64,000 nucleotides of DNA from contig JAGWTA010000006.1 in the NCBI GenBank assembly GCA_028869185.1, positions 1 through 64,000 of the forward strand, written 5' to 3'. Shown here piece by piece: positions 1-64,000 of the stretch; within the stretch, counting starts at the first letter, position 1, and every line of letters starts with the position of its first letter. Both the position numbers and the translations under genes were made by a program. Source of the stretch: Hyphomicrobiales bacterium. GTDB lineage: Bacteria; Pseudomonadota; Alphaproteobacteria; Rhizobiales; Beijerinckiaceae. The notes under the pieces are model-generated. The model searched no databases. It saw only the letters and a program-made list of their open reading frames with translations, and was not told where the DNA came from.

Positions 1-139
1 TGCCGCCGACCGTCAGGCCCTTCATCCACATGATCGCGCCGACCGCGAGGAAGAAGGTGAAAATCGAGGCGAGCAGCGGCCACGGACTCGGATTGACGAG
101 ATGGTAGTCGTGATTGGGTTTTGCGTGCCCGTCGGCCAT
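1..139 (-). CDS. ctaE: Cytochrome c oxidase subunit III, N-terminal part (cut by window edge)
   Basis: This is the start of subunit III (CoxC/CtaE), a core membrane subunit of the aa3-type cytochrome c oxidase. About 46 residues are visible, beginning MADGHAKPNHDYHLVNPSPW and running into the first hydrophobic segment. The short His-rich start followed by HxLVxPSPWP is typical of alphaproteobacterial subunit III. The gene reads off the left end of the window. It follows ctaG by 16 bases on the same strand and closes the ctaC-ctaD-ctaB-coxF-ctaG-ctaE order expected of this group, so it is probably cotranscribed with them. Confidence 0.9.
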   Translation of the reverse strand, partial: MADGHAKPNHDYHLVNPSPWPLLASIFTFFLAVGAIMWMKGLTVGG

Positions 140-155
140 TGTTTCTTCCCCTATC

Positions 156-737
156 TCATCCGTTCGGTTTCGTCTGGTTCAAAGCCGCGCCCTTGGGCTG
201 CGTTTTCGCCGGGAACATCGTGTATGACAAAGTCAGCGTCTCGACGCCGTTCATGCTCTCTTCTTTTTCGAGCTTGGGGTCGAGAAAGAAAACGACGGGC
301 CATTCGGCCGTCTCATGCGGCGCCAGCCTCTGCTCGCTGAAGCAGAAACAGGAAATCTTGTTGAAGAAACCGCCAGCCTGGTCGGGGCTGACATTATAGA
401 CCGCCTGCCCGGCCGTCTCCTGATCGGATTCGTTCGTCACACGGAAAAATACGGTCTTTGTTTCGCCCGTGCGCACCGACAGGCTGTTCGTCTCGGGCGT
501 CAGGCGCCAGGGCAGGCTGGACGCGACTGTCGAAACGAAATGCACGTCGATGACGCGCTGTCCTCTGGTTGTCGGCGCAACTTCGGCGCGCTGCGTCGTG
601 CCGCCATAACCGGTGACGGCGCAGAACATGCGATAGAGCGGCACGGACGCGAAAGACAGGCCGAGCATGAGCGCGGCGGCGCCGAAAGCCGCGAAGGCGG
701 CGCGGCGGGTTTTGGCGTTCTGCTGCGGCGCGGCCAT
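156..737 (-). CDS. ctaG: Cytochrome c oxidase assembly protein CtaG/Cox11
   Basis: A copper chaperone that delivers copper to the CuB site of cytochrome c oxidase subunit I. It acts from the membrane with its soluble domain in the periplasm. The protein (193 aa from this start) has one N-terminal membrane segment (about residues 12-32), a conserved Cys shortly after it (YRMFCAVTGYGG) and the copper-binding CFCF pair in KISCFCFSEQ. I chose the ATG just after the stop codon of the upstream coxF-like gene; an in-frame ATG five codons earlier would overlap that gene. The gene lies between coxF and ctaE in the cox operon. Confidence 0.93.
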   Translation of the reverse strand: MAAPQQNAKTRRAAFAAFGAAALMLGLSFASVPLYRMFCAVTGYGGTTQRAEVAPTTRGQRVIDVHFVSTVASSLPWRLTPETNSLSVRTGETKTVFFRVTNESDQETAGQAVYNVSPDQAGGFFNKISCFCFSEQRLAPHETAEWPVVFFLDPKLEKEESMNGVETLTLSYTMFPAKTQPKGAALNQTKPNG

Positions 738-738
738 C

Positions 739-894
739 TCAGCCCGCTCCATGCGAGAGTTTGGCGAGCGTGATCGCGTAGAACAGCGCGCAGAGCGCGG
801 TGACCGCGAGGCCGATGGCGATGTTGCGCTGGCGGCGCGCCTTGGCCTGCGCAGGGGTCAGCACAACGCCCTCGGATTTATCGGCGGCGTTCAT
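739..894 (-). CDS. CoxF-like small membrane protein of the cox operon
   Basis: A 51-residue protein starting [20 protein letters not shown], with a charged N-terminus, one predicted membrane helix (about residues 26-43: [18 protein letters not shown]) and a short polar tail. It overlaps the end of ctaB by four bases (ATGA) and ends one base before the chosen ctaG start, so it is translationally embedded in the operon. Alphaproteobacterial cox operons usually carry such a small gene (called coxF or left unnamed) between ctaB and ctaG. Its role is not established; an accessory or assembly role in cytochrome oxidase is inferred from position only. Confidence 0.75.
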
Positions 895-1829
895 TGCAGA
901 TGTCCCAGAACGGCGCCGACGCCGCGTTCGGCGACGATGACGGCGAACAGCAGAAAGAGATGCAGGATGGAATAGCCAAAAAGCTGTCCGGCCGCCTTGT
1001 CAGCTTCCTTTCCCTGCCGCGTGCGGTAAACCTTCACGGCGAAATAGATCATGATCGCGCTGCTGATCGCGGCGATGCCGGCGTAGAGCTTGCCCTCGAG
1101 CCCGAGGAAAGCCGGCGACAGCGCGATGGGGGCGAGCAGGATGGAATAAGCCAGAATGAGGAAGCGCGTGTGATCGGCGCCCTTCACATTGGGCATCATC
1201 GGCACGCCGGCGCGGCCATAATCGGTCTGCTTGAACAGCGCCAGCGCCCAGAAATGCGGCGGCGTCCAGAAGAAGATGATGCAAAAGAGCGCAATCGAGG
1301 CGGCGCTGATCTGGCCGGACGCGGCGGCCCAGCCGATCATGGGCGGGAAAGCGCCGGCGGCGCCGCCGATGACGATGTTTTGCGGCGTCCAGCGCTTCAG
1401 CCACATCGTGTAGACGACGGCGTAGAAGAAGATTGTGAAGGCGAGCAGCCCCGCCGCCAGCCAGTTTGCGGCGACGCCAAGCGTGAAGACCGCGAAAACC
1501 GACAGGACCATGCCGAAAGCCAGCGCCTCGCGCGGGGCGACGCGGCCGGAGGGAATCGGCCGTCCTCTGGTGCGCGACATGATGGCGTCGATGTCGGCGT
1601 CCCACCACATGTTCAACGCGCCCGATGCGCCTGCGCCAACAGCGATGGCGAGCAGCGAGGCGAAGGCCAGAACCGGGTTGAGGTGGCCAGGCGCGGCCAC
1701 CAGCCCGGCGAAAGCCGTGAAGATGACCAGCGACATCACCCGCGGCTTGAGCAGCGCGACGAAATCGCCCGGCGCGCCGGTCGCAAGACCGGCGGCGGCG
1801 TCATCGTATCGGGCGGTAATGTCGCTCAT
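891..1829 (-). CDS. ctaB: Protoheme IX farnesyltransferase (heme O synthase)
   Basis: A UbiA-superfamily membrane prenyltransferase (312 aa) that transfers a farnesyl group from farnesyl diphosphate to the 2-vinyl group of heme B. The product, heme O, is the precursor of the heme A needed by CtaD. The first prenyl-diphosphate/Mg2+ motif is in [22 protein letters not shown] and the second conserved region is [19 protein letters not shown]. Multiple hydrophobic helices fit the expected nine-span topology. It lies between ctaD (gap of 112 bases) and the coxF-like gene (4-base overlap). The family, length and context agree. Confidence 0.95.
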
Positions 1830-1941
1830 CGCCTGCTTTCAAACGCGCCGCAAAAACGTTGCGGCTCGAACCATGTGCGGGCCGCAGCATTGCCGCGGCC
1901 CTGATGCTTGGCGCGAGCCGCAGAGCGCGGCCCGCATCGGC

Positions 1942-4513
<2,572 letters not shown>

Positions 4514-4703
4514 ACGTTTCGCTCCCCTTCGCGCGCAGCGACGCGGCTGCGCAAAATTCGAGTTTTTCAGGCCATCGCAAGGCGCTGCGGCGGTTTCGAG
4601 GAATCCGCCATTGCGGGCTTAAAAAACATAATTGTCCTAGAAGTGCAACAAGCCCAAAGGTGTAAACAGGCGCGACGAAATGAAGCGGCCTTTTGGCCTT
4701 CGC

Positions 4704-4732
4704 TTGACAGGCCGGGCGCGTTTGCTACCCAC
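4704..4732 (+). promoter_or_regulatory. Candidate promoter of the IalB-family gene
   Basis: A perfect TTGACA (4704-4709) is followed about 16 bases later by TACCCA (4726-4731). It lies about 60 bases upstream of the start codon at 4794 in an otherwise non-coding region divergent to ctaC. The -35 element is convincing and the -10 element is weak. Confidence 0.35.
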
Positions 4733-4793
4733 CTTAAGGCAGCGGCGGTCGCTCGGGGCGGCGTTTGAGATTCGACCGCTGCGGGAGAGGCCG

Positions 4794-5303
4794 ATGAATT
4801 CAGTCCTGCGCCGTCTTGGCATCGCGATCGCCCTGCTCGCGGGCGCTCTGGCTTTGGCAGCGCCCGCCCGCGCGCAAGGCGTCGTCAAGAACAAGTTTGG
4901 CGACTGGGAATTGCGCTGCGAGACGCCCGCAGGCGCCGCCAAGGAGCAATGCGCTCTCATGCAGTCCGTGGCCGCCGAGGATCGACCCAACGTCAATCTT
5001 GTCGTCATTGGCCTCAAGACAGCCGACGGCAAGAGCCGCCTGCTGCGCGTCATCGCGCCGCTCGGCATCCTTCTGCCGGGCGGTCTTGGCCTCAAGGTCG
5101 ACCAGACGGACGTCGGCCGCGCGGGATTCGTGCGCTGCCTGCCAACCGGTTGCGTGGCCGAAGTGATCATGGACGACAAGCTGCTGGAAACGCTGAAGAC
5201 CGGAAAGACGGCGACTTTCATCATTTTCCAGACGCCTGAAGAGGGAATCGGCATTCCCCTCAATCTCGCTGGCTTCGCCCAGGGCTACGAGGCGCTGCCC
5301 TGA
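4794..5303 (+). CDS. Invasion-associated locus B (IalB) family secreted protein
   Basis: A 169-residue protein with a clear Sec signal peptide (MNSVLRRLGIAIALLAGAL, cleavage near APARAQ) and the FGDWELRCE segment with paired cysteines (CETPAGAAKEQCALMQ and RCLPTGCVAE) typical of the IalB family. IalB was named in Bartonella for a role in erythrocyte invasion, but the family is widespread in free-living Hyphomicrobiales, where its function is unknown and it is assumed to act in the periplasm or envelope. I took the ATG at 4794 because a purine-rich GGGAGAGG precedes it and the signal peptide starts there. It stands alone, divergent from the cox operon. Confidence 0.85.
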   Translation: MNSVLRRLGIAIALLAGALALAAPARAQGVVKNKFGDWELRCETPAGAAKEQCALMQSVAAEDRPNVNLVVIGLKTADGKSRLLRVIAPLGILLPGGLGLKVDQTDVGRAGFVRCLPTGCVAEVIMDDKLLETLKTGKTATFIIFQTPEEGIGIPLNLAGFAQGYEALP

Positions 5304-5364
5304 CGGCGTTGCCGGATCGGCGCAAGACTTTATGATGGGAACGGAATTCTGTGCGGAGAGCGGC

Positions 5365-5985
5365 ATGAACAGCGTTGTGTTTGGACGTTTGGCGAAAGCG
5401 GCGGGCGCCGGCCTGGCGGCGGTCTGGCTGACCGGCTGCGGAGGTCCTGCGGGTTCGGTCGGCGAATCAACGCCGGTGACGACGAAAATCGGCAACCTGC
5501 TCGCGTTCAACTCCACGCAGGCGCCCCCCGCGCCGGTGAGAGCCGCCGGCGTTGTCGATTGTCCGGTCGTTCAAGTCGACCCGGGCCATTCCGCCGTGCG
5601 CGTCGGCGGCGAGGCCGCCTCCAGCGTGCGCTACCAGATTGCGATCGGCGAGGTCGCGCGCGAATGCTCCGTCGTCAACGGGCAGCTTGCGATCCGCGTC
5701 GGGATCGAGACGCGCACCGTGATCGGACCGGCGGGCGGGACCGGCAGCTATACGGCGCCGCTGCACATCGCGCTGCGCAATACGGCCGAAGAAAAAACGC
5801 TCGCCACGCGCGTCTATACCGCTGGCGGGTCGGTCGGCGCCGAAGGCACGGCGATCCACACGATCCTGGCCGAGCCGCTCTATGCGCCCTACGCTGGCGA
5901 GCACACCGCCGACAATTACGAGATCGTGCTCTCGATGGGCGGGGGCGGCGAACGGCCGGCCAAACGCCACCGCCGCCGGCGCTGA
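5365..5985 (+). CDS. Putative lipoprotein of unknown function
   Basis: A 206-residue protein with a lipoprotein signal: a positively charged start, a hydrophobic stretch and the lipobox WLTGC at about residues 18-22. The rest is a soluble, glycine- and alanine-rich beta-type domain (for example GTGSYTAPLHIALRNTAEEKTL) ending in a strongly basic tail (KRHRRRR). I do not recognise a family. The start at 5365 is chosen because GGAGAG precedes it and it gives a normal signal peptide; an in-frame ATG lies at 5332. It is probably attached to the inner or outer membrane. The following region carries the glycine riboswitch. Confidence 0.7.
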   Translation: MNSVVFGRLAKAAGAGLAAVWLTGCGGPAGSVGESTPVTTKIGNLLAFNSTQAPPAPVRAAGVVDCPVVQVDPGHSAVRVGGEAASSVRYQIAIGEVARECSVVNGQLAIRVGIETRTVIGPAGGTGSYTAPLHIALRNTAEEKTLATRVYTAGGSVGAEGTAIHTILAEPLYAPYAGEHTADNYEIVLSMGGGGERPAKRHRRRR

Positions 5986-6067
5986 ACTTTCCACAGCCGG
6001 GACGCGCTCGGTCCGTTGACTTCGCGACCGCGGCGCCGCCTAAGCTTGTCCGTCAGTTCAAGACCCA

Positions 6068-6262
6068 TTGCGGAAGAGACCGGCCTTGCGCCGGCGCCGA
6101 AGGCGCAACCGCCCCGGAAACGCTCAGGCAAAAGGACCGCAAGGGGATGACGCTCTGGAAAGCGGCGCAGCTGTAAGGCGCGCCCACCGACGGAGTTAAC
6201 CGCAGGCGCCTGTTCAAGGGGCCGTGCGGGAAATCTCTCAGGTCACCGGACAGAGGGGGCGC
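6068..6262 (+). ncRNA. Tandem glycine riboswitch upstream of gcvT
   Basis: Two consecutive glycine aptamers are legible. The first (about 6068-6161) has GGAAGAGACC, GCGCCGAAGGCGCAACCG, CGCTCAGGCAAAAGGACCG and GACGCTCTGGAAAGC. The second (about 6170-6262) has CACCGACGG, AAATCTCTCAGGT and GGACAGAGGGGGC. These are the conserved gcvT-motif blocks, and the downstream genes are the glycine cleavage operon, which glycine normally turns on through this RNA. No intrinsic terminator is obvious between the second aptamer and the gcvT start at 6309, so control of translation initiation or another expression platform is possible. This RNA occupies most of the 323-base gap. Confidence 0.93.
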
Positions 6263-6308
6263 TGCGGAATACGCCATTCCGCCGCCGCTTTCGATTCCGG
6301 AGACGCAT

Positions 6309-7427
6309 ATGGCCGACGCTCATCCTTCCGAACCATTGCGGCATACGCCGCTGCATGCGCTGCATGTCGCGCTCGGCGCGCGCATGGTTCCCTTTGCGGG
6401 CTACGACATGCCCGTTCAATATCCCGCCGGGATCATCGCCGAGCATTTGCATACGCGCGCCGCCGCTGGCCTGTTCGACGTATCGCATATGGGGCAGGCC
6501 TTTCTCGACGGGCCGGACGCCGCGCGCCGCCTCGAAACGCTCGCGCCCGGCGACATCGCCGGCCTGCAGCCTGGACGCACGCGCTATACGCAATTCCTGA
6601 ACGCGCAAGGCGGCATTCTCGACGATCTCATGGTCACGCAACTTGCGCCTGATCGCCTGTTCATCGTCTGCAACGCGTCGATGAAAGAGCAGGATTTCGC
6701 GCTGATGCGCGCGGGGTTGCCGGATCTGCGGCTCGATGTTCTGGACGATCGCGCATTGCTCGCCTTGCAGGGGCCACAGGCGGCCGCAGTTCTCGAGCCG
6801 GTTCTGCCCAGCGTCGGCAAGCTCGTCTTCATGAGTTTCAGCCCGTTTGCGTGGCGCGGCGCCACGCTATTCGTCACGCGCTCGGGCTATACGGGCGAAG
6901 ACGGCTACGAAATTTCCGTTCCCGCCGCGCTGGCGACCGATTTTGCGCAGACGCTGCTCGCCAATCCCGTCTGCAAGCCTGCGGGGCTCGGCGCGCGCGA
7001 TTCCTTGCGGCTGGAAGCCGGGCTTTGCCTTTACGGCCACGACATCGACACGACGACCGATCCGGTCGAGGCGGCGATCGGCTGGTCGATATCCAAACGC
7101 CGCCGCGCCGAGGGCGGATTTCCAGGCGCAGCGCGCGTGCAGAAACATTTTGCGGAAGGCGCCGCGCGCAAGCGCGTCGGACTTGCGTTCGAGGGGCGCG
7201 CGCCGGCGCGCGAGGGCGCCGAGATCGCGGCGCCGGACGGCCGGATCGTCGGACGCGTCACATCGGGCGGATTTGCGCCCTCGCTGAACCGGCCCATCGC
7301 GATGGGCTATGTCGAGACGGCCTTTGCTGCGCCTGGAACGGAACTGGCTGCGCTGGTGCGCGGCAAGCCGCTCGCCGCGCGCGTCGCGCCGATGCCTTTC
7401 GTGCCCAACCGTTACTTCAAAGGGTGA
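6309..7427 (+). CDS. gcvT: Aminomethyltransferase, glycine cleavage system T protein
   Basis: GcvT (372 aa) transfers the methylene group from the aminomethyl-lipoyl H protein to tetrahydrofolate and releases ammonia. The N-terminus has the family's HTPLHALHVALGARMVPFAGYDMPVQYP segment (positions 15-42) and SHMGQ, and the middle has RSGYTGEDGYEI and GLGARDSLRLEAGLCLYGHD, all conserved folate-binding features. It is the first gene of the riboswitch-controlled gcv operon; gcvH starts six bases after its stop codon. Confidence 0.97.
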   Translation: MADAHPSEPLRHTPLHALHVALGARMVPFAGYDMPVQYPAGIIAEHLHTRAAAGLFDVSHMGQAFLDGPDAARRLETLAPGDIAGLQPGRTRYTQFLNAQGGILDDLMVTQLAPDRLFIVCNASMKEQDFALMRAGLPDLRLDVLDDRALLALQGPQAAAVLEPVLPSVGKLVFMSFSPFAWRGATLFVTRSGYTGEDGYEISVPAALATDFAQTLLANPVCKPAGLGARDSLRLEAGLCLYGHDIDTTTDPVEAAIGWSISKRRRAEGGFPGAARVQKHFAEGAARKRVGLAFEGRAPAREGAEIAAPDGRIVGRVTSGGFAPSLNRPIAMGYVETAFAAPGTELAALVRGKPLAARVAPMPFVPNRYFKG

Positions 7428-7432
7428 AGACC

Positions 7433-7807
7433 ATGACCATCCGCTATTCGAAAGATCACGAATATATCCGCGTCGACGGCGACGTTGGCGTCGTCGGCAT
7501 TTCCGATCATGCGCAGTCGCAGCTTGGCGACGTCGTTTTCGTCGAACTGCCCGATGTCGGGCGGAAGCTGACGGCGGGCGGCGAGGCGGCCGTTGTGGAA
7601 AGCGTGAAGGCTGCGAGCGAAGTCTATGCGCCGGTGGGAGGCGAAGTCGTCGCCGTGAACGAAGCGCTGACCGACGCGCCCGGCACGGTGAATGAAGACG
7701 CGCTTGGCGCCGGCTGGTTCATGAAGATCAAGATCGCGGACAAGGCCGAACTCGACAAGTTGATGGATCAGGCCGCTTACGACGCCTATCTCAAGACGCT
7801 GGGATAA
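7433..7807 (+). CDS. gcvH: Glycine cleavage system H protein
   Basis: The lipoyl carrier protein (124 aa) that shuttles the aminomethyl intermediate between the P, T and L proteins. The lipoylated lysine is K59 in VVESVKAASEVYAP, within the ExVKA signature. Length and the starting KDHEYIRVDGD are typical. It sits between gcvT and gcvPA with gaps of 5 and 3 bases. Confidence 0.97.
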   Translation: MTIRYSKDHEYIRVDGDVGVVGISDHAQSQLGDVVFVELPDVGRKLTAGGEAAVVESVKAASEVYAPVGGEVVAVNEALTDAPGTVNEDALGAGWFMKIKIADKAELDKLMDQAAYDAYLKTLG

Positions 7808-7810
7808 ATC

Positions 7811-9157
7811 ATGCGCTATCTGCCGCTGACGCAACAGGAGCGCGCCGACATGCTGGCGCGCATCGGCGTTGCAGGAATCGACGATCTCTTCGCCGATATT
7901 CCGAAAGAAAAACTTCTGACCGCCCTGCCCGATCTGCCGCGCCGCAAATCGGAAATGGAGGTCGAGCGGCTGATGGGCGCGCTGGCGGCGCGCAATGTTG
8001 CGGCGGGCGGCGTTCCGTTTTTCTGCGGCGCCGGCGCTTACAAACATCACATTCCCGCCAGCGTCGATCACATCATCCAGCGTTCGGAATTTCTGACGAG
8101 CTACACGCCGTATCAACCGGAAATCGCGCAGGGCACGCTGCAATATCTGTTCGAGTTCCAGACGCAGGTTGCGCGGCTGACGCAGATGGATGTCGCGAAC
8201 GCCTCGATGTACGACGGCTCGACCGGTTGCGCGGAAGCGGTGCTGATGGCGCATCGCGTCACGCGACGGCGCAAGGCGATCGTGTCGGGCGGCCTTCATC
8301 CCCATTATGTGGAAACGACGCGCACGGTGTCGGATATGGCCGGCGATGCGCTTGTCGCGTTGCCGCCCGACGTGCGCGCGAGCGAAGACATTATCGCTGC
8401 GATCGACAAGGATACGTCCTGCGTCGTCGTGCAGACGCCTGACGTATTCGGCAACCTGCGCGATCTTGCGCCGATCGCCGCCGCCTGTCAGGCGCAAGGC
8501 GCGCTGCTGATCGCTGTCTTCACAGAGGCCGTTTCGCTCGGTCTTGTGAAGCCGCCGGGCGCGATGGGCGCCGATATTGTCGTGGGCGAAGGCCAGTCGA
8601 TCGGCAATGCGCTGAATTTCGGCGGTCCTTATGTCGGCCTGTTCGCCACGCGCGACAAATATGTGCGGCAGATGCCGGGGCGTCTCGCGGGTGAAACGGT
8701 CGATGCGCGCGGCCAGCGCGGTTTCGTGCTGACGCTCTCGACGCGCGAGCAGCATATCCGGCGCGAGAAGGCGACATCGAACATCTGCACAAATTCGGGC
8801 CTTTGCGCCCTCGCCTTCACCATTCACATGACGCTGCTCGGCGGCAGGGGGCTGGCGGAACTGGCGCGCGTCAACCACGCCAACGCCGTGAAACTCGCTG
8901 AAGCGCTGGCGCGCGTTCCCAATGTGGAAGTCGTGAACCGGAGCTTCTTCAACGAATTCACGCTGCGCACGCCGGGGGAAGCGGCGACGCTGGTCGAAAA
9001 GATGGCCGCGCGCGGCGTGCTGGCCGGCGTTCCGGTTTCGCGCCTTGCCCCGAATGCGGGGCTGGACGATCTCCTGATCGTCGCCAATACCGAAATCAAC
9101 ACGGACGATGATCGCGCGGCCTTTGTCGCTGCGCTGCAGGGAGCGCTGGCGCGATGA
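7811..9157 (+). CDS. gcvPA: Glycine dehydrogenase (decarboxylating) subunit 1, P protein alpha
   Basis: The N-terminal-type subunit (448 aa) of a two-subunit P protein, which decarboxylates glycine using pyridoxal phosphate and passes the aminomethyl group to GcvH. Conserved stretches include [20 protein letters not shown] and [14 protein letters not shown]. The split into two subunits is normal for Hyphomicrobiales, in contrast to the single polypeptide of E. coli. The last codons overlap gcvPB by four bases (ATGA), indicating coupled translation and equal stoichiometry. Confidence 0.96.
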
Positions 9158-10710
9158 ACAATCAGGGCCGCACGACACGCATCGGCGAGCAGGCCGACGC
9201 GCAGCACAAGACATTCACAGGCGCGCGCGCGCTGGAAGCCAACGAACCGCTGATTTTCGAATTCGGCCGCAATGATGTCACCGGCGTCGATATAGACGCG
9301 CCGGGCGCATTCACCGCCCGCCTCGGCGCGCTGGCGCGCGAGGGCGCGCCCGATCTGCCGGGCCTTACGGAGCCCGAGGCGGTGCGCCATTACGTACGGC
9401 TGTCGCGCATGAATTATTCGATCGACGCGGGCCTTTTCCCGCTCGGTTCGTGCACGATGAAGCACAATCCCCGTCTCAACGAGAAAATGGCGCGCCTGCC
9501 CGGATTTGCAGACATTCATCCGCTGCAGCCGCAATCAACTGCGCGCGGCGCTCTGGCGCTGATGGACCAGCTCTCGCACTGGCTGCTCGAACTCACGGGT
9601 ATGGATGCTGTCGCGCTGACGCCGAAAGCGGGCGCGCATGGCGAATTGTGCGGCATGATGGCGATCAAGGCCGCCATCGTCGCGCGCGGCGAAGCAGAGC
9701 AGCGGCGCGTCGTTCTCGTGCCCGATTCTGCGCATGGCACCAATCCGGCGACCGCTGCGCTGATCGGGTTCGAGGTGCGCGCGGTGCCGGCCGGCGCCGA
9801 TGGTCTTGTGCGCGCGGAAGCTGTGCGCGCGGCGCTCGGCCCCGATGTCGCCGCCATCATGTTGACCAACCCCAACACCTGCGGCCTGTTCGAGCGCGAA
9901 GTGGTCGCGATCGCCGAGGCGGTGCATGAAGCGGGCGCGTATTTTTACGCCGATGGCGCGAATTTCAACGCGATCGTCGGCAAGACGCGGCCGGGCGATC
10001 TCGGCGTCGACGCGATGCATATCAACCTGCACAAGACGTTCTCGACCCCGCATGGCGGCGGCGGACCGGGCGCTGGTCCGGTTGTCCTGTCGGGCCGGCT
10101 CGCCGCTTTCGCGCCTGTGCCCTTCCTGCGCAAGGAAGGCGATGGCGTAGCGCTCGTGGAAGACCGCGCCGCGACGCAGGCGTTCGGGCGCATGTCCGCC
10201 TTCCACGGGCAAATGGGCATGTATGTGCGCGCCTTCGCCTACATGCTTTCCCATGGCGCTGACGGGCTGAAACAGGCTTCCGAAGACGCGGTGCTCAACG
10301 CCAATTACATTCGCGCCAGCCTGCGCGACCTGTTCTCGCAGCCTTTCGGCGACAAGCCTTGCATGCACGAGGTGTTGTTCGATGAAAGCTGGCTGAAGGA
10401 CACGGGCCTTTCGACGCTCGATTTTGCAAAGGCGCTCATCGACGAGGGCTATCATCCGATGACGGTGTATTTCCCGCTCGTGGTGAAGGGCGCCATGCTG
10501 ATCGAACCGACGGAATCGGAATCGAAAGCCTCGCTCGACCTGTTCTGCATGACGATGCGGGATCTTGCGCTGCGCATCAAACGCGGCCAGGGCGAGCCGT
10601 TCCACAGCGCGCCGCATTTTGCGCCGCGCGCACGGCTGGATGAGACGCGCGCGGCGCGGCAGCCCGTGCTGAAATGGACGGCGCGCAAGCCATCCGTGGC
10701 GGCGCAATAG
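9154..10710 (+). CDS. gcvPB: Glycine dehydrogenase (decarboxylating) subunit 2, P protein beta
   Basis: The PLP-binding subunit (518 aa). The PLP lysine lies in the [19 protein letters not shown] region, and other P-protein signatures are [15 protein letters not shown] and [12 protein letters not shown]. With gcvPA it forms the alpha2beta2 P protein of the glycine cleavage system. It overlaps gcvPA by four bases, ends the operon, and is followed by an intrinsic terminator at about 10751-10783. No gcvL (lipoamide dehydrogenase) is in this operon, so that subunit must be encoded elsewhere. Confidence 0.96.
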
Positions 10711-10750
10711 CCGCCGTAGCGCCGCCTGCCAAAGCAGCGATCGTTCCCGA

Positions 10751-10783
10751 TAAAAAAAACGCCGGCGCGAGGCCGGCGTTTTT
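10751..10783. terminator. Bidirectional rho-independent terminator between gcvPB and atpF
   Basis: A nine-base GC-rich stem ACGCCGGC(C) with loop GCGAG and its complement GGCCGGCGT is flanked by an A-run on the left (10752-10759) and a T-run on the right (10779-10783). It can therefore end transcription from both the gcv operon (plus) and the convergent atp operon (minus). Confidence 0.85.
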
Positions 10784-10804
10784 ATTCGGAGCGATGCCGC
10801 GCCT

Positions 10805-11287
10805 TCAGTGAACGAGGCGGCCGATATCCTTGATGCCCTGATCGACCAGCGAGCCGCCGACCGCAGCCTTGTCGGCTTTCAGCACCGATTCGGCGGCCTT
10901 GACGGCCGCGTCTGCGGCAGCGGCGCGCACGTCGCTGGCGGCCTGCGTTTCGGCGATAGCGATCTTGTCTTCGGCCTGTTTGGTGCGGCGGGCGACGAAA
11001 TCGGCGAGACGCTCCTGGTTTTCCTTTGCGAGGTTGGCGGCTTCCTGCCGCGCCTGTGCGACGATGGCTGCGGCTTCCGCCTCGGCGTCCTTGCGCTTCT
11101 GCTCGAAGGAGGCGAGCAGCGTCTGGGCTTCGGAGCGCAGCTTCTGCGCTTCATCGAGCTCCTTCTTCACACCTGCGATGCGCGCATCGAGCGAGTCGAT
11201 CAGCATGCGATGCACGCCGAAATAGGCGAGCACGGCGAGGAAGATGAAAAAGCCAAGGGCGACGAAATGTTCGGCTTCGAGTTGCAT
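10805..11287 (-). CDS. atpF: ATP synthase F0 subunit b
   Basis: The b subunit (160 aa) of the peripheral stator stalk of F1F0 ATP synthase. An N-terminal hydrophobic segment (about residues 8-27: FVALGFFIFLAVLAYFG) anchors it, and the remainder is a long charged coiled coil rich in Ala, Glu and Lys. It follows atpF' by five bases and is the last gene of this F0 operon, just before the shared terminator. The b/b' pair is normal for alphaproteobacteria; F1 genes (atpHAGDC) are not in the window. Confidence 0.93.
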   Translation of the reverse strand: MQLEAEHFVALGFFIFLAVLAYFGVHRMLIDSLDARIAGVKKELDEAQKLRSEAQTLLASFEQKRKDAEAEAAAIVAQARQEAANLAKENQERLADFVARRTKQAEDKIAIAETQAASDVRAAAADAAVKAAESVLKADKAAVGGSLVDQGIKDIGRLVH

Positions 11288-11292
11288 GGTCC

Positions 11293-11874
11293 TCAGCCCT
11301 TCACGATGGACGAGAGAGCCGTCGCGATCTTTTGCGGATCGGCCGGCTTGCCTGTGATCTGCTGCACGATGGCGGCCGCCGTGTCGCGGGCGATGCCCTC
11401 GACGTTGGCCATGGCCTTCGCCTTGGTCGCCGCGATCTGCGCGTCGGCGGCGGCGAGCTTGGCGGCGAGATCGGCCTCGAGCGTCTTGCGCTTGGCGTCC
11501 ATCTCGGCGGCGGCCTGCGCATGCGCTTCCTGACCGAGAGCCTGCGCCTTGACGCGCGCGTCGGCCAGCGTCTTTTCATGCGCGGCCTGCGCTGCTTCGG
11601 CATCGGCCTGCGCCTTTTTGGCCGCTTCCAGATCGCCGGAAATTTTCGATTGACGGTCGTCGAGAATGCGCGCGACGCGCGGCAACGCGACCTTGGACAT
11701 CAGCCAGTACAGCAGTCCGAAAGTGATGACGAGCCAGATCAGCTGGGAGGAATAATGCGTGGAATCGAAGGGCGGGAACGCGCCGCCATGCTCTGCGCCG
11801 CCATGCGCTTGGGTCGTCGCATGCATCGCTGCGGAAGCGTGCGGGTCAGGCGCTGCGCCGTGATTGTCGGCCAT
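11293..11874 (-). CDS. atpF': ATP synthase F0 subunit b'
   Basis: The b' subunit (193 aa), which pairs with b to form a heterodimeric stator. It has a hydrophilic, His- and Ala-rich N-terminal extension of about 35-40 residues (MADNHGAAPDPHASAAMHAT...), then a membrane segment (SSQLIWLVITFGLLYWLM) and an Ala-rich coiled coil. It lies between atpE, after a strong stem-loop, and atpF. The His-rich extension looks longer than a minimal b' subunit; I do not know whether it binds metal or is simply disordered. Confidence 0.92.
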   Translation of the reverse strand: MADNHGAAPDPHASAAMHATTQAHGGAEHGGAFPPFDSTHYSSQLIWLVITFGLLYWLMSKVALPRVARILDDRQSKISGDLEAAKKAQADAEAAQAAHEKTLADARVKAQALGQEAHAQAAAEMDAKRKTLEADLAAKLAAADAQIAATKAKAMANVEGIARDTAAAIVQQITGKPADPQKIATALSSIVKG

Positions 11875-11904
11875 GATCGTTTCGCCTCAGTTTGAACGAA
11901 AGAA

Positions 11905-11928
11905 CGCGCCCCGGCGGACCGGGGCGCG
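11905..11928 (-). terminator. Strong stem-loop between atpE and atpF'
   Basis: A perfect ten-base inverted repeat, CGCGCCCCGG (11905-11914) and CCGGGGCGCG (11919-11928) around a four-base loop, lies just after the atpE stop codon. On the transcribed minus strand it is followed by an imperfect T-rich stretch (TTCTTTCGTTC). It could be a partial terminator or a 3' stabiliser of the atpE message, either of which would raise c-subunit output over b and b'. Confidence 0.6.
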
Positions 11929-11935
11929 CAATCAA

Positions 11936-12166
11936 TTACTTCGCGACGAAGAGCAGGATGATCGCCACGAGGAAGGCGAAAATGCCAAGACCTTCGGCGA
12001 GCGCCGCGCCGATGAACGCGCGACCGAACTGGCCGTCAGCGGCCGAAGGATTGCGCAGCGCGCCGGCGAGGAAGTTGCCGAAGATGTGGCCGACGCCGAT
12101 GGCGGCGGCGCCCATGCCGATGGCGGCCAGACCGGCGCCGACGTATTTAGCTGCAACAGGATCCAT
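11936..12166 (-). CDS. atpE: ATP synthase F0 subunit c
   Basis: The proteolipid (76 aa) that forms the rotating c-ring. It has two membrane helices joined by the polar RNPSA loop (R38-N39-P40), and the proton-carrying carboxylate is E58 in AALAEGLG. The start at 12166 is preceded by a good ribosome binding site (AAGGAG, 7 bases spacing) that lies within a small hairpin. It is flanked by atpB upstream and a strong stem-loop downstream. Confidence 0.96.
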
Positions 12167-12171
12167 AGTTT

Positions 12172-12188
12172 AACTCCTTCAGGAGGTT
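12172..12188 (-). promoter_or_regulatory. atpE ribosome binding site inside a small hairpin
   Basis: On the minus strand the sequence AACCTCCTGAAGGAGTT precedes the atpE ATG by about five bases. The Shine-Dalgarno GGAG can pair with CTCC across a TGAA loop, with AA/TT pairs continuing past one bulged base. The small helix might tune access of ribosomes to atpE, whose product is needed in many copies. The fold is seen in the sequence; its effect is an inference. Confidence 0.45.
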
Positions 12189-12219
12189 TTTAAGGGCGAC
12201 TATTTGTTGTTGATATTTA

Positions 12220-12981
12220 TCAGTGGCCCGGGTGAAGCGCGTCGTTGAGATAGACGCAGGTGAGAATGGCGAACACGTAAGCCTGCAGGAACGCGACCAG
12301 CAGTTCGAGCGCCGAGAGCGCAACGATGCCGAGCAGCGGCAGCGGCGAAAGCCAGGCGAAGGCGCCCGCGCCCAGCAACATGCCGACAAAGGCGCCGAAG
12401 ACCTTCAGCGTGATGTGGCCCGCCAGCATGTTGGCGAACAGTCGAACCGACAGAGAGATCGGGCGCGAGATGAACGAGATGACCTCGATCAGCATGATGA
12501 AGGGCAGCAGCAGCTTCGGCACGCCCGACGGAACGAACAGATGCAGGAAATGCAGGCCGTTCTTGTAGAAGCCGTAAGCGATGACGAGCCCGATGACGAG
12601 CGCGGCGAAAGCGAAGGTCACGACGATCTGGCTGGTGACGGTGTAGGCGCCGGGGATCAGGCCGATCAGGTTCGAGAACAGCACGAACATGAAAAGCGAG
12701 AAGACGAAGGGGAAGAAGCGCATGCCCTCCTGCCCGACCGTGTCGCGCACCGTGGAAGCGACGAATTCATAGGCCATTTCGGCGGCGGCCTGCACGCGCG
12801 TCGGCACGATGTGATGGCCAGACGTGCCGAGCACCATCAATGCGGTGACAGCAAGCAGGATGATCGTCATGAACAGGGACGCGTTCGTGTAGGACGCGTC
12901 GATGCCGCCGATATGCAGCGGCAGGATGCGCTCGATGTTGAACTGGTGGATCGGATCGATCGCCGGTGCTTCAGCCGCCAC
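12220..12981 (-). CDS. atpB: ATP synthase F0 subunit a
   Basis: The proton-channel subunit (253 aa) that works against the c-ring. The essential arginine region is seen in [18 protein letters not shown] and the last conserved helix in [21 protein letters not shown]. Several hydrophobic helices fit the five- or six-span fold. It is preceded by atpI with three bases between them and followed by atpE. Confidence 0.96.
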
Positions 12982-12984
12982 AGT

Positions 12985-13386
12985 CTAATCCTCGTTCTTG
13001 CCGACGCTGTCGCGCCGCTTGTTTTCCGCATCCGCGCTGTTGCGCGGCTTGTTGTAAACGCCGCCGCCGGACGGCTGCGAAGCCGTGCGATAGACGCCGT
13101 AAAATCCTGCCGCCGTTCCCATCGCGAGGAAAATCAGCAGCGCCGCCGGCGCTGTGCCGGCCCATTGATCGATCTGCCAGCCGATGACCGCCGAAACGGC
13201 GACCGCAGCGACAAACTCGCCGAGAACGCGCATGCCAAGGCTCATCGCCTTGCTCGTCGCGTTGCCGGATTCGGGATCGGCCTCCTGTCGCGTCGGCTGT
13301 TCGGCCTTGGCGATCCTGCCTGCAAGCGCGTCGAGACGCGCTTTCAGGTCAGCGGCTTCATCCTGCGGCTTTCGCTCCTCGCCCAT
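12985..13386 (-). CDS. atpI: ATP synthase subunit I (AtpI/AtpZ family)
   Basis: A small membrane protein (133 aa) with a charged N-terminal half, two membrane helices (about residues 55-75 and 80-98, GWQIDQW between them) and a polar tail. This matches the AtpI/AtpZ proteins at the head of alphaproteobacterial F0 operons, which are thought to help c-ring assembly or Mg2+/Ca2+ transport. It is the first gene of the operon, about 70 bases downstream of a well-formed promoter. Confidence 0.85.
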   Translation of the reverse strand: MGEERKPQDEAADLKARLDALAGRIAKAEQPTRQEADPESGNATSKAMSLGMRVLGEFVAAVAVSAVIGWQIDQWAGTAPAALLIFLAMGTAAGFYGVYRTASQPSGGGVYNKPRNSADAENKRRDSVGKNED

Positions 13387-13455
13387 GCGCGTCCCTTTGA
13401 AAAGATGCGTTTTTGAGCGTCCCGAACGCCGTTGCGGGTTCGCAAAATCGGGCGC

Positions 13456-13484
13456 ACCTTATTGTTGGGGCAAAATGATGTCAA
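13456..13484 (-). promoter_or_regulatory. Promoter of the atpIBEF'F operon
   Basis: On the minus strand TTGACA (13484-13479) is followed after 17 bases by TAAGGT (13461-13456), about 70 bases before the atpI start at 13386. The -35 is a perfect match and the spacing is ideal. The rest of the 324-base gap 13387-13710 has no other gene; near its right end is a duplicated ribosome binding site for the gene at 13711. Confidence 0.7.
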
Positions 13485-13680
13485 GGAGAGCGGACGTTCC
13501 GTCAACTATTTGAAATTCAATGCCTTTCCCGCGCTCTGACGCGACTTCGCCCTTGGTCTTAGTGGCAGGCCGCACACGCGCGATTCCCTCGCCGCCGCAT
13601 TAACGCCCCTTTCGGCCGCAAATGTGGAGCGGAGCCTTCTTGTCGAGGCGCAGGCGCCCTTGCTAGAAGACGCCAGCATT

Positions 13681-13705
13681 CCGAGGGGTTTAGTCCGAGG
13701 GGTTT
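13681..13705 (+). repeat. Direct repeat duplicating a Shine-Dalgarno-like sequence
   Basis: CCGAGGGGTTT occurs twice, at 13681-13691 and 13695-13705 (14-base period), immediately before the ATG at 13711. Each copy contains a GAGGGG purine tract that can act as a ribosome binding site. This looks like a small tandem duplication in the leader. Confidence 0.7.
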
Positions 13706-13710
13706 TCGTC

Positions 13711-14199
13711 ATGTCCGCTTTCCGCATCGCCCGGGCCGCCGTCGCGAGCGCCGCTTTTCTGACCATCGCCGGCGCGGCTGCGCCCGCCTACGCCGATTGC
13801 CAGAGCGATTTCACCTCGCTCATCCATCGGCGCGATGCGGCCAGCGCCCCTGCGCAGCGCCTGTTCAAGCGCGGCGCCGGCAAGATCAATCCGGTCGAGG
13901 CCTGCGCCGCGATGGGTCGCATCGTCGGCCCCTCGTCGGCCATCGTCGCTTATATGAAGAAAAACCAGCAATGGTGCTCGATTTCCGATGACCAGGTCGC
14001 GGCGGCCGAGAAGGGGCACCAGCAAATCGTCAGCCAGCGCGCCGCCGCCTGTTCTGCGGCTGCGAAATATCGCGCCGCTTACGCCGCTGCGCTGAAGCAG
14101 CGCGCAGCGGCGATCGCGAAGATGCGCGCGCAGGCCGAGCGTCAGGCCGCTCAGGGCGGCGGGCCGCAGGTGCAGAAAATGCCTGCCGGACCGCTGTGA
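13711..14199 (+). CDS. Secreted protein of unknown function
   Basis: A 162-residue protein with a Sec signal peptide (MSAFRIARAAVASAAFLTIA, cleavage near AYA-DC), four cysteines in the mature part (positions near DCQSDF, EACAAM, QWCSIS, AACSAA) and an Ala/Gln/Arg-rich C-terminal helix (AEKGHQQIVSQRAAACSAA to AQAERQAAQ) ending in a Gly-Pro tail. I do not recognise a family. The start is chosen for the signal peptide and the duplicated purine tract ahead of it; longer in-frame starts exist. Its stop codon overlaps the GTG start of ubiA by four bases, so it is probably cotranscribed with ubiA. Confidence 0.7.
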   Translation: MSAFRIARAAVASAAFLTIAGAAAPAYADCQSDFTSLIHRRDAASAPAQRLFKRGAGKINPVEACAAMGRIVGPSSAIVAYMKKNQQWCSISDDQVAAAEKGHQQIVSQRAAACSAAAKYRAAYAAALKQRAAAIAKMRAQAERQAAQGGGPQVQKMPAGPL

Positions 14200-15125
14200 G
14201 CGACAAGACGCAGGACGACGCTCTCCTTCCCGATTCGCTGACGCGCCACCCAGCGCTGGCGCTTGCGCCCGACTGGGCGCGTCCTTTCGTGCAACTTGCG
14301 CGGCTGGACCGGCCCGCCGGCTGGTGGCTGCTTCTGCTGCCGTGCTGGTTTTCGAGCGCGCTTGCCAGCGCGGTCGAGGGGCGCGGGCCGCACTGGCTGC
14401 ACCTGGGGCTGTTTTTCGTCGGCGCGATCGCCATGCGCGGCGCCGGCTGCACCTATAACGATCTGGCCGACCGCGATATCGACGCACAGGTTTCGCGCAC
14501 GCGCGGCAGGCCGCTGCCGTCGGGCCGCGTGAGTCCGCGCGCCGCGAAGATTTTTCTCGTGCTGCAATGCCTGGTCGGGCTGGCGGTCGTGCTGTTTTTC
14601 AACCGTTTCACCATCGCATTGTCATTCGCCTCGCTGGCGATCGTGGCGATTTATCCTTTCATGAAGCGCGTGACGTCCTGGCCGCAGCTTGTTCTGGGCC
14701 TCGCCTTCGCGTGGGGCGCGCTCGTCGGCTGGTCTGCCGTGTTTGCGCGGCTCGATGCGCCGGCGCTGCTGCTCTACGGCGCGGCGATCGCCTGGACGAT
14801 CGGCTACGACACGATCTATGCGCAACAGGATGCGCGCGACGACGCCATTGTGGGCGTGCGCTCGACAGCGCGGCTGTTTGGCGCCCATGTGCGGTTGTGG
14901 GTGGGCGTTTTTTACGCGCTTGCGATCGCGCTTGTCGAAGGCGCTGTTCTCGCCGCGCATGTTTCGCCGCTCGCACAAATCGGCGTTGCGGCTTTTGCGG
15001 TCCATCTCGCCTGGCAGACGGTGTCGATTTCCGCTGACGAAAAGCAGGCGTTGAAGCTTTTCCGCTCCAACCGCGATGCGGGACTGTTGCTGTTTGGCGG
15101 CTTCATGATCGCCGCGCTTTTCTAG
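14196..15125 (+). CDS. ubiA: 4-hydroxybenzoate polyprenyltransferase
   Basis: An integral membrane enzyme (309 aa, GTG start) that attaches the polyprenyl tail to 4-hydroxybenzoate in ubiquinone synthesis. The two aspartate-rich prenyl-diphosphate motifs are clear: NDLADRDIDAQVSRTRGRPLPSG and YDTIYAQQDARDD. About eight or nine hydrophobic helices follow the family pattern. The GTG at 14196 overlaps the previous gene's stop (GTGA). Confidence 0.95.
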   Translation: MSDKTQDDALLPDSLTRHPALALAPDWARPFVQLARLDRPAGWWLLLLPCWFSSALASAVEGRGPHWLHLGLFFVGAIAMRGAGCTYNDLADRDIDAQVSRTRGRPLPSGRVSPRAAKIFLVLQCLVGLAVVLFFNRFTIALSFASLAIVAIYPFMKRVTSWPQLVLGLAFAWGALVGWSAVFARLDAPALLLYGAAIAWTIGYDTIYAQQDARDDAIVGVRSTARLFGAHVRLWVGVFYALAIALVEGAVLAAHVSPLAQIGVAAFAVHLAWQTVSISADEKQALKLFRSNRDAGLLLFGGFMIAALF

Positions 15126-15126
15126 G

Positions 15127-15525
15127 TCACATTTGCGCGCGCACGGCCTGCGCAAGGCGCGGCGTCAGCCGCGACAGCGCGCGGCGGCTGCGGCGCATGC
15201 GCAATGGCGAGCCGCGACGACGCGGGGCGCGCGCCCGTGCGATAACGCCGCCGCAAACGCCTTCGACCTCCTGCATCAAACCGTCGGCGCGCTCGACAAA
15301 CTTCGGCAGGGCCGCGCGGCGCGCAGCGTCGCTCCACAACGCGCGCGCCTCGCCCTCGCAATCGGTCGTCAGAATGTCGAGCGAGCTTTCGGCGAAAACC
15401 AGGCTGACGCGAAAGGAAAACCCGTCCGCGCGCTCCACCAGCCCAAGCGCCACGCCGCAGCACTGGCTAAGGTCGCGGTTATCGTTGTCCTGACGCATCT
15501 GCATGGTCTTGTCCGTCGTTTCCAT
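15127..15525 (-). CDS. Uncharacterised protein resembling DUF6101
   Basis: A 132-residue soluble protein from the chosen start (METTDKTMQMRQDND). The centre (FSFRVSLVFAESSLDILTT) looks like a beta-alpha fold and the C-terminus is an Arg-rich tail (RARAPRRRGSPLRMRRSRR). From memory this resembles the DUF6101 proteins of Hyphomicrobiales, but a profile search would be needed to confirm it. It converges on ubiA with one base between stop codons and is divergent from the phosphatase gene at 15695. A longer in-frame start at 15729 would overlap that gene and is less likely. Confidence 0.6.
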   Translation of the reverse strand: METTDKTMQMRQDNDNRDLSQCCGVALGLVERADGFSFRVSLVFAESSLDILTTDCEGEARALWSDAARRAALPKFVERADGLMQEVEGVCGGVIARARAPRRRGSPLRMRRSRRALSRLTPRLAQAVRAQM

Positions 15526-15694
15526 GCCGCGATCCTTGCGCGACGACGGCCGGAAAAGGGCTAACGGCCGTGGTGAAGGAGCCGTAAATCCCCGCCGTTG
15601 GTCGACAGGCGTCCAACGAATTAGATCAAATTTGAAGCAATTGCCGGGTCTCCCGTTCTTGCCAGCGCCGCCCGGGGGCCGTAACCAGCCCAAC

Positions 15695-16537
15695 ATGACG
15701 CTCGCCGCAGATTCCTCGCCTTCCGCCATCGCCGATGCGCTGCTTGCGGCTGCGCGCGAGGCGGGCGCGCTCGCGATGACCTGGTTTCGCGAGGGCGCTG
15801 CGACGGCGGCGCAGGTTTCCTACAAGGCCGGCGGCTCTCCCGTTACGGAAGCCGATCTTGCCGTCGACGCCTTCCTGCGCGAGCGGCTTGGCGCGCAATT
15901 TCGCGCTGCGGGCTGGCTGTCCGAGGAGACAGCGGATTCGCAGGAACGGCTGTCGCGGACGTTGACGCTTGTCGTCGATCCGATCGACGGCACGCGCGGT
16001 TATGCGCAAGGCGACCGGCGCTGGGCGGTCGCGCTCGCTGTCGTGCTGGACGGGCGCCCCGTCGCGGGCGTCATCGAAGCGCCGGCGCTGGGCGAAACCT
16101 ATCGCGCAGCGGCAGGCGCCGGCGCGACGCTCAACGGGCGCCCTTTGCAGCTTTCCGCCACGGCGCGGCTCGCCGGCGGCCTGCTCGCCGGGCCAAAGAC
16201 GCCGGGCGAAGCGCTGGCTGCGGCTGCGGGCATGCATCTTGCGCCGAAAACGCCCTCGCTCGCCGTGCGCTTTGCGCATGTCGCGAGCGGCGCGTTCGAT
16301 GCGGCGGGCTCCTCGCCCAACGCGCATGACTGGGACATCGCAGCCGCCGATCTCGTATTGCGCGAGGCGGGCGGGCTTTTAACCGACATCGGCGGGCGCG
16401 CTCCGCTCTACAATCGCATAAACATAAAACACGACGCGCTTTACGCCGCGCCTGCGGCGTCACATGCGCAGCTGCTGGAGGCGGCGCTCAGGGACGACAG
16501 AACGCGCGCGGCCCACGCGGCGCGCCAGCAGAGGTAA
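15695..16537 (+). CDS. Inositol monophosphatase family protein (CysQ-like)
   Basis: A Mg2+-dependent phosphatase (280 aa) of the inositol monophosphatase/bisphosphate nucleotidase superfamily. Metal-binding motifs are visible in order: the EE of WLSEETAD, DPIDGTRGY (about residues 95-103), and HDWDIAAADLVLREAGG near the C-terminus. The CysQ branch hydrolyses 3'-phosphoadenosine 5'-phosphate and other members hydrolyse inositol phosphates; the sequence alone does not decide. Its stop overlaps the start of the DUF4170 gene by one base, placing it at the head of a DUF4170-waaA-lpxK cluster, a common arrangement in this order. Confidence 0.85.
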   Translation: MTLAADSSPSAIADALLAAAREAGALAMTWFREGAATAAQVSYKAGGSPVTEADLAVDAFLRERLGAQFRAAGWLSEETADSQERLSRTLTLVVDPIDGTRGYAQGDRRWAVALAVVLDGRPVAGVIEAPALGETYRAAAGAGATLNGRPLQLSATARLAGGLLAGPKTPGEALAAAAGMHLAPKTPSLAVRFAHVASGAFDAAGSSPNAHDWDIAAADLVLREAGGLLTDIGGRAPLYNRINIKHDALYAAPAASHAQLLEAALRDDRTRAAHAARQQR

Positions 16538-16770
16538 TGATGAGCAATAAGCAACTGCCCCATCTGGTGCTTGGCGGCGAACTCGTCGATTTGCACCGTT
16601 CCGAATTCAAGGATCTCAGCAAGGTGGACATTGTCGGCCTTTTTCCCGATTACGCCTCCGCCTACGCCGCCTGGAAGGCGAAAGCGCAATCGACCGTGGA
16701 CAATGCGCATATGCGTTATTTCATCGTGCACCTGCATCGCCTGCTCGATCCGGGCGAGACGGCGGCTTGA
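16537..16770 (+). CDS. DUF4170 domain-containing protein
   Basis: A 77-residue protein of the DUF4170 family, recognised by HLVLGGELVDLHRSEFKD and the following GLFPDYASAYAAWKAKAQ. The function is unknown. It is usually encoded just before the Kdo transferase gene in Hyphomicrobiales, as here, which suggests a link to lipopolysaccharide core or lipid A synthesis. A second ATG lies three bases after the first. It overlaps the previous gene by one base. Confidence 0.85.
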   Translation: MMSNKQLPHLVLGGELVDLHRSEFKDLSKVDIVGLFPDYASAYAAWKAKAQSTVDNAHMRYFIVHLHRLLDPGETAA

Positions 16771-16785
16771 TCCGATGGCGAGCGG

Positions 16786-18069
16786 ATGCGCCCGGCGCCG
16801 CTGACGCTTTACCGCGCGCTCAGCGCTGCGGCGAGCCCGCTCGCCGACGCCTTCCTGCGCGCGCGCGCGGCGCGCGGCCTTGAAGATCCCGAGCGCATCG
16901 GCGAGCGCAAGGGCGAATCGACCGCCATGCGCCCGATCGGGCCTGTATTCTGGCTGCATGGCGCGAGCATCGGCGAAACGCTGGCGCTGACACCGCTGAT
17001 CGAACAGCTTGTGCAAGCCGGCGTTTTCGCGCTGGCGACGGGCGGAACGGTGGGCGCGGCGCAAGCGCTGACGCGACGTTTGCCCGGCGGCGCCGCGCAC
17101 CAGTTTCTGCCGCTCGACACGCCCCGTTTCATGCGGCGTTTTCTCGATCGCTGGCGGCCCAACCTTGCCCTGTTCGCCGAATCCGAACTGTGGCCGAACG
17201 CCATCATCGAAACGCGCAAGCGTTCGATTCCGATGATGCTTGTCAACGCGCGCCTGTCGGAGCGTTCTGCTGCGCGCTGGGCGCGCGCGCCCAAAAGCGC
17301 GGCGGCGCTGCTCGAGGCGTTCGACGTCATTTTCGCGCAGTCGGAACAGGAGGCGCGCCGCTTCGCCGCGCTGGGCGCGCAGCGCATACGCATCGCCGGC
17401 AACACCAAATTCGACGCGCCCGCGCCGCCGGCGGACCGGCAGGCGCTCGCCGCGCTGATTGCGGAAATCGGCGCCCGGCCCGTGTGGGTCGCCGCCTCCA
17501 CGCACGAGGGCGAGGAAGAGATTTGCCTGGCCGCGCATCGCGCGCTGGCGGCGCGTTATCCCAATCTGCTCACCATCATCGCCCCGCGCGATGCGCGTCG
17601 CGGCGCGCAGATCGCCGCTCTGGCGACGCGCAGCGGTTTTGTCGCCACGCGGCGCGCGCAAGCGCAAACGCCGCAGAATGCGCATGTGCATGTTGCCGAC
17701 ACTTTCGGCGACATGGGGCTTTGGCTGCGGCTCGCAGGCGTGGTTTTTATTGGCCAGACGCTGAACGGCGGCGGCGGCCACAGCCCCATCGAGGCGGCGC
17801 GGCTCGGCTCCGCCATTCTGCACGGACCATCGACGCAAAATTTCGCGAGCCTGTTCGACGCGCTCGATGCGCATGGCGGCGGGCTGATGGCGCAGGATGC
17901 AAGCTCGCTCGCCTATGCGCTCGACATGCTGCTGTCGGATGCGCGGCGTCTGCGCGCGTCGGCGCGCGCAGCTGGCGCAGTCGTCGAAAGACTTTCGGGC
18001 GCGACGCAGGTCATCATGAACGATCTCGCGCCCTATCTGCCGCGGCGCGAGGACAGGATGCGATGGTGA
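16786..18069 (+). CDS. waaA: 3-deoxy-D-manno-octulosonic acid transferase
   Basis: Kdo transferase (427 aa, GT30 family) that adds Kdo from CMP-Kdo to the lipid A precursor at the inner face of the inner membrane. Typical blocks are WLHGASIGE, LFAESELWPNAI, ARLSERS, NTKFDAP and ASTHEGEEE. The nucleotide-sugar loop is GQTLNGGGGHSPIEAARLG, where many homologues read GGSLxxxGGHNPLE. Its last bases overlap lpxK by seven, so the two lipid A genes are coupled. Confidence 0.94.
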   Translation: MRPAPLTLYRALSAAASPLADAFLRARAARGLEDPERIGERKGESTAMRPIGPVFWLHGASIGETLALTPLIEQLVQAGVFALATGGTVGAAQALTRRLPGGAAHQFLPLDTPRFMRRFLDRWRPNLALFAESELWPNAIIETRKRSIPMMLVNARLSERSAARWARAPKSAAALLEAFDVIFAQSEQEARRFAALGAQRIRIAGNTKFDAPAPPADRQALAALIAEIGARPVWVAASTHEGEEEICLAAHRALAARYPNLLTIIAPRDARRGAQIAALATRSGFVATRRAQAQTPQNAHVHVADTFGDMGLWLRLAGVVFIGQTLNGGGGHSPIEAARLGSAILHGPSTQNFASLFDALDAHGGGLMAQDASSLAYALDMLLSDARRLRASARAAGAVVERLSGATQVIMNDLAPYLPRREDRMRW

Positions 18070-18995
18070 GCCCATCCTTCTGGAACGCGCCGCAGCCGGA
18101 CTGGCGCGCGCGCTTGCTGCGCCCGCTTGCCGCAGCCTATGGCGCGGCAGCCGCTCATCGACTGCGCCACGCAGGCGCGCGCGTTCACGCCAAAGTCATC
18201 ACCGTCGGCAATTTCACCGCGGGCGGCGCCGGCAAGACGCCGCTCGCGCTGGCGCTTGCCGCAATGGCGCGCGACATGCGGCTGAAAACAGCATTTCTGA
18301 CGCGCGGATACGGCGGCGACGAAAGCGCGCTGCTGGCGCGCTGCGCGCCAGTTTTCGAAGGCGCGGACCGGTTGGCGAGCGCGCAGCAGGCAATCGCGCA
18401 GGGCGCCGACCTTCTGATTTGCGACGACGGATTGCAAAGCCGTCGCATCGAGCCCGATCTGGCGCTTTGCGCAGTCGATGGCGCGGTTGGCGAGGGCAAT
18501 GGCCTGTGCCTTCCCGCCGGGCCGCTGCGTGCGCCGCTGGACGCGCAATGGCCGCTGGTCGATGCGCTGGTCGTGATTGGCGCGGGCGCGCCGGGGGCGA
18601 AGCTGACGCAAGCGGCGGCTCTGCACGCGCGGCCCGCGATCGCTGCGGAATTTCAGCCCGCCGGCGCAACGCTGGATTTGCGCGGCGCGCGCGTTCTGGC
18701 TTTTGCCGGCATTGGCAGACCGGAAAAGTTTTTTGCGACCCTGCGCGCAGCTGGCGCGCATGTGGTCGCCACGCGGCCCTTCGCCGATCATCATCGCTAT
18801 ACGCCGCGCGAACTGGCGTTGCTGCATGCGGAAGCAGCGCGCGAAAAAGCGCAGCTGGCGACGACCGAAAAGGATTTCGCGCGTCTGACGGCCGATCAAC
18901 GCGCCGATATTGTCGCCGCGCCCGTCGCCTTGGTCTTTTCAGACGAGGAGGCGATGCGCCTTCGCGCATTGGTGCATCAAAAGCTGCAGCTTTGA
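18063..18995 (+). CDS. lpxK: Tetraacyldisaccharide 4'-kinase
   Basis: LpxK (310 aa) phosphorylates the 4' position of the tetraacyldisaccharide lipid A precursor. The Walker A loop is GNFTAGGAGKTP (about residues 52-63), followed by FLTRGYGG and the CDDGLQSR segment, all family signatures. A short N-terminal amphipathic region fits its inner-membrane association. It overlaps waaA and converges on the DUF2093 gene, with seven bases between the stop codons. Confidence 0.94.
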   Translation: MVSPSFWNAPQPDWRARLLRPLAAAYGAAAAHRLRHAGARVHAKVITVGNFTAGGAGKTPLALALAAMARDMRLKTAFLTRGYGGDESALLARCAPVFEGADRLASAQQAIAQGADLLICDDGLQSRRIEPDLALCAVDGAVGEGNGLCLPAGPLRAPLDAQWPLVDALVVIGAGAPGAKLTQAAALHARPAIAAEFQPAGATLDLRGARVLAFAGIGRPEKFFATLRAAGAHVVATRPFADHHRYTPRELALLHAEAAREKAQLATTEKDFARLTADQRADIVAAPVALVFSDEEAMRLRALVHQKLQL

Positions 18996-19002
18996 GCGCG
19001 CG

Positions 19003-19236
19003 TCAGGACCGGCGCAACGCGGGATTGCGCTCGAACAGGCGTTTCAGCTTCGCCTCGGGGCTCGAATAGGCTTCCTGCAAGTCGACGTTCCAGTAACGCA
19101 ATTCCTCAAGCGGAATCGGCTGGCCGGTGACGGCGCAGCGCACGAAGGCGCCGGGCTTGCGCACGCGGAAATCGCCATCGAGATATTCGAGTTGGGCTTC
19201 CGTCGCCGGATTGCCTGCGCGTTCGAAACGGTTCAT
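19003..19236 (-). CDS. DUF2093 domain-containing protein
   Basis: A 77-residue protein recognised as DUF2093 by ATEAQLEYLDGDFRVRKPG, FVRCAVTGQPIPLEELRYWNVD and the ending AYSSPEAKLKR. The function is unknown; the fold is probably small and zinc-free with one conserved Cys. In many Hyphomicrobiales this gene directly follows xseA; here a kinase and a phosphoesterase gene stand between them. It lies 31 bases after the kinase gene, in the same direction, so it is probably in the same transcript. Confidence 0.85.
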   Translation of the reverse strand: MNRFERAGNPATEAQLEYLDGDFRVRKPGAFVRCAVTGQPIPLEELRYWNVDLQEAYSSPEAKLKRLFERNPALRRS

Positions 19237-19267
19237 GGCCGCAATCTATGCCGGCGCGCCGCCGCTT

Positions 19268-20662
19268 TCAACTCTCGCGCGCCTGCGGCAGGCGCACAAT
19301 CGTGACGGCGCAGGGCGCGGTTGCGGCGACACGGGCGGAAACGGAGCCGAGATAGCGCCGCAGGGACGAGGCGCCGCGCGCGCCCAGCACAATCTGGTCG
19401 GCCCGGCTTTCGCGCGCAAAGGCGACGATGGCGTCGGCGACGTTGGGTTCTTCGAGAACATGAATGGTGACGTTGCGCGCGCCTTTCTGCAAAGGCCTCG
19501 CCCAGGCGCGCAGCTCCACCATCATCTGCACATGCCTGTTGCGCCCCTCCGCGTCGGCGGCGCCGGCCTCGAACACGCGCCCGGTTTTCATTACGGCAAC
19601 GCAGGCCAGCCGCGCCGCCGGCGCCGTTTCAAGAATGCGCCCCGTCATGGCGCGCACGGCATCGGCAAGGTTCTCCCCGCCATCGCCGAGATCGACAGCG
19701 GCGACGACGATCGGCGCGTCGGGCGGCTTTGGCGCGGCGCTGATTTCGCCCGCCGCCCTCGCCCGCAGATAAGCGACGCGCCGCCGAAGGATCGCCGCGC
19801 TGCTGGCCGGTCGCACGCGTTCGGCGCGTTCAGTCAGCACGATCTGATTGGGGTTTTGCAAATCGAACCGCAGTTGCGCCGCGCTTTGATAGCGGGCGGC
19901 CGGATCGATCTCGAGACAACGCAGCACGACCTCTTGAAACCACGGCGGCAATTGTGGCTGCAATGCGCGCAGAGGCGCAGGCGCGCGCCAAAAACGCTCG
20001 CGCAAACCGCTCAGCGTCGTCGGTTGTCCGAAGGGCCGGCGCGCGACCGCCAAATGATAGAGCAGAACGCCGAGCGCGAAAATATCCGAGCGCGGATCGG
20101 AACGGTCGCGGCGCAATTGTTCAGGCGAAATATATGGGCCCGTGCCAACGGGCACACGCAATTCCTCGGCCAGCAAATCCGGCATGCGCAGATGGCGCGA
20201 CAGGCCGAAATCCACGAGCGCGGCCTCACCCGTCTCGCGCAACATGACGTTGGACGGCTTGACGTCGAGATGCAACACATTCTGCGCGTGCAGATCGGCG
20301 AGCGCGCCGGCTGTTTTCGCGCCGATGTCGCGCAGCGTCTCCACCGGCAGCGGCGCCTGATCGATCAACGAAAGCAGCGAGCGCCCGCCAATGTCCTCCA
20401 TGACGAGGTAGGGCTGGCGCGCGAGATCGCCGACAGCGTAACATCGCGGCGCGCTGCGCCCGACGAGACGGGGCAGGATCATCTCCTCCATCTCGAAGCC
20501 GACGATGGCGGTCGGATCAGACAGCAGCGTCGGGATTTTCATCAGAACAGGCGCAGCGATATCGGGATGCGTGACGCGCCAGAGCGTCGCCATCCCGCCG
20601 GTGTGCAATTGCGGGCCCAGCGTGAAGCCGTCGACGATGGCGCCGGGGCGAAGGATCATCAT
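19268..20662 (-). CDS. Serine/threonine protein kinase fused to a universal stress protein domain
   Basis: A 464-residue soluble protein with two domains. Residues about 12-265 form a eukaryotic-type kinase: a Gly-rich loop (LHTGGMATLW), lysine K42 in VLMKIP, the catalytic loop HLDVKPSN with D133 (a non-RD form, Leu in place of Arg), the Mg2+ motif DFG with D151, and GTGPYISPEQ. Residues about 316-460 form a UspA domain with the ATP-binding GARGASSLRRYLGS and the ending APCAVTIVR. No membrane segment or PASTA repeat is seen, so any signal is likely sensed in the cytoplasm, possibly by nucleotide binding to the UspA part. The ATG at 20662 follows the stop of the phosphoesterase gene by one base. 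Confidence 0.88.
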   Translation of the reverse strand: MMILRPGAIVDGFTLGPQLHTGGMATLWRVTHPDIAAPVLMKIPTLLSDPTAIVGFEMEEMILPRLVGRSAPRCYAVGDLARQPYLVMEDIGGRSLLSLIDQAPLPVETLRDIGAKTAGALADLHAQNVLHLDVKPSNVMLRETGEAALVDFGLSRHLRMPDLLAEELRVPVGTGPYISPEQLRRDRSDPRSDIFALGVLLYHLAVARRPFGQPTTLSGLRERFWRAPAPLRALQPQLPPWFQEVVLRCLEIDPAARYQSAAQLRFDLQNPNQIVLTERAERVRPASSAAILRRRVAYLRARAAGEISAAPKPPDAPIVVAAVDLGDGGENLADAVRAMTGRILETAPAARLACVAVMKTGRVFEAGAADAEGRNRHVQMMVELRAWARPLQKGARNVTIHVLEEPNVADAIVAFARESRADQIVLGARGASSLRRYLGSVSARVAATAPCAVTIVRLPQARES

Positions 20663-20663
20663 G

Positions 20664-21398
20664 TCATCGTCCCAGAAACAGACGTTCTGAAAGTATGTCG
20701 GGCAATCTGGCGGCGACGATTTTGCCGGCGGCGGCGGCGACATCGTAAGGCGCGCGGCGGAAGGACAATTCGCGACGGCTCATGTCGTAGAGACAGAAGG
20801 CCGCCGCCGGATTGCGATCGCGCGGCTGACCGACAGAGCCGGCGACGGCGAGCCATTGGCGGCCACGCGACAGGGGCGTCGGCATTTGTCCATCCGGCGC
20901 AAAGAACATTGCGCTGCGCTGCGGCGCGCGATGATAGAGCTGCGGGCGATGCGTATGGCCGCAAAAGGTCACATGCGCGTCGCTTGCGCGCAGCGAGCGT
21001 TCGGCGCTTTCCGCATCGGCGACGTAACGCCAGTCTTCCGGCCGCGAGGCGTCCGAATGCACGAACAGCAGGTCGCCTTCGCGCGCAGTGCGCGGCAAGG
21101 CGCGCAGGAAGTCGATCTGTGCGCGATCGAGCCGTGACCGCGTCCATTCGATGGCGGCGCGCGCAACCGCGTTCATGCCGCCGGCGCTGCCGAAAACGGC
21201 TTCGTCGTGATTGCCGAGAATAACGCTGGCGTTTTCGCAGCGCGCGACCTGATCGACGACATAGGAGGGGTCGGCGCCATAGCCGACGAGATCGCCGAGA
21301 AAAACGAAACGTTCTGCGCCCGCCCGTCGCGCCTGCGCCATGCAGGCGTCGAACGCCTCGCGGTTGGCGTGGATGTCGGACAGAAGCGCGATCAGCAC
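20664..21398 (-). CDS. Metallophosphoesterase family protein
   Basis: A 244-residue calcineurin-like phosphoesterase. Motifs in order are SDIHANREAF (DxH), FLGDLVGYG (GD), LGNHDEAV (GNHD) and FCGHTHRPQ (GHTH), so all metal-binding blocks are present. It resembles the small YfcE/DNA-ligase-neighbour phosphodiesterases more than PPP protein phosphatases. The substrate is unknown. It is one base upstream of the kinase-UspA gene and two bases downstream of xseA, so it is clearly in the same operon; an opposing action on a target of the kinase is possible but only inferred. Confidence 0.88.
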   Translation of the reverse strand: MLIALLSDIHANREAFDACMAQARRAGAERFVFLGDLVGYGADPSYVVDQVARCENASVILGNHDEAVFGSAGGMNAVARAAIEWTRSRLDRAQIDFLRALPRTAREGDLLFVHSDASRPEDWRYVADAESAERSLRASDAHVTFCGHTHRPQLYHRAPQRSAMFFAPDGQMPTPLSRGRQWLAVAGSVGQPRDRNPAAAFCLYDMSRRELSFRRAPYDVAAAAGKIVAARLPDILSERLFLGR

Positions 21399-21400
21399 GG

Positions 21401-22984
21401 CTAGAACAAACTCCCCTGCCCGCCGCCGGGCGTTTTTGGCCGTGGCGCGGGTTTCGCGCGCGGCGCCGTCTCGCCGTCGATGGTCGCGCCTGTTTCGCCA
21501 TCGGCAAATTCAAGCCTGACATGCTGGCGCGCCTGCAGGGCGGCGGCGGCGCGCACGGGATGGCCGTCCTCGTCGCGCACCAGCGCGAAACCGCGCGCCA
21601 GCACATTGGTGTAACCAAGCGAGGCGAGCATGCGCGCGCGCTGTTGCAACGCCTCGCGGCGATGGGCCACGAGACGGGCGAGCGCGGGCGCAAGGCGCGC
21701 CTGCATCGAGCCGACGACCGCACGGCGGTTTGCGATCTGCAGGCGGCCCTTGTCCATGCGATTCGCGAAGGCGATCGCCAGACGTCGGTCGAGCGCCGTG
21801 AGCGCGTCGCGCCGGCCCGCCATATTGGCCTGCGTATCGCGCGCCAATGTCCTGCGCGCCGTTTGCAGCCGCGCCTGCGCGCGCGCAAGCTCAGCCTGCG
21901 GCGAATGGCGCGCGAGCAGCGCAGCGGCGCCGTGCAGATTTCTGCGGCGCTCTCCCAAAAGCGAGCGCATGTCCTTGCGCAAGTCGGAGCCCGCGCCGTC
22001 GACGAACTGCCGCCGTGGCCCCAGGAGCGCGTCAGGCGTAGGCAGGACGCGCGCCAGCGCGCGCAAATCGCTCCAGCGCCGCTCCATCCAGCGCAAATGC
22101 TGGTGATGATGACGACGCGACAATTCGCCATGCTGGTTCAGAAGATCGAAACGCACCGGCACGACCTTTTCCGCAGCGCCCGTGGGCGTTGGCGCGCGCA
22201 GATCGGCCACATGGTCGAGCAGCGTCGTATCCGTCTCGTGGCCGATGGCGGAAATGAGCGGGATCATGCTTTGCGCGGCGGCGCGCACGACGATCTCCTC
22301 ATTGAAGGCCCACAAATCCTCAAGCGAGCCGCCGCCACGCGCAACAATCAGCACGTCGGGTCGCGGCAGCGGGCCTCCATGGCCAATGGCATTGAAACCG
22401 GCGATGGCGGCGGCCACTTCCTGCGCAGCGGTCTCGCCTTGCACGCGCACCGGCCAGACAACAACATGACGGGGAAACCGATCGGAAATGCGATGCAGAA
22501 TGTCGCGAATGACGGCGCCGGTCGGCGACGTGACGACGCCGATGACGGCAGGCAGAAACGGCGTGAGCTGCTTTCGCGCAGCATCGAACAGACCTTCGGC
22601 CGCAAGCTTGCGGCGGCGCTCCTCGAGCAGCGCCATCAAGGCGCCGACGCCCGCCGGCTCAACCGATTCGATCACAATCTGATACGAGGACTTGCCCGGA
22701 AAGGTGGTGATCTTGCCGGTTGCAATCACCTCCAGCCCTTCCTCAAGGCGCGCGCGCAGCCGGTTGAACGCGCCTTTCCAGATGACCGCATCGATGCGCG
22801 CGTTCTGATCCTTCAGGCTGAAATAGCAATGGCCGGAGGAATGAGGCCCGCGGTAATTGGAAATTTCGCCGCGCACGCGCACGAGGCCGAAGCGATCCTC
22901 TACCGTGCGCTTCAGCGCTGCAGAGAGTTCGCTGACGGTGACTTCAGGATTGTTGGGGTGAGCGGGCTCGGCCATGGGACCCAT
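21401..22984 (-). CDS. xseA: Exodeoxyribonuclease VII large subunit
   Basis: XseA (527 aa) is the catalytic subunit of exonuclease VII, which degrades single-stranded DNA. An N-terminal OB-fold (VRVRGEISNYRGPHSSGHCYF) is followed by the nuclease core (GVVTSPTGAVIRDI, VARGGGSLEDLWAFN, SAIGHETDTTLLDHVADLRAPTPTGAAE) and a long coiled-coil C-terminus that scaffolds XseB. Two starts fit: ATG at 22984 and ATG at 22975. The gene begins 4 bases after the LprI/DUF3298-like gene. XseB is not encoded in the window. Confidence 0.95.
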   Translation of the reverse strand: MGPMAEPAHPNNPEVTVSELSAALKRTVEDRFGLVRVRGEISNYRGPHSSGHCYFSLKDQNARIDAVIWKGAFNRLRARLEEGLEVIATGKITTFPGKSSYQIVIESVEPAGVGALMALLEERRRKLAAEGLFDAARKQLTPFLPAVIGVVTSPTGAVIRDILHRISDRFPRHVVVWPVRVQGETAAQEVAAAIAGFNAIGHGGPLPRPDVLIVARGGGSLEDLWAFNEEIVVRAAAQSMIPLISAIGHETDTTLLDHVADLRAPTPTGAAEKVVPVRFDLLNQHGELSRRHHHQHLRWMERRWSDLRALARVLPTPDALLGPRRQFVDGAGSDLRKDMRSLLGERRRNLHGAAALLARHSPQAELARAQARLQTARRTLARDTQANMAGRRDALTALDRRLAIAFANRMDKGRLQIANRRAVVGSMQARLAPALARLVAHRREALQQRARMLASLGYTNVLARGFALVRDEDGHPVRAAAALQARQHVRLEFADGETGATIDGETAPRAKPAPRPKTPGGGQGSLF

Positions 22985-22988
22985 ATAA

Positions 22989-23930
22989 TCATTGCGGCAG
23001 CGGGGCGCCCGGCCGTGCGGCGGCGCGCAACTCCCTGAGCGGAATCGCGCAAGAATAGTCGCCTTCTGCGTATGCGCCAACGACATAGGGCGCAAAATCG
23101 AGCGCTGCCCCAGCCGGCGAAAAACTCCAGTTTTTGACGTCGCGTAACGGTTCGGCCAGAAGCCCGGGCAGCGCCTTTGCGTCTTCTTGCGAGAAGGCGC
23201 CTTCCAGCCGTTCCTTCTTTTGCGTCGCGAGCTGGGCGAGGCAGAGCGCCTCGATCGCGCTGAGGCCTTTGGCGTCGAAAAGATCGTCAAGGCGCAGGGG
23301 CCGTCCGCGCGCATCGATGTTGACGCCGTAACCGCCGTGGTTGGGATGGGCGCCGCCGGAATATTCATACCAGGCGACACGGCCGGACACGAGCGAGGGC
23401 GAAACATAGGAAATCGTCGCATCGGCCTGATATTCGAAGCGCGGCTCGGCTGCATTGATGCGCGCTTCTTTCAAGGCATGCGTGCGCGCCTGCGCCATCG
23501 CCGCATTGAAGCCGCGCTTGGCGCGCGTGTCGGCCTGCTCGAATTCCAGCAAGCGACCGTCGAGCCCGCGCGCGCCGCCCAGAAAAAGCGGACGCTGACC
23601 TTTCGGCACGGCCAGGGCTTCGGCGCGCTCCTGCGTTTGGCGCGTGATGCAGGGCGCAAAATCGGCCGCTTTCGCGTCGCAGGCGCGCGCGCGCCGGGCG
23701 AGCCAGGCGCGCTGACTGGCAAGCAACGCGCCGCGCTGCTCTTCGGTCAGGCGCGCGCGCAGGGCCTCATAGGCCATGGCCATGCTTTTGTCGGCGGCAG
23801 CCGCCTTGGGATCGGCGCAAATGACCCTGTCGGCTGGCGCAGCGGCCTTCGCGCAATCGCCCTGCTGCGCATAGGCGGGCGCGGCCGCGATAATGGCGAA
23901 GAAACAGGCGGCGGCAAGACGCATCGACAT
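22989..23930 (-). CDS. Secreted protein with LprI-like and DUF3298-like domains
   Basis: A 313-residue protein with a signal peptide (MSMRLAAACFFAIIAAAPAYA). The N-terminal part (about residues 25-100) has the Cys pattern and ARxxWLxxRxxxC helix of the LprI (lysozyme-inhibitor-like, DUF1311) family: CAKAAAPADRVIC and SQRAWLARRARAC. The C-terminal part (about 160-300) resembles DUF3298, with YEYSGGAHPNHGGYGVN. The function is not known; it is likely periplasmic. It is the first gene of the xseA-phosphoesterase-kinase-DUF2093 operon and is divergent from purD. Confidence 0.75.
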   Translation of the reverse strand: MSMRLAAACFFAIIAAAPAYAQQGDCAKAAAPADRVICADPKAAAADKSMAMAYEALRARLTEEQRGALLASQRAWLARRARACDAKAADFAPCITRQTQERAEALAVPKGQRPLFLGGARGLDGRLLEFEQADTRAKRGFNAAMAQARTHALKEARINAAEPRFEYQADATISYVSPSLVSGRVAWYEYSGGAHPNHGGYGVNIDARGRPLRLDDLFDAKGLSAIEALCLAQLATQKKERLEGAFSQEDAKALPGLLAEPLRDVKNWSFSPAGAALDFAPYVVGAYAEGDYSCAIPLRELRAAARPGAPLPQ

Positions 23931-24038
23931 TTCCTTTCTCAGCGCAGACTCGTTGCTGCGCGCGGCTTTGTCAAAAGCGCCGGATTGCCTGGCTCACCTG
24001 CGCGCGTTAGACAGACGGCGCCAACCGGACATTAGCGC

Positions 24039-25304
24039 ATGAACGTTCTACTCATCGGTTCGGGCGGGCGCGAACATGCGCTCGCCATCGCCCTGTCGAA
24101 AAGCCCGCTGTTGCGAAAATTGTTCGTCGCGCCTGGAAATCCGGGCACGGCGGAGATCGCCGAAAATGTCGTGCTGAATGTTTCCGATCATCGCGCCGTT
24201 GTCGACTTCTGCAAGATCGCCGCAATCGATCTCGTCGTCATCGGCCCAGAGCAGCCGCTCGTCGATGGACTTGTCGACGATCTCGAAGCGTCCGGGATCG
24301 CCGCTTTCGGCCCCTCGCGCGAAGCAGCGCGGCTGGAAGGCTCCAAAGCCTACACGAAGGCGCTGTGCGATCGCGCGCGCATACCGACCGCCGCCTACGG
24401 ACGTTTTTCTGATCGCGCGGCCGCGCTCGCCTATCTTGAAAAAACCGGCGCGCCGATCGTAGTGAAAGCAGACGGGCTCGCCGCCGGCAAAGGCGTCGTC
24501 GTCGCGGAAACGATTGCAGACGCGCGCGCGGCGGTGGAAGCGTGTTTCTCCGGCGCATTTGGCGCTGCAGGCGCGGAAGTCGTGATCGAGGAAAAGCTCG
24601 AGGGCGAGGAGGCTTCGCTGTTTGCGCTGTCGGACGGCGAGCGCGTGCTGGCGCTGGGTTCGGCGCAAGACCACAAGCGCGTCGGCGAGGGCGACACCGG
24701 CCCCAACACCGGCGGCATGGGCGCTTATTCGCCGGCGCCGATCATGAGCGCTGCAATCGAGGCGCGCGCGATGGCCGAGATCGTCGAGCCCGCCATCGCA
24801 GCGATGCGCGCGGCCGGCGCGCCGTTCAAGGGCGTGCTGTTCGCCGGTTTGATGATCGGGCGCGACGGGCCGAAACTGATCGAATTCAACGCCCGTTTCG
24901 GCGACCCCGAAACGCAGGTTGTCGTGCCCAGGCTCGATGAGGATTTGCTCGCGCTGATGCATGATTGCGCGCTCGGGCGTTTGCGCACCGAGCGCATTCG
25001 CCTGAAGCCGCGCGCCGCGCTGACCGTGGTTCTTGCGGCCCAGGGCTATCCGGGCGAGCCCGAGCGGGGCACGGAAATCAACGGCATTGCGCGCGCGGCT
25101 GCGCTACCCGATGTCGTCGTCACGCATGCCGGCACGAAGCGCGATGGCGCGCGGCTGCTGGCCAATGGCGGGCGCGTCCTGAATGTCACCGGTTTCGGCG
25201 CCGATGTGCGCGCCGCGCGCGAAGCCGCCTACAAGGGCGTCGATGCGATCGACTGGCCCGGCGGTTTCTGTCGCCGCGACATCGGCTGGCGCGCGCTCGG
25301 GTAA
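24039..25304 (+). CDS. purD: Phosphoribosylamine--glycine ligase
   Basis: PurD (421 aa) is the ATP-grasp enzyme that joins 5-phosphoribosylamine and glycine in the second step of purine synthesis. The start MNVLLIGSGGREHALA, VIGPEQPLVDGL, PIVVKADGLAAGKGV, GPNTGGMGAYSP and IEFNARFGDPETQ are all diagnostic. It stands as a single plus-strand gene between two minus-strand operons and converges on mutL, with 43 bases between stop codons. Confidence 0.97.
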   Translation: MNVLLIGSGGREHALAIALSKSPLLRKLFVAPGNPGTAEIAENVVLNVSDHRAVVDFCKIAAIDLVVIGPEQPLVDGLVDDLEASGIAAFGPSREAARLEGSKAYTKALCDRARIPTAAYGRFSDRAAALAYLEKTGAPIVVKADGLAAGKGVVVAETIADARAAVEACFSGAFGAAGAEVVIEEKLEGEEASLFALSDGERVLALGSAQDHKRVGEGDTGPNTGGMGAYSPAPIMSAAIEARAMAEIVEPAIAAMRAAGAPFKGVLFAGLMIGRDGPKLIEFNARFGDPETQVVVPRLDEDLLALMHDCALGRLRTERIRLKPRAALTVVLAAQGYPGEPERGTEINGIARAAALPDVVVTHAGTKRDGARLLANGGRVLNVTGFGADVRAAREAAYKGVDAIDWPGGFCRRDIGWRALG

Positions 25305-25347
25305 GGCCGCGCGCACGGACGCGATGACGGCGCCTGCAGCGCCCGCA

Positions 25348-27129
25348 TCATCGCCGGCCGAACAATTTCTCGATGTCGGCGAGCTTCAGTTCGACATAGG
25401 TCGGACGGCCGTGGTTGCATTGGCCGGAGCCCGGCGTCGCCTCCATCTCGCGCAGCAGCGCATTCATTTCTTCGGGGCGCAGACGCCGGCCCGCGCGAAC
25501 GGAATGATGGCAAGCAAACGTCGCCAGAACGTGATCGAGCTTGCGCGCGACGCCGGCGACGGATTCGTCTTCGGCCAATGTATCGGCGACATCGCGCAGC
25601 AGACGTTGCACATCGGCCTCGCCGAGCAGCGCCGGCGTCTCGCGCACGAGAACGGCGCCGGGGCCGAATGCTTCGACGGCAAGGCCGAGCTGCTCCAGTT
25701 CAGGCGCCGCCGCAATGACGCGCGCGGCAGCGCTTTCGTCGAGATCCACAACCGCGGGCGCGAGCAGCAATTGCCGTGCGATCCCCTGCTCTGCGCGCTG
25801 GCGTTTGAGCTTTTCGTAAACGAGCCTTTCATGCGCGGCGTGCTGATCGACGATGACCATGCCGTCGCGCGTTTGCGCGATGATGTAGGTTTCGTGAACC
25901 TGCGCACGCGCGGCGCCGAGCGGCGCAGCGATGTCATCGGCCTGCGGCGCGCCGGCTTGTGCGCGCGCATCGGCCGATGGCGCAAAGCTTTCGAAAGCCG
26001 TCTGCGCCGCTTCGGCGAAACCCGGCGGAGCGACGGGCGATTGGCGCCAGTCCCAATCGCCCGATGGCCGAGGCCCGCGCGCGCGCCAGTCGAGCGGGCC
26101 GCGCGCCATCATGCCGAGCGCGGCGCTGGCGTTATTGGCGGCGCGATGGCCCGCGCCTGCAATCGCCTCGCGGATCGCGCCGATGACGAGGCCGCGCACG
26201 AGGCCGGCGTCGCGAAACCGCACTTCAGCCTTGGCGGGATGCACGTTGACGTCCACTTCATGCGGATCGCACGCGATGAAGAGCGCGACGGCGCCGTGGC
26301 GCCCGGCCGGGAGGTGATCTGCGTAGGCGGCGCGCAACGCGCCCGCCAACGCGCGGTCGCGGACGGGGCGGCCGTTGACGAACATGTATTGCATCGCCGC
26401 GCTCGCGCGATGCCAGGTCGGCAGGCCCGCATAACCGGACAGGCGCACGCCCTCGCGTTGCGCGTCGAGCGTCAGCGCATTCTCGATGAAATCCTCACCC
26501 AGCACCTGAGCCATGCGCCTTTGCGGCTCGGCGCGCTTCCAGTCGAAGCCCGTAACGCCTTCGCCGCTGAGAACGAATGCGACATCGGCGCGCGACAAGG
26601 CGATGCGGCGCAACACATCGGCCACGGCCTGCGCCTCCGCTCGCGCAGTCTTCAGAAACTTCAGTCGGGCAGGCGTCGCGGCGAAAAGATCACGCGCTTC
26701 GATGCGAGCGCCGGCGGGCCAGGCCGAAGGCTGCACGGCGCCCTTAAGGCCCGCGTCGACACGGATGGCGAAGCCGTGCGCGCCGCCGCGCGGGCGCGTT
26801 TCGATGGTCAGACGCGCGACGGAGCCGATGGACGCGAGAGCCTCGCCGCGAAAACCAAGCGTTGCGATATTGGCGAGATCGCCGTCGGGAAGTTTCGATG
26901 TCGCGTGACGCTCGACGGCGAGCGCCAGATCGTCCGCATCCATGCCCGCGCCGTCATCGATGACGCGGATCAGTTTCGCGCCGCCATCCTCGATCGCCAC
27001 CTCGATGCGCGTTGCGCCTGCGTCGAGCGCATTTTCGACCAGCTCCTTCACGACGGAGGCGGGACGCTCGACAACTTCGCCCGCCGCTATGCGGTCAATG
27101 GTGACGGGGTCGAGCAGGCGGATCGTCAA
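25348..27129 (-). CDS. mutL: DNA mismatch repair protein MutL
   Basis: MutL (593 aa) links mismatch recognition by MutS to strand removal. The N-terminal GHKL ATPase is shown by [35 protein letters not shown] and [10 protein letters not shown]. The C-terminal part has the endonuclease motif [12 protein letters not shown] and late conserved blocks ACHHSVRAG and [12 protein letters not shown], so this is an endonuclease-type MutL, as expected in bacteria without MutH. It follows the two M16 peptidase genes on the same strand after about 118 bases without a gene. Confidence 0.96.
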
Positions 27130-27247
27130 AAGAAAGACTCCCGATCAACCGCTTTCGTTGCGCGCAAGGCCAAGCAGCCGACCACAAACGGCGGCCTTGA
27201 CGGGCGTCTCGTCTGGCTCCTTGCAATGGCGCAGGGCATGAAATTGC

Positions 27248-28531
27248 CTATGCCATGTCAGCCGGGCGCCCCGCCACCGTCACCAGCAGCGCGCCGTCGC
27301 CCAGCACGCGCTGGGCTGCACGCTTTGCGTCTTCCATCGTCACGTTCGCGATCATGCGATTGCGTTCGTCGAGATAGGACGGCGCGCGGCCCTCGCGTTG
27401 CAGATGCGCGAGATTGGCGGCGATCTTTGTCGATGTGTCGAAGCGAAGATCGTAAGAGCCAATCAGGAATTTCTTAGCCTTGTCGAGTTCTTCCTGCGTG
27501 GGGCCATGCGCGGACAGATCGCGGATTTGCTCCTCGATCACGGCGAGCGATTCGGCGGCGCGCTCGTTCTTGGTCGACGTCGATCCCGCCAACATTGCAG
27601 CTCGATCGTAATTCTGCAGGCCGGCGTAAGCCGAATAGGCAAGGCCGCGTTTTTCGCGCACCTCGCGGAAAAGGCGCGCCGTGAAAGCGCCGCCGCCCAG
27701 AATATGCATGACGACGACGCTCGCCATGTAATCGGGATCGTCCTTCTCAAGCGCGGGTCGTCCGAAACGGATCGTCGATTGCGGCACGTCGATTTCCGAG
27801 ACGATGCGGCGGCCGACGCCCTGCATGGTTGCGGGCGCCACATCCTTCAGCATGCCTTTGGCCGGCAATGCGCCGAAGACGGCATCCAGACGCGTTGCAA
27901 GTTCGCGCGCATCGATGGCGCCGACGGCGGCGACCACCAGACCGTCGCGCGCAAATTGCGCAACGCGCGCGGCAACCAGATCCTCCCGCGTGATCGAGGG
28001 TAGGCTCTCGATGGCGCCGCGCGTCGGCGCGCCATAGGGATGGCCGGCGTAAGCGGTTTCGCGGAACAGGCGGCCTGCAACGGAATCGGGATCCTTGGCC
28101 TCGCGTTTCAGGCCAGCGGTCAGTTGCGCGCGCACGCGATCGATCGCGCCTTGCTCCAGATGCGCCTCGTTCAGCGCCAGACGCAGCAATTCGAAAGCGC
28201 GGTCGGCGTTGCGGGTCAGCGTCTGGAAGTGACCGGCGATGTGATCGCGGTCGGCGCCGAAACCGAGATGAACCGCCTCCTCGTCGAGCGCCTCATGAAA
28301 GGCGTTGGCGTCGTAGGGTCCCGCGCCTTCATCGAGCAGCCCGGCAAGCATCGTCGCAACGCCGGGTTTGCCGGCGGGATCTTGCGCGGCGCCGCCGCGG
28401 AAGGAAAAGTCGAGCGCAACGAGCGGCACGGCGTAATCTTCGACAAGCCAGGCGAGGACGCCGCCCGGCGAGCGCACGATCTGCACGCGCCCGGCGCGCG
28501 AGGCTTCATTGCGGGAGAGCGCCTTGTTCAC
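27248..28531 (-). CDS. M16 family peptidase-like protein, non-catalytic partner
   Basis: A 427-residue protein with the M16 (insulinase/MPP-like) fold. The HxxEH zinc motif that should lie near residue 60 is absent (the region reads VATMLAGLLDEGAG), while the Arg/Tyr substrate-binding pair of the partner subunit is present in EVREKRGLAYSAY. It overlaps the start of the catalytic M16 gene's stop by four bases. M16B enzymes often work as such pairs, one chain supplying zinc and the other binding the peptide. It may clear peptides in the periplasm or cytoplasm; no clear signal peptide is seen. Confidence 0.88.
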   Translation of the reverse strand: MNKALSRNEASRAGRVQIVRSPGGVLAWLVEDYAVPLVALDFSFRGGAAQDPAGKPGVATMLAGLLDEGAGPYDANAFHEALDEEAVHLGFGADRDHIAGHFQTLTRNADRAFELLRLALNEAHLEQGAIDRVRAQLTAGLKREAKDPDSVAGRLFRETAYAGHPYGAPTRGAIESLPSITREDLVAARVAQFARDGLVVAAVGAIDARELATRLDAVFGALPAKGMLKDVAPATMQGVGRRIVSEIDVPQSTIRFGRPALEKDDPDYMASVVVMHILGGGAFTARLFREVREKRGLAYSAYAGLQNYDRAAMLAGSTSTKNERAAESLAVIEEQIRDLSAHGPTQEELDKAKKFLIGSYDLRFDTSTKIAANLAHLQREGRAPSYLDERNRMIANVTMEDAKRAAQRVLGDGALLVTVAGRPADMA

Positions 28532-29817
28532 GCGGCCTGCTCCTGCGGCATGAGATAACCCGTCACGGCGGAACGTTTGTCGAGCCAGCGGCGCGCGACG
28601 CGCAGCACGTCTTCAGCGGTGACTTTTTCGATCCGTTCGGCCCAGCCGGCGACGTCCGCGACCGTTTCGCCGCAGGCAAGCGCCGCGCCATACCAATGGG
28701 CGAGCGATGTCTGGTTATCGCGCGCATAAATGGAATCGGCGATGAGGCGATTGCGCGAGCGGTTCAACTCATTTTCCGAAACAGGCGCCTTGAGGAAATC
28801 GGCGATCACTGCGTCAACTGCGGCGCCAAATTCTTCCAGCGAAACGGATGGGGCCGGCACGCCGTAGACCCACAGCCGCGTCATGTCGACCGAAGGCGTC
28901 ATGTAATAGGCGCCGGCCGCTACAGCGACCTGCCGCTCGTGCACGAGTGTGCGATACAGACGGCTGGTCTGGCCGCCGCCCAGCACATGAGTCATCACTT
29001 CCAGCGCCTCGGCCTCGCCAGCAGGCGCAGTCACGGCGGAAGGCGCGAGATAGCAGCGTTCGAACGCGGGCTGCTCCACCTTTTCATCGGCGAGCGAAAC
29101 GAGACGATGGGCGCGCTGCGGGGGCTCCTGCGGGCGCGTGCGCACAGGCGCGGCGCCGCGGGCGGGAATGGCGCCATAGGTTTCGCGCGCCAATGTCTCG
29201 ACCTCCTGCGGCGTGACGTCGCCAGCGACGATCAGAATGGCGTTTTCGGGCGTATAGAAACGCTGGTAATAAGCGAGCGCATCGGCGCGGTTCAGCGTCT
29301 CGATCTCATGCGCCCAGCCGATGACCGGTTCGCCATAGGGATGATGCTGGAACAGCGCCGCCTGCACGGCTTCCGACAATTCGGCTTGCGGATCGGAATC
29401 GGTGCGCATGCGACGCTCCTCGAGAACGACGTCGCGCTCGGGCGCGACGACTTCGTCGGTCAGAACAAGATTGCGCATGCGGTCGGCCTCGTACTCCATG
29501 CATGTGGCGAGATGCTCGCGCGGCAGGCGCTGGAAATACGACGTGTAATCGTAGGACGTGAAAGCGTTTTCCTGTCCGCCGAGATCGGCAATCAATTGCT
29601 GGAACTGGCCCTTGGGATGTTTGGCGGTGCCCTTGAACATCAGATGTTCGAGAAAATGGGCGATGCCGGATTTCAACGGCGGATCGTCGGCCGAGCCGTT
29701 GCGATACCACACCATGTGGGTGACCACCGGCGCGCGATGGTCGGGAATGACGACGATCTCCATGCCGTTGTCGAGGCGGCTGTGGACGATCTGCGGCGCG
29801 GGATTGTGTTCGGCCAT
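28528..29817 (-). CDS. M16 family zinc peptidase, catalytic subunit
   Basis: A 429-residue zinc peptidase of the mitochondrial-processing-peptidase/PqqL type. The inverted zinc motif HFLEHLMFKGT (about residues 50-60) and the downstream glutamate region (LEERRMRTDS) are present. The start at 29817 (MAEHNPAP) is preceded by GAGAG; an upstream in-frame ATG at 29871 gives an unlikely basic N-terminus. It overlaps the non-catalytic M16 gene by four bases, consistent with a heterodimer. A terminator just upstream separates it from the lspA transcript. Confidence 0.9.
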   Translation of the reverse strand: MAEHNPAPQIVHSRLDNGMEIVVIPDHRAPVVTHMVWYRNGSADDPPLKSGIAHFLEHLMFKGTAKHPKGQFQQLIADLGGQENAFTSYDYTSYFQRLPREHLATCMEYEADRMRNLVLTDEVVAPERDVVLEERRMRTDSDPQAELSEAVQAALFQHHPYGEPVIGWAHEIETLNRADALAYYQRFYTPENAILIVAGDVTPQEVETLARETYGAIPARGAAPVRTRPQEPPQRAHRLVSLADEKVEQPAFERCYLAPSAVTAPAGEAEALEVMTHVLGGGQTSRLYRTLVHERQVAVAAGAYYMTPSVDMTRLWVYGVPAPSVSLEEFGAAVDAVIADFLKAPVSENELNRSRNRLIADSIYARDNQTSLAHWYGAALACGETVADVAGWAERIEKVTAEDVLRVARRWLDKRSAVTGYLMPQEQAA

Positions 29818-29877
29818 AAGGGAATCTCTCGTTTGAGCCGTCAATGTGGGCTCTCGGCGCCGTTTGCGCAACGGCGC

Positions 29878-29902
29878 AAAAAAGGCCGCGCAATGCGCGG
29901 CC
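29878..29902 (-). terminator. Rho-independent terminator after the ileS-lspA transcript
   Basis: On the minus strand GGCCGCGC-ATT-GCGCGGCC is an eight-base perfect stem with a three-base loop followed by six T. It lies 27 bases after the stop codon of the gene at 29929 and upstream of the M16 pair. Confidence 0.85.
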
Positions 29903-29928
29903 TCTGGAATGCCCGGGAAGCCCCGCGC

Positions 29929-30600
29929 TTATTGGTCGGGATTGTTGCGCTTGGCTTCATCCCGATAATATTGGCGCGGATCGCCGTAATCGATCTTTTC
30001 GCGCGGGCGGCTGGATGTCGCTTTGACCACGGCGGTGGCGCGGCGATAGCCGGCCGGCGGCTCGGTCAGAAATTCGCGCTTGGGCTCGTAGCCCGGCGTC
30101 ACCGTGTCGCTCGGAGCCGAATCGCCGTTCAGCGAGAAAACGCGGCGCAGCTTGTCGATCGGCGTCGGAGCCGAGCAATCGCCCGCGCCGAGATTTTTCG
30201 ACTCGCACAGTTCCTGACCGCCGCCGCTCTGCGGGTTGCGCCCGGCCTGCAATTCGTAAGGCGAGAGAACCGGATTCTTGTTCAGCTCGATGCGGCGGGG
30301 CTGGCGCGATTCAGCCAGCGCATTGCGGCGGCGCTGCACATCCGGGTCGACCGGCCAGTTGCCCGCGCGATGCGCCGCGACGGGCGTCGGCAGATTGTTG
30401 GATTTTGGCACGACCAGTTTCGGACGTTCGCGGAAATCGATGTCCGCGCTTTTGTTGTCGTCCGATCCGATGCCGACGAAGCCGAGAAGCGGCGCGAATG
30501 TGGAAGGCCGATCGTCGAAAGCGCGCGCCGGAGCAGCAAGGGCCAGCGCGCCCATGGCGGCGGCGGCGAGCGCGCGAAGGCGGAAAGCGTCAATCATCAT
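29929..30600 (-). CDS. Exported protein of unknown function (downstream of lspA)
   Basis: A 223-residue protein with a signal peptide (MMIDAFRLRALAAAAMGALALAAPARA). The mature part is hydrophilic and Pro/Arg/Asn-rich, with little predicted structure. It contains DIDFRERPKLVVPKSNNLPTP (positions about 53-73) and a single Cys pair region (ELCESKNLGAGDC). I do not name a family; similar proteins are often found between lspA and M16 peptidase genes in this order. The start is placed at the ATG preceded by AGAGG with six bases spacing. It is 31 bases downstream of lspA. Confidence 0.75.
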   Translation of the reverse strand: MMIDAFRLRALAAAAMGALALAAPARAFDDRPSTFAPLLGFVGIGSDDNKSADIDFRERPKLVVPKSNNLPTPVAAHRAGNWPVDPDVQRRRNALAESRQPRRIELNKNPVLSPYELQAGRNPQSGGGQELCESKNLGAGDCSAPTPIDKLRRVFSLNGDSAPSDTVTPGYEPKREFLTEPPAGYRRATAVVKATSSRPREKIDYGDPRQYYRDEAKRNNPDQ

Positions 30601-30631
30601 ACCGAACCTCTTCGGGCCAATGTAAGCAGAC

Positions 30632-31147
30632 CTACCCTGCCGATACAGCGCCATCGCGGCCATTTGGAGGCGCCGGGCTGGCGGGGAAGGCGGACTCATA
30701 AAGCAGAAGCGCGACCCCGGCAACGATCGCCACGTCCGCCACATTGAAGACGTAATTCGCCAGCGGCCCGACCGGCAGATCCGTGTGGAGGAAGAAGAAA
30801 TCGGCAACCGCCCCAAAGCGGAACCGATCCAGCGCATTGCCCAGCGCCCCGCCGATGATCAACCCGAGCGCCGCGCCCGTCAGCCGGTCAGGCGTGCGCC
30901 AGAGCCAGACGCCCAGAACGGCGACAGCCAGACCGGCGACAGCCAGCAGGCCATATCGCCCCATAAAGGGCAGCAGCGAATAGGACACGCCGGGATTCCA
31001 GGCCATGACCACATCGAGAAACGGCGCAAGGCGGATCGGCTGGCGCGAAGCGATGTCGAAGACCGCAATCATCCAGTGCTTGGACGCCTGATCGAGCGCG
31101 AAGGCCGCCGCCGCCAGAACAAGCCCCAGCGCGAGCGGGCGCCTCAC
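30632..31147 (-). CDS. lspA: Lipoprotein signal peptidase (signal peptidase II)
   Basis: LspA (171 aa) removes the signal peptide of prolipoproteins in the inner membrane. Four hydrophobic helices are visible, and the two catalytic aspartates lie in [16 protein letters not shown] and VFNVADVAI. The start is a GTG at 31147 that overlaps the ileS stop by four bases; this gives the usual length and a typical N-terminus ([22 protein letters not shown], residues 2-23). Confidence 0.92.
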
Positions 31148-34100
31148 GGCAGCCGCCCGAGCGCCTGCAATTCGCGCAAGGCCGCCGCATCGCGCGGCGT
31201 CACGTCCGGAAACTGCGGATCGGAGCCGACAGCGACCGAGATTTTCCACGAGCGCGCGCATTTGCGCCCCTGCGCCCGCTGCGGGACGACAGCGACGCCC
31301 GCGACCTCCGGTAGACGGAACGCGTCCGCAGGGCCCTCGCCCGTGCGCAATTCGACGCCCGACGTGATGCAGATTTCCGCCAAATCGATTCCCGCGACCG
31401 CTGCAGCGAGATCGGCGTCCGCGATGTAAACCAAGGGCGCGGCCTCCAGCGAGGAGCCGATCTTCTTGTTGGCGCGTTCGATCTCCAGCGCGCCCGTCAC
31501 GACCGCGCGCACGCGGCGAATCTTGCGCCACCGTTCGGCCAGCGCCTCGTCGCGCCCGGGCGCCAGATCGTCGCGGAAGGTTTCAAGATGCACCGAAGCG
31601 CTCTGCGGGCGGAAATAGGACCAGGCTTCGTCCGCCGTAAAGGACAGGATCGGGGCCAGCCATTTCAACGTGGCGTCGCAGATCATGTCGATGACGCTCA
31701 GCGTCGACTTGCGCAAATGCGAGGACGGCGCCTCGCAATAAAGCGCGTCCTTGCGGATGTCGAAATAGAAGGCCGAGCAATCGCCCGACAGGAAAGGCGT
31801 GACGAGCGCGATGACGCGCGCGTAATCGAATTCGGCGAAAGCCGCGCGCACGCCCGCATCGACTTCGGCGAGACGATGCAGCATATAGCGCTCGAGCGAT
31901 GGCGCAGTCTTCAGATCGACGCGATCGCCTTGCGAAAAATGCGCGAGCGCGCCGAGCATCCAGCGGATTGTGTTGCGCAGCTTGCGGTAATTGTCGGTCA
32001 CGCCCTTGAGGATGTCGGGCCCGATGCGCTGGTCGTCGGAATAATCGACGCTCGCCGTCCACAGGCGCAGAATGTCGGCGCCGCTTTCGGCGATCACCTT
32101 TTGCGGCACGACCGTGTTGCCGAGCGACTTCGACATTTTGCGGCCCTGCTCGTCGAGCGTGAAGCCATGCGTCAGCACGCGGTCGTAGGGCGCGCGCCCG
32201 CGCGTGCCGCAGCTTTCGAGCAGCGAGGAATGAAACCAGCCGCGATGCTGGTCAGAGCCTTCCAGATACATGATCTCGTCGCGCCCGCCGTCGCGGATGC
32301 GATGGACGCCGGCAAGGCCCGGGAAATGTTTTGCGTCTTCCAGAACGAAAGCGTGCGTGGAGCCCGAGTCGAACCACACGTCGAGCACGTCGTCGATCTT
32401 GTCGTAATCGTCCGGATTGTAGTCGGGCGCCAGAAAGCGCGCTTTCGCGCCGTCGGCGAACCAGGCATCGGCGCCTTCGCTTTCGAACGCGTCGGCGATG
32501 CGCTGGTTGACGCGCGCGTCGACAAGCGGGGCATGCTCGCCCTTCTTCACGAACACGGCGATCGGCACGCCCCAGGCGCGCTGGCGCGACATCACCCAGT
32601 CGGGCTTGGCGGCGATCATGCCGGTGATGCGGTTCTGGCCGGACGCCGGCGTCCAGATGACGCGCGCGATCTCCTCCAGCGCGACGGCGCGCAGCGAGGG
32701 TTTGTGCGCGCCAGAGACGTCGAAACCCTTGTCCATCGCCACGAACCATTGCGGCGTGTTGCGGAAGATGACGGGCTTTTTCGAGCGCCAGGAATGCGGA
32801 TATTGATGCTTCAGCCGCCCGCGCGCGATCAGCGCATGCGCCTCGATCAAGGCCTTGATGACGGCCTCGTTGGCGTCGCCCTTCTCGCCCTTTTCGGTGA
32901 GCACGCGCTTGCCTTCAAAGCCGGGGGCTTCGCGCGTGTAAACGCTGTCTTCGTCGACCGTGTAAGGAATGCGCGTGTCGATGCCGCGCGCCTGCAAATC
33001 GCGGGTCGAGGCCATCCAGATGTCGAAATCCTCGCGGCCGTGACTCGGCGCGGTGTGCACGAAGCCCGTGCCGGTATCGTCGGTGACGTGATCGCCGTCG
33101 AGAAGCGGCACATCGAAATTATAGCCGCTTGCGAGACCGGCGAGCGGATGGGCGCAGATCGCGTCAAGCAACGTTGCGCTTTCGACCTCGCCCAACCGTT
33201 CGTAGGAATCAACCTTAGCCGCTTTAAATACGTCTTTAGCCAAGCGATCCGCCAAAATGTACGTTGCACCAATCTTCGCCCAATTTTGCTCGGGCGATTT
33301 CATGACACGGTAGAGACCGTAATTGATCCGAGATGAAAAAGAGATCGCGCGATTGCCCGGAAGCGTCCAAGGGGTGGTGGTCCAGATAACAACACTCGCG
33401 CTCTGCAACGCTGCTGCGAAATGGGCGTTTGCGGCCGCGATTGGGCCCGGCTTGTGTTCCGCTGTTTGAATGGCGTTCTTCACCGGAAACGCCACCCAAA
33501 CCATGTCGCTGACATGGTCCTCGTATTCCACTTCCGCTTCGGCCAGCGCCGTCTTTTCGACCACGCTCCACATGACAGGCTTGGAGCCGCGATAGAGCAA
33601 GCCGTTCGCCGCGAATTTCATGATCTCGCGCGCGATCTGCGCTTCGGCGGGATAGGTCATCGTCAGATAGGGATGCGCCCAGTCGCCGATCACGCCGAGC
33701 CGCTTGAATTCCTCGCGCTGCACATTCACCCAATGCTCGGCGTAGGCGCGGCACTCGCGGCGAAATTCGATCATCGCGGCCGGATGGGCGAGGTCGGGCT
33801 TCTTCTTGCCCTTGGAGCGGTAGTTTTCTTCCTCGATCTTCCATTCGATCGGCAGGCCGTGGCAGTCCCAGCCCGGCACGTAATTGGAATCCTTGCCCAG
33901 CATCTGCTGCGAGCGCGTGACGAGGTCTTTCAGGATTTTGTTGAGCGCATGGCCGATGTGGATATTGCCGTTGGCGTAGGGCGGCCCGTCGTGCAGCACG
34001 AATTTCGGCCGGCCCGCGCTCTGGCGGCGCAACTGCCCGTAAAGGTCGATGGCGTTCCAGCGCGCCAGAATCTCCGGCTCCAGCTTCGGCAGGCCGGCGC

Positions 34101-34197
34101 GCATGGGAAAATCGGTCTTCGGCAGGAAGAGCGTCTGCGAATAATCGGGGCCCGATTTATCGGCCTTTTGCGGGGTTGCGTGCTTCTGGTCTTGCAT
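31144..34197 (-). CDS. ileS: Isoleucyl-tRNA synthetase
   Basis: A class I aminoacyl-tRNA synthetase (1017 aa) charging tRNA-Ile. The HIGH motif is in [12 protein letters not shown], the KMSKS motif in [12 protein letters not shown], and a CP1 editing domain lies between them. The last 60 residues align with the C-terminal zinc-binding region, but the cysteine pairs are degenerate: KCARSWK has only one Cys of the usual CxxC, and the second pair is replaced by VTPRDA. It is followed directly by lspA, a very common pairing. Confidence 0.97.
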
Positions 34198-34256
34198 GGC
34201 GCCGCTTATAGCGGCGGGGCGCCGCCCCGCAAACCGAAAACGGCGCCCCGGATGGA

Positions 34257-34520
34257 TCAGAGTTTCTGCTGGCCGGGATATTGCTGGCCAGGCTGGACGG
34301 GCTGCACGTTCTGTTGCTGTTGCAGCGCCTTTTCCTTGGCGCGATGGCGCCCATAGATGCAGCCAGCCGCCGCACCGGCAACGCCGTGGCCGACCATATG
34401 CCCGGCGACGCCGCCGACGATGGCGCCCTTGATGCAGCCCTTGGCGGCAGCCTCGCCTGTCGTCAGCACGGGGACGGCGAGAAACGGAACCAGCGCGAAC
34501 GCAAGCAGTCGGGTTTTCAT
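34257..34520 (-). CDS. Small exported glycine-rich protein
   Basis: An 87-residue protein with a signal peptide ([26 protein letters not shown]), a short glycine-zipper-like hydrophobic core ([21 protein letters not shown]) and a Gln/Pro-rich tail ([18 protein letters not shown]). It resembles the glycine-zipper outer-membrane-associated proteins common in alphaproteobacteria, but this is a general resemblance. It lies 60 bases upstream of ileS on the same strand and is divergent from the toxin-antitoxin module. Confidence 0.75.
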
Positions 34521-34614
34521 GGGCACGCCTCCAGATGGCGGGACTGGTGAACCGCCGCCCGCCGCAGCGCCCGGAATGTTGGGCGGCGACGCCGGCTTGT
34601 GAAGAGGAGGCAGG

Positions 34615-34660
34615 TTGAATTTTTTAACGACCTTCGCCATATTGTCGAAAATATAGACAA
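34615..34660 (+). promoter_or_regulatory. Promoter and overlapping palindromic operator of the Xre-RES module
   Basis: TTGAAT (34615-34620), 17 bases, then CATATT (34638-34643) make a plausible promoter in an AT-rich patch. Overlapping the -10 and the likely start point is an inverted repeat, TTGTC (34642-34646), nine bases, GACAA (34656-34660). Antitoxins of this class are expected to bind their own promoter, so this palindrome is the natural autoregulatory operator. The repeat is seen directly; its use is inferred. Confidence 0.55.
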
Positions 34661-34676
34661 AGTGGCGGAGGCGATC

Positions 34677-35102
34677 TTGCCCAGTTCCAGAACCAGCGCG
34701 GCCCAGCTCGCCAGCCTGCCGCAGCTCATAAGCGCGGCGGAAGCTGCAGCCCTGGGCGGAACCGCGCTGCATGTTTGGCCGGCCGAAATGCGCCGCCTGC
34801 TCAGCCCGCATTACAGCGCCGAGGAAATCGAGGCCGTGGTCGTGCCGGCTCGCACGTTGCAGCGGCGTCTGGCGCGCGGCGAGAAGCTGACGGCCGAAGA
34901 GAGCGACCGCGCCGTGCGCCTTGCGCGCATCGCCGACCATGCCGAGCGCGTGTTCGGCGCACAGGAAAAGGCCGGGCGCTGGCTGCGCCGGCCAAACGCC
35001 GGTTTCGACGGGGCGCCGCCTTTCGCGCTGTTGCGCAGCGAAACGGGCGCGCGCAAGGTGGAAGAAGCGCTGCTGCGCATCGATCACGGCATTTTCGCCT
35101 GA
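34677..35102 (+). CDS. Xre/MbcA/ParS-type antitoxin of a RES toxin
   Basis: A 141-residue antitoxin with the C-terminal Xre/MbcA/ParS toxin-binding domain: VVPARTLQRRLARGEKLTAEE (about residues 62-82), SDRAVRLARIADHAERVFG and the ending VEEALLRIDHGIFA, where the final residues normally plug the RES active site. The N-terminal part should be the DNA-binding helix-turn-helix. I chose the TTG at 34677 because GGAGG (34667-34671) stands five bases before it and the length matches the family. In-frame GTG codons at 34599 and 34662 would put the promoter palindrome inside the gene. The toxin starts three bases after its stop. Confidence 0.85.
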   Translation: MPSSRTSAAQLASLPQLISAAEAAALGGTALHVWPAEMRRLLSPHYSAEEIEAVVVPARTLQRRLARGEKLTAEESDRAVRLARIADHAERVFGAQEKAGRWLRRPNAGFDGAPPFALLRSETGARKVEEALLRIDHGIFA

Positions 35103-35105
35103 ACG

Positions 35106-35546
35106 ATGCGGGTCTGGCGCATTTCAAACCACGCCGATCTCTCCGGCCTCGGCGGCACGCTTGTGTCCGGGCGCTGGCATCATGCCGGGCGGCCCATTCT
35201 CTACACAGCCGAACATCCGGCCGCCGCCATGCTGGAAATGCTCGCGCATATGGATCGCGCCGACATTCCCGACAATTACCAATTGCTCGCCATTGACATC
35301 GACGAGCCTTTCGCGCGCGAGGAGCTCAAGCGCGACGCGCTGACGAGCGACTGGCGCGATACGCCCGCCGTAACGCGCGGCGTCGGCGACGCATGGCTGC
35401 GCAGCAACGCCAGCCTCGCCTTGCGGGTTCCCTCGGCGCTTGCGCCGCAATCGTGGAACTATCTCATCAATCCGCGTCATGCCGATATGGCGCGGGCGCG
35501 TATCGCGCAGATCGAAAAAGCCGCTATAGACCAGCGGCTGCGGTGA
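35106..35546 (+). CDS. RES family NAD+-degrading toxin
   Basis: A 146-residue RES-domain toxin. Characterised members split NAD+ (hydrolysis or phosphorolysis) and stop growth. Visible features are the N-terminal Arg in VWRISNHADLSGLGG, the second Arg in SGRWHHAGRPILYTAEHPAAAMLE with the conserved Tyr and Glu, and the C-terminal Ser/Asn region PQSWNYLINPRHAD. It is preceded by its antitoxin gene. Its last 23 bases overlap the 3' end of the convergent ribF gene. The gene looks intact. Confidence 0.88.
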   Translation: MRVWRISNHADLSGLGGTLVSGRWHHAGRPILYTAEHPAAAMLEMLAHMDRADIPDNYQLLAIDIDEPFAREELKRDALTSDWRDTPAVTRGVGDAWLRSNASLALRVPSALAPQSWNYLINPRHADMARARIAQIEKAAIDQRLR

Positions 35547-36504
35547 TCGCGCGGGCTTTGGCGACGTCTTCGCGCATCTGCGCCACAAGCGCCTCGACGG
35601 ATGCAAATTTTTCTTCCGGCCGCAAAAAGTCGAGGAAAGCGACTTCGACCGTCTTGCCGTAGAGATCGCCGTCGAAATCGAAAACATAGACTTCCAGCAA
35701 CGGCGCGCCATTGTCGAAGGTCGGGCGCCGTCCGAAATTGGCGGCGCCGCCCAGGATCTTTTCCGTCGAGGACTTGCCGTCCACGGTCAGCGAGACGGCG
35801 TAAATGCCGTGGCGCAAACGGCAGGAAGGATCGAGCGCGATATTTGCCGTCGGAAAGCCGATGGTGCGCCCGAGTTTCTGGCCGTGGACGACGACGCCTT
35901 CGACAAACCAGGGATGGCCGAGCAGCCGCGCCGCCAGCGCAACATCGCCCTGTTCCAGCGCCTGGCGCACCGCTGTGGAGGAAACGGCGTCGAGCGAGCC
36001 TTCGGCGTCCTGCGCGATGCGCGGCACGATCTCGACGGCGAAGCCGTAGCGGCGCCCCGCCTCCTCCAGAAATTGCGGCGTGCCCTGACGCCTGGCGCCG
36101 AAATGAAAATCATAGCCCGCGACAGCCGCCTTCACGCCGAGGCGCCGCACCAGCACGTCGGCGACGAATTGCTCCGCCGACAGGCCGGCAAGCGCAGCGT
36201 CGAATGTCAGAACGATCATGCCATCGAGGCCGAGCCGCTCGAGAAAAGCGGCCTTGGCCTCCCGCCCCGTCAGCCGGAACATGACGCTGCGGCCTGCGAA
36301 AAAGTCGGCGGGGTGCGGCTCGAATGTCAGAACGGCGCAGGGCGCGCCCAGTTTCTCAGCCAGAGCCTGGGCGCGTTCGATCACGCCGCGATGCCCGCGA
36401 TGCAGGCCATCAAAATTGCCAATGGCCACGACCGCGCCGGCCAGCCCGGGCGGCGGCGCGGCCGGATCGACCGCCTCGATGAAGCGACGGGACGCCGACG
36501 GCAT
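35524..36504 (-). CDS. ribF: Bifunctional riboflavin kinase/FAD synthetase
   Basis: RibF (326 aa) converts riboflavin to FMN and then FAD. The N-terminal nucleotidyltransferase has GNFDGLHRGH (about residues 28-37) and the C-terminal kinase has GRTIGFPTANI and the NFGRRPTF segment. The start is at MPSASRRF, nine bases after the stop of the MaoC gene; upstream in-frame starts would run into that gene. Its 3' end overlaps the RES toxin gene on the other strand. Confidence 0.95.
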   Translation of the reverse strand: MPSASRRFIEAVDPAAPPPGLAGAVVAIGNFDGLHRGHRGVIERAQALAEKLGAPCAVLTFEPHPADFFAGRSVMFRLTGREAKAAFLERLGLDGMIVLTFDAALAGLSAEQFVADVLVRRLGVKAAVAGYDFHFGARRQGTPQFLEEAGRRYGFAVEIVPRIAQDAEGSLDAVSSTAVRQALEQGDVALAARLLGHPWFVEGVVVHGQKLGRTIGFPTANIALDPSCRLRHGIYAVSLTVDGKSSTEKILGGAANFGRRPTFDNGAPLLEVYVFDFDGDLYGKTVEVAFLDFLRPEEKFASVEALVAQMREDVAKARAITAAAGL

Positions 36505-36512
36505 GAAGCGAA

Positions 36513-36977
36513 TCAGGCCTTGGCCGGCGCGGCGGGGCGCGGCGTCCTGTGCTTGGACGGCACCATCACCAGCGCCTCGCCGTCGAGGACCACCTTGCCG
36601 TCGACGAGACATTCGCAATGCAGACGCGCGCGGCGGCCCTGTTCGATCAGCTCGGCGACCTCGACCACGACATTGATGACGTCGCCGATCTTGACGGGAC
36701 CGCGAAAATTCAGGGTCTGCGAAATATAGACCGCGCCAGGGCCCGGCAAATACATGCCGATCACCGTCGAAATCAGGCTCGCCGTGTAAAGACCATGCAC
36801 AATACGCTCGCCGAAGCGGGTCTTGCGGGCGAAATGGTCGGAAAGATGGACCGGATTGCGGTCTCCGGACAGGTCCGCAAAGGCGATGACGTCGTCGTCC
36901 ATCACGGCTTTCATCAGCGTCTCGCGCTGACCCAGCGTCAAATCTTCAAAATAATGCGTCTTGAAAGGTTCGGACAT
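36513..36977 (-). CDS. MaoC-like hydratase
   Basis: A 154-residue hot-dog-fold protein of the MaoC/(R)-specific enoyl-CoA hydratase group. The active-site motif is seen in FADLSGDRNPVHLSD (Asp and His of the hydratase pair) followed by GERIVHGLYTASLIS. The substrate cannot be told from sequence; acyl-CoA chain hydration is expected. It is nine bases upstream of ribF and probably cotranscribed, though no functional link is obvious. Confidence 0.9.
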   Translation of the reverse strand: MSEPFKTHYFEDLTLGQRETLMKAVMDDDVIAFADLSGDRNPVHLSDHFARKTRFGERIVHGLYTASLISTVIGMYLPGPGAVYISQTLNFRGPVKIGDVINVVVEVAELIEQGRRARLHCECLVDGKVVLDGEALVMVPSKHRTPRPAAPAKA

Positions 36978-37164
36978 GGACTAAGGCTCCGCAGGACGCC
37001 CCTCTCTAGCAGACCCGGCGCCGGCGATACAAAGTTTTAAGTCTGTTGCCGCTGCGGCTTCGTCTGTTAACCCAAATACAACGCGCGGGGGCTAGAAATT
37101 GGGGTATTGCAGCGACGGGCCTGCTCCAAGGGGGAGCGCGGGCCGGTCGCCCTGGAGAGCGATT

Positions 37165-37557
37165 ATGCCGCATGGTTTCGACATGCCGATCCTCGTCGTC
37201 GACGATTATCCGACGATGATCCGCATTTTGAGCAATCTTCTGAAGCAGATTGGCTACACGAATATCGAAGAGGCGGCCAACGGCGCGGAAGCCTACGAGA
37301 AGGCGCAGGCCAAGGAGTATGGCCTGGTTATCTCCGACTGGAACATGCATCCGATGACGGGCTACGAATTGCTGCAGAAGCTGCGCGCCGATCCGCGCAC
37401 ACAGGCGACGCCCTTCATCATGGTGACGGCCGAGTCCAAGACCGACAACGTCATCGCCGCCCGCAAGGCCGGCGTGTCGGGCTATATCGTCAAACCCTTC
37501 AATGCGCAGACGCTGAAAGCGAAGATCGACGCGGTGTTTGCGGCGCGCGCAGCGTAG
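37165..37557 (+). CDS. Single-domain response regulator (CheY-like)
   Basis: A 130-residue stand-alone receiver domain. The acidic pocket is D13-D14 (VVDDYPTM), the phosphoacceptor is D58 (VISDWNM), the switch Thr is T88 (MVTAES) and the conserved Lys is K110 in YIVKPF. No output domain is attached, so it must act by protein contact, as CheY or DivK do. The start at 37165 follows GGAGAG. No histidine kinase is nearby. A small membrane protein gene starts six bases after its stop codon. Confidence 0.92.
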   Translation: MPHGFDMPILVVDDYPTMIRILSNLLKQIGYTNIEEAANGAEAYEKAQAKEYGLVISDWNMHPMTGYELLQKLRADPRTQATPFIMVTAESKTDNVIAARKAGVSGYIVKPFNAQTLKAKIDAVFAARAA

Positions 37558-37563
37558 GGCGTC

Positions 37564-37803
37564 ATGTCCGCGCCGGCGCTGGCGTCACGAGCACTGAGCG
37601 GCGCCGCGATCGCCCGTGCGCTCGCGCCATTCGCATTCGGGGCTTATATAGCGTCGTTTTTCAGCTTCGGCGTCTTGTCGATATTCATATTCCTGTTCAG
37701 CACGCTTCTGGCCATGCGCGTCGCCAGCGCGCTTTTCGTCGTCATCGGCCATGCAGCGCTGGCGGCGACGATTGCCCAGGCGTTCTGGAAAGAGCGGCGA
37801 TAA
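37564..37803 (+). CDS. Small membrane protein of unknown function
   Basis: A 79-residue hydrophobic protein with two likely membrane helices (about residues 22-46, FGAYIASFFSFGVLSIFIFL, and 52-72, VASALFVVIGHAALAATIAQ) and a charged end (WKERR). It begins six bases after the receiver-domain gene and is probably cotranscribed with it. I recognise no family. Confidence 0.55.
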   Translation: MSAPALASRALSGAAIARALAPFAFGAYIASFFSFGVLSIFIFLFSTLLAMRVASALFVVIGHAALAATIAQAFWKERR

Positions 37804-37833
37804 GGCAAAACGCTCGTCGCACCGCAAACAGGC

Positions 37834-38715
37834 TCACCACCGAAGATCGCGCATCCAGCCTATCGGCGCAGCATTCGCCGCCTGGCGCAATTGCGCGAAA
37901 GCCGCTTCGTCCATGGCGCCGCGCGCATGCAGCGCGTCGCGGTGAACGCCGGAAGAAATGAACAACGCGTCGAGCTGCTCGCCCGCCGCGCCCTTCATGT
38001 CGGTGAACATGCCATCGCCGATCGCAAGCACGCGGACTCTGTCGAGATCGCCGCCGCGCAAGGCCTGCGCCCTGGCGAGCGCCGCCTCGTAAATGACCGG
38101 ATAGGGCTTGCCGGCCATGATCACCGCGCCGCCCATTTTTTCGTAGCGCTCTGCGAGCGCGCCTGCGCACCAATATAATTCCTCGCCCGCATGCACCACG
38201 ATGTCGGGATTGGCGCAGATGAAGGGCAGATTGCGCGCGCGCAACCGGCGCAGCAGCGGCAGTTCATTGTCGGGATCGGCGAGATCGTCGAACGGACCCG
38301 AGCACACGACATAATCCGCCGCCTCGGGGTCCACGAGCGGCGGGCGCGCGCCGATGCGTTCGGCCGCCGCAGAGAACAGCGGCAGGTCGCGCTCCGGACC
38401 ATAATGAAAAAGCGGCGCTGCGCCGCGCGCCATGATCATCTCCACCGTCACGTCGCCGGAAGACACCACATCGTCGTAGGAATCATGCGGCAGGCCGAAC
38501 CGATCGAGCAGCTTGACGACAGAGGACCGGGGGCGAGGCGCATTGGTGATGAGCAGCACCGTCCCGCCGGCTGCGCGAAAACGCTGCAACGCATCGGCTG
38601 CGGCGGGCGTATGCACGACGCCGTTGTGTACGACCCCCCAGACATCGCTGAGGATGATGTCGTAGCGGCTGACGAGAGAGGAAAGACCCGCGACATGCGG
38701 ACAGGACCTGGACAT
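37834..38715 (-). CDS. TIGR01459 family HAD-superfamily hydrolase
   Basis: A 293-residue haloacid-dehalogenase phosphatase of the NagD-like class IIA type. Motif I appears as LSDVWGVVHNG, motif II as LLITNAPRP, the Lys of motif III as AGKPYPVIYE, and motif IV as AIGDGMFTDMKGA. Because the first aspartate motif reads DVWG rather than DxDG it matches the TIGR01459 subgroup common in alphaproteobacteria. The substrate is unknown, probably a small sugar or nucleotide phosphate. It converges on the small membrane gene and is divergent from the metal-binding protein gene. Confidence 0.88.
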   Translation of the reverse strand: MSRSCPHVAGLSSLVSRYDIILSDVWGVVHNGVVHTPAAADALQRFRAAGGTVLLITNAPRPRSSVVKLLDRFGLPHDSYDDVVSSGDVTVEMIMARGAAPLFHYGPERDLPLFSAAAERIGARPPLVDPEAADYVVCSGPFDDLADPDNELPLLRRLRARNLPFICANPDIVVHAGEELYWCAGALAERYEKMGGAVIMAGKPYPVIYEAALARAQALRGGDLDRVRVLAIGDGMFTDMKGAAGEQLDALFISSGVHRDALHARGAMDEAAFAQLRQAANAAPIGWMRDLRW

Positions 38716-38834
38716 GGAGGGGCTGCTAGGGAGCTGCGCGCGCCAAGTCAAGCTGCGGCAAAATCCCCTCTGCAAAACGGGCGGCGGCGCCCTTATATTG
38801 GCGCATAAGGTCCAAAACGCATCAGGAGCGACCC

Positions 38835-39041
38835 ATGTCCACCATCAAGTTCGACGTTTCGGGAATGACTTGCGGCGGCTGCGCGAAATCGGTCGAGCGC
38901 ATCATTCAGAAAAACGACGCGTCCGCTAAAGTCACGGTGGATCTGCCGACGGGCCGCGTCGAGGCGCAGACGACAGCCGACCCCTCGGTGATCGCCGCCG
39001 CGCTCACGAGCGCCGGCTTCCCGGCCAAAGCCGCGCAATAA
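38835..39041 (+). CDS. Heavy-metal-associated domain protein (copper chaperone-like)
   Basis: A 68-residue stand-alone HMA domain, ferredoxin-like, with the metal-binding GMTCGGC motif (C13 and C16). It resembles CopZ-type copper chaperones that pass Cu(I) to P-type ATPases or cytochrome oxidase assembly. No copper ATPase is nearby. A good GGAGCG ribosome binding site precedes the ATG. Confidence 0.9.
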   Translation: MSTIKFDVSGMTCGGCAKSVERIIQKNDASAKVTVDLPTGRVEAQTTADPSVIAAALTSAGFPAKAAQ

Positions 39042-39127
39042 GCGATCGCGCAAGCTGCCGTTTGCGGTTGAAGCGATGGCGCCGGGAGGAATTGCGGCTA
39101 GTCTTCTCTTTTGAAGGAGGACGCCTC

Positions 39128-39568
39128 ATGACCGACAAGATCAATCCGCTGCTCACCGTTTCCGCCGTCTCGACAGGCGGACGCAATGGCCATACCGAAG
39201 CTGTCGACGGATCGGTGAAAGCCGACCTGTCGGTCGCCAAGGAAATGGGCGGACCGGGAAAGCCCGGAACCACCACGCCGGAACATCTTTTCGCCGCCGG
39301 TTACGCCGCCTGCTTCGGGGGCGCGCTCGATTTTGTCGCCAAGCAGCACAAGGTCGATGCGACCAAGGCGAAAGTCACGTGCTCGGTCTCGATCGGGCCG
39401 CGCGAAAAGGGCGGTTTTGGCCTCGCGGCGAAAATCCACGTCGAAGACAAGAGCATTCCGCAAGCCGAACTCGCCAAACTCGTGCAGGAAGCGCACGAGA
39501 AAATCTGCCCCTACTCGCACGCGACGCGCAACAATGTCGATGTGCAGCTTGAGGTCGTGGGCGGCTGA
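39128..39568 (+). CDS. ohr: Organic hydroperoxide resistance protein (Ohr/OsmC family)
   Basis: A 146-residue thiol peroxidase that reduces organic hydroperoxides. The peroxidatic cysteine is C62 in GYAACFGG and the resolving cysteine is C127 in ICPYSHATRNN, with the conserved Glu in TPEHLFAAGYA. The start at 39128 is preceded by GAAGGAGG. No OhrR repressor gene is seen next to it in the window, so control may be by a distant regulator. Confidence 0.93.
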   Translation: MTDKINPLLTVSAVSTGGRNGHTEAVDGSVKADLSVAKEMGGPGKPGTTTPEHLFAAGYAACFGGALDFVAKQHKVDATKAKVTCSVSIGPREKGGFGLAAKIHVEDKSIPQAELAKLVQEAHEKICPYSHATRNNVDVQLEVVGG

Positions 39569-39578
39569 GGCGCGCAAA

Positions 39579-39596
39579 GGCGGCGCATGCGCCGCC
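39579..39596. terminator. Palindrome between convergent ohr and DUF3422 genes
   Basis: GGCGGCGCATGCGCCGCC is a perfect 18-base palindrome eleven bases after the ohr stop codon, touching the DUF3422 stop. Only short A- or T-rich flanks are present, so termination would be weak. Confidence 0.45.
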
Positions 39597-40876
39597 TATT
39601 CGTCCTTGTGCGCATGGCGGATGCGCCAGACCGTATATCCCACCAGCGCGAGCACGAATGGCACGCTGAGGCCGGTCGCCACGGCGGGATTGACGTGAAA
39701 ACCTGCGCCATGCATTCCCTCGAAGAGAAGATGCAGCACGCTTGAAATGTAATAAGTGATGGCGGCTACCGAGAGGCCTTCGACCGTCTGCTGCAAGCGC
39801 AATTGGAGCCGCACGCGCTCGGCCATCTGGCGGATCTGATCGGCATTCTGACTTTCGAGTTCGACATCGACGCGCGTGCGCAGAAGCTCGGCGATGCGCG
39901 CGATCTTGCGGCCAAGCTCGTTCTGCCGCTCCTCGATATTGGCGCAGGTGCGGATCGCCGGGTTGAGCCGTCGCGCCAGGAACGATGAAAATGTGGAATG
40001 ATGGGGAATGCGCTTTTCCTTGATCGCATCGAGCCTCGCGCGCACCAGTTCTGCATAGGCGCGCGTCGCCCCAAAGCGGAAATGACTTTCAGCCGAACCG
40101 GTTTCGAGTTCCGTCGCCAGCGCTGTCAGCTTCTCGAGCAACGCGCGGTTGGCCTCCAGGCCGCTTTCGTTCTTCATCGAAAGCAGCAGGGCGGGCAGTT
40201 CGCTTTCGATGCGCCGCACGACAGGGACAAGGCGCTGCGCCATCGGCAGGCCGAGCAGCGCCAGCATGCGATAGGTTTCGATCTCGATGAGACGCTGCGC
40301 CAGCGCGCCGGCGCTGGCGGGCGACAGCGTGCGGTCCGCAATAAGAATGCGCACGAAGCCGAACGCGTCCGCCGTAAAATCGGAAGCGATGCGCGCGCGG
40401 CCGTCGTCGACATCGGCGGCGGCGATGGCAAGACCGGCGAAGAAGTCGTCGAGGGCGACATCGGCGGTGTCGTGCAGGATGTGCAGATCGACCGCCGCCA
40501 GCAGGGGCCCGGGCTGCGGCACAAGGCGCATCGCCGACAAAAGGTCGCCCGCTGCGGGCTGGAACGGTTTGTCCGAGCCGACGAAGGCCCATGTGTAAGT
40601 CAGAAATTCACCATGCCGCTCGAAGGACAGGCGCGCAGGAGCAAGGTCGAGTTCGACATGCTTGGCCTCCGGTCCCGGCGCCGGCAGGCCGCGCGCGCGC
40701 GCCATATCCGCCAAGGCCGCCGCCGCCCGCGCCCCGCCGGCGGCGTCCGACATGAATACGAAATGCAGGATCCGGCCGGGCGTATCCACATGGGAAAAGG
40801 GCCTCGCATGAATTTCGGCGAGGGCGGCGGCGCGCAATTCGTGCGGCTCGAAAAGATCGGCGCTGGTCTGATTCAT
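39596..40876 (-). CDS. DUF3422 family membrane protein
   Basis: A 426-residue protein recognised as DUF3422 by its N-terminus (HELRAAALAEIHARPF) and length. The long soluble N-terminal part is followed by a helical, possibly coiled-coil region (residues about 255-370) and two membrane helices at the C-terminus (ITYYISSVLHLLFEGM and SVPFVLALVGYTVW). The layout resembles CorA-like or dynamin-like membrane-anchored helices, but no function is known. It stands alone on this strand between two plus-strand genes. Confidence 0.85.
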   Translation of the reverse strand: MNQTSADLFEPHELRAAALAEIHARPFSHVDTPGRILHFVFMSDAAGGARAAAALADMARARGLPAPGPEAKHVELDLAPARLSFERHGEFLTYTWAFVGSDKPFQPAAGDLLSAMRLVPQPGPLLAAVDLHILHDTADVALDDFFAGLAIAAADVDDGRARIASDFTADAFGFVRILIADRTLSPASAGALAQRLIEIETYRMLALLGLPMAQRLVPVVRRIESELPALLLSMKNESGLEANRALLEKLTALATELETGSAESHFRFGATRAYAELVRARLDAIKEKRIPHHSTFSSFLARRLNPAIRTCANIEERQNELGRKIARIAELLRTRVDVELESQNADQIRQMAERVRLQLRLQQTVEGLSVAAITYYISSVLHLLFEGMHGAGFHVNPAVATGLSVPFVLALVGYTVWRIRHAHKDE

Positions 40877-40987
40877 GGCCTGTATCTCACAACAAATCAG
40901 GCGCGAAAGCGAGCGGGCGGCTCTCTTCGTTTTTTAACATTTGCCACTTAGGATCGGCTCTTCCACGCCAACAACCACGTTTCAGGA

Positions 40988-41752
40988 ATGCCTGCGCCAG
41001 TCCCAAGCTCCCCAAGCTCCCCGCATGTTGCGGGCGTCGCCATCAACCTTTCCAACGCGCAGGAAGCCGTCGCGGCGGCCGTTGACGATGCGGCGCGCGG
41101 ATCGGGCTTTACGCTGTTCACCCTCAATCTCGACCATGTGGTGAAGCTGCGGGAGAATCCCGATTTCGTCGCCGCCTATCGGCGCGCGTCCTATGTGACG
41201 GCGGACGGCTGGCCGATCGCCTGGCTCGGCAATCGCGGCGGCGCCGCGCTGGAGCGCACGACGGGCGCCGATCTGATCGAACCGATTTGCGCGCAGGCGG
41301 CCGAGCGAGGCGTCGGCATTTATTTCATAGGCCCTTCCGCGCAGTCGCAGGAGCGCGCGTTCGCGGTGCTTAGAAAGAAATATCCGGGCTTGCGCATTGC
41401 GGGCGCGGAGGCGCCGATGATCAGCCTGCCGCTCGATGCATCAGCCATGGACGCGCTGGCGGCGCGCACGCGCGCATCCGGCTGCAATCTGTGTTTCGTA
41501 TCGCTGGGCGCGCCCAAACAGGAGCTGGTCGCCGACGCCTTGTTCCGGCGCTGCCCCGATATCGGCTTTCTGTGCGTCGGCGCCGGTCTCGATTTCATCG
41601 GCGGCACGCTGAAGCGCGCCCCGCAGTGGACGCAAAAGGTCGGCGGCGAATGGCTGTGGCGCATGGCGAGCGAACCGCGGCGCCTGACCGGCCGCTACGC
41701 CAAATGCGCCGTCGCGTTCGCCGATCTGGCGATACGCAATCCTGGCCCTTAA
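40988..41752 (+). CDS. WecG/TagA/CpsF family glycosyltransferase
   Basis: A 254-residue GT26 glycosyltransferase that transfers a (N-acetyl)hexosaminuronate/mannosamine-type sugar to a lipid-linked acceptor. Signatures are TLNLDHVVKLREN, TADGWPIAWLG, IYFIGPS, FVSLGAPKQE and VGAGLDFIGGTLKRAPQW. It would act at the cytoplasmic membrane in exopolysaccharide or O-antigen synthesis. It is isolated here, with no other polysaccharide gene adjacent; the nearest such cluster is at 54-57 kb. It begins about 110 bases from the divergent DUF3422 gene. Confidence 0.92.
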   Translation: MPAPVPSSPSSPHVAGVAINLSNAQEAVAAAVDDAARGSGFTLFTLNLDHVVKLRENPDFVAAYRRASYVTADGWPIAWLGNRGGAALERTTGADLIEPICAQAAERGVGIYFIGPSAQSQERAFAVLRKKYPGLRIAGAEAPMISLPLDASAMDALAARTRASGCNLCFVSLGAPKQELVADALFRRCPDIGFLCVGAGLDFIGGTLKRAPQWTQKVGGEWLWRMASEPRRLTGRYAKCAVAFADLAIRNPGP

Positions 41753-41760
41753 GCGCGCGC

Positions 41761-42942
41761 TCACCCGCCCCAGCGCGGATCTGTCAGCACGTCCTGCGTA
41801 TGTTCGCCGAGCGCTGGCGCATGACGGGCTGCTGCGACCGGCGCGCCGTCGAGCATGATCGGCGCGCGCACGCCCGGCGTTGCGCCGCCTTTCGCGCGCG
41901 CATTCGGCGTCTCGATCTTCATGCCGCGAAAGGCGATCTGCGGATCGGCGAAAACATCGGGAATGGCATTGATCGGACCTGCGGGTACGCCAGCCGCCTC
42001 GAAGCGGCTCAGCAATTCGGAGCGCGGCAGCCGGCTCGTCAAGGCATTCAACGCCTCGTCCATCGCCGCGCGATTGGCGGCGCGGTCGCGCATCAATGTG
42101 AAACGCGCGTCGTCGGCCAGTTCCGGCGCGCCGAGCGCGGCAACGAGTTTGCGAAATTGCCCATCATTGCCGGTGGCAATGATGATGTCGCCGTCCGACG
42201 CCTTGTAGACATCGTACGGCAGCACGTTGGGGTGCGCATTGCCCATGCGGCGCCCTTCGAGACCGCCGACGAAATAATTCAGCGCCTGAAAGCCGAGGAT
42301 GGCGGCGGATGTGTCGAGCAAAGCGCAGTCGATATAGGCGCCCTGCCCCGTGCGCGCGCGCCGCAACAACGCCGCCTGAATGGCGTTGGCGGCGTAAAGG
42401 CCCGTGAGAATATCGACAATCGAGACGCCGACTTTTGTCGGCGGTCCGTCGGGCTGACCGGTGACATGCATGATGCCGCCCATGCCCTGAATGAGAAAGT
42501 CGTAACCGGCGCGCGGCGCGTAAGGACCGCTCTGGCCAAAGCCCGTGATGGAGCAATACACAATATCGGGTCTGACCTTTTTCAGCCCTTCATAATCGAG
42601 CCCGAATTTGCGCAGGCCGCCGACCTTGAAATTTTCGATGACGACATCGGCGTTGGCGGCAAGACGGCGCACCAGCGCTCGCCCAGTCTCTGTTTCGAAA
42701 TCGGCCTCGACGCAGCGTTTGCCGCGATTGCACCCATAATAATAGGCCGCGCCGAGCCGCTCGCCGCTCTCGCTTTCTACAAAGGGGGGGCCCCAATGGC
42801 GCGTGTCGTCGCCCTCGCGCGCGCGTTCGACCTTCACGACATCGGCGCCGAGATCGGCGAGCAATTGCCCCGTCCAGGGCCCTGCAAGGATGCGAGCCAG
42901 TTCAAGAACGCGCAGGCCGGAGAGCGGCTTTTCATCGGTCAT
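41761..42942 (-). CDS. CaiB/BaiF family CoA-transferase (candidate glutarate CoA-transferase)
   Basis: A class III CoA-transferase (393 aa) that forms an aspartyl-CoA intermediate. Typical blocks are LRVLELARILAGPW, LLADLGADVVKVER, NRGKRCVE, QGMGGIMHVTGQPDGPP and the catalytic-region YDFLIQG. With glutaryl-CoA dehydrogenase encoded just upstream on the same strand, the likely role is to activate glutarate to glutaryl-CoA using succinyl-CoA, as mammalian SUGCT does. That substrate is inferred from the neighbour. I chose the second of two close ATGs (42942), which gives better spacing from GAGGGC. Confidence 0.88.
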   Translation of the reverse strand: MTDEKPLSGLRVLELARILAGPWTGQLLADLGADVVKVERAREGDDTRHWGPPFVESESGERLGAAYYYGCNRGKRCVEADFETETGRALVRRLAANADVVIENFKVGGLRKFGLDYEGLKKVRPDIVYCSITGFGQSGPYAPRAGYDFLIQGMGGIMHVTGQPDGPPTKVGVSIVDILTGLYAANAIQAALLRRARTGQGAYIDCALLDTSAAILGFQALNYFVGGLEGRRMGNAHPNVLPYDVYKASDGDIIIATGNDGQFRKLVAALGAPELADDARFTLMRDRAANRAAMDEALNALTSRLPRSELLSRFEAAGVPAGPINAIPDVFADPQIAFRGMKIETPNARAKGGATPGVRAPIMLDGAPVAAARHAPALGEHTQDVLTDPRWGG

Positions 42943-43061
42943 AGTCATGCCCTCAATCTGCGCGACGGCGCCGAACACAGCAAGCGCGCAAACATTTGCG
43001 CGCCGGGGGCGCCTGCTCTTTGAAGAATGGTGCGAACGGAAACGGGGCGGCGACGCATTTC

Positions 43062-43092
43062 AAAAAGGCGGGGCCGAAACCGCCGCCCTTTT
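43062..43092 (-). terminator. Probable terminator after the glutaryl-CoA dehydrogenase gene
   Basis: On the minus strand AAAAGGGCGG and CCGCCTTTTT can pair across an eleven-base loop with one bulged base and end in five T. It lies 12 bases after the stop codon at 43104. If it acts as a full terminator, the CoA-transferase gene would need its own promoter. Confidence 0.5.
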
Positions 43093-43103
43093 GCGTTTCG
43101 ATT

Positions 43104-44291
43104 TCAGAAAAACGCCTGAATGCCGGTCTGCGCCCTGCCCAGAATCAGCGCATGCACGTCGTGCGCGCCTTCATAGGTGTTGACCGTCTCGAGATTCTGC
43201 GCATGACGCATGACGTGATATTCGGCCTGAATGCCGTTGCCGCCGTGCATGTCGCGGGCGATGCGCGCAATGTCGAGCGCCTTGCCGCAATTGTTGCGTT
43301 TGACGATGGAGATCATCTCCGGCGCCTCGCGATGTTCGTCCATCAAACGGCCGACGCGCAACGAGGCTTGCAGGCCGAGCGCGATTTCCGTCTGCATGTC
43401 CGCGAGCTTCTTCTGCACGAGCTGCGTTGCGGCAAGCGGGCGGCCGAACTGCTTGCGGTCGAGCGTGTATTGGCGCGCGCGCATCCAGCAATCTTCCGCC
43501 GCGCCCATTGCGCCCCACGAAATGCCGTAGCGCGCGCGATTGAGACAGCCGAACGGCCCTTTCAGGCCAGACACATTCGGCAGAAGCGCGCTTTCGGGCA
43601 CAACGACGCCGTCCATCACGATCTCGCCCGTGATCGAGGCCCGCAGCGAAAGCTTGCCGCCGATCTTGGGCGCCGAAAGGCCCTTCATGCCCTTCTCGAG
43701 CACAAAGCCGCGAATCTGGTTGTCATGCGCCGCCGACTTCGCCCAGACCACGAAAACGTCTGCGATGGGCGCGTTGGAAATCCACATTTTCGAACCGACG
43801 AGCCGGTAGCCGTCGCTCACCTTTTCCGCGCGGGTCTTCATGCCCGCCGGGTCCGACCCGGCGTCCGGCTCGGTGAGACCGAAACAGCCGATGAATTCGC
43901 CGCGCGCCAGTTTCGGCAAATATTTGCTGCGCTGCTCCTGCGAGCCATAGGCGAAGATCGGGTACATCACGAGCGAGGACTGCACGCTCATCATGGAGCG
44001 ATAGCCTGAATCGACGCGCTCGACCTCGCGCGCGACAAGACCATATGAAACATAGCCCGCGCCGGCGCCGCCGTATTCTTCCGGCACGGTCACGCCCAAA
44101 AGGCCAAGCTCGCCCATTTCGCGGAAAATGGCGGGGTCGGTCTTTTCGTGGAGATAGGCGTCGGTCACGCGCGGCAACAGCTTGTCCTGGGCGTAAGCGG
44201 CGGCGGCGTCACGAATCAGACGTTCGTCCTCAGTAAGCTGATCATTGATCAGAAATGGATCGTCCCACTGAAAACCACCCGCCTTCGTCAT
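43104..44291 (-). CDS. gcdH: Glutaryl-CoA dehydrogenase
   Basis: A flavin-dependent acyl-CoA dehydrogenase (395 aa) that oxidises and decarboxylates glutaryl-CoA to crotonyl-CoA in lysine, tryptophan and glutarate breakdown. The N-terminus ([19 protein letters not shown]) and [14 protein letters not shown] mark the GCDH branch, and the catalytic base is E374 in [13 protein letters not shown]- and substrate-binding segments [14 protein letters not shown] and [11 protein letters not shown] are intact. The CoA-transferase gene follows about 160 bases downstream. Confidence 0.95.
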
Positions 44292-44451
44292 GCCTGTCTC
44301 CTGCTTTTGCAGGCATCTAGGAGTGTGCGCGCGCGAGGGTCAAGACGCACTTGAGCGAATGGCGCGATTGTGGTGCTGTTGCGCCAACGAGCGGCGGGCT
44401 TTGATGGCGATCACGGTAGCAGCCTTGTTGGGGGAAGCGGCTTGGCCGACG

Positions 44452-45438
44452 ATGTTCCTGCAGCGCGCAGCGCTGCGGCGCCTCGTATTGTGCTGCTTTC
44501 TTGCATCGCCCGCGACCGCGCTCGCGCAGATGCAGTTGCCCGGCGCCATTCTTGCTGCGCCCGAAACGGCCGCTGCGCCAAAGGCGCGGCATGAACCGAA
44601 AAAGAAACCGGCAGCCAAGAACCAGCAACATGCGCGCTCCTCGCGACACATGCATAAAACGGGGCGGCGCGAAGCGGCGATCGGCGGCGAAAGGAATGCT
44701 CTTGTCGAGGGCGCGCCCAAACCGGCGCCGGGCGCACCGCGGGCGGCCGATCTCGTCGGGCGCACGCTGGCGCTCAACGGACATGCGGGCGCGATGACGC
44801 TGAAGCGCGTCGGCGGCGACATCAAAATCGCGACGCTGAAACTTGCAGGCGAGCAGATCTCGCGGCGCGGGGAAGCGTGCGAGGTGGCGATCGACGATTC
44901 GATCCCGCTGAAGGAAGACGGCGCGCCCACGGGAGCGCAGCGCTATCGCGTCGAGTTGCAAGCCTGCCCCTTCACCATCGATGTGCTGAACGGCGCGGTT
45001 CTGGCGAGCGCAGCGCAGGCGTGCCTTTTCAAGGCAGCCGATTGCAGCGTCGAGCCGTCCGGTCTGTGGGGACAGCCGGCGCAGGAGATTGGGCCGCAGC
45101 GCGCCAAGCAGATCGAGAGGCAACGTCATTACGCCGAGCAGGCGATGCGCGCTGGCTTTCGCGATTTCGTGAAAGAGGCCGGCAAGGATCGCGCGCTCGT
45201 TTCGCGCATTGCGCGCGACCAGGCCGGCTTTTCGTCCCGGCGCGAGGAATTGTGCCGCAATTACGCGCGTGAGGCCGATCACGGCTATTGTGCGCTGACG
45301 CTGACGCAGGCCCGCGTTGTGACGCTCAACGGCCAGATCGCGCCGATCAACTCGCTGGCGGCTGAAGAGCAGTCGGGCGCTCACGCCGCCCGCAAGCCCG
45401 CAAGCGTGAAGCCTGCCGCCCTCTCCCCGAATCGCTAG
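44452..45438 (+). CDS. Secreted protein of unknown function
   Basis: A 328-residue protein with a probable signal peptide (MFLQRAALRRLVLCCFLASPATALA), a basic Lys/His/Arg-rich linker (residues about 45-95), and a C-terminal globular region with paired cysteines (ACPFTIDVL, QACLFKAADC, EELCRNYA, HGYCALT). I recognise no family. The start is uncertain: an ATG at 44404 is also in frame, and the ribosome binding sites are weak. It converges with the DUF2244 gene, whose stop overlaps its own by four bases. Confidence 0.65.
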   Translation: MFLQRAALRRLVLCCFLASPATALAQMQLPGAILAAPETAAAPKARHEPKKKPAAKNQQHARSSRHMHKTGRREAAIGGERNALVEGAPKPAPGAPRAADLVGRTLALNGHAGAMTLKRVGGDIKIATLKLAGEQISRRGEACEVAIDDSIPLKEDGAPTGAQRYRVELQACPFTIDVLNGAVLASAAQACLFKAADCSVEPSGLWGQPAQEIGPQRAKQIERQRHYAEQAMRAGFRDFVKEAGKDRALVSRIARDQAGFSSRREELCRNYAREADHGYCALTLTQARVVTLNGQIAPINSLAAEEQSGAHAARKPASVKPAALSPNR

Positions 45439-45914
45439 GCGAAAACCGGTCCGCGGCGCGCCTGCGCCAGCGCATCCGACAGGTCGCGCGCGACGATGGC
45501 TTTCTCGTCCGGACCCAGGAACCCCGCAAATTCGACCGCGCGGCCGCGCGAGACGAAGGCCAGCCGCTGCAGCCCGAACTCTTCGTGCTCGTCGCGCTGC
45601 AGGCGCACCCACGCCGGGTTGAACCGCCATTGCCGGCGCGCGCCGGCGGCGTCCACCTGATCGAGCTGCAATTCGAGCGGGGTCACGCGCAAATCCTCAT
45701 AGGCGCGCGCGGCGCGGTAGGAGGCGCCGAAAGCCCACCACACCGCGACGATATCGAGGCCGAGAAACCCGACGACCGGCCATGCGCCGAGAAGGAAGAA
45801 GGGCAGGCTGACGATGGAGCACCCCAGCGCCAGAAATCCGACCACCAGCCGCGCCTGCGACGGCTGCAGCGACCGGTGAGGGCGCAGTCGCGCTGCGTAA
45901 ATCGCCTCGTCCAT
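45435..45914 (-). CDS. DUF2244 domain-containing membrane protein
   Basis: A 159-residue protein of the DUF2244 family with two closely spaced membrane helices (about residues 22-42 and 44-62) ahead of a soluble beta-rich domain (LRVTPLELQLDQV, WRFNPAWVRLQRDEHEEFG). The family is widespread in alphaproteobacteria and often lies beside nth, as here where nth is divergent 47 bases away. The function is unknown. Confidence 0.85.
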   Translation of the reverse strand: MDEAIYAARLRPHRSLQPSQARLVVGFLALGCSIVSLPFFLLGAWPVVGFLGLDIVAVWWAFGASYRAARAYEDLRVTPLELQLDQVDAAGARRQWRFNPAWVRLQRDEHEEFGLQRLAFVSRGRAVEFAGFLGPDEKAIVARDLSDALAQARRGPVFA

Positions 45915-45961
45915 CCTCGCCCTCCCTTTGCGAACAATGGCCGCTTTTTTATAACCCGTCC

Positions 45962-46633
45962 ATGGCCGAGAAAAAAAGAGCGGGCGGGAAGGCGGCGGAA
46001 GCCGCGCGGGTGCGGGCGATTTTCGAGCGCTTCCGGGCCGCCGACCCCCACCCCAGGGGCGAGCTGGAGCACAAGGACCCTTTCACGCTGCTGGTGGCGG
46101 TGGTCCTTTCCGCGCAGGCGACGGACGCCGGCGTCAACAAGGCGACGCGCGGATTGTTCGCGCTCGCCGACACGCCGCGCAAGATGGCGGCGCTTGGCGA
46201 GAAAAAGATCGCCGAACAGATCCGCACCATCGGGCTTTTCCGCAACAAGGCGAAAAACGTCGCCGCGCTGAGCGAAAAGCTGATCGCCGAATTCGACGGG
46301 AAAACGCCCCGCACGCGCGAGGCGCTGGAATCGTTGCCGGGCGTCGGGAGAAAGACCGCCAATGTCGTGATGAACATCGCGTTCGGCGCGCCGACGCTGG
46401 CCGTCGACACGCATGTTTTCCGCGTGTCCAACCGCCTGCCGCTGGCGCGCGGCGCCACGCCGCTGGCCGTCGAAACAGGGCTGGAAAAAATCATCCCGCC
46501 CGAATTCATGCAGCACGCGCATCATTGGCTCATCCTGCACGGGCGCTATGTCTGCAAGGCGCGCAAGCCCGAATGCGAACGCTGCATCGTCGCCGATCTG
46601 TGCCGCTCGAAAGACAAAAGGACGCCCGCATGA
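45962..46633 (+). CDS. nth: Endonuclease III
   Basis: A base-excision-repair DNA glycosylase/AP lyase (223 aa) acting on oxidised pyrimidines. The helix-hairpin-helix with catalytic lysine is LPGVGRKTANVV (K131), the catalytic aspartate is D149 in AVDTHVFRVSNR, and the [4Fe-4S] cluster cysteines are in VCKARKPECERCIVADLC (C-x6-C-x2-C-x5-C). The stop overlaps the cysG start by four bases. Confidence 0.97.
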   Translation: MAEKKRAGGKAAEAARVRAIFERFRAADPHPRGELEHKDPFTLLVAVVLSAQATDAGVNKATRGLFALADTPRKMAALGEKKIAEQIRTIGLFRNKAKNVAALSEKLIAEFDGKTPRTREALESLPGVGRKTANVVMNIAFGAPTLAVDTHVFRVSNRLPLARGATPLAVETGLEKIIPPEFMQHAHHWLILHGRYVCKARKPECERCIVADLCRSKDKRTPA

Positions 46634-48018
46634 GTTCCGAACGCATTGGCGATCTCGACACGCTGCCGCTGTTTTTCAAGGCATCGGGCAAGCGCATCGT
46701 CGTTGCAGGCGGCGGCGAGCCGGCGGCCTGGAAGATCGAGCTTGTCGCCGCCAGCGGCGCGCAAGTCGTCGTCTTTGCGCAGACGCCTTGCGCGGCGATC
46801 AAGACGCTCGCGCAGGAAAACGCTGCGATTGCGCTGCACGAGCGACCCTGGCGCGAAGAGGATTTGCGCGGGGCGCTCCTTGCGATCTGCCAGGCGGACG
46901 ATGAGGACGAAGCTGCGCGTTTTTATGCAGCGGCGCGCGCCGCCGGGGCGCCCGTCAACGTGATCGACAAGCCGGCGTTTTGCGATTTCCAGTTCGGCTC
47001 GATCGTCAATCGCTCGCCGCTGATCGTCGCCATTGCGACCGGAGGCGCTGCGCCTGTGCTGGGTCAGGCCATCCGCGCGCGCATCGAAACGCTGTTGCCG
47101 CCGGGCATGGCGGCCTGGGCGAAAGCGGCGCGCGACTGGCGCGGGGCGGTTACCGCGCGCGCCAGGGATTTTCGCGCGCGCCGCGCCTTCTGGGAACGGT
47201 TTTCCGATCGCGCGCTCGCGGAGCCGGACCGGACGCCGGAGGAAAGCGACCGCGACGCTCTGCTCGCCTCGCTGGACGCTGCGCCCGCAACGCGCGGCAA
47301 GGTCATGCTGGTCGGCGCCGGGCCGGGCGATCCGCAGTTGCTGACGCTGCGCGCGGTGCGCGCGCTGCAATCGGCCGATGTCGTCGTCTATGACGATCTC
47401 GTCGCGCCCGCCGCACTCGAAATGGCGCGGCGCGAAGCCGAGCGCATCTACGTCGGCAAGCGCGGCGGCAAGCAATCGGCAAAGCAGGCCGACATCAGCG
47501 CGCTGCTCGTGGAACTGGCGCAGGCCGGGCGCAATGTCGTGCGGCTGAAAGGCGGCGATCCGCTGATCTTCGGGCGCGCAAACGAGGAAATAGCGGCGCT
47601 GGCGCAGGCGGGCTTTCCGGTCGAGGTCACGCCCGGCGTCACCGCCGCCAGCGGCGCAGCGGCTGCGCTGGGCGTCTCGCTGACGGAGCGCGATCTCGCG
47701 CGGCGCGTGCAATTCGTCACCGGTCATTCGAACGAGGGCCGTCTGCCGGAAGATTTCGAATGGCGCGCGCTCGCCGATCCGCGCGCAACCACGGTCTATT
47801 ACATGGTGATCCGCACCATCGCGCCGTTGACGGCCCGGCTCGTGCAGGAAGGCCTGCCGCCGGGGACGCCCGCCATTGTCGTGGAAAGCGCGACCATGCC
47901 GAACGAGCGCGTCATCGTCTCGACGCTGGCGGGCGCAGCCGCCGCCGTGGCGCAGGCGCAGCCCAAGGGCCCTTGCCTGCTCATCGTCGGCGCCGCGCTG
48001 CGACAGGCGCGCCCGTGA
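46630..48018 (+). CDS. cysG: Siroheme synthase CysG
   Basis: A multifunctional enzyme (462 aa) making siroheme for sulfite and nitrite reductases. The N-terminal half (about 1-210) is the NAD-dependent precorrin-2 dehydrogenase/ferrochelatase (SGKRIVVAGGGEPAAWKIE), and the C-terminal half (about 217-455) is uroporphyrinogen-III C-methyltransferase (VMLVGAGPGDPQLLTLRA, GKRGGKQSAKQ, RLKGGDPLIFGRANEE). The start at 46630 overlaps nth (ATGA). The usual partner sulfite reductase genes are not visible here. Confidence 0.95.
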   Translation: MSSERIGDLDTLPLFFKASGKRIVVAGGGEPAAWKIELVAASGAQVVVFAQTPCAAIKTLAQENAAIALHERPWREEDLRGALLAICQADDEDEAARFYAAARAAGAPVNVIDKPAFCDFQFGSIVNRSPLIVAIATGGAAPVLGQAIRARIETLLPPGMAAWAKAARDWRGAVTARARDFRARRAFWERFSDRALAEPDRTPEESDRDALLASLDAAPATRGKVMLVGAGPGDPQLLTLRAVRALQSADVVVYDDLVAPAALEMARREAERIYVGKRGGKQSAKQADISALLVELAQAGRNVVRLKGGDPLIFGRANEEIAALAQAGFPVEVTPGVTAASGAAAALGVSLTERDLARRVQFVTGHSNEGRLPEDFEWRALADPRATTVYYMVIRTIAPLTARLVQEGLPPGTPAIVVESATMPNERVIVSTLAGAAAAVAQAQPKGPCLLIVGAALRQARP

Positions 48019-48085
48019 GGGGTTGCATCAGCGTATCCCCGTGGGGCGCCCGGGAGAGGCTCGAAGGAGAGAGGCTCAAAAAACA

Positions 48086-48108
48086 AAACCCCGGCCAGGC
48101 CGGGGTTT
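48086..48108. terminator. Rho-independent terminator between cysG and tRNA-Ala
   Basis: An eleven-base perfect stem, AAACCCCGGCC and GGCCGGGGTTT, around one unpaired base. Read on the minus strand it is followed by a long T-rich run (TTTTGTTTTTTG), making a strong terminator for the tRNA gene. On the plus strand the T-run is shorter, so it may also end the cysG transcript less efficiently. Confidence 0.8.
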
Positions 48109-48123
48109 GATGTTTGCGGTGTT

Positions 48124-48199
<76 letters not shown>

Positions 48200-48285
48200 A
48201 TCGTTTCGCGGGTTTGGGCCGCCCGCGAGCGCCGCTGTATAGGCGATGCGCGCGGGGCGCGCAAGCCCGATACGCTGTTTAATTT

Positions 48286-48657
48286 TCAGCCTTCTTCGTC
48301 GGATTCGATATCGCCGTCGATCAGGCCGGAAACGTCGTCGCCGTCTTCCTCGTCCTCTTCGAGGAAAGTGTCGTCGTCGCCGCCTTCCTCGCCCTCGATC
48401 TCGATATCGTCGTCGCCGCCGGCTTCCTTGCTTTCGGCGCCATCGGCGTCTTCAAGCGAGACGAGTTCGGCATCGTTGCTGGTTTCCGCTTCCTCGTCCT
48501 CCGCAGCGGCGGCGCGGGCCGCCGCGCGCGAAACCGGCGCGACGACCACGAAGTGCGCGCCGCATTTCGGGCAGAGAATCGGGTCCTTGTTCATGTCGAA
48601 AAATTTCGTGCCGCAGGACTGGCACTGCCGTTTGGCCCCAAGTTCCGGTTTCGCCAC
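48286..48657 (-). CDS. TIGR02300 family zinc-ribbon-like protein with acidic tail
   Basis: A 123-residue protein whose N-terminus carries two CxxC pairs, QCQSCGTKF and LCPKCGAHF, separated by FDMNKDPI, the signature of the TIGR02300 family. These should bind zinc. The second half is an extremely acidic Glu/Asp-rich tail (for example EEGGDDDTFLEEDEEDGDD). The family is conserved in alphaproteobacteria, without a known function; the tail suggests interaction with basic proteins or nucleic-acid-binding partners. It is divergent from aroA. Confidence 0.88.
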   Translation of the reverse strand: MAKPELGAKRQCQSCGTKFFDMNKDPILCPKCGAHFVVVAPVSRAAARAAAAEDEEAETSNDAELVSLEDADGAESKEAGGDDDIEIEGEEGGDDDTFLEEDEEDGDDVSGLIDGDIESDEEG

Positions 48658-48720
48658 GTCTGTCGTCCTTCTTGGCCGCGTCTGGAAAATGCGCGCCCCG
48701 GTTATTAGCGCGCGCGTGCC

Positions 48721-48749
48721 CTGTCAATGCCGGTTTTCGCCGGCATAAT
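48721..48749 (+). promoter_or_regulatory. Candidate aroA promoter with a palindromic spacer
   Basis: CTGTCA (48721-48726), 17 bases, CATAAT (48744-48749) form a reasonable promoter. Most of the spacer is a perfect seven-base inverted repeat, ATGCCGG and CCGGCAT (48727-48733 and 48740-48746), around TTTTCG. The repeat would suit an operator. A start of transcription near 48756 leaves too little leader for the ATG at 48767, which supports the TTG start at 48809. Confidence 0.45.
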
Positions 48750-48751
48750 GA

Positions 48752-50771
<2,020 letters not shown>

Positions 50772-50775
<4 letters not shown>

Positions 50776-51263
50776 CGATCCGGCCAGCGCGCGAAAGCGA
50801 TGTTCCGGCAATGGCCGAGATATTGAACAACGCGATCGTTCACTCGCTGGCCACCTGGATGCACAAGCCCTTCAGCCTCGAGAACCGGCGCGCCTGGTTC
50901 GGCGAGCGGCAGGCGCAAGGCTTTCCCAGTTTCGTCGCCGAAATCGACGGCGTCGTCGCCGGCTATTCCTCCTACGGGCCGTTCCGCGCTTACGACGGCT
51001 ATGCGCGCACCGTCGAACATTCGGTTTATGTGCACGCCGATTTTCGTCGAAGGGGTCTTGGCCGCGCCTTGATGGCGCCGTTGCTGGAGGCGGCGCGCGC
51101 GCGCGGCGATCATGTTATGGTCGCCGCTATCGCCTTGCCGAACGAGCCGTCCATCGCGCTGCATGCCGCACTCGGTTTCGTCGAGGTTGGACGCATGCCG
51201 GAAGTCGGCTGGAAGTTCGACGCCTGGCGCGACCTGCTGCTGATGCAGAAGATCATCGCGTAA
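50772..51263 (+). CDS. GNAT family N-acetyltransferase (phosphinothricin acetyltransferase-like)
   Basis: A 163-residue acetyltransferase. The acetyl-CoA loop is [10 protein letters not shown] (about residues 93-102) in the typical [13 protein letters not shown] context, and the overall sequence follows the PAT/YncA branch ([39 protein letters not shown]). Members acetylate amino groups of small molecules such as methionine sulfoximine or phosphinothricin; the true substrate here is unknown. It is translationally coupled to cmk. Confidence 0.85.
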
Positions 51264-51277
51264 CGGACGGCGCGCTG

Positions 51278-51724
51278 CTATTTCCGCAAGTCCCTGAAGA
51301 ACGCGCGCAGCAGATCGGCGGCTTCGCTTTCGCGCAGGCCGCCGTACAACTCGGGCGCGTGATGGCAGGTCGGCTGCGAGAAAAAGCGCGGGCCATGTTC
51401 GACCGCCCCGCCCTTGGGATCGCCTGCAGCCCAATAGAGCCGGCGAATGCGCGCGAGCGAGATGGCGCCGGCGCACATGGCGCAAGGTTCGAGCGTCACA
51501 TAGAGGTCGCAGCCGACCAGCCGCTCCGAACCGAGCTTGCCCGCCGCCGCGCGCAGAACCAGCATTTCGGCATGCGCGGTCGGATCGCGATCCTCAAGCG
51601 TTCGATTGCCGGCTGCGGCGATGATGGCGCCATCCTTGACGAGCGCGGCGCCGATGGGCGCCTCGCCGCGGGCGCCGGCGGCGCGGGCGGCCTCGAAGGC
51701 GGCGGAAAGCGGATCATGCGGCAT
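51278..51724 (-). CDS. tadA: tRNA-specific adenosine deaminase
   Basis: TadA (148 aa) deaminates A34 to inosine in tRNA-Arg(ACG). The zinc and catalytic motifs are TAHAEML (HAE) and PCAMCAGAI (PCxxC), and GEAPIGAALV is the family start. The ATG at 51724 gives the usual length. It converges on the GNAT gene (14 bases) and is divergent from the pseudouridine synthase gene. Confidence 0.93.
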   Translation of the reverse strand: MPHDPLSAAFEAARAAGARGEAPIGAALVKDGAIIAAAGNRTLEDRDPTAHAEMLVLRAAAGKLGSERLVGCDLYVTLEPCAMCAGAISLARIRRLYWAAGDPKGGAVEHGPRFFSQPTCHHAPELYGGLRESEAADLLRAFFRDLRK

Positions 51725-51815
51725 CGCGCGATCCAAACATGAATTTGCGCCCCGTGGCGAGCCTTTCTTTCGCGCGCGGCCTTCACCTTTGCCAGCCCGC
51801 CCGCTATCAACGCGC

Positions 51816-53603
51816 ATGAGTGAAAATCGAAACCAGCGCGGCGGGTTCCGCAAGGATGGCGGCGGCCGGCCCGGCAAACCGTTCAAAAAGCCATTCGGCA
51901 AGAAGCCGGCGCAACCGGCGCCGCGCACGTCGGCTCATGAAGGCGAGCGCATCGCCAAGGTCATGGCGCGGGCCGGCGCCTGTTCGCGCCGCGACGCCGA
52001 ACAGTGGATCGAAGATGGCCGTGTTGCGGTGAATGGCAAAGTGCTGACGAGCGCAGCCTTCAATGTGCGCGCGGGCGACAGGGTGACGGTTGACGGGGCG
52101 CCCCTGGCGGCGCGCGAACGCACGCGCATGTTCCTGTTTCATAAGCCGCGCGGACTGGTGACGACAGACAAGGATCCCGAGGGACGCGAAACGATTTTCG
52201 ATTACATTGCGCAGCGCTATCCCGAACTGCCCCGTCTCGTCTCCATCGGGCGGCTCGATCTCAACACCGAAGGTTTGCTGTTGCTGACCAACGATGGCGG
52301 CCTTGCGCGCACGCTGGAATTGCCCGCCACGGGATGGCTGCGGCGCTACCGTGTGCGCGCGCATGGCGAAACCGACCAGGCGCGGCTCGACGAACTCGGC
52401 AAGGGCGTGAGCGTCGAAGGCGTCGATTACGCGCCGATCGAAGCGCGGCTCGACCGTCAGCAAGGCGCCAATATCTGGCTTACGATGGGATTGCGCGAGG
52501 GCAAAAATCGCGAGGTGCGCCGCGTGCTCGGCGCGCTTGGGCTCGACGTCAATCGTCTCATCCGTCTTTCCTACGGGCCCTTCCAGCTCGGAGAACTCGC
52601 CGAAGGCGCGGTTGAGGAAGTGCGCGGACGGGTGCTGCGCGACCAGCTCGGCCCTGCGCTGATCGAACAGTCGGGCGCTGATTTCGATACGCCGATGGCC
52701 GAACAGCGCGAGGAGCGGCCGTCGCGCTTTTCCCGCGACGAGCGAGGGCCGCGGGGCGCTCGCGCAGAGCGCGGTCCACGCGATGAACGCGCGCCGCGTT
52801 TTGCGCGCGACAACGGCGCTGCGCCGCGCGGGCGCTACGCGCGCAACGAGGACGAAGCTGAAAGCCCACGCCGCGAGAAGCCGCAGCAGGGTTCGCGCAA
52901 ACACGTCTCGACGCTGCGTGCGGAACGCTCCGCAGCGCGCGAGGACGGCGCGCGCGTGAAAGTTACCCGTGGCGCGACACAGGACCGAAAGGGGCGCGCC
53001 GTAACGGTCGAGCGCGTGACGCCGGCAGCTCCCCGCGAAGATCGCGAGACGCGCAACGGCCGCCGTTTCGCCGATGCGCGCGCGCCGCGCGCCAAGCGCT
53101 TTGGCGCGCCGAACGGCGAGCAAAACAGCGATCGGCCGGCGCGGCGCGGGCGCATCGAGCGCTCGCCGATGGAGGGACGCGAACGCGCGCCTTATGCAGG
53201 ACGCGGCGACAACGCTCAGCGTGGGGAGCGGCCAGCGCGCGCCGAACGGGGACGCTACGCGCCGCACGAAGACCGCGCCACGGGACGCGAGGAGCGGCGT
53301 GGCCCGCCGCGCGGCGAGCGCCGCCCCGACCGCCAAAGCGATCGCGCGGGCGCAGAGCGACCGCAAAGACGCTGGCGCGAGGATGGCGAGCGGCCGCAAA
53401 GGCGCGACAGGGCGCCGCGCGAGGGCGCGGCTGGCGGCCGGAGCGACAGAGCCGACAGGCCGCAACGCGACTTTCGCGCGCCGCGCGCGACCGGCGAACG
53501 CGGCGGACCGACGAAAGGCGGCGCCTTCCGCGGCGGGGCGAAAGACAAAGGGCCTCGCAATGGCGAGCCCAAAGGCCCGCGCGGGCCGCGCAAGCCGCGC
53601 TGA
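51816..53603 (+). CDS. RluB-type rRNA pseudouridine synthase with a long Arg-rich C-terminal tail
   Basis: A 595-residue protein with three parts. The N-terminal 40 residues are basic and Gly/Pro-rich. Residues about 42-95 form an S4 RNA-binding domain (RIAKVMARAGACSRRDAEQWIEDGRVAVNG) and about 100-283 the RsuA/RluB catalytic domain, with catalytic D148 in GRLDLNTEGLLL and EGKNREVRR. The last roughly 305 residues are low-complexity, built of RDERGPRGARAERGPRDER-type segments rich in Arg, Asp, Glu, Gly and Ala, without hydrophobic core. The core probably makes a pseudouridine in 23S rRNA; the tail is likely a disordered RNA-binding extension. RsmD, another rRNA modifier, follows by three bases. 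Confidence 0.9.
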   Translation: MSENRNQRGGFRKDGGGRPGKPFKKPFGKKPAQPAPRTSAHEGERIAKVMARAGACSRRDAEQWIEDGRVAVNGKVLTSAAFNVRAGDRVTVDGAPLAARERTRMFLFHKPRGLVTTDKDPEGRETIFDYIAQRYPELPRLVSIGRLDLNTEGLLLLTNDGGLARTLELPATGWLRRYRVRAHGETDQARLDELGKGVSVEGVDYAPIEARLDRQQGANIWLTMGLREGKNREVRRVLGALGLDVNRLIRLSYGPFQLGELAEGAVEEVRGRVLRDQLGPALIEQSGADFDTPMAEQREERPSRFSRDERGPRGARAERGPRDERAPRFARDNGAAPRGRYARNEDEAESPRREKPQQGSRKHVSTLRAERSAAREDGARVKVTRGATQDRKGRAVTVERVTPAAPREDRETRNGRRFADARAPRAKRFGAPNGEQNSDRPARRGRIERSPMEGRERAPYAGRGDNAQRGERPARAERGRYAPHEDRATGREERRGPPRGERRPDRQSDRAGAERPQRRWREDGERPQRRDRAPREGAAGGRSDRADRPQRDFRAPRATGERGGPTKGGAFRGGAKDKGPRNGEPKGPRGPRKPR

Positions 53604-53606
53604 GCG

Positions 53607-54167
53607 ATGCGCATCGTCGCTGGAAAATTCGGCGGACGCAGTCTGAAGGCGCCCGCTTCGCATGCGATCCGGCCGACATCGGATCGTTTGCGCGAGACGA
53701 TTTTCAACATTCTGGCGCATGGGCACGACAAAGCGGTTGAGAATGCGCGCGTCATCGACATTTTCGCCGGCACCGGCGCGCTGGGCCTGGAGGCCCTCTC
53801 GCGCGGCGCGCGTTTTGCCTTGTTTGTCGACGACGGCGCGCAGGCTCGCGCGCTCATCCGCGCCAATGTCGAAGCGCTGGGACTTGGCGGCGCGAGCCGC
53901 ATCTTCCGCCGCGACGCCACGAAACTCGGACAGGCGCCGGCCGGCGAGATTTTCGACATCGCCTTTCTCGACCCGCCGTATGGCAAAGGCCTGGCGCCGC
54001 GCGCGCTGGACGCCTTGTGCGCGGGCGGCTGGCTCAGGGACGGCGCGCTCTGCGTGATCGAGGAAGCGGCGAGCGAAGAGATTGCGCTGCCGCGCCCCTT
54101 GCAGGCGCTCGAACGGCGCGTTTACGGAGAAACGCAGATCATTGTCGCGACTCAGGCGAATTGTTAG
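53607..54167 (+). CDS. rsmD: 16S rRNA (guanine(966)-N(2))-methyltransferase
   Basis: RsmD (186 aa) methylates G966 of 16S rRNA. The start MRIVAGKFGGRSLKAP, the SAM site DIFAGTGALGLEALSRGA and the catalytic DPPYG motif are clear. It is the second gene of a pseudouridine synthase-rsmD pair (3 bases apart), followed by the polysaccharide flippase gene after 15 bases. Confidence 0.95.
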   Translation: MRIVAGKFGGRSLKAPASHAIRPTSDRLRETIFNILAHGHDKAVENARVIDIFAGTGALGLEALSRGARFALFVDDGAQARALIRANVEALGLGGASRIFRRDATKLGQAPAGEIFDIAFLDPPYGKGLAPRALDALCAGGWLRDGALCVIEEAASEEIALPRPLQALERRVYGETQIIVATQANC

Positions 54168-54182
54168 GATTCAGCCCAACAG

Positions 54183-55496
54183 ATGAATTCCCTGACGAAA
54201 GGGAGAGGCGTGCTCCGATCCCTGAACAAACTCGAAGAAAACCATTTCGCGCGAAAGTTGATAAAAAACGCGACCTGGAGCGTGATCGGATCGGCCGTCG
54301 CGAATTTTATTTCGCTGCTCATGGCGATGGCGCTGGCGCGCATTCTGCACAAGGACCAATACGGCAGCCTGATCCGACTGCAGACGATCATTGGACTGGC
54401 GAGCGCCTTCGGTTGCTACGGCATTGGCTTCGTTTGCCGTTATGCCGCCATCTACAAAACGAAAGACCCGAGGCGACTGAGCGTTCTGATCGGCGTTACC
54501 GACAGGATAGTAATTCTCGTTTCGGCCCTGAGCATCGCAGGCGTCTACGCTTTCACCTACTTCAGCAAAAATGCCGACTCCGCCTTCGCAATCAATGTGA
54601 TCATCATCTCCGCCGCCATCATTTTCGTAGCGCTCGACGGGTTGCAGAGAAATCTGATCATCGGCTTTTCCGAGATGCGGCTCTTTGCGCTGCTGTCGAT
54701 CGCCAGCGCCGTCATCAACATCACGGCGCTCACGACGGCGGCGTTCTTTTTTTCGCTGCGCGGCGTCGCCATCGCGCTGGTCGCTTGCGCCATCATCAAT
54801 TATGCAATCAGCAAGGTCTTCATCAGCAGGATCTATGCAGTCTACGAAATCCGGCCTACTGCGCTCGGCTATCAGGATGAAATCCGCGAGCTGATCTATT
54901 TCACGATTCCAGGGCTGATTTCGAGCGTCCTGCCTTGGCTTGCGCAAACCATCGTGCAGGGACGGATCACGAGCGTCGAAGGGGTTGGCCAGGTCGCGCT
55001 TTTTGGCATTGCGATGCAATGGTTCAATATAGCAAATTTCATCCCGTCGACCGCATCGCGCGCGCTGATGCCATCGCTCGCCGAAATGATCAGCAACAAC
55101 GAAACGCGCAATGCGCGTCGATCGATTTTTTTCAGCATTGGCGTCAGCTTCGCGACGGCCGTGGCGGTTGCCGGCGTGGGATCGGCGTTCGCGCTTTATA
55201 TCGCCCGTTTTTACGGCAATCAGTATACGGACGCCAAAAGCGCCATCGCCACCGCATTGATGGCCGCAATCTTTTACGCGATGCAATACCCTGTGCAGCA
55301 ACTCATGGCCGCCAAAGCACAGGTCTGGCTGGCCATTTCCTTCATGGCGCTGCAATCGGCAATCTTTGTCGGCTACGCCTACTGGTTCAGCGCTAACCTG
55401 GCCACGGTCGCGATCAACGGCCTGCTGATATCCTACCTGGCGACCGCCTTTGCATCGGCGATCTATCTCGCCGCGACATCGAAAGGACGCATCTGA
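54183..55496 (+). CDS. Polysaccharide flippase (MOP superfamily, Wzx-like)
   Basis: A 437-residue membrane protein with about 12 or more hydrophobic helices, starting with ATWSVIGSAVANFISLLMAM and containing the typical LIYFTIPGLISSVLPW middle segment. It is expected to flip lipid-linked saccharide units across the inner membrane. The base composition looks less GC-rich than that of neighbouring genes, with more A/T third positions (for example in the 54483-54600 stretch), which hints at horizontal origin; I did not measure it. It is the first of three adjacent surface-carbohydrate genes. Confidence 0.82.
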   Translation: MNSLTKGRGVLRSLNKLEENHFARKLIKNATWSVIGSAVANFISLLMAMALARILHKDQYGSLIRLQTIIGLASAFGCYGIGFVCRYAAIYKTKDPRRLSVLIGVTDRIVILVSALSIAGVYAFTYFSKNADSAFAINVIIISAAIIFVALDGLQRNLIIGFSEMRLFALLSIASAVINITALTTAAFFFSLRGVAIALVACAIINYAISKVFISRIYAVYEIRPTALGYQDEIRELIYFTIPGLISSVLPWLAQTIVQGRITSVEGVGQVALFGIAMQWFNIANFIPSTASRALMPSLAEMISNNETRNARRSIFFSIGVSFATAVAVAGVGSAFALYIARFYGNQYTDAKSAIATALMAAIFYAMQYPVQQLMAAKAQVWLAISFMALQSAIFVGYAYWFSANLATVAINGLLISYLATAFASAIYLAATSKGRI

Positions 55497-55500
55497 TAAA

Positions 55501-56283
55501 TCAGGGCGTCCCGATCTTGATAGCAGCGGGCGCCTCCTGGCGCTGCTTTTCAATCACGATCATCGAATCGTAAAAATGAATGGCGCCGATGTCTGCCTTT
55601 CCGCGTCGTTCGGGATCGCGATTATGATACCACGAATGCTGATCGTCGATCAGTTCCTTGGCGAACTCGATCGCCGTGCCTCGGCGGCGATAGCCCCCTT
55701 CATAGGCGCCCGGCCAGTAAGCCGTATGCGTGTCCTCGATGATGAAAATTCCGCCTGGCTTGAGACGAGGGAACAAGGTCTTGAACGTGATGCGTTGATG
55801 CGGCGCGATATGCGAACCGTCGTCGAGAACGATGTCGAGCGGCCCCATTTCATCGGCCACCGACGCGAGAAAGGGCGCGTCCGCCTGCGAGCCGATTTTC
55901 ACGACATTGGGCGGTGAGACATATTTTGCGCAGTCTGGATTGATGTCGACGCCGACGATATGGGCTTCGTTGCCGAAATAGTTGCGCCACAATTGCAGCG
56001 AGCCGCCTTTGAATACGCCGATTTCCATCATTTTCATCGGCTGACCGCGATAGCGGGACAGATATTTGTCGTAGATCGGCAAATAGTGAGTCCATTTGTG
56101 GATGATCCGTCCCTCGTGCGTGTAATAAATGCGCTCGAGATCGGTTTTGGATTGTGCGAGCAGGCGCGGCGCCTCGCTCGGCGACAATTCCTGATTCTTG
56201 AGGTCGAAAAAACCCAGCTCGCTCTTGCCCGTTTTCACCCTGGTCCAGGCCAAAACGTGGTGAAACCAGTCAAATGGAGACAT
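55501..56283 (-). CDS. Class I SAM-dependent methyltransferase (MycE-like)
   Basis: A 260-residue methyltransferase. The SAM-binding core is MMEIGVFKGGSLQLWRNYFG, followed by IVGVDINPDC and LDIVLDDGSH, the last being the metal-binding DDGSH typical of macrocin/sugar O-methyltransferase-like proteins. It probably methylates a sugar of the surface polysaccharide made by the neighbouring genes. It converges on the flippase gene (4 bases between stops) and is divergent from the glycosyltransferase. The start is placed at 56283 (MSPFDWFHHV), though its ribosome binding site is weak. Confidence 0.85.
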   Translation of the reverse strand: MSPFDWFHHVLAWTRVKTGKSELGFFDLKNQELSPSEAPRLLAQSKTDLERIYYTHEGRIIHKWTHYLPIYDKYLSRYRGQPMKMMEIGVFKGGSLQLWRNYFGNEAHIVGVDINPDCAKYVSPPNVVKIGSQADAPFLASVADEMGPLDIVLDDGSHIAPHQRITFKTLFPRLKPGGIFIIEDTHTAYWPGAYEGGYRRRGTAIEFAKELIDDQHSWYHNRDPERRGKADIGAIHFYDSMIVIEKQRQEAPAAIKIGTP

Positions 56284-56395
56284 CAGGCGCTCATTCCGGA
56301 AGTTGGAAATTTTTCGGTAATAGCCTATCGCTCTGCGGCGTTGCAAGCCGAATTCGTCGCGTGATAACCGGCTTGCCGATCGTTGGAAACGAATC

Positions 56396-57334
56396 ATGAG
56401 GCGCGCGGTGCAGCCCTGCGTGGACGTTGTCATCGTCAACTGGAATGCAGGACGCCAACTCGGCGAATGCGTGCGCTCGCTCGCTCTCGGCGCAGAGAGC
56501 GTCGCCTCGATCACTGTCGTCGACAATGGCTCGCATGATGGCTCGGACCAGATTTCGGCGCCGGAACTGCCGCTCGAGATTATCCGCACCGGCGAAAATC
56601 TCGGCTTCGCGCGCGCGTGCAATCTCGGCGCAAAACGCGGCGCGGCGCGCTACCTGCTGTTTTTCAATCCCGATGCGCAACTCCTGGACAATTCGATCGG
56701 TCAGGCCGCCGCCTTTCTCGACGCCCATCCCGAATACGGCGTATGCGGCGTGCAGCTCAAAGGCGAGGACGGCTTGATCCAGCGCCATTGCGCGCGCTTT
56801 CCCGACGCCACGATGATCGTCGGCGGCGCGCTCGGTCTCGACCGCATCGCGCCGAAGATTTTCCCGCCGATGCACATGACCGATTTCGATCATCGGCATT
56901 CGCGCGCGGTCGACCATACGATCGGCGCCTTCTATATGATCCGACGCGCCTTGTTCGAAAAAATCGGCGGCTTCGATGAACGCTTTTTTGTCTATCTCGA
57001 AGATCTCGATCTTTCGCTGCGCGCGCGGGACGCGGGCCAGCCTGTCTATTATCTCGCCGAGGCGGTGGCGTTTCACAAAGGCGGCGGCACGTCCGAACAG
57101 GTCAAGGCGCGGCGGCTTTTTTATTCGCTGCGCAGCAAGCTGCTGTTCGCGCTGAAGCATTTTTCGGGGCTGGGCAAGGCGGCCGTCCTTGCGGCGATGC
57201 TTGGGCCGGAGCCTGCGGCGCGGCTGGCGCGGGCGGGCGTTCGCGCCAATGGCGCGGAAGCATCGCAAACCCTGCAGGCCTATCGCATGCTGATCGCCGA
57301 TCTGCCGCAAATCATGCGGCGCTGGCGCCGGTAG
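56396..57334 (+). CDS. Family 2 glycosyltransferase (rhamnosyltransferase-like)
   Basis: A 312-residue inverting glycosyltransferase. The GT2 features are VDVVIVNWNAG, ITVVDNGSHDGS, ENLGFARACNLG, the metal-binding FFNPDAQL (a DxD-like site) and GGFDERFFVYLEDLDLSLRARDAG. It resembles WbbL-type rhamnosyltransferases of O-antigen or exopolysaccharide synthesis. It has no coding neighbour upstream on this strand and is followed by hisZ after 78 bases. Confidence 0.9.
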   Translation: MRRAVQPCVDVVIVNWNAGRQLGECVRSLALGAESVASITVVDNGSHDGSDQISAPELPLEIIRTGENLGFARACNLGAKRGAARYLLFFNPDAQLLDNSIGQAAAFLDAHPEYGVCGVQLKGEDGLIQRHCARFPDATMIVGGALGLDRIAPKIFPPMHMTDFDHRHSRAVDHTIGAFYMIRRALFEKIGGFDERFFVYLEDLDLSLRARDAGQPVYYLAEAVAFHKGGGTSEQVKARRLFYSLRSKLLFALKHFSGLGKAAVLAAMLGPEPAARLARAGVRANGAEASQTLQAYRMLIADLPQIMRRWRR

Positions 57335-57412
57335 CGGCGCCCATTCACCCTTTGGCGTCTTTCCCCGTGCGTTCCGGCGCGAGCCTTGGTAAACAGGCGC
57401 GCATCTTCGGGG

Positions 57413-58555
57413 ATGAACGACGTGGACAGCGCGAAAGACCAGACGGGAACCACGGCGGGCGAGGCGCTGCTGGCGCATTTCGCCTCGGCGGGCTATCGGC
57501 GCGCCGAGCCCGCGATCTTGCAGCCCGCGGCGGTTTTTCTCGATCAGGCGGGCGAGGATATTCGCGGCCGCCTTTATCTGACGGTGGATGCGGCGGGCGC
57601 CGAAATGTGCCTGCGGCCCGAATATACAGTGCCGGTCTGCCGTGAATATCTGGCTGGCCCTCTCGCGGGCAAGGCGGCGAATTACTCCTATTTCGGCCCT
57701 GTGTTTCGCCTGCGCCCTGGCGCCGACGGCGAGTTTTTGCAGGCGGGCCTCGAAAGCTTCGGGCGCAAGGACCGCGAGGCGGCGGATGCCGAAATCCTGT
57801 CGCTGGCGCTGGAGGCGGCCGAATCAGGGGGCGCGCGCGCGCTCGACGTGGAGATCGGCGACGCCGGGCTTTTCAACGCCTTTCTGGCCGCGCTCGACCT
57901 GCCCGCGCCCTGGCTGCGACGGCTCAAGCGCGGTCTGGCGCTGGGCCAGCCGCTCGAAACCATTCTGACCCAGCCTGCGGGCGACGACCGGCAGGCCGGC
58001 GTGCTCGCTGCGCTCGAAGGAGCCGACAAAAACGGCGCCAAGGCGCTCGTGGAAGACCTTTTGTCGATCGCGGGCATCTCGTCGGTCGGCGGGCGTACGG
58101 CCGGTGAAATCGCCGAACGTTTTCTCGAACAGGCGAGCTTGCGGGCCGATGGCGCGCCGGCGGAAAAGCGCGATCTCATCGCGCGTTTTCTGGCGCAGGC
58201 GGGCGATCCCGACGGCGTTTCGACGCGCATGCGCCGTCTCGCCAAGGATGCAGGGCTCGATCTTTCCGCCGCGCTCGATGCTTTCGACAAGCGCCTCAAC
58301 TTCATGGCCGCGCGCGGTCTTGAACCGGCCGACATGCATTTTTCGGCCAGTTTCGCGCGACGGCTCGATTATTACACCGGCTTCGTTTTCGAAGCGCGCG
58401 CCAAGACGGCGCAGGGCGCCAGGGAACAGGACAAGCCCGTTATCGGCGGCGGACGCTATGACGGCTTGCTCGCCTCGCTCGGCGCCCGCCAGGACATTCC
58501 GGCCGTCGGCGCAGCGATCTGGATCGACCGGATGACCACGGGAGCGGCGTCATGA
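57413..58555 (+). CDS. hisZ: ATP phosphoribosyltransferase regulatory subunit
   Basis: HisZ (380 aa) is a histidyl-tRNA-synthetase paralogue that regulates HisG. Class II synthetase-like blocks are visible, including [33 protein letters not shown] and [13 protein letters not shown], but the length and lack of the anticodon-binding domain fit HisZ rather than HisS. The start at 57413 is preceded by GGGG and lies just before MNDVDSAK. It overlaps hisG by four bases. Confidence 0.9.
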
Positions 58556-59520
58556 ACGACAAACTGATCGTCGCCATTCCCTCCAAGGGCCGGCTTCAGG
58601 AAAACGCCAACGCCTTCTTTGCGCGCGCCGGTCTTGGCGTGCAGCGCGGGCGGGGTCTGCGCGATTATCGCGGCACGCTGAACGGGCTCGACAATGTCGA
58701 GATTGCATTTCTGTCCGCATCCGACATCACGGCGCAACTGGCGAGCGGACAGGCGCATATGGGCGTGACCGGCGAGGATCTCGTGCGTGAAAGCGTGCCC
58801 GATGTCGCAACGCGGCTCGAATTGCTGACGCCGCTCGGCTTTGGAGCCGCCAATGTCGTCGTCGCCGTTCCGCAAGCCTGGATCGACGTGCGCACGATGA
58901 GCGATCTGGCCGATGTCGCGGCAGCCTTTCGCGCCAAACGCGGCCAGCGCATGCGCGTCGCCACGAAATACGTCAACCTCACGCGTCGCTTTTTCGCCGA
59001 ACACGGCGTCGGCGATTATCGCATCGTTGAAAGTCTGGGCGCGACCGAAGGCGCGCCCGCTGCCGGTCAGGCCGAGCTTATCGTCGACATCACGACAACC
59101 GGCGCGACGCTTGAGGCTAATGCGCTGAAAGTTCTGGACGACGGCGTGATGTTGCGTTCGGAAGCCAATCTCGTCGCCTCGCTTGTCGCGGCCTGGACGC
59201 CCGCGCAGCGGGAATCGGCGCGCATCATCCTGTCGCGCATCGCCGCCGAAGAGGAAGCGCGCACCACGCGCGAATTGCGCGCGCATCTGCCCGATTTCGA
59301 CGACAAGGCGCTGCGTGCGGCGAGCGAGAAATTCGGCGCGCAACTGCGCGGGCGCGGCAAGAATGATCTCATCATGCTCGCCTGCCCCAAGAAAACGGCG
59401 CCGGCGCTTGCCGAATGGCTCATCGCGCAAGGCGCGCAAACCGCAACGGTCGGCGCGCTCGATTATGTGTTTTCGGCGCATAATGCGCTGTGGGAGAAGC
59501 TTTCGGCGCGGCTGGGCTGA
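58552..59520 (+). CDS. hisG: ATP phosphoribosyltransferase
   Basis: HisG (322 aa) catalyses the first step of histidine synthesis. The start [16 protein letters not shown] and the catalytic-domain segments [21 protein letters not shown] and [23 protein letters not shown] are clear. The C-terminal 90-100 residues (including [18 protein letters not shown]) look like an extra regulatory-type domain, so this is a long form although hisZ is present. It is translationally coupled to hisZ. Confidence 0.94.
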
Positions 59521-59623
59521 ACGCGCGCTACGCTGCCGCCAGCGCTGGGAGCCGCCATTTTTCACCCTGCCCCGTTTTGTGCCATAGTTCTTCCTCGAAC
59601 GTTTTGCGACAGGGGGAGGCGTT

Positions 59624-60565
59624 ATGCTGAAGCATGTCTTGTTCGCCGCGACCATCGTGCTGTCTCTTATGCAAGGCGGCGCACATGCAGCGCCCATCAA
59701 GATCGCCGTCGCGGATTTCGATTACGTCGATACTTCGGGCGAGCCTAACAATCAGACGGACAAGCACACTGCGCTGATGACGATGTTCATGCGCGCGACC
59801 CGCGATGGTCTGACGGCGAGCGGCCGTTTCGACACGGTCGCGCTCACCTGTCCGAAAACGCCTTGCACGGCCGCCTCGACGCCGCCGCAGGAATTGCTCG
59901 ATGCTGCAAAAGCAAGCGGCGCCCAATTGCTCGTCTATGGCGGCGTGCACAAGATGAGCACGTTGGTCCAGAGCGGCAAGATGCAGGCGATCGATCTGAA
60001 GCAAGACCGGCTGGTCATCGACAGGTTGCTGACGTTTCGCGGCGACAATGAAGAATCGTTTCGTCGCGCGGCGGCGTTCATCGTCGGCGAAGTCGTCGCA
60101 TTCGATCGGGCGCCGATCCGGAAAATCGCAGTTTTCGATTTCGAGCTGGAAGACTTTTCGGCAGGCGGGCCGATTGGCGGACAAAGCGCCGTCGAGACGG
60201 AGCGATTGAAAGCGGCGACGCAGCAGACGCGCGATTTGCTCTCGCAATCCGGTCTTTTCATCGTGACGCCGGTCGACCAGTCGACCGAAGCGAACGGGCG
60301 CGAGCACTGGCTGCGCAAATGCAACGGCTGCGAAGCCGATCTTGCCCGCGCCGCCGGCGCCGATCTTTCCCTGCTCGGCGTTTTTCACAAGATCAGCGTC
60401 ATGGAGCAATCGCTGCGCTTCCTCGTGCGCGATGCGGCGACCGGCGAGCCGCGCGGCGCCCTCCAGACCGATTTGCGCGGCGAAACGGACGAATCCTGGA
60501 CTCGGGCCGTCAAATGGATCGTCGAGCACCGCATTCTGGAGCCTGCGCGCGCGGCGCAAAAATAA
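59624..60565 (+). CDS. Exported protein with two tandem DUF3280/DUF2380-like domains
   Basis: A 313-residue protein with a signal peptide (MLKHVLFAATIVLSLMQGGAHA). The mature part appears to be an internal duplication: residues about 25-158 begin IKIAVADFDYVDTSG and residues about 166-305 begin RKIAVFDFELEDFSAG. Each continues with a TRDxLxxSGxF helix, a GAxLLxxGxxHKxS strand, and an EESxxRAxxxIV or ESWTRAVKWIV helix. The second copy has a KCNGCEADLARAAGADLSL segment typical of the DUF3280 (also labelled DUF2380) proteins of Hyphomicrobiales, as I remember them. Periplasmic location is likely; the function is unknown. Confidence 0.75.
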   Translation: MLKHVLFAATIVLSLMQGGAHAAPIKIAVADFDYVDTSGEPNNQTDKHTALMTMFMRATRDGLTASGRFDTVALTCPKTPCTAASTPPQELLDAAKASGAQLLVYGGVHKMSTLVQSGKMQAIDLKQDRLVIDRLLTFRGDNEESFRRAAAFIVGEVVAFDRAPIRKIAVFDFELEDFSAGGPIGGQSAVETERLKAATQQTRDLLSQSGLFIVTPVDQSTEANGREHWLRKCNGCEADLARAAGADLSLLGVFHKISVMEQSLRFLVRDAATGEPRGALQTDLRGETDESWTRAVKWIVEHRILEPARAAQK

Positions 60566-60575
60566 TCCTCGCCGG

Positions 60576-60626
60576 CGCAGAAATTCACAGGACGCAGAAG
60601 CTCATAGGGCGCAGAACTGAATTTCG
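60576..60626 (+). repeat. Three imperfect 17-base tandem repeats
   Basis: CGCAGAAATTCACAGGA, CGCAGAAGCTCATAGGG and CGCAGAACTGAATTTCG follow each other at 60576, 60593 and 60610 with a 17-base period, in the gap between the tandem-domain gene and nnrU-like gene. The first two copies differ at four positions; the third shares only the start. Confidence 0.55.
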
Positions 60627-60670
60627 CGCGGCGTCGCGCCCGTGATAAGAAGCGATGGCAAGGAGCGGTC

Positions 60671-61252
60671 ATGCTTGTTCTTATTCTCGGCCTCGCGATT
60701 TTCATCGGCGTTCATCTCGTCTCGACCCTGCCAGCGCGCGCGCAGATGGTCGCTCGGCTCGGCGAAGGGCCCTACAAGATCGGATATTCCGTCGCTTCGC
60801 TCATCGGTTTTGCGCTGATCGTCTGGGGCATGACGCTGGCGCGCGGATCGGCCGCCGACATCCGGCTGTGGACGCCGCCCGTCTGGACGAAGCACATCGC
60901 CTTCGCGCTGATGCTTCCCGCGTTCATCCTGCTGGCGGCAGCCTATATTCCCTCGCGCATTCGCGATGCGACCAAGCACCCGATGCTGCTGGCGGTGAAA
61001 ATATGGGCGCTGGCGCATCTTATCGCCAATGGCGATCTTGCCGGCCTCATCCTGTTCGGCTCGCTGCTGCTTTGGGCGGGGTACGATCGCGTCTCCCTGA
61101 AAAAGCGCGGGACGCGCGGGCCCCTGGGCGATCGCAAAGGCGGCCCGCTGAACGATGTGCTGGCGGTCGTCGTCGGCGCGGCGCTTTTCGCCTTCATGCT
61201 GTTTGTCGGCCACAAGTGGCTGTTTGGAATTCCGCTGCTTCCGGGCGCGTGA
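60671..61252 (+). CDS. NnrU family membrane protein
   Basis: A 193-residue membrane protein with five or six helices. The start LVLILGLAIFIGVHLVSTLPA and HPMLLAVKIWALAHLIANGDLAGLILFG match the NnrU family. NnrU was described beside denitrification genes and is related to the MAPEG/isoprenylcysteine methyltransferase-like fold, with its role unclear; no denitrification genes are near here. It stands between two exported-protein genes. Confidence 0.88.
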   Translation: MLVLILGLAIFIGVHLVSTLPARAQMVARLGEGPYKIGYSVASLIGFALIVWGMTLARGSAADIRLWTPPVWTKHIAFALMLPAFILLAAAYIPSRIRDATKHPMLLAVKIWALAHLIANGDLAGLILFGSLLLWAGYDRVSLKKRGTRGPLGDRKGGPLNDVLAVVVGAALFAFMLFVGHKWLFGIPLLPGA

Positions 61253-61328
61253 TGGGTTGCGTGCGGCTAATTTCCTTGTCTCGCCTTATTTCAATGTGAT
61301 AGGGCCGCAGGACTGAGGAAAATCGCTC

Positions 61329-61790
61329 ATGAAGAAATTCGCTGCTCTGGCGCTCGCCGCCTCGATGTCATTCATATTCGCCGCTGCGCCCGCCTTCGCC
61401 AAAAAGCGCGCGCCGCATCAGGAAACGGAACAGAAAGAGCCTGAAAAGGCTGCTTACGAGACTCCCTTTCCCACGAAGATGAACTGGACGCTGTCCACGA
61501 TCAACGGCAAGCGGGCGCCGGCGGAAGCCACGCTCAACATCGACGAGAACTTGCGCGGCACCGGCGTTTCGGGCTGCAATTCCTGGTCGGCTGCGCTCTA
61601 TCCGATCCGCGGCCATCGGCTGGCGATGGGCCCCGTCGCCATCACGAAAAAGACCTGTGGCAAGGAAATCGACGGGTTCGAGCGGCAGTATCTGACAATT
61701 CTGCATTCCGGTCCGCACTGGGACCTGCAAGGCTCCACGTTGACCGTGAAGGTGCAGAACCAGACGCTCGTGTTCAATCGCGGCCTGTGA
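61329..61790 (+). CDS. META domain-containing exported protein
   Basis: A 153-residue protein with a signal peptide (MKKFAALALAASMSFIFAAAPAFA) and one META (HslJ-like) domain: WTLSTINGKRAP, GTGVSGCNSWSAA, MGPVAITKKTC and the ending LTVKVQNQTLVF. The two cysteines (in SGCNS and KKTC) probably form a disulphide. The family is linked to heat-shock-induced HslJ and to cell-envelope proteins, function unknown. Its stop overlaps the GTG start of the DUF1214 gene by four bases. Confidence 0.85.
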   Translation: MKKFAALALAASMSFIFAAAPAFAKKRAPHQETEQKEPEKAAYETPFPTKMNWTLSTINGKRAPAEATLNIDENLRGTGVSGCNSWSAALYPIRGHRLAMGPVAITKKTCGKEIDGFERQYLTILHSGPHWDLQGSTLTVKVQNQTLVFNRGL

Positions 61791-62404
61791 GCGGGGCGCG
61801 GCGCGCAGCATCGGCCTTCGCGCTGGCGATAGCGCTCGGCGCCGGCGCCGTTAGCGGCGTTTTTGTCGCCCGCACGCTGAGCCAGCGCGCCTTCGAGCAA
61901 TCGGGCAGGACGGTCAACGGCTGGATGGTCAACGACCGTTACGGACGTTTTGGCGACGATCATCTTTTGCGCACCGCAGCAGCGCTGAACATGCTCGGCG
62001 CCAACTGGGCTGAGGAAAGCCTGTATTTTTACGCCGCGCGCGACGGCGATGGCCGGGCGCTCGACGGGCGTTCGAACTACGTGCTGCATTTCGCCAGGAA
62101 CAGCCTGCCTCCGGCCAACGCCTTCTGGTCGCTGACGATTGTCGGCGCCGACGATCTCATGCTGACGGAAAACGAGATCGGCCGTTACGCCATCGGAGAC
62201 CGGACCAAGGGCGTCGTGCGCAACGAGGATGGTTCGCTCGATATTTACATCCAGCACAATCAACCGGAAGCCGGCGCCAGCAATTGGCTGCCCTGCCCGG
62301 CGCGACCCTTTCACGTCATTCTGAGGCTTTACGAACCCGGCAAGGACGCGTTGAAAGGCTCGTGGGAGCCGCCCAGAATCATGCGCCGGGACACGCTCGC
62401 ATGA
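61787..62404 (+). CDS. DUF1214 domain-containing protein
   Basis: A 205-residue protein (GTG start) with an N-terminal membrane anchor or signal (residues about 6-26) and a DUF1214 domain shown by YVLHFARNSLPPANAFWSLTIVG, GRYAIGDRT and SLDIYIQHNQPE followed by NWLPCPARPFHVILRLYEP. In many bacteria DUF1254 and DUF1214 are the two halves of one protein; here the C-terminal-type domain is a separate gene placed before the DUF1254 gene. It overlaps both neighbours by four bases. Confidence 0.88.
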   Translation: MSGARRAASAFALAIALGAGAVSGVFVARTLSQRAFEQSGRTVNGWMVNDRYGRFGDDHLLRTAAALNMLGANWAEESLYFYAARDGDGRALDGRSNYVLHFARNSLPPANAFWSLTIVGADDLMLTENEIGRYAIGDRTKGVVRNEDGSLDIYIQHNQPEAGASNWLPCPARPFHVILRLYEPGKDALKGSWEPPRIMRRDTLA

Positions 62405-62955
62405 GCCGGCTCGCCATCGCCTGCGGCGCTGTTTTCGCGCTGGCCGCGTGGGGCGCGGGCGCCGCTTATGCCGTGCTGACCCCGCGTCTGATCTTCTGGC
62501 GGCTGGAAAGCCGGGCGACGCATTGTCAGACAGCCAGCGCCATCTGCGCGCCTCCTGGTCAGTTCATCCACAAACGGGCGCTCGCGACGCCACACGACCG
62601 GGCGGTCGTCAATCCCAACGCCGACACGCTTTACTCCTCGGCTTTTCTCGACCTTGGCGCCGGGCCCTGGGTTCTGCACGTCCCCGCGATGGGCGCTCGC
62701 TATTACGCGTTCCAGTTCATGGACGCGAAAACGGATGTTTTCGGCTACGCCAGCCGGCGGACGATGGGCGGCAAGCCGGGGGATTATCTGATCGCTGGGC
62801 CGAGCTGGAAGGGCGCGGCGCCCGACGGCATGCCTGTTTTTCGCTCGGACACGAATGCGGTCTGGGTGCTGGCGCGGGTGCTTGTCGACGGCCCGCAGGA
62901 TACGGCCGCCGTCGCGGCCCTGCAGGACCAATTCTCGCTGAAGCCGCTTCCCTGA
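62401..62955 (+). CDS. DUF1254 domain-containing protein
   Basis: A 184-residue protein with an N-terminal hydrophobic anchor (MSRLAIACGAVFALAAWGAG) and a DUF1254 domain: VVNPNADTLYSSAFLDLGAGPWVLHVP (around residues 73-99), YYAFQFMDAKTDVFGY and VFRSDTNAVWVLARVLVDGP. It is coupled (ATGA overlap) to the DUF1214 gene and ends just before the groES promoter. The two products probably form one complex that mimics the usual fused protein. Confidence 0.88.
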   Translation: MSRLAIACGAVFALAAWGAGAAYAVLTPRLIFWRLESRATHCQTASAICAPPGQFIHKRALATPHDRAVVNPNADTLYSSAFLDLGAGPWVLHVPAMGARYYAFQFMDAKTDVFGYASRRTMGGKPGDYLIAGPSWKGAAPDGMPVFRSDTNAVWVLARVLVDGPQDTAAVAALQDQFSLKPLP

Positions 62956-62983
62956 CGCCTTCGGAAAAAGCTGCGGCTGCGCC

Positions 62984-63012
62984 TTGACAGCCTTGGACCC
63001 TCGTCCTTATCT
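62984..63012 (+). promoter_or_regulatory. groESL promoter
   Basis: A near-consensus housekeeping promoter: TTGACA (62984-62989), 17 bases, TTATCT (63007-63012). The likely transcription start, near 63019, is just upstream of the CIRCE element, so bound HrcA would block it. Confidence 0.85.
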
Positions 63013-63024
63013 CCGCTGCGCCTG

Positions 63025-63051
63025 TTAGCACTCGCCGTCAGGGAGTGCCAA
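63025..63051 (+). promoter_or_regulatory. CIRCE element (HrcA operator) upstream of groES
   Basis: TTAGCACTC (63025-63033), nine bases, GAGTGCCAA (63043-63051). This is the conserved CIRCE inverted repeat with one mismatch in the right arm (C for T). CIRCE is the binding site of HrcA, a heat-labile repressor of groESL and dnaK operons, so expression should rise on heat shock. Confidence 0.95.
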
Positions 63052-63108
63052 CAGGCGTTCCATTTCCTCGCGGGCCCTGCGCCCGCGGCCAAACCAGGGA
63101 AAAGCCTC

Positions 63109-64000
<892 letters not shown>

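Follow-up and report, generated by a model that had tools for sequence, protein, structure and literature searches.

A conserved two-gene module of a Usp-tailed Ser/Thr kinase and a calcineurin-like phosphoesterase with one-sided loss of the kinase

The window analysed here, a stretch of 64,000 nt from a Hyphomicrobiales contig (JAGWTA010000006.1), carries on its minus strand, in this order, xseA, a metallophosphoesterase gene (MPE), a gene for a Ser/Thr kinase with a C-terminal Usp domain (kinase-Usp) and a DUF2093 gene (Table 1). Two bases separate the xseA stop codon from the start codon of MPE, and the junction between the MPE stop and the kinase start reads TGA C ATG, which leaves a gap of a single base. 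A first-pass annotation of the same DNA had described a kinase-Usp fusion and a complete phosphoesterase one base apart, and the translation, the Pfam matches and the junction all agree with that anatomy. The gene order of the window also bears out its placement of the pair between xseA and DUF2093. It had further assumed that in many Hyphomicrobiales xseA is followed directly by DUF2093, an arrangement found at just 3 of 20 examined family loci that lack the pair.

Table 1 Features of the locus, with the upstream box of related loci
Feature	Position	Strand	Remarks
MPE, 244-aa calcineurin-like (metal-dependent) phosphoesterase	20664-21398	minus	GTG start; first gene of the pair; Pfam Metallophos_2 E 6.5e-18
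Kinase-Usp, 464 aa, Ser/Thr kinase + C-terminal Usp	19268-20662	minus	Pfam Pkinase E 5.5e-29, Usp E 2.5e-14
PknB-like kinase domain, residues ~7-272	19847-20644	minus	
Non-RD HLD of the kinase catalytic loop	20264-20272	minus	
Kinase-to-Usp linker, residues 282-314	19721-19819	minus	pLDDT <50 in the model
Usp domain, residues ~315-458	19289-19720	minus	Pfam Usp; nearest PDB sequence 1wjg
Usp nucleotide-motif site, GARG-ASSLRRYL-GS	19343-19384	minus	8 not 9 residues ahead of the last glycine
xseA (exonuclease VII large subunit)	21401-22975	minus	start codon assumed at MAEPAHPNNPEV
DUF2093 gene	19003-19236	minus	downstream neighbour outside the module
FNR/FixK-type box TTGAC/T-N5-TCAA	~58 bp before MPE start		L042-L046, L048, L049, L074

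The phosphoesterase is complete, as first annotated: in addition to the Metallophos_2 match it has all eight metal ligands (D8, H10, D36, N63, H64, H114, H148 and H150), which are kept in paired and unpaired MPEs with the sole exception of one N63D, in an MPE-only protein. Its structure model is confident (pLDDT 92). The nearest solved fold is 3rqz (Z 34), the substrate of which is not known, and the next are two archaeal proteins (Z 28). Among the near folds SapH/Spr1479 alone has a named activity, its title being that of an asymmetric Ap4A hydrolase and phosphodiesterase; it is similar over the whole protein (Z 26.7, 223 residues, 25% identity), whereas PP5, PP1, PP2A and calcineurin reach a Z of about 15. 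The PPP signatures GDxVDRG, GNHE and HGG are absent, with GDLVGYG, GNHD and VHSD in their place. Because the fold lies nearest to 3rqz and SapH, and not to PP1 or PP2A, nucleotide hydrolysis by MPE remains a live rival to the removal of a protein mark. MPE shares fold, size and metal ligands with 3rqz and SapH/Spr1479 but, unlike them, is coupled to a kinase; its likeness to SapH is one of fold.

The kinase has the complete set of Hanks-type residues (Lys, Glu, HxD Asp, Asn and DFG Asp), here K42, E57/E59, D133, N138 and D151; K42, E57, E59, D133 and D151 are conserved at 93% or more across 51 family members. With an HLD catalytic loop in the window and HxD throughout the family (x being L, F, H or M), the label ‘non-RD’ given at first pass is right. 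The family also has a common activation-loop signature, (M/L)PDLLAEE. In both sequence and fold the kinase is closest to PknB, and the model of the whole protein, of moderate confidence (pLDDT 72), resembles PknA and PknB. Inspection by eye revealed no membrane-spanning hydrophobic stretch, and the protein is therefore probably cytoplasmic, as had been proposed. A defence role, like that of the anti-phage kinase PD-T4-6, was considered: the kinase domain is hit by many PADLOC kinase models (best E 6.5e-53, residues 8-273), hits of a generic kind that any Hanks kinase could give, and the neighbourhood survey recognised no defence genes adjoining the pair.

The Usp tail matches PF00582 at 54.5 bits against a cut-off of 24. 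In place of the canonical nucleotide motif G-2x-G-9x-G(S/T) it carries G-2x-G-8x-GS, and alignment to 1wjg, a probable ATP-binding Usp, places the one-residue gap in the phosphate-binding loop. Relatives frequently have Ala or Gln for the second glycine, and the motif is gone from several betaproteobacterial members, which retain MPE. With one residue missing from the motif here and the motif as such gone from those members, ATP binding by this Usp domain, as judged from its sequence, is doubtful. The first-pass description of an ATP-binding UspA domain is thus not upheld, and its suggestion that the tail lets the kinase sense ATP or another nucleotide is weakened, while the Usp assignment itself stands.

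We examined approximately 805 distinct genomes overall (G000-G804). In a family sample of 80 genomes, a close kinase, with E of at most 1e-44, was found in 24, every one of which had MPE as well. A phylum sample of 398 genomes gave the kinase in 23, a close MPE in 23 and both in 22, and in an order sample of 387 genomes the kinase was present in 52 and MPE in 54. The first-pass annotation had suggested a genome search for the pair, and it is indeed conserved elsewhere, with both genes in 50 genomes of the order, although most genomes of the order have neither. The 387 genomes contain 53 kinase genes, of which 50 directly follow MPE on the same strand, and the coupling of the two genes has a Fisher p of ~1e-55, a value that ignores the kinship of the genomes. 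The order, MPE then kinase, is invariable, and the gaps are mostly 0-6 bp. Homologous pairs occur in Alphaproteobacteria, Betaproteobacteria (Noviherbaspirillum and others) and Holophagaceae. Plasmids of Pseudoroseomonas, Rhodobacter and Bosea carry them too, with the PGAP product names ‘metallophosphoesterase family protein’ and ‘bifunctional serine/threonine-protein kinase/universal stress protein’. MPE and kinase-Usp are a real conserved module, and a functional link between them is supported. Two caveats apply. In G071 the block is split between contigs C7 (L076) and C13 (L072), one with xseA-MPE and the other with kinase-DUF2093; the detached kinase sits on a very long tree branch, and its Usp motif is degenerate. 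G766 has, besides a pair, a second full-length kinase-Usp that is solitary, with no adjacent MPE (L107, G766:C2) and with a Usp-like fragment close by.

Loss is one-sided. Twelve genomes have MPE without the kinase and one more, G074, has a broken kinase (L078, G074:C44:1-8000) with its activation loop deleted and a frameshift, beside an intact MPE. By parsimony, the kinase was lost or broken with MPE kept in approximately seven independent events (G064; G038; a clade of six; G272; G650 with G723; G804; and G074; in the MPE-only G804 the contig ends 1.4 kb on). MPE-only loci of the xseA clade read xseA-MPE-DUF2093, and no convincing kinase remnants were found after MPE in MPE-only loci. Against these losses, no intact kinase was found in an MPE-less genome among the ~805, an asymmetry that is new. 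Two genomes appeared to be kinase-only: in G575, MPE is cut by the contig end, and in G337 one deletion fuses MPE at about codon 10 to the kinase at about codon 30, harming both, as it removes most of MPE together with the glycine loop of the kinase. Read most simply, the kinase depends on MPE more than MPE depends on the kinase. Since no intact kinase was found in a genome lacking MPE, MPE probably restrains or reverses the kinase, and the first-pass idea of a phosphoesterase that reverses the kinase mark fits this pattern. The rate of MPE relative to xseA was 1.52 after kinase loss versus 1.03 (p 0.09, with related branches), which at most suggests slightly faster MPE evolution once the kinase is gone. 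A further MPE of G074 stands alone (L073).

Each of the eight Bradyrhizobium-like members examined, the MPE-only one included, has a CRP/FNR-type box 58-59 bp ahead of its MPE start. Across 45 upstream regions, 12 have matches at 9 of 10 box positions against 1.0 expected, and 8 of these 12 come from the Bradyrhizobium-like genus. The box was rejected as a family-wide feature, being found only in that genus and in a small number of other members. Micro-oxic induction or FixK2 control has been described for other Usp genes of B. diazoefficiens (PMC6515984, PMC9104804); the kinase-Usp locus could be matched to none of these. In the window, xseA and MPE are too close for MPE to have a promoter of its own between them, and in this genome the pair is probably read from the xseA transcript.

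Outside the clade in which it adjoins xseA, the pair has neighbours that vary between genomes and are unrelated, and no widely recurring third gene was found beside it in the loci surveyed. An MFS transporter and acs were considered as a third module gene and rejected, as they adjoin the pair in few loci; one MFS transporter family is near MPE in L035, L036, L061 and L078, and acs is present as well at L036 and L061 (Holophagaceae and a Rhodobacter plasmid). In both gene trees Holophagaceae and the Noviherbaspirillum group nest among alphaproteobacterial branches, apart from other betaproteobacterial members, and this shared nesting implies that MPE and kinase-Usp travel together. On these trees the pair is a self-contained unit that moves between genomes as one piece, and we count joint transfer as demonstrated at the level of gene phylogeny.

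The tight coupling to xseA had led the first-pass annotation to suggest a link to DNA damage or stress and to propose scoring co-occurrence with xseA. A module in which the pair acts with exonuclease VII would agree with the two-base gap here and with the touching or near-touching genes of several relatives. However, the pair stands beside xseA in only one clade of one family, and even inside that clade the two genes may overlap or lie as much as 720 bp apart, and one genome encodes xseA on the other strand. The 16 xseA-adjoining MPEs, whether or not a kinase accompanies them, fall into a single clade of the MPE tree (support 100/98), so the unit most simply settled beside xseA once; the kinase tree is compatible with a single settling without resolving the point. 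Because the linkage is limited to a single clade and goes back to one settling of the unit, the DNA-damage reading is unsupported, and the neighbourhood survey and the tree lead us to reject it as very improbable. The xseA gene next to the pair is incidental, an accident of the landing place, and not part of the module.

We propose instead that the pair is a two-gene signalling unit consisting of a writer, the Usp-tailed kinase, and an eraser or restrainer, MPE. The module is solid and the mechanism less so, and we regard the chances of this proposal as evenly balanced. The first gene would provide a metal-dependent phosphoesterase and the second a soluble Hanks-type Ser/Thr kinase that, as the writer, would phosphorylate itself and cellular substrates. 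The Usp tail may tune or place the kinase during stress, which for the Bradyrhizobium-like genus would probably be low oxygen, and the co-translated MPE would take off the mark or otherwise restrain a kinase that would be harmful if unopposed. In its favour we count as established the anatomy, the conserved coupling and order, the intact active sites, the joint transfer and the one-sided loss; the CRP/FNR-type box of the Bradyrhizobium-like members is a further point for it. Against it stand a fold nearer to 3rqz and SapH than to protein phosphatases, the missing PPP signatures, the no more than slight acceleration of MPE evolution after kinase loss, the second G766 kinase with no adjacent MPE and the G071 genes on different contigs. 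The retention of MPE without the kinase in 12 genomes also counts against the proposal, as it implies that MPE has another job or is not dedicated.

The same retention, with an intact MPE active site, is what would be seen if MPE were a broad-range phosphatase with its own job, beside which the kinase sits out of need, and not a dedicated signal part. Yet most genomes of the order have neither gene, which would be odd for a housekeeping function, and MPE and the kinase move together; we consider this reading quite unlikely. The fold, in turn, raises the possibility of a nucleotide switch, in which MPE would hydrolyse an Ap4A-like dinucleoside polyphosphate or another nucleotide bound by the Usp tail and thus set kinase activity. 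Nucleotide binding is common among Usp domains, and the Ap4A hydrolase title of SapH/Spr1479 points the same way. The short Usp motif, its frequently replaced second glycine and its loss from betaproteobacterial members that keep MPE argue against such a switch, as does a nearest fold, 3rqz, that is without known substrate, and we entertain it tentatively, as the less probable account. To return to the writer and eraser, the unit may also be mobile and addiction-like, with a Usp-tailed kinase that is harmful unless its protein phosphorylation is reversed by a co-translated SapH-type MPE, whose fold has a known member that acts on nucleotides; we consider this version unlikely.

Kinases with a UspA domain (STYK-USPA) were described in 2005 by Krupa and Srinivasan and reported in Mesorhizobium, Bradyrhizobium and Nitrosomonas (PMC1262709). 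By their description, the present kinase resembles those fusions in combining a Ser/Thr kinase with a UspA domain, and it differs in having a coupled phosphoesterase, of which the parts of that account considered here make no mention. The PGAP name for a bifunctional kinase and universal stress protein is applied to members of the present kinase family. The view that the system is poorly described consequently holds in part: the fusion has been known since 2005 and has a PGAP name, but a literature search found no paper on the pair or on that product name, and no function for Usp-tailed kinases, although they have been in genome lists since 2005. According to a review, dedicated partners of bacterial Hanks kinases are usually PPM phosphatases, often in the same operon (PMC6213207), which makes MPE the unusual part. 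As in the PrkC-PrpC and PknB-PstP operons, a PknB-like Hanks kinase shares a unit with a phosphatase-like gene; there, however, the partner is a PPM/PP2C phosphatase, and the PrkC/PknB type of kinase is membrane-bound with PASTA domains, whereas here the partner is a Metallophos_2 protein and the kinase is soluble with a Usp tail. With a near-obligate phosphoesterase partner, the Usp-tailed kinase is no longer an orphan but one half of a testable two-gene system, and MPE points to a possible protein phosphatase in a fold that is seldom regarded as such.

At locus L024 (G030:C75), the reading frame changes at the linker between the kinase and Usp parts, which may reflect a frameshift, a natural split or an assembly error. 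An internal TAG is reported in the kinases of G584 and G609, yet tblastn aligns the kinase full-length in both, and the TAG is therefore probably a natural stop.
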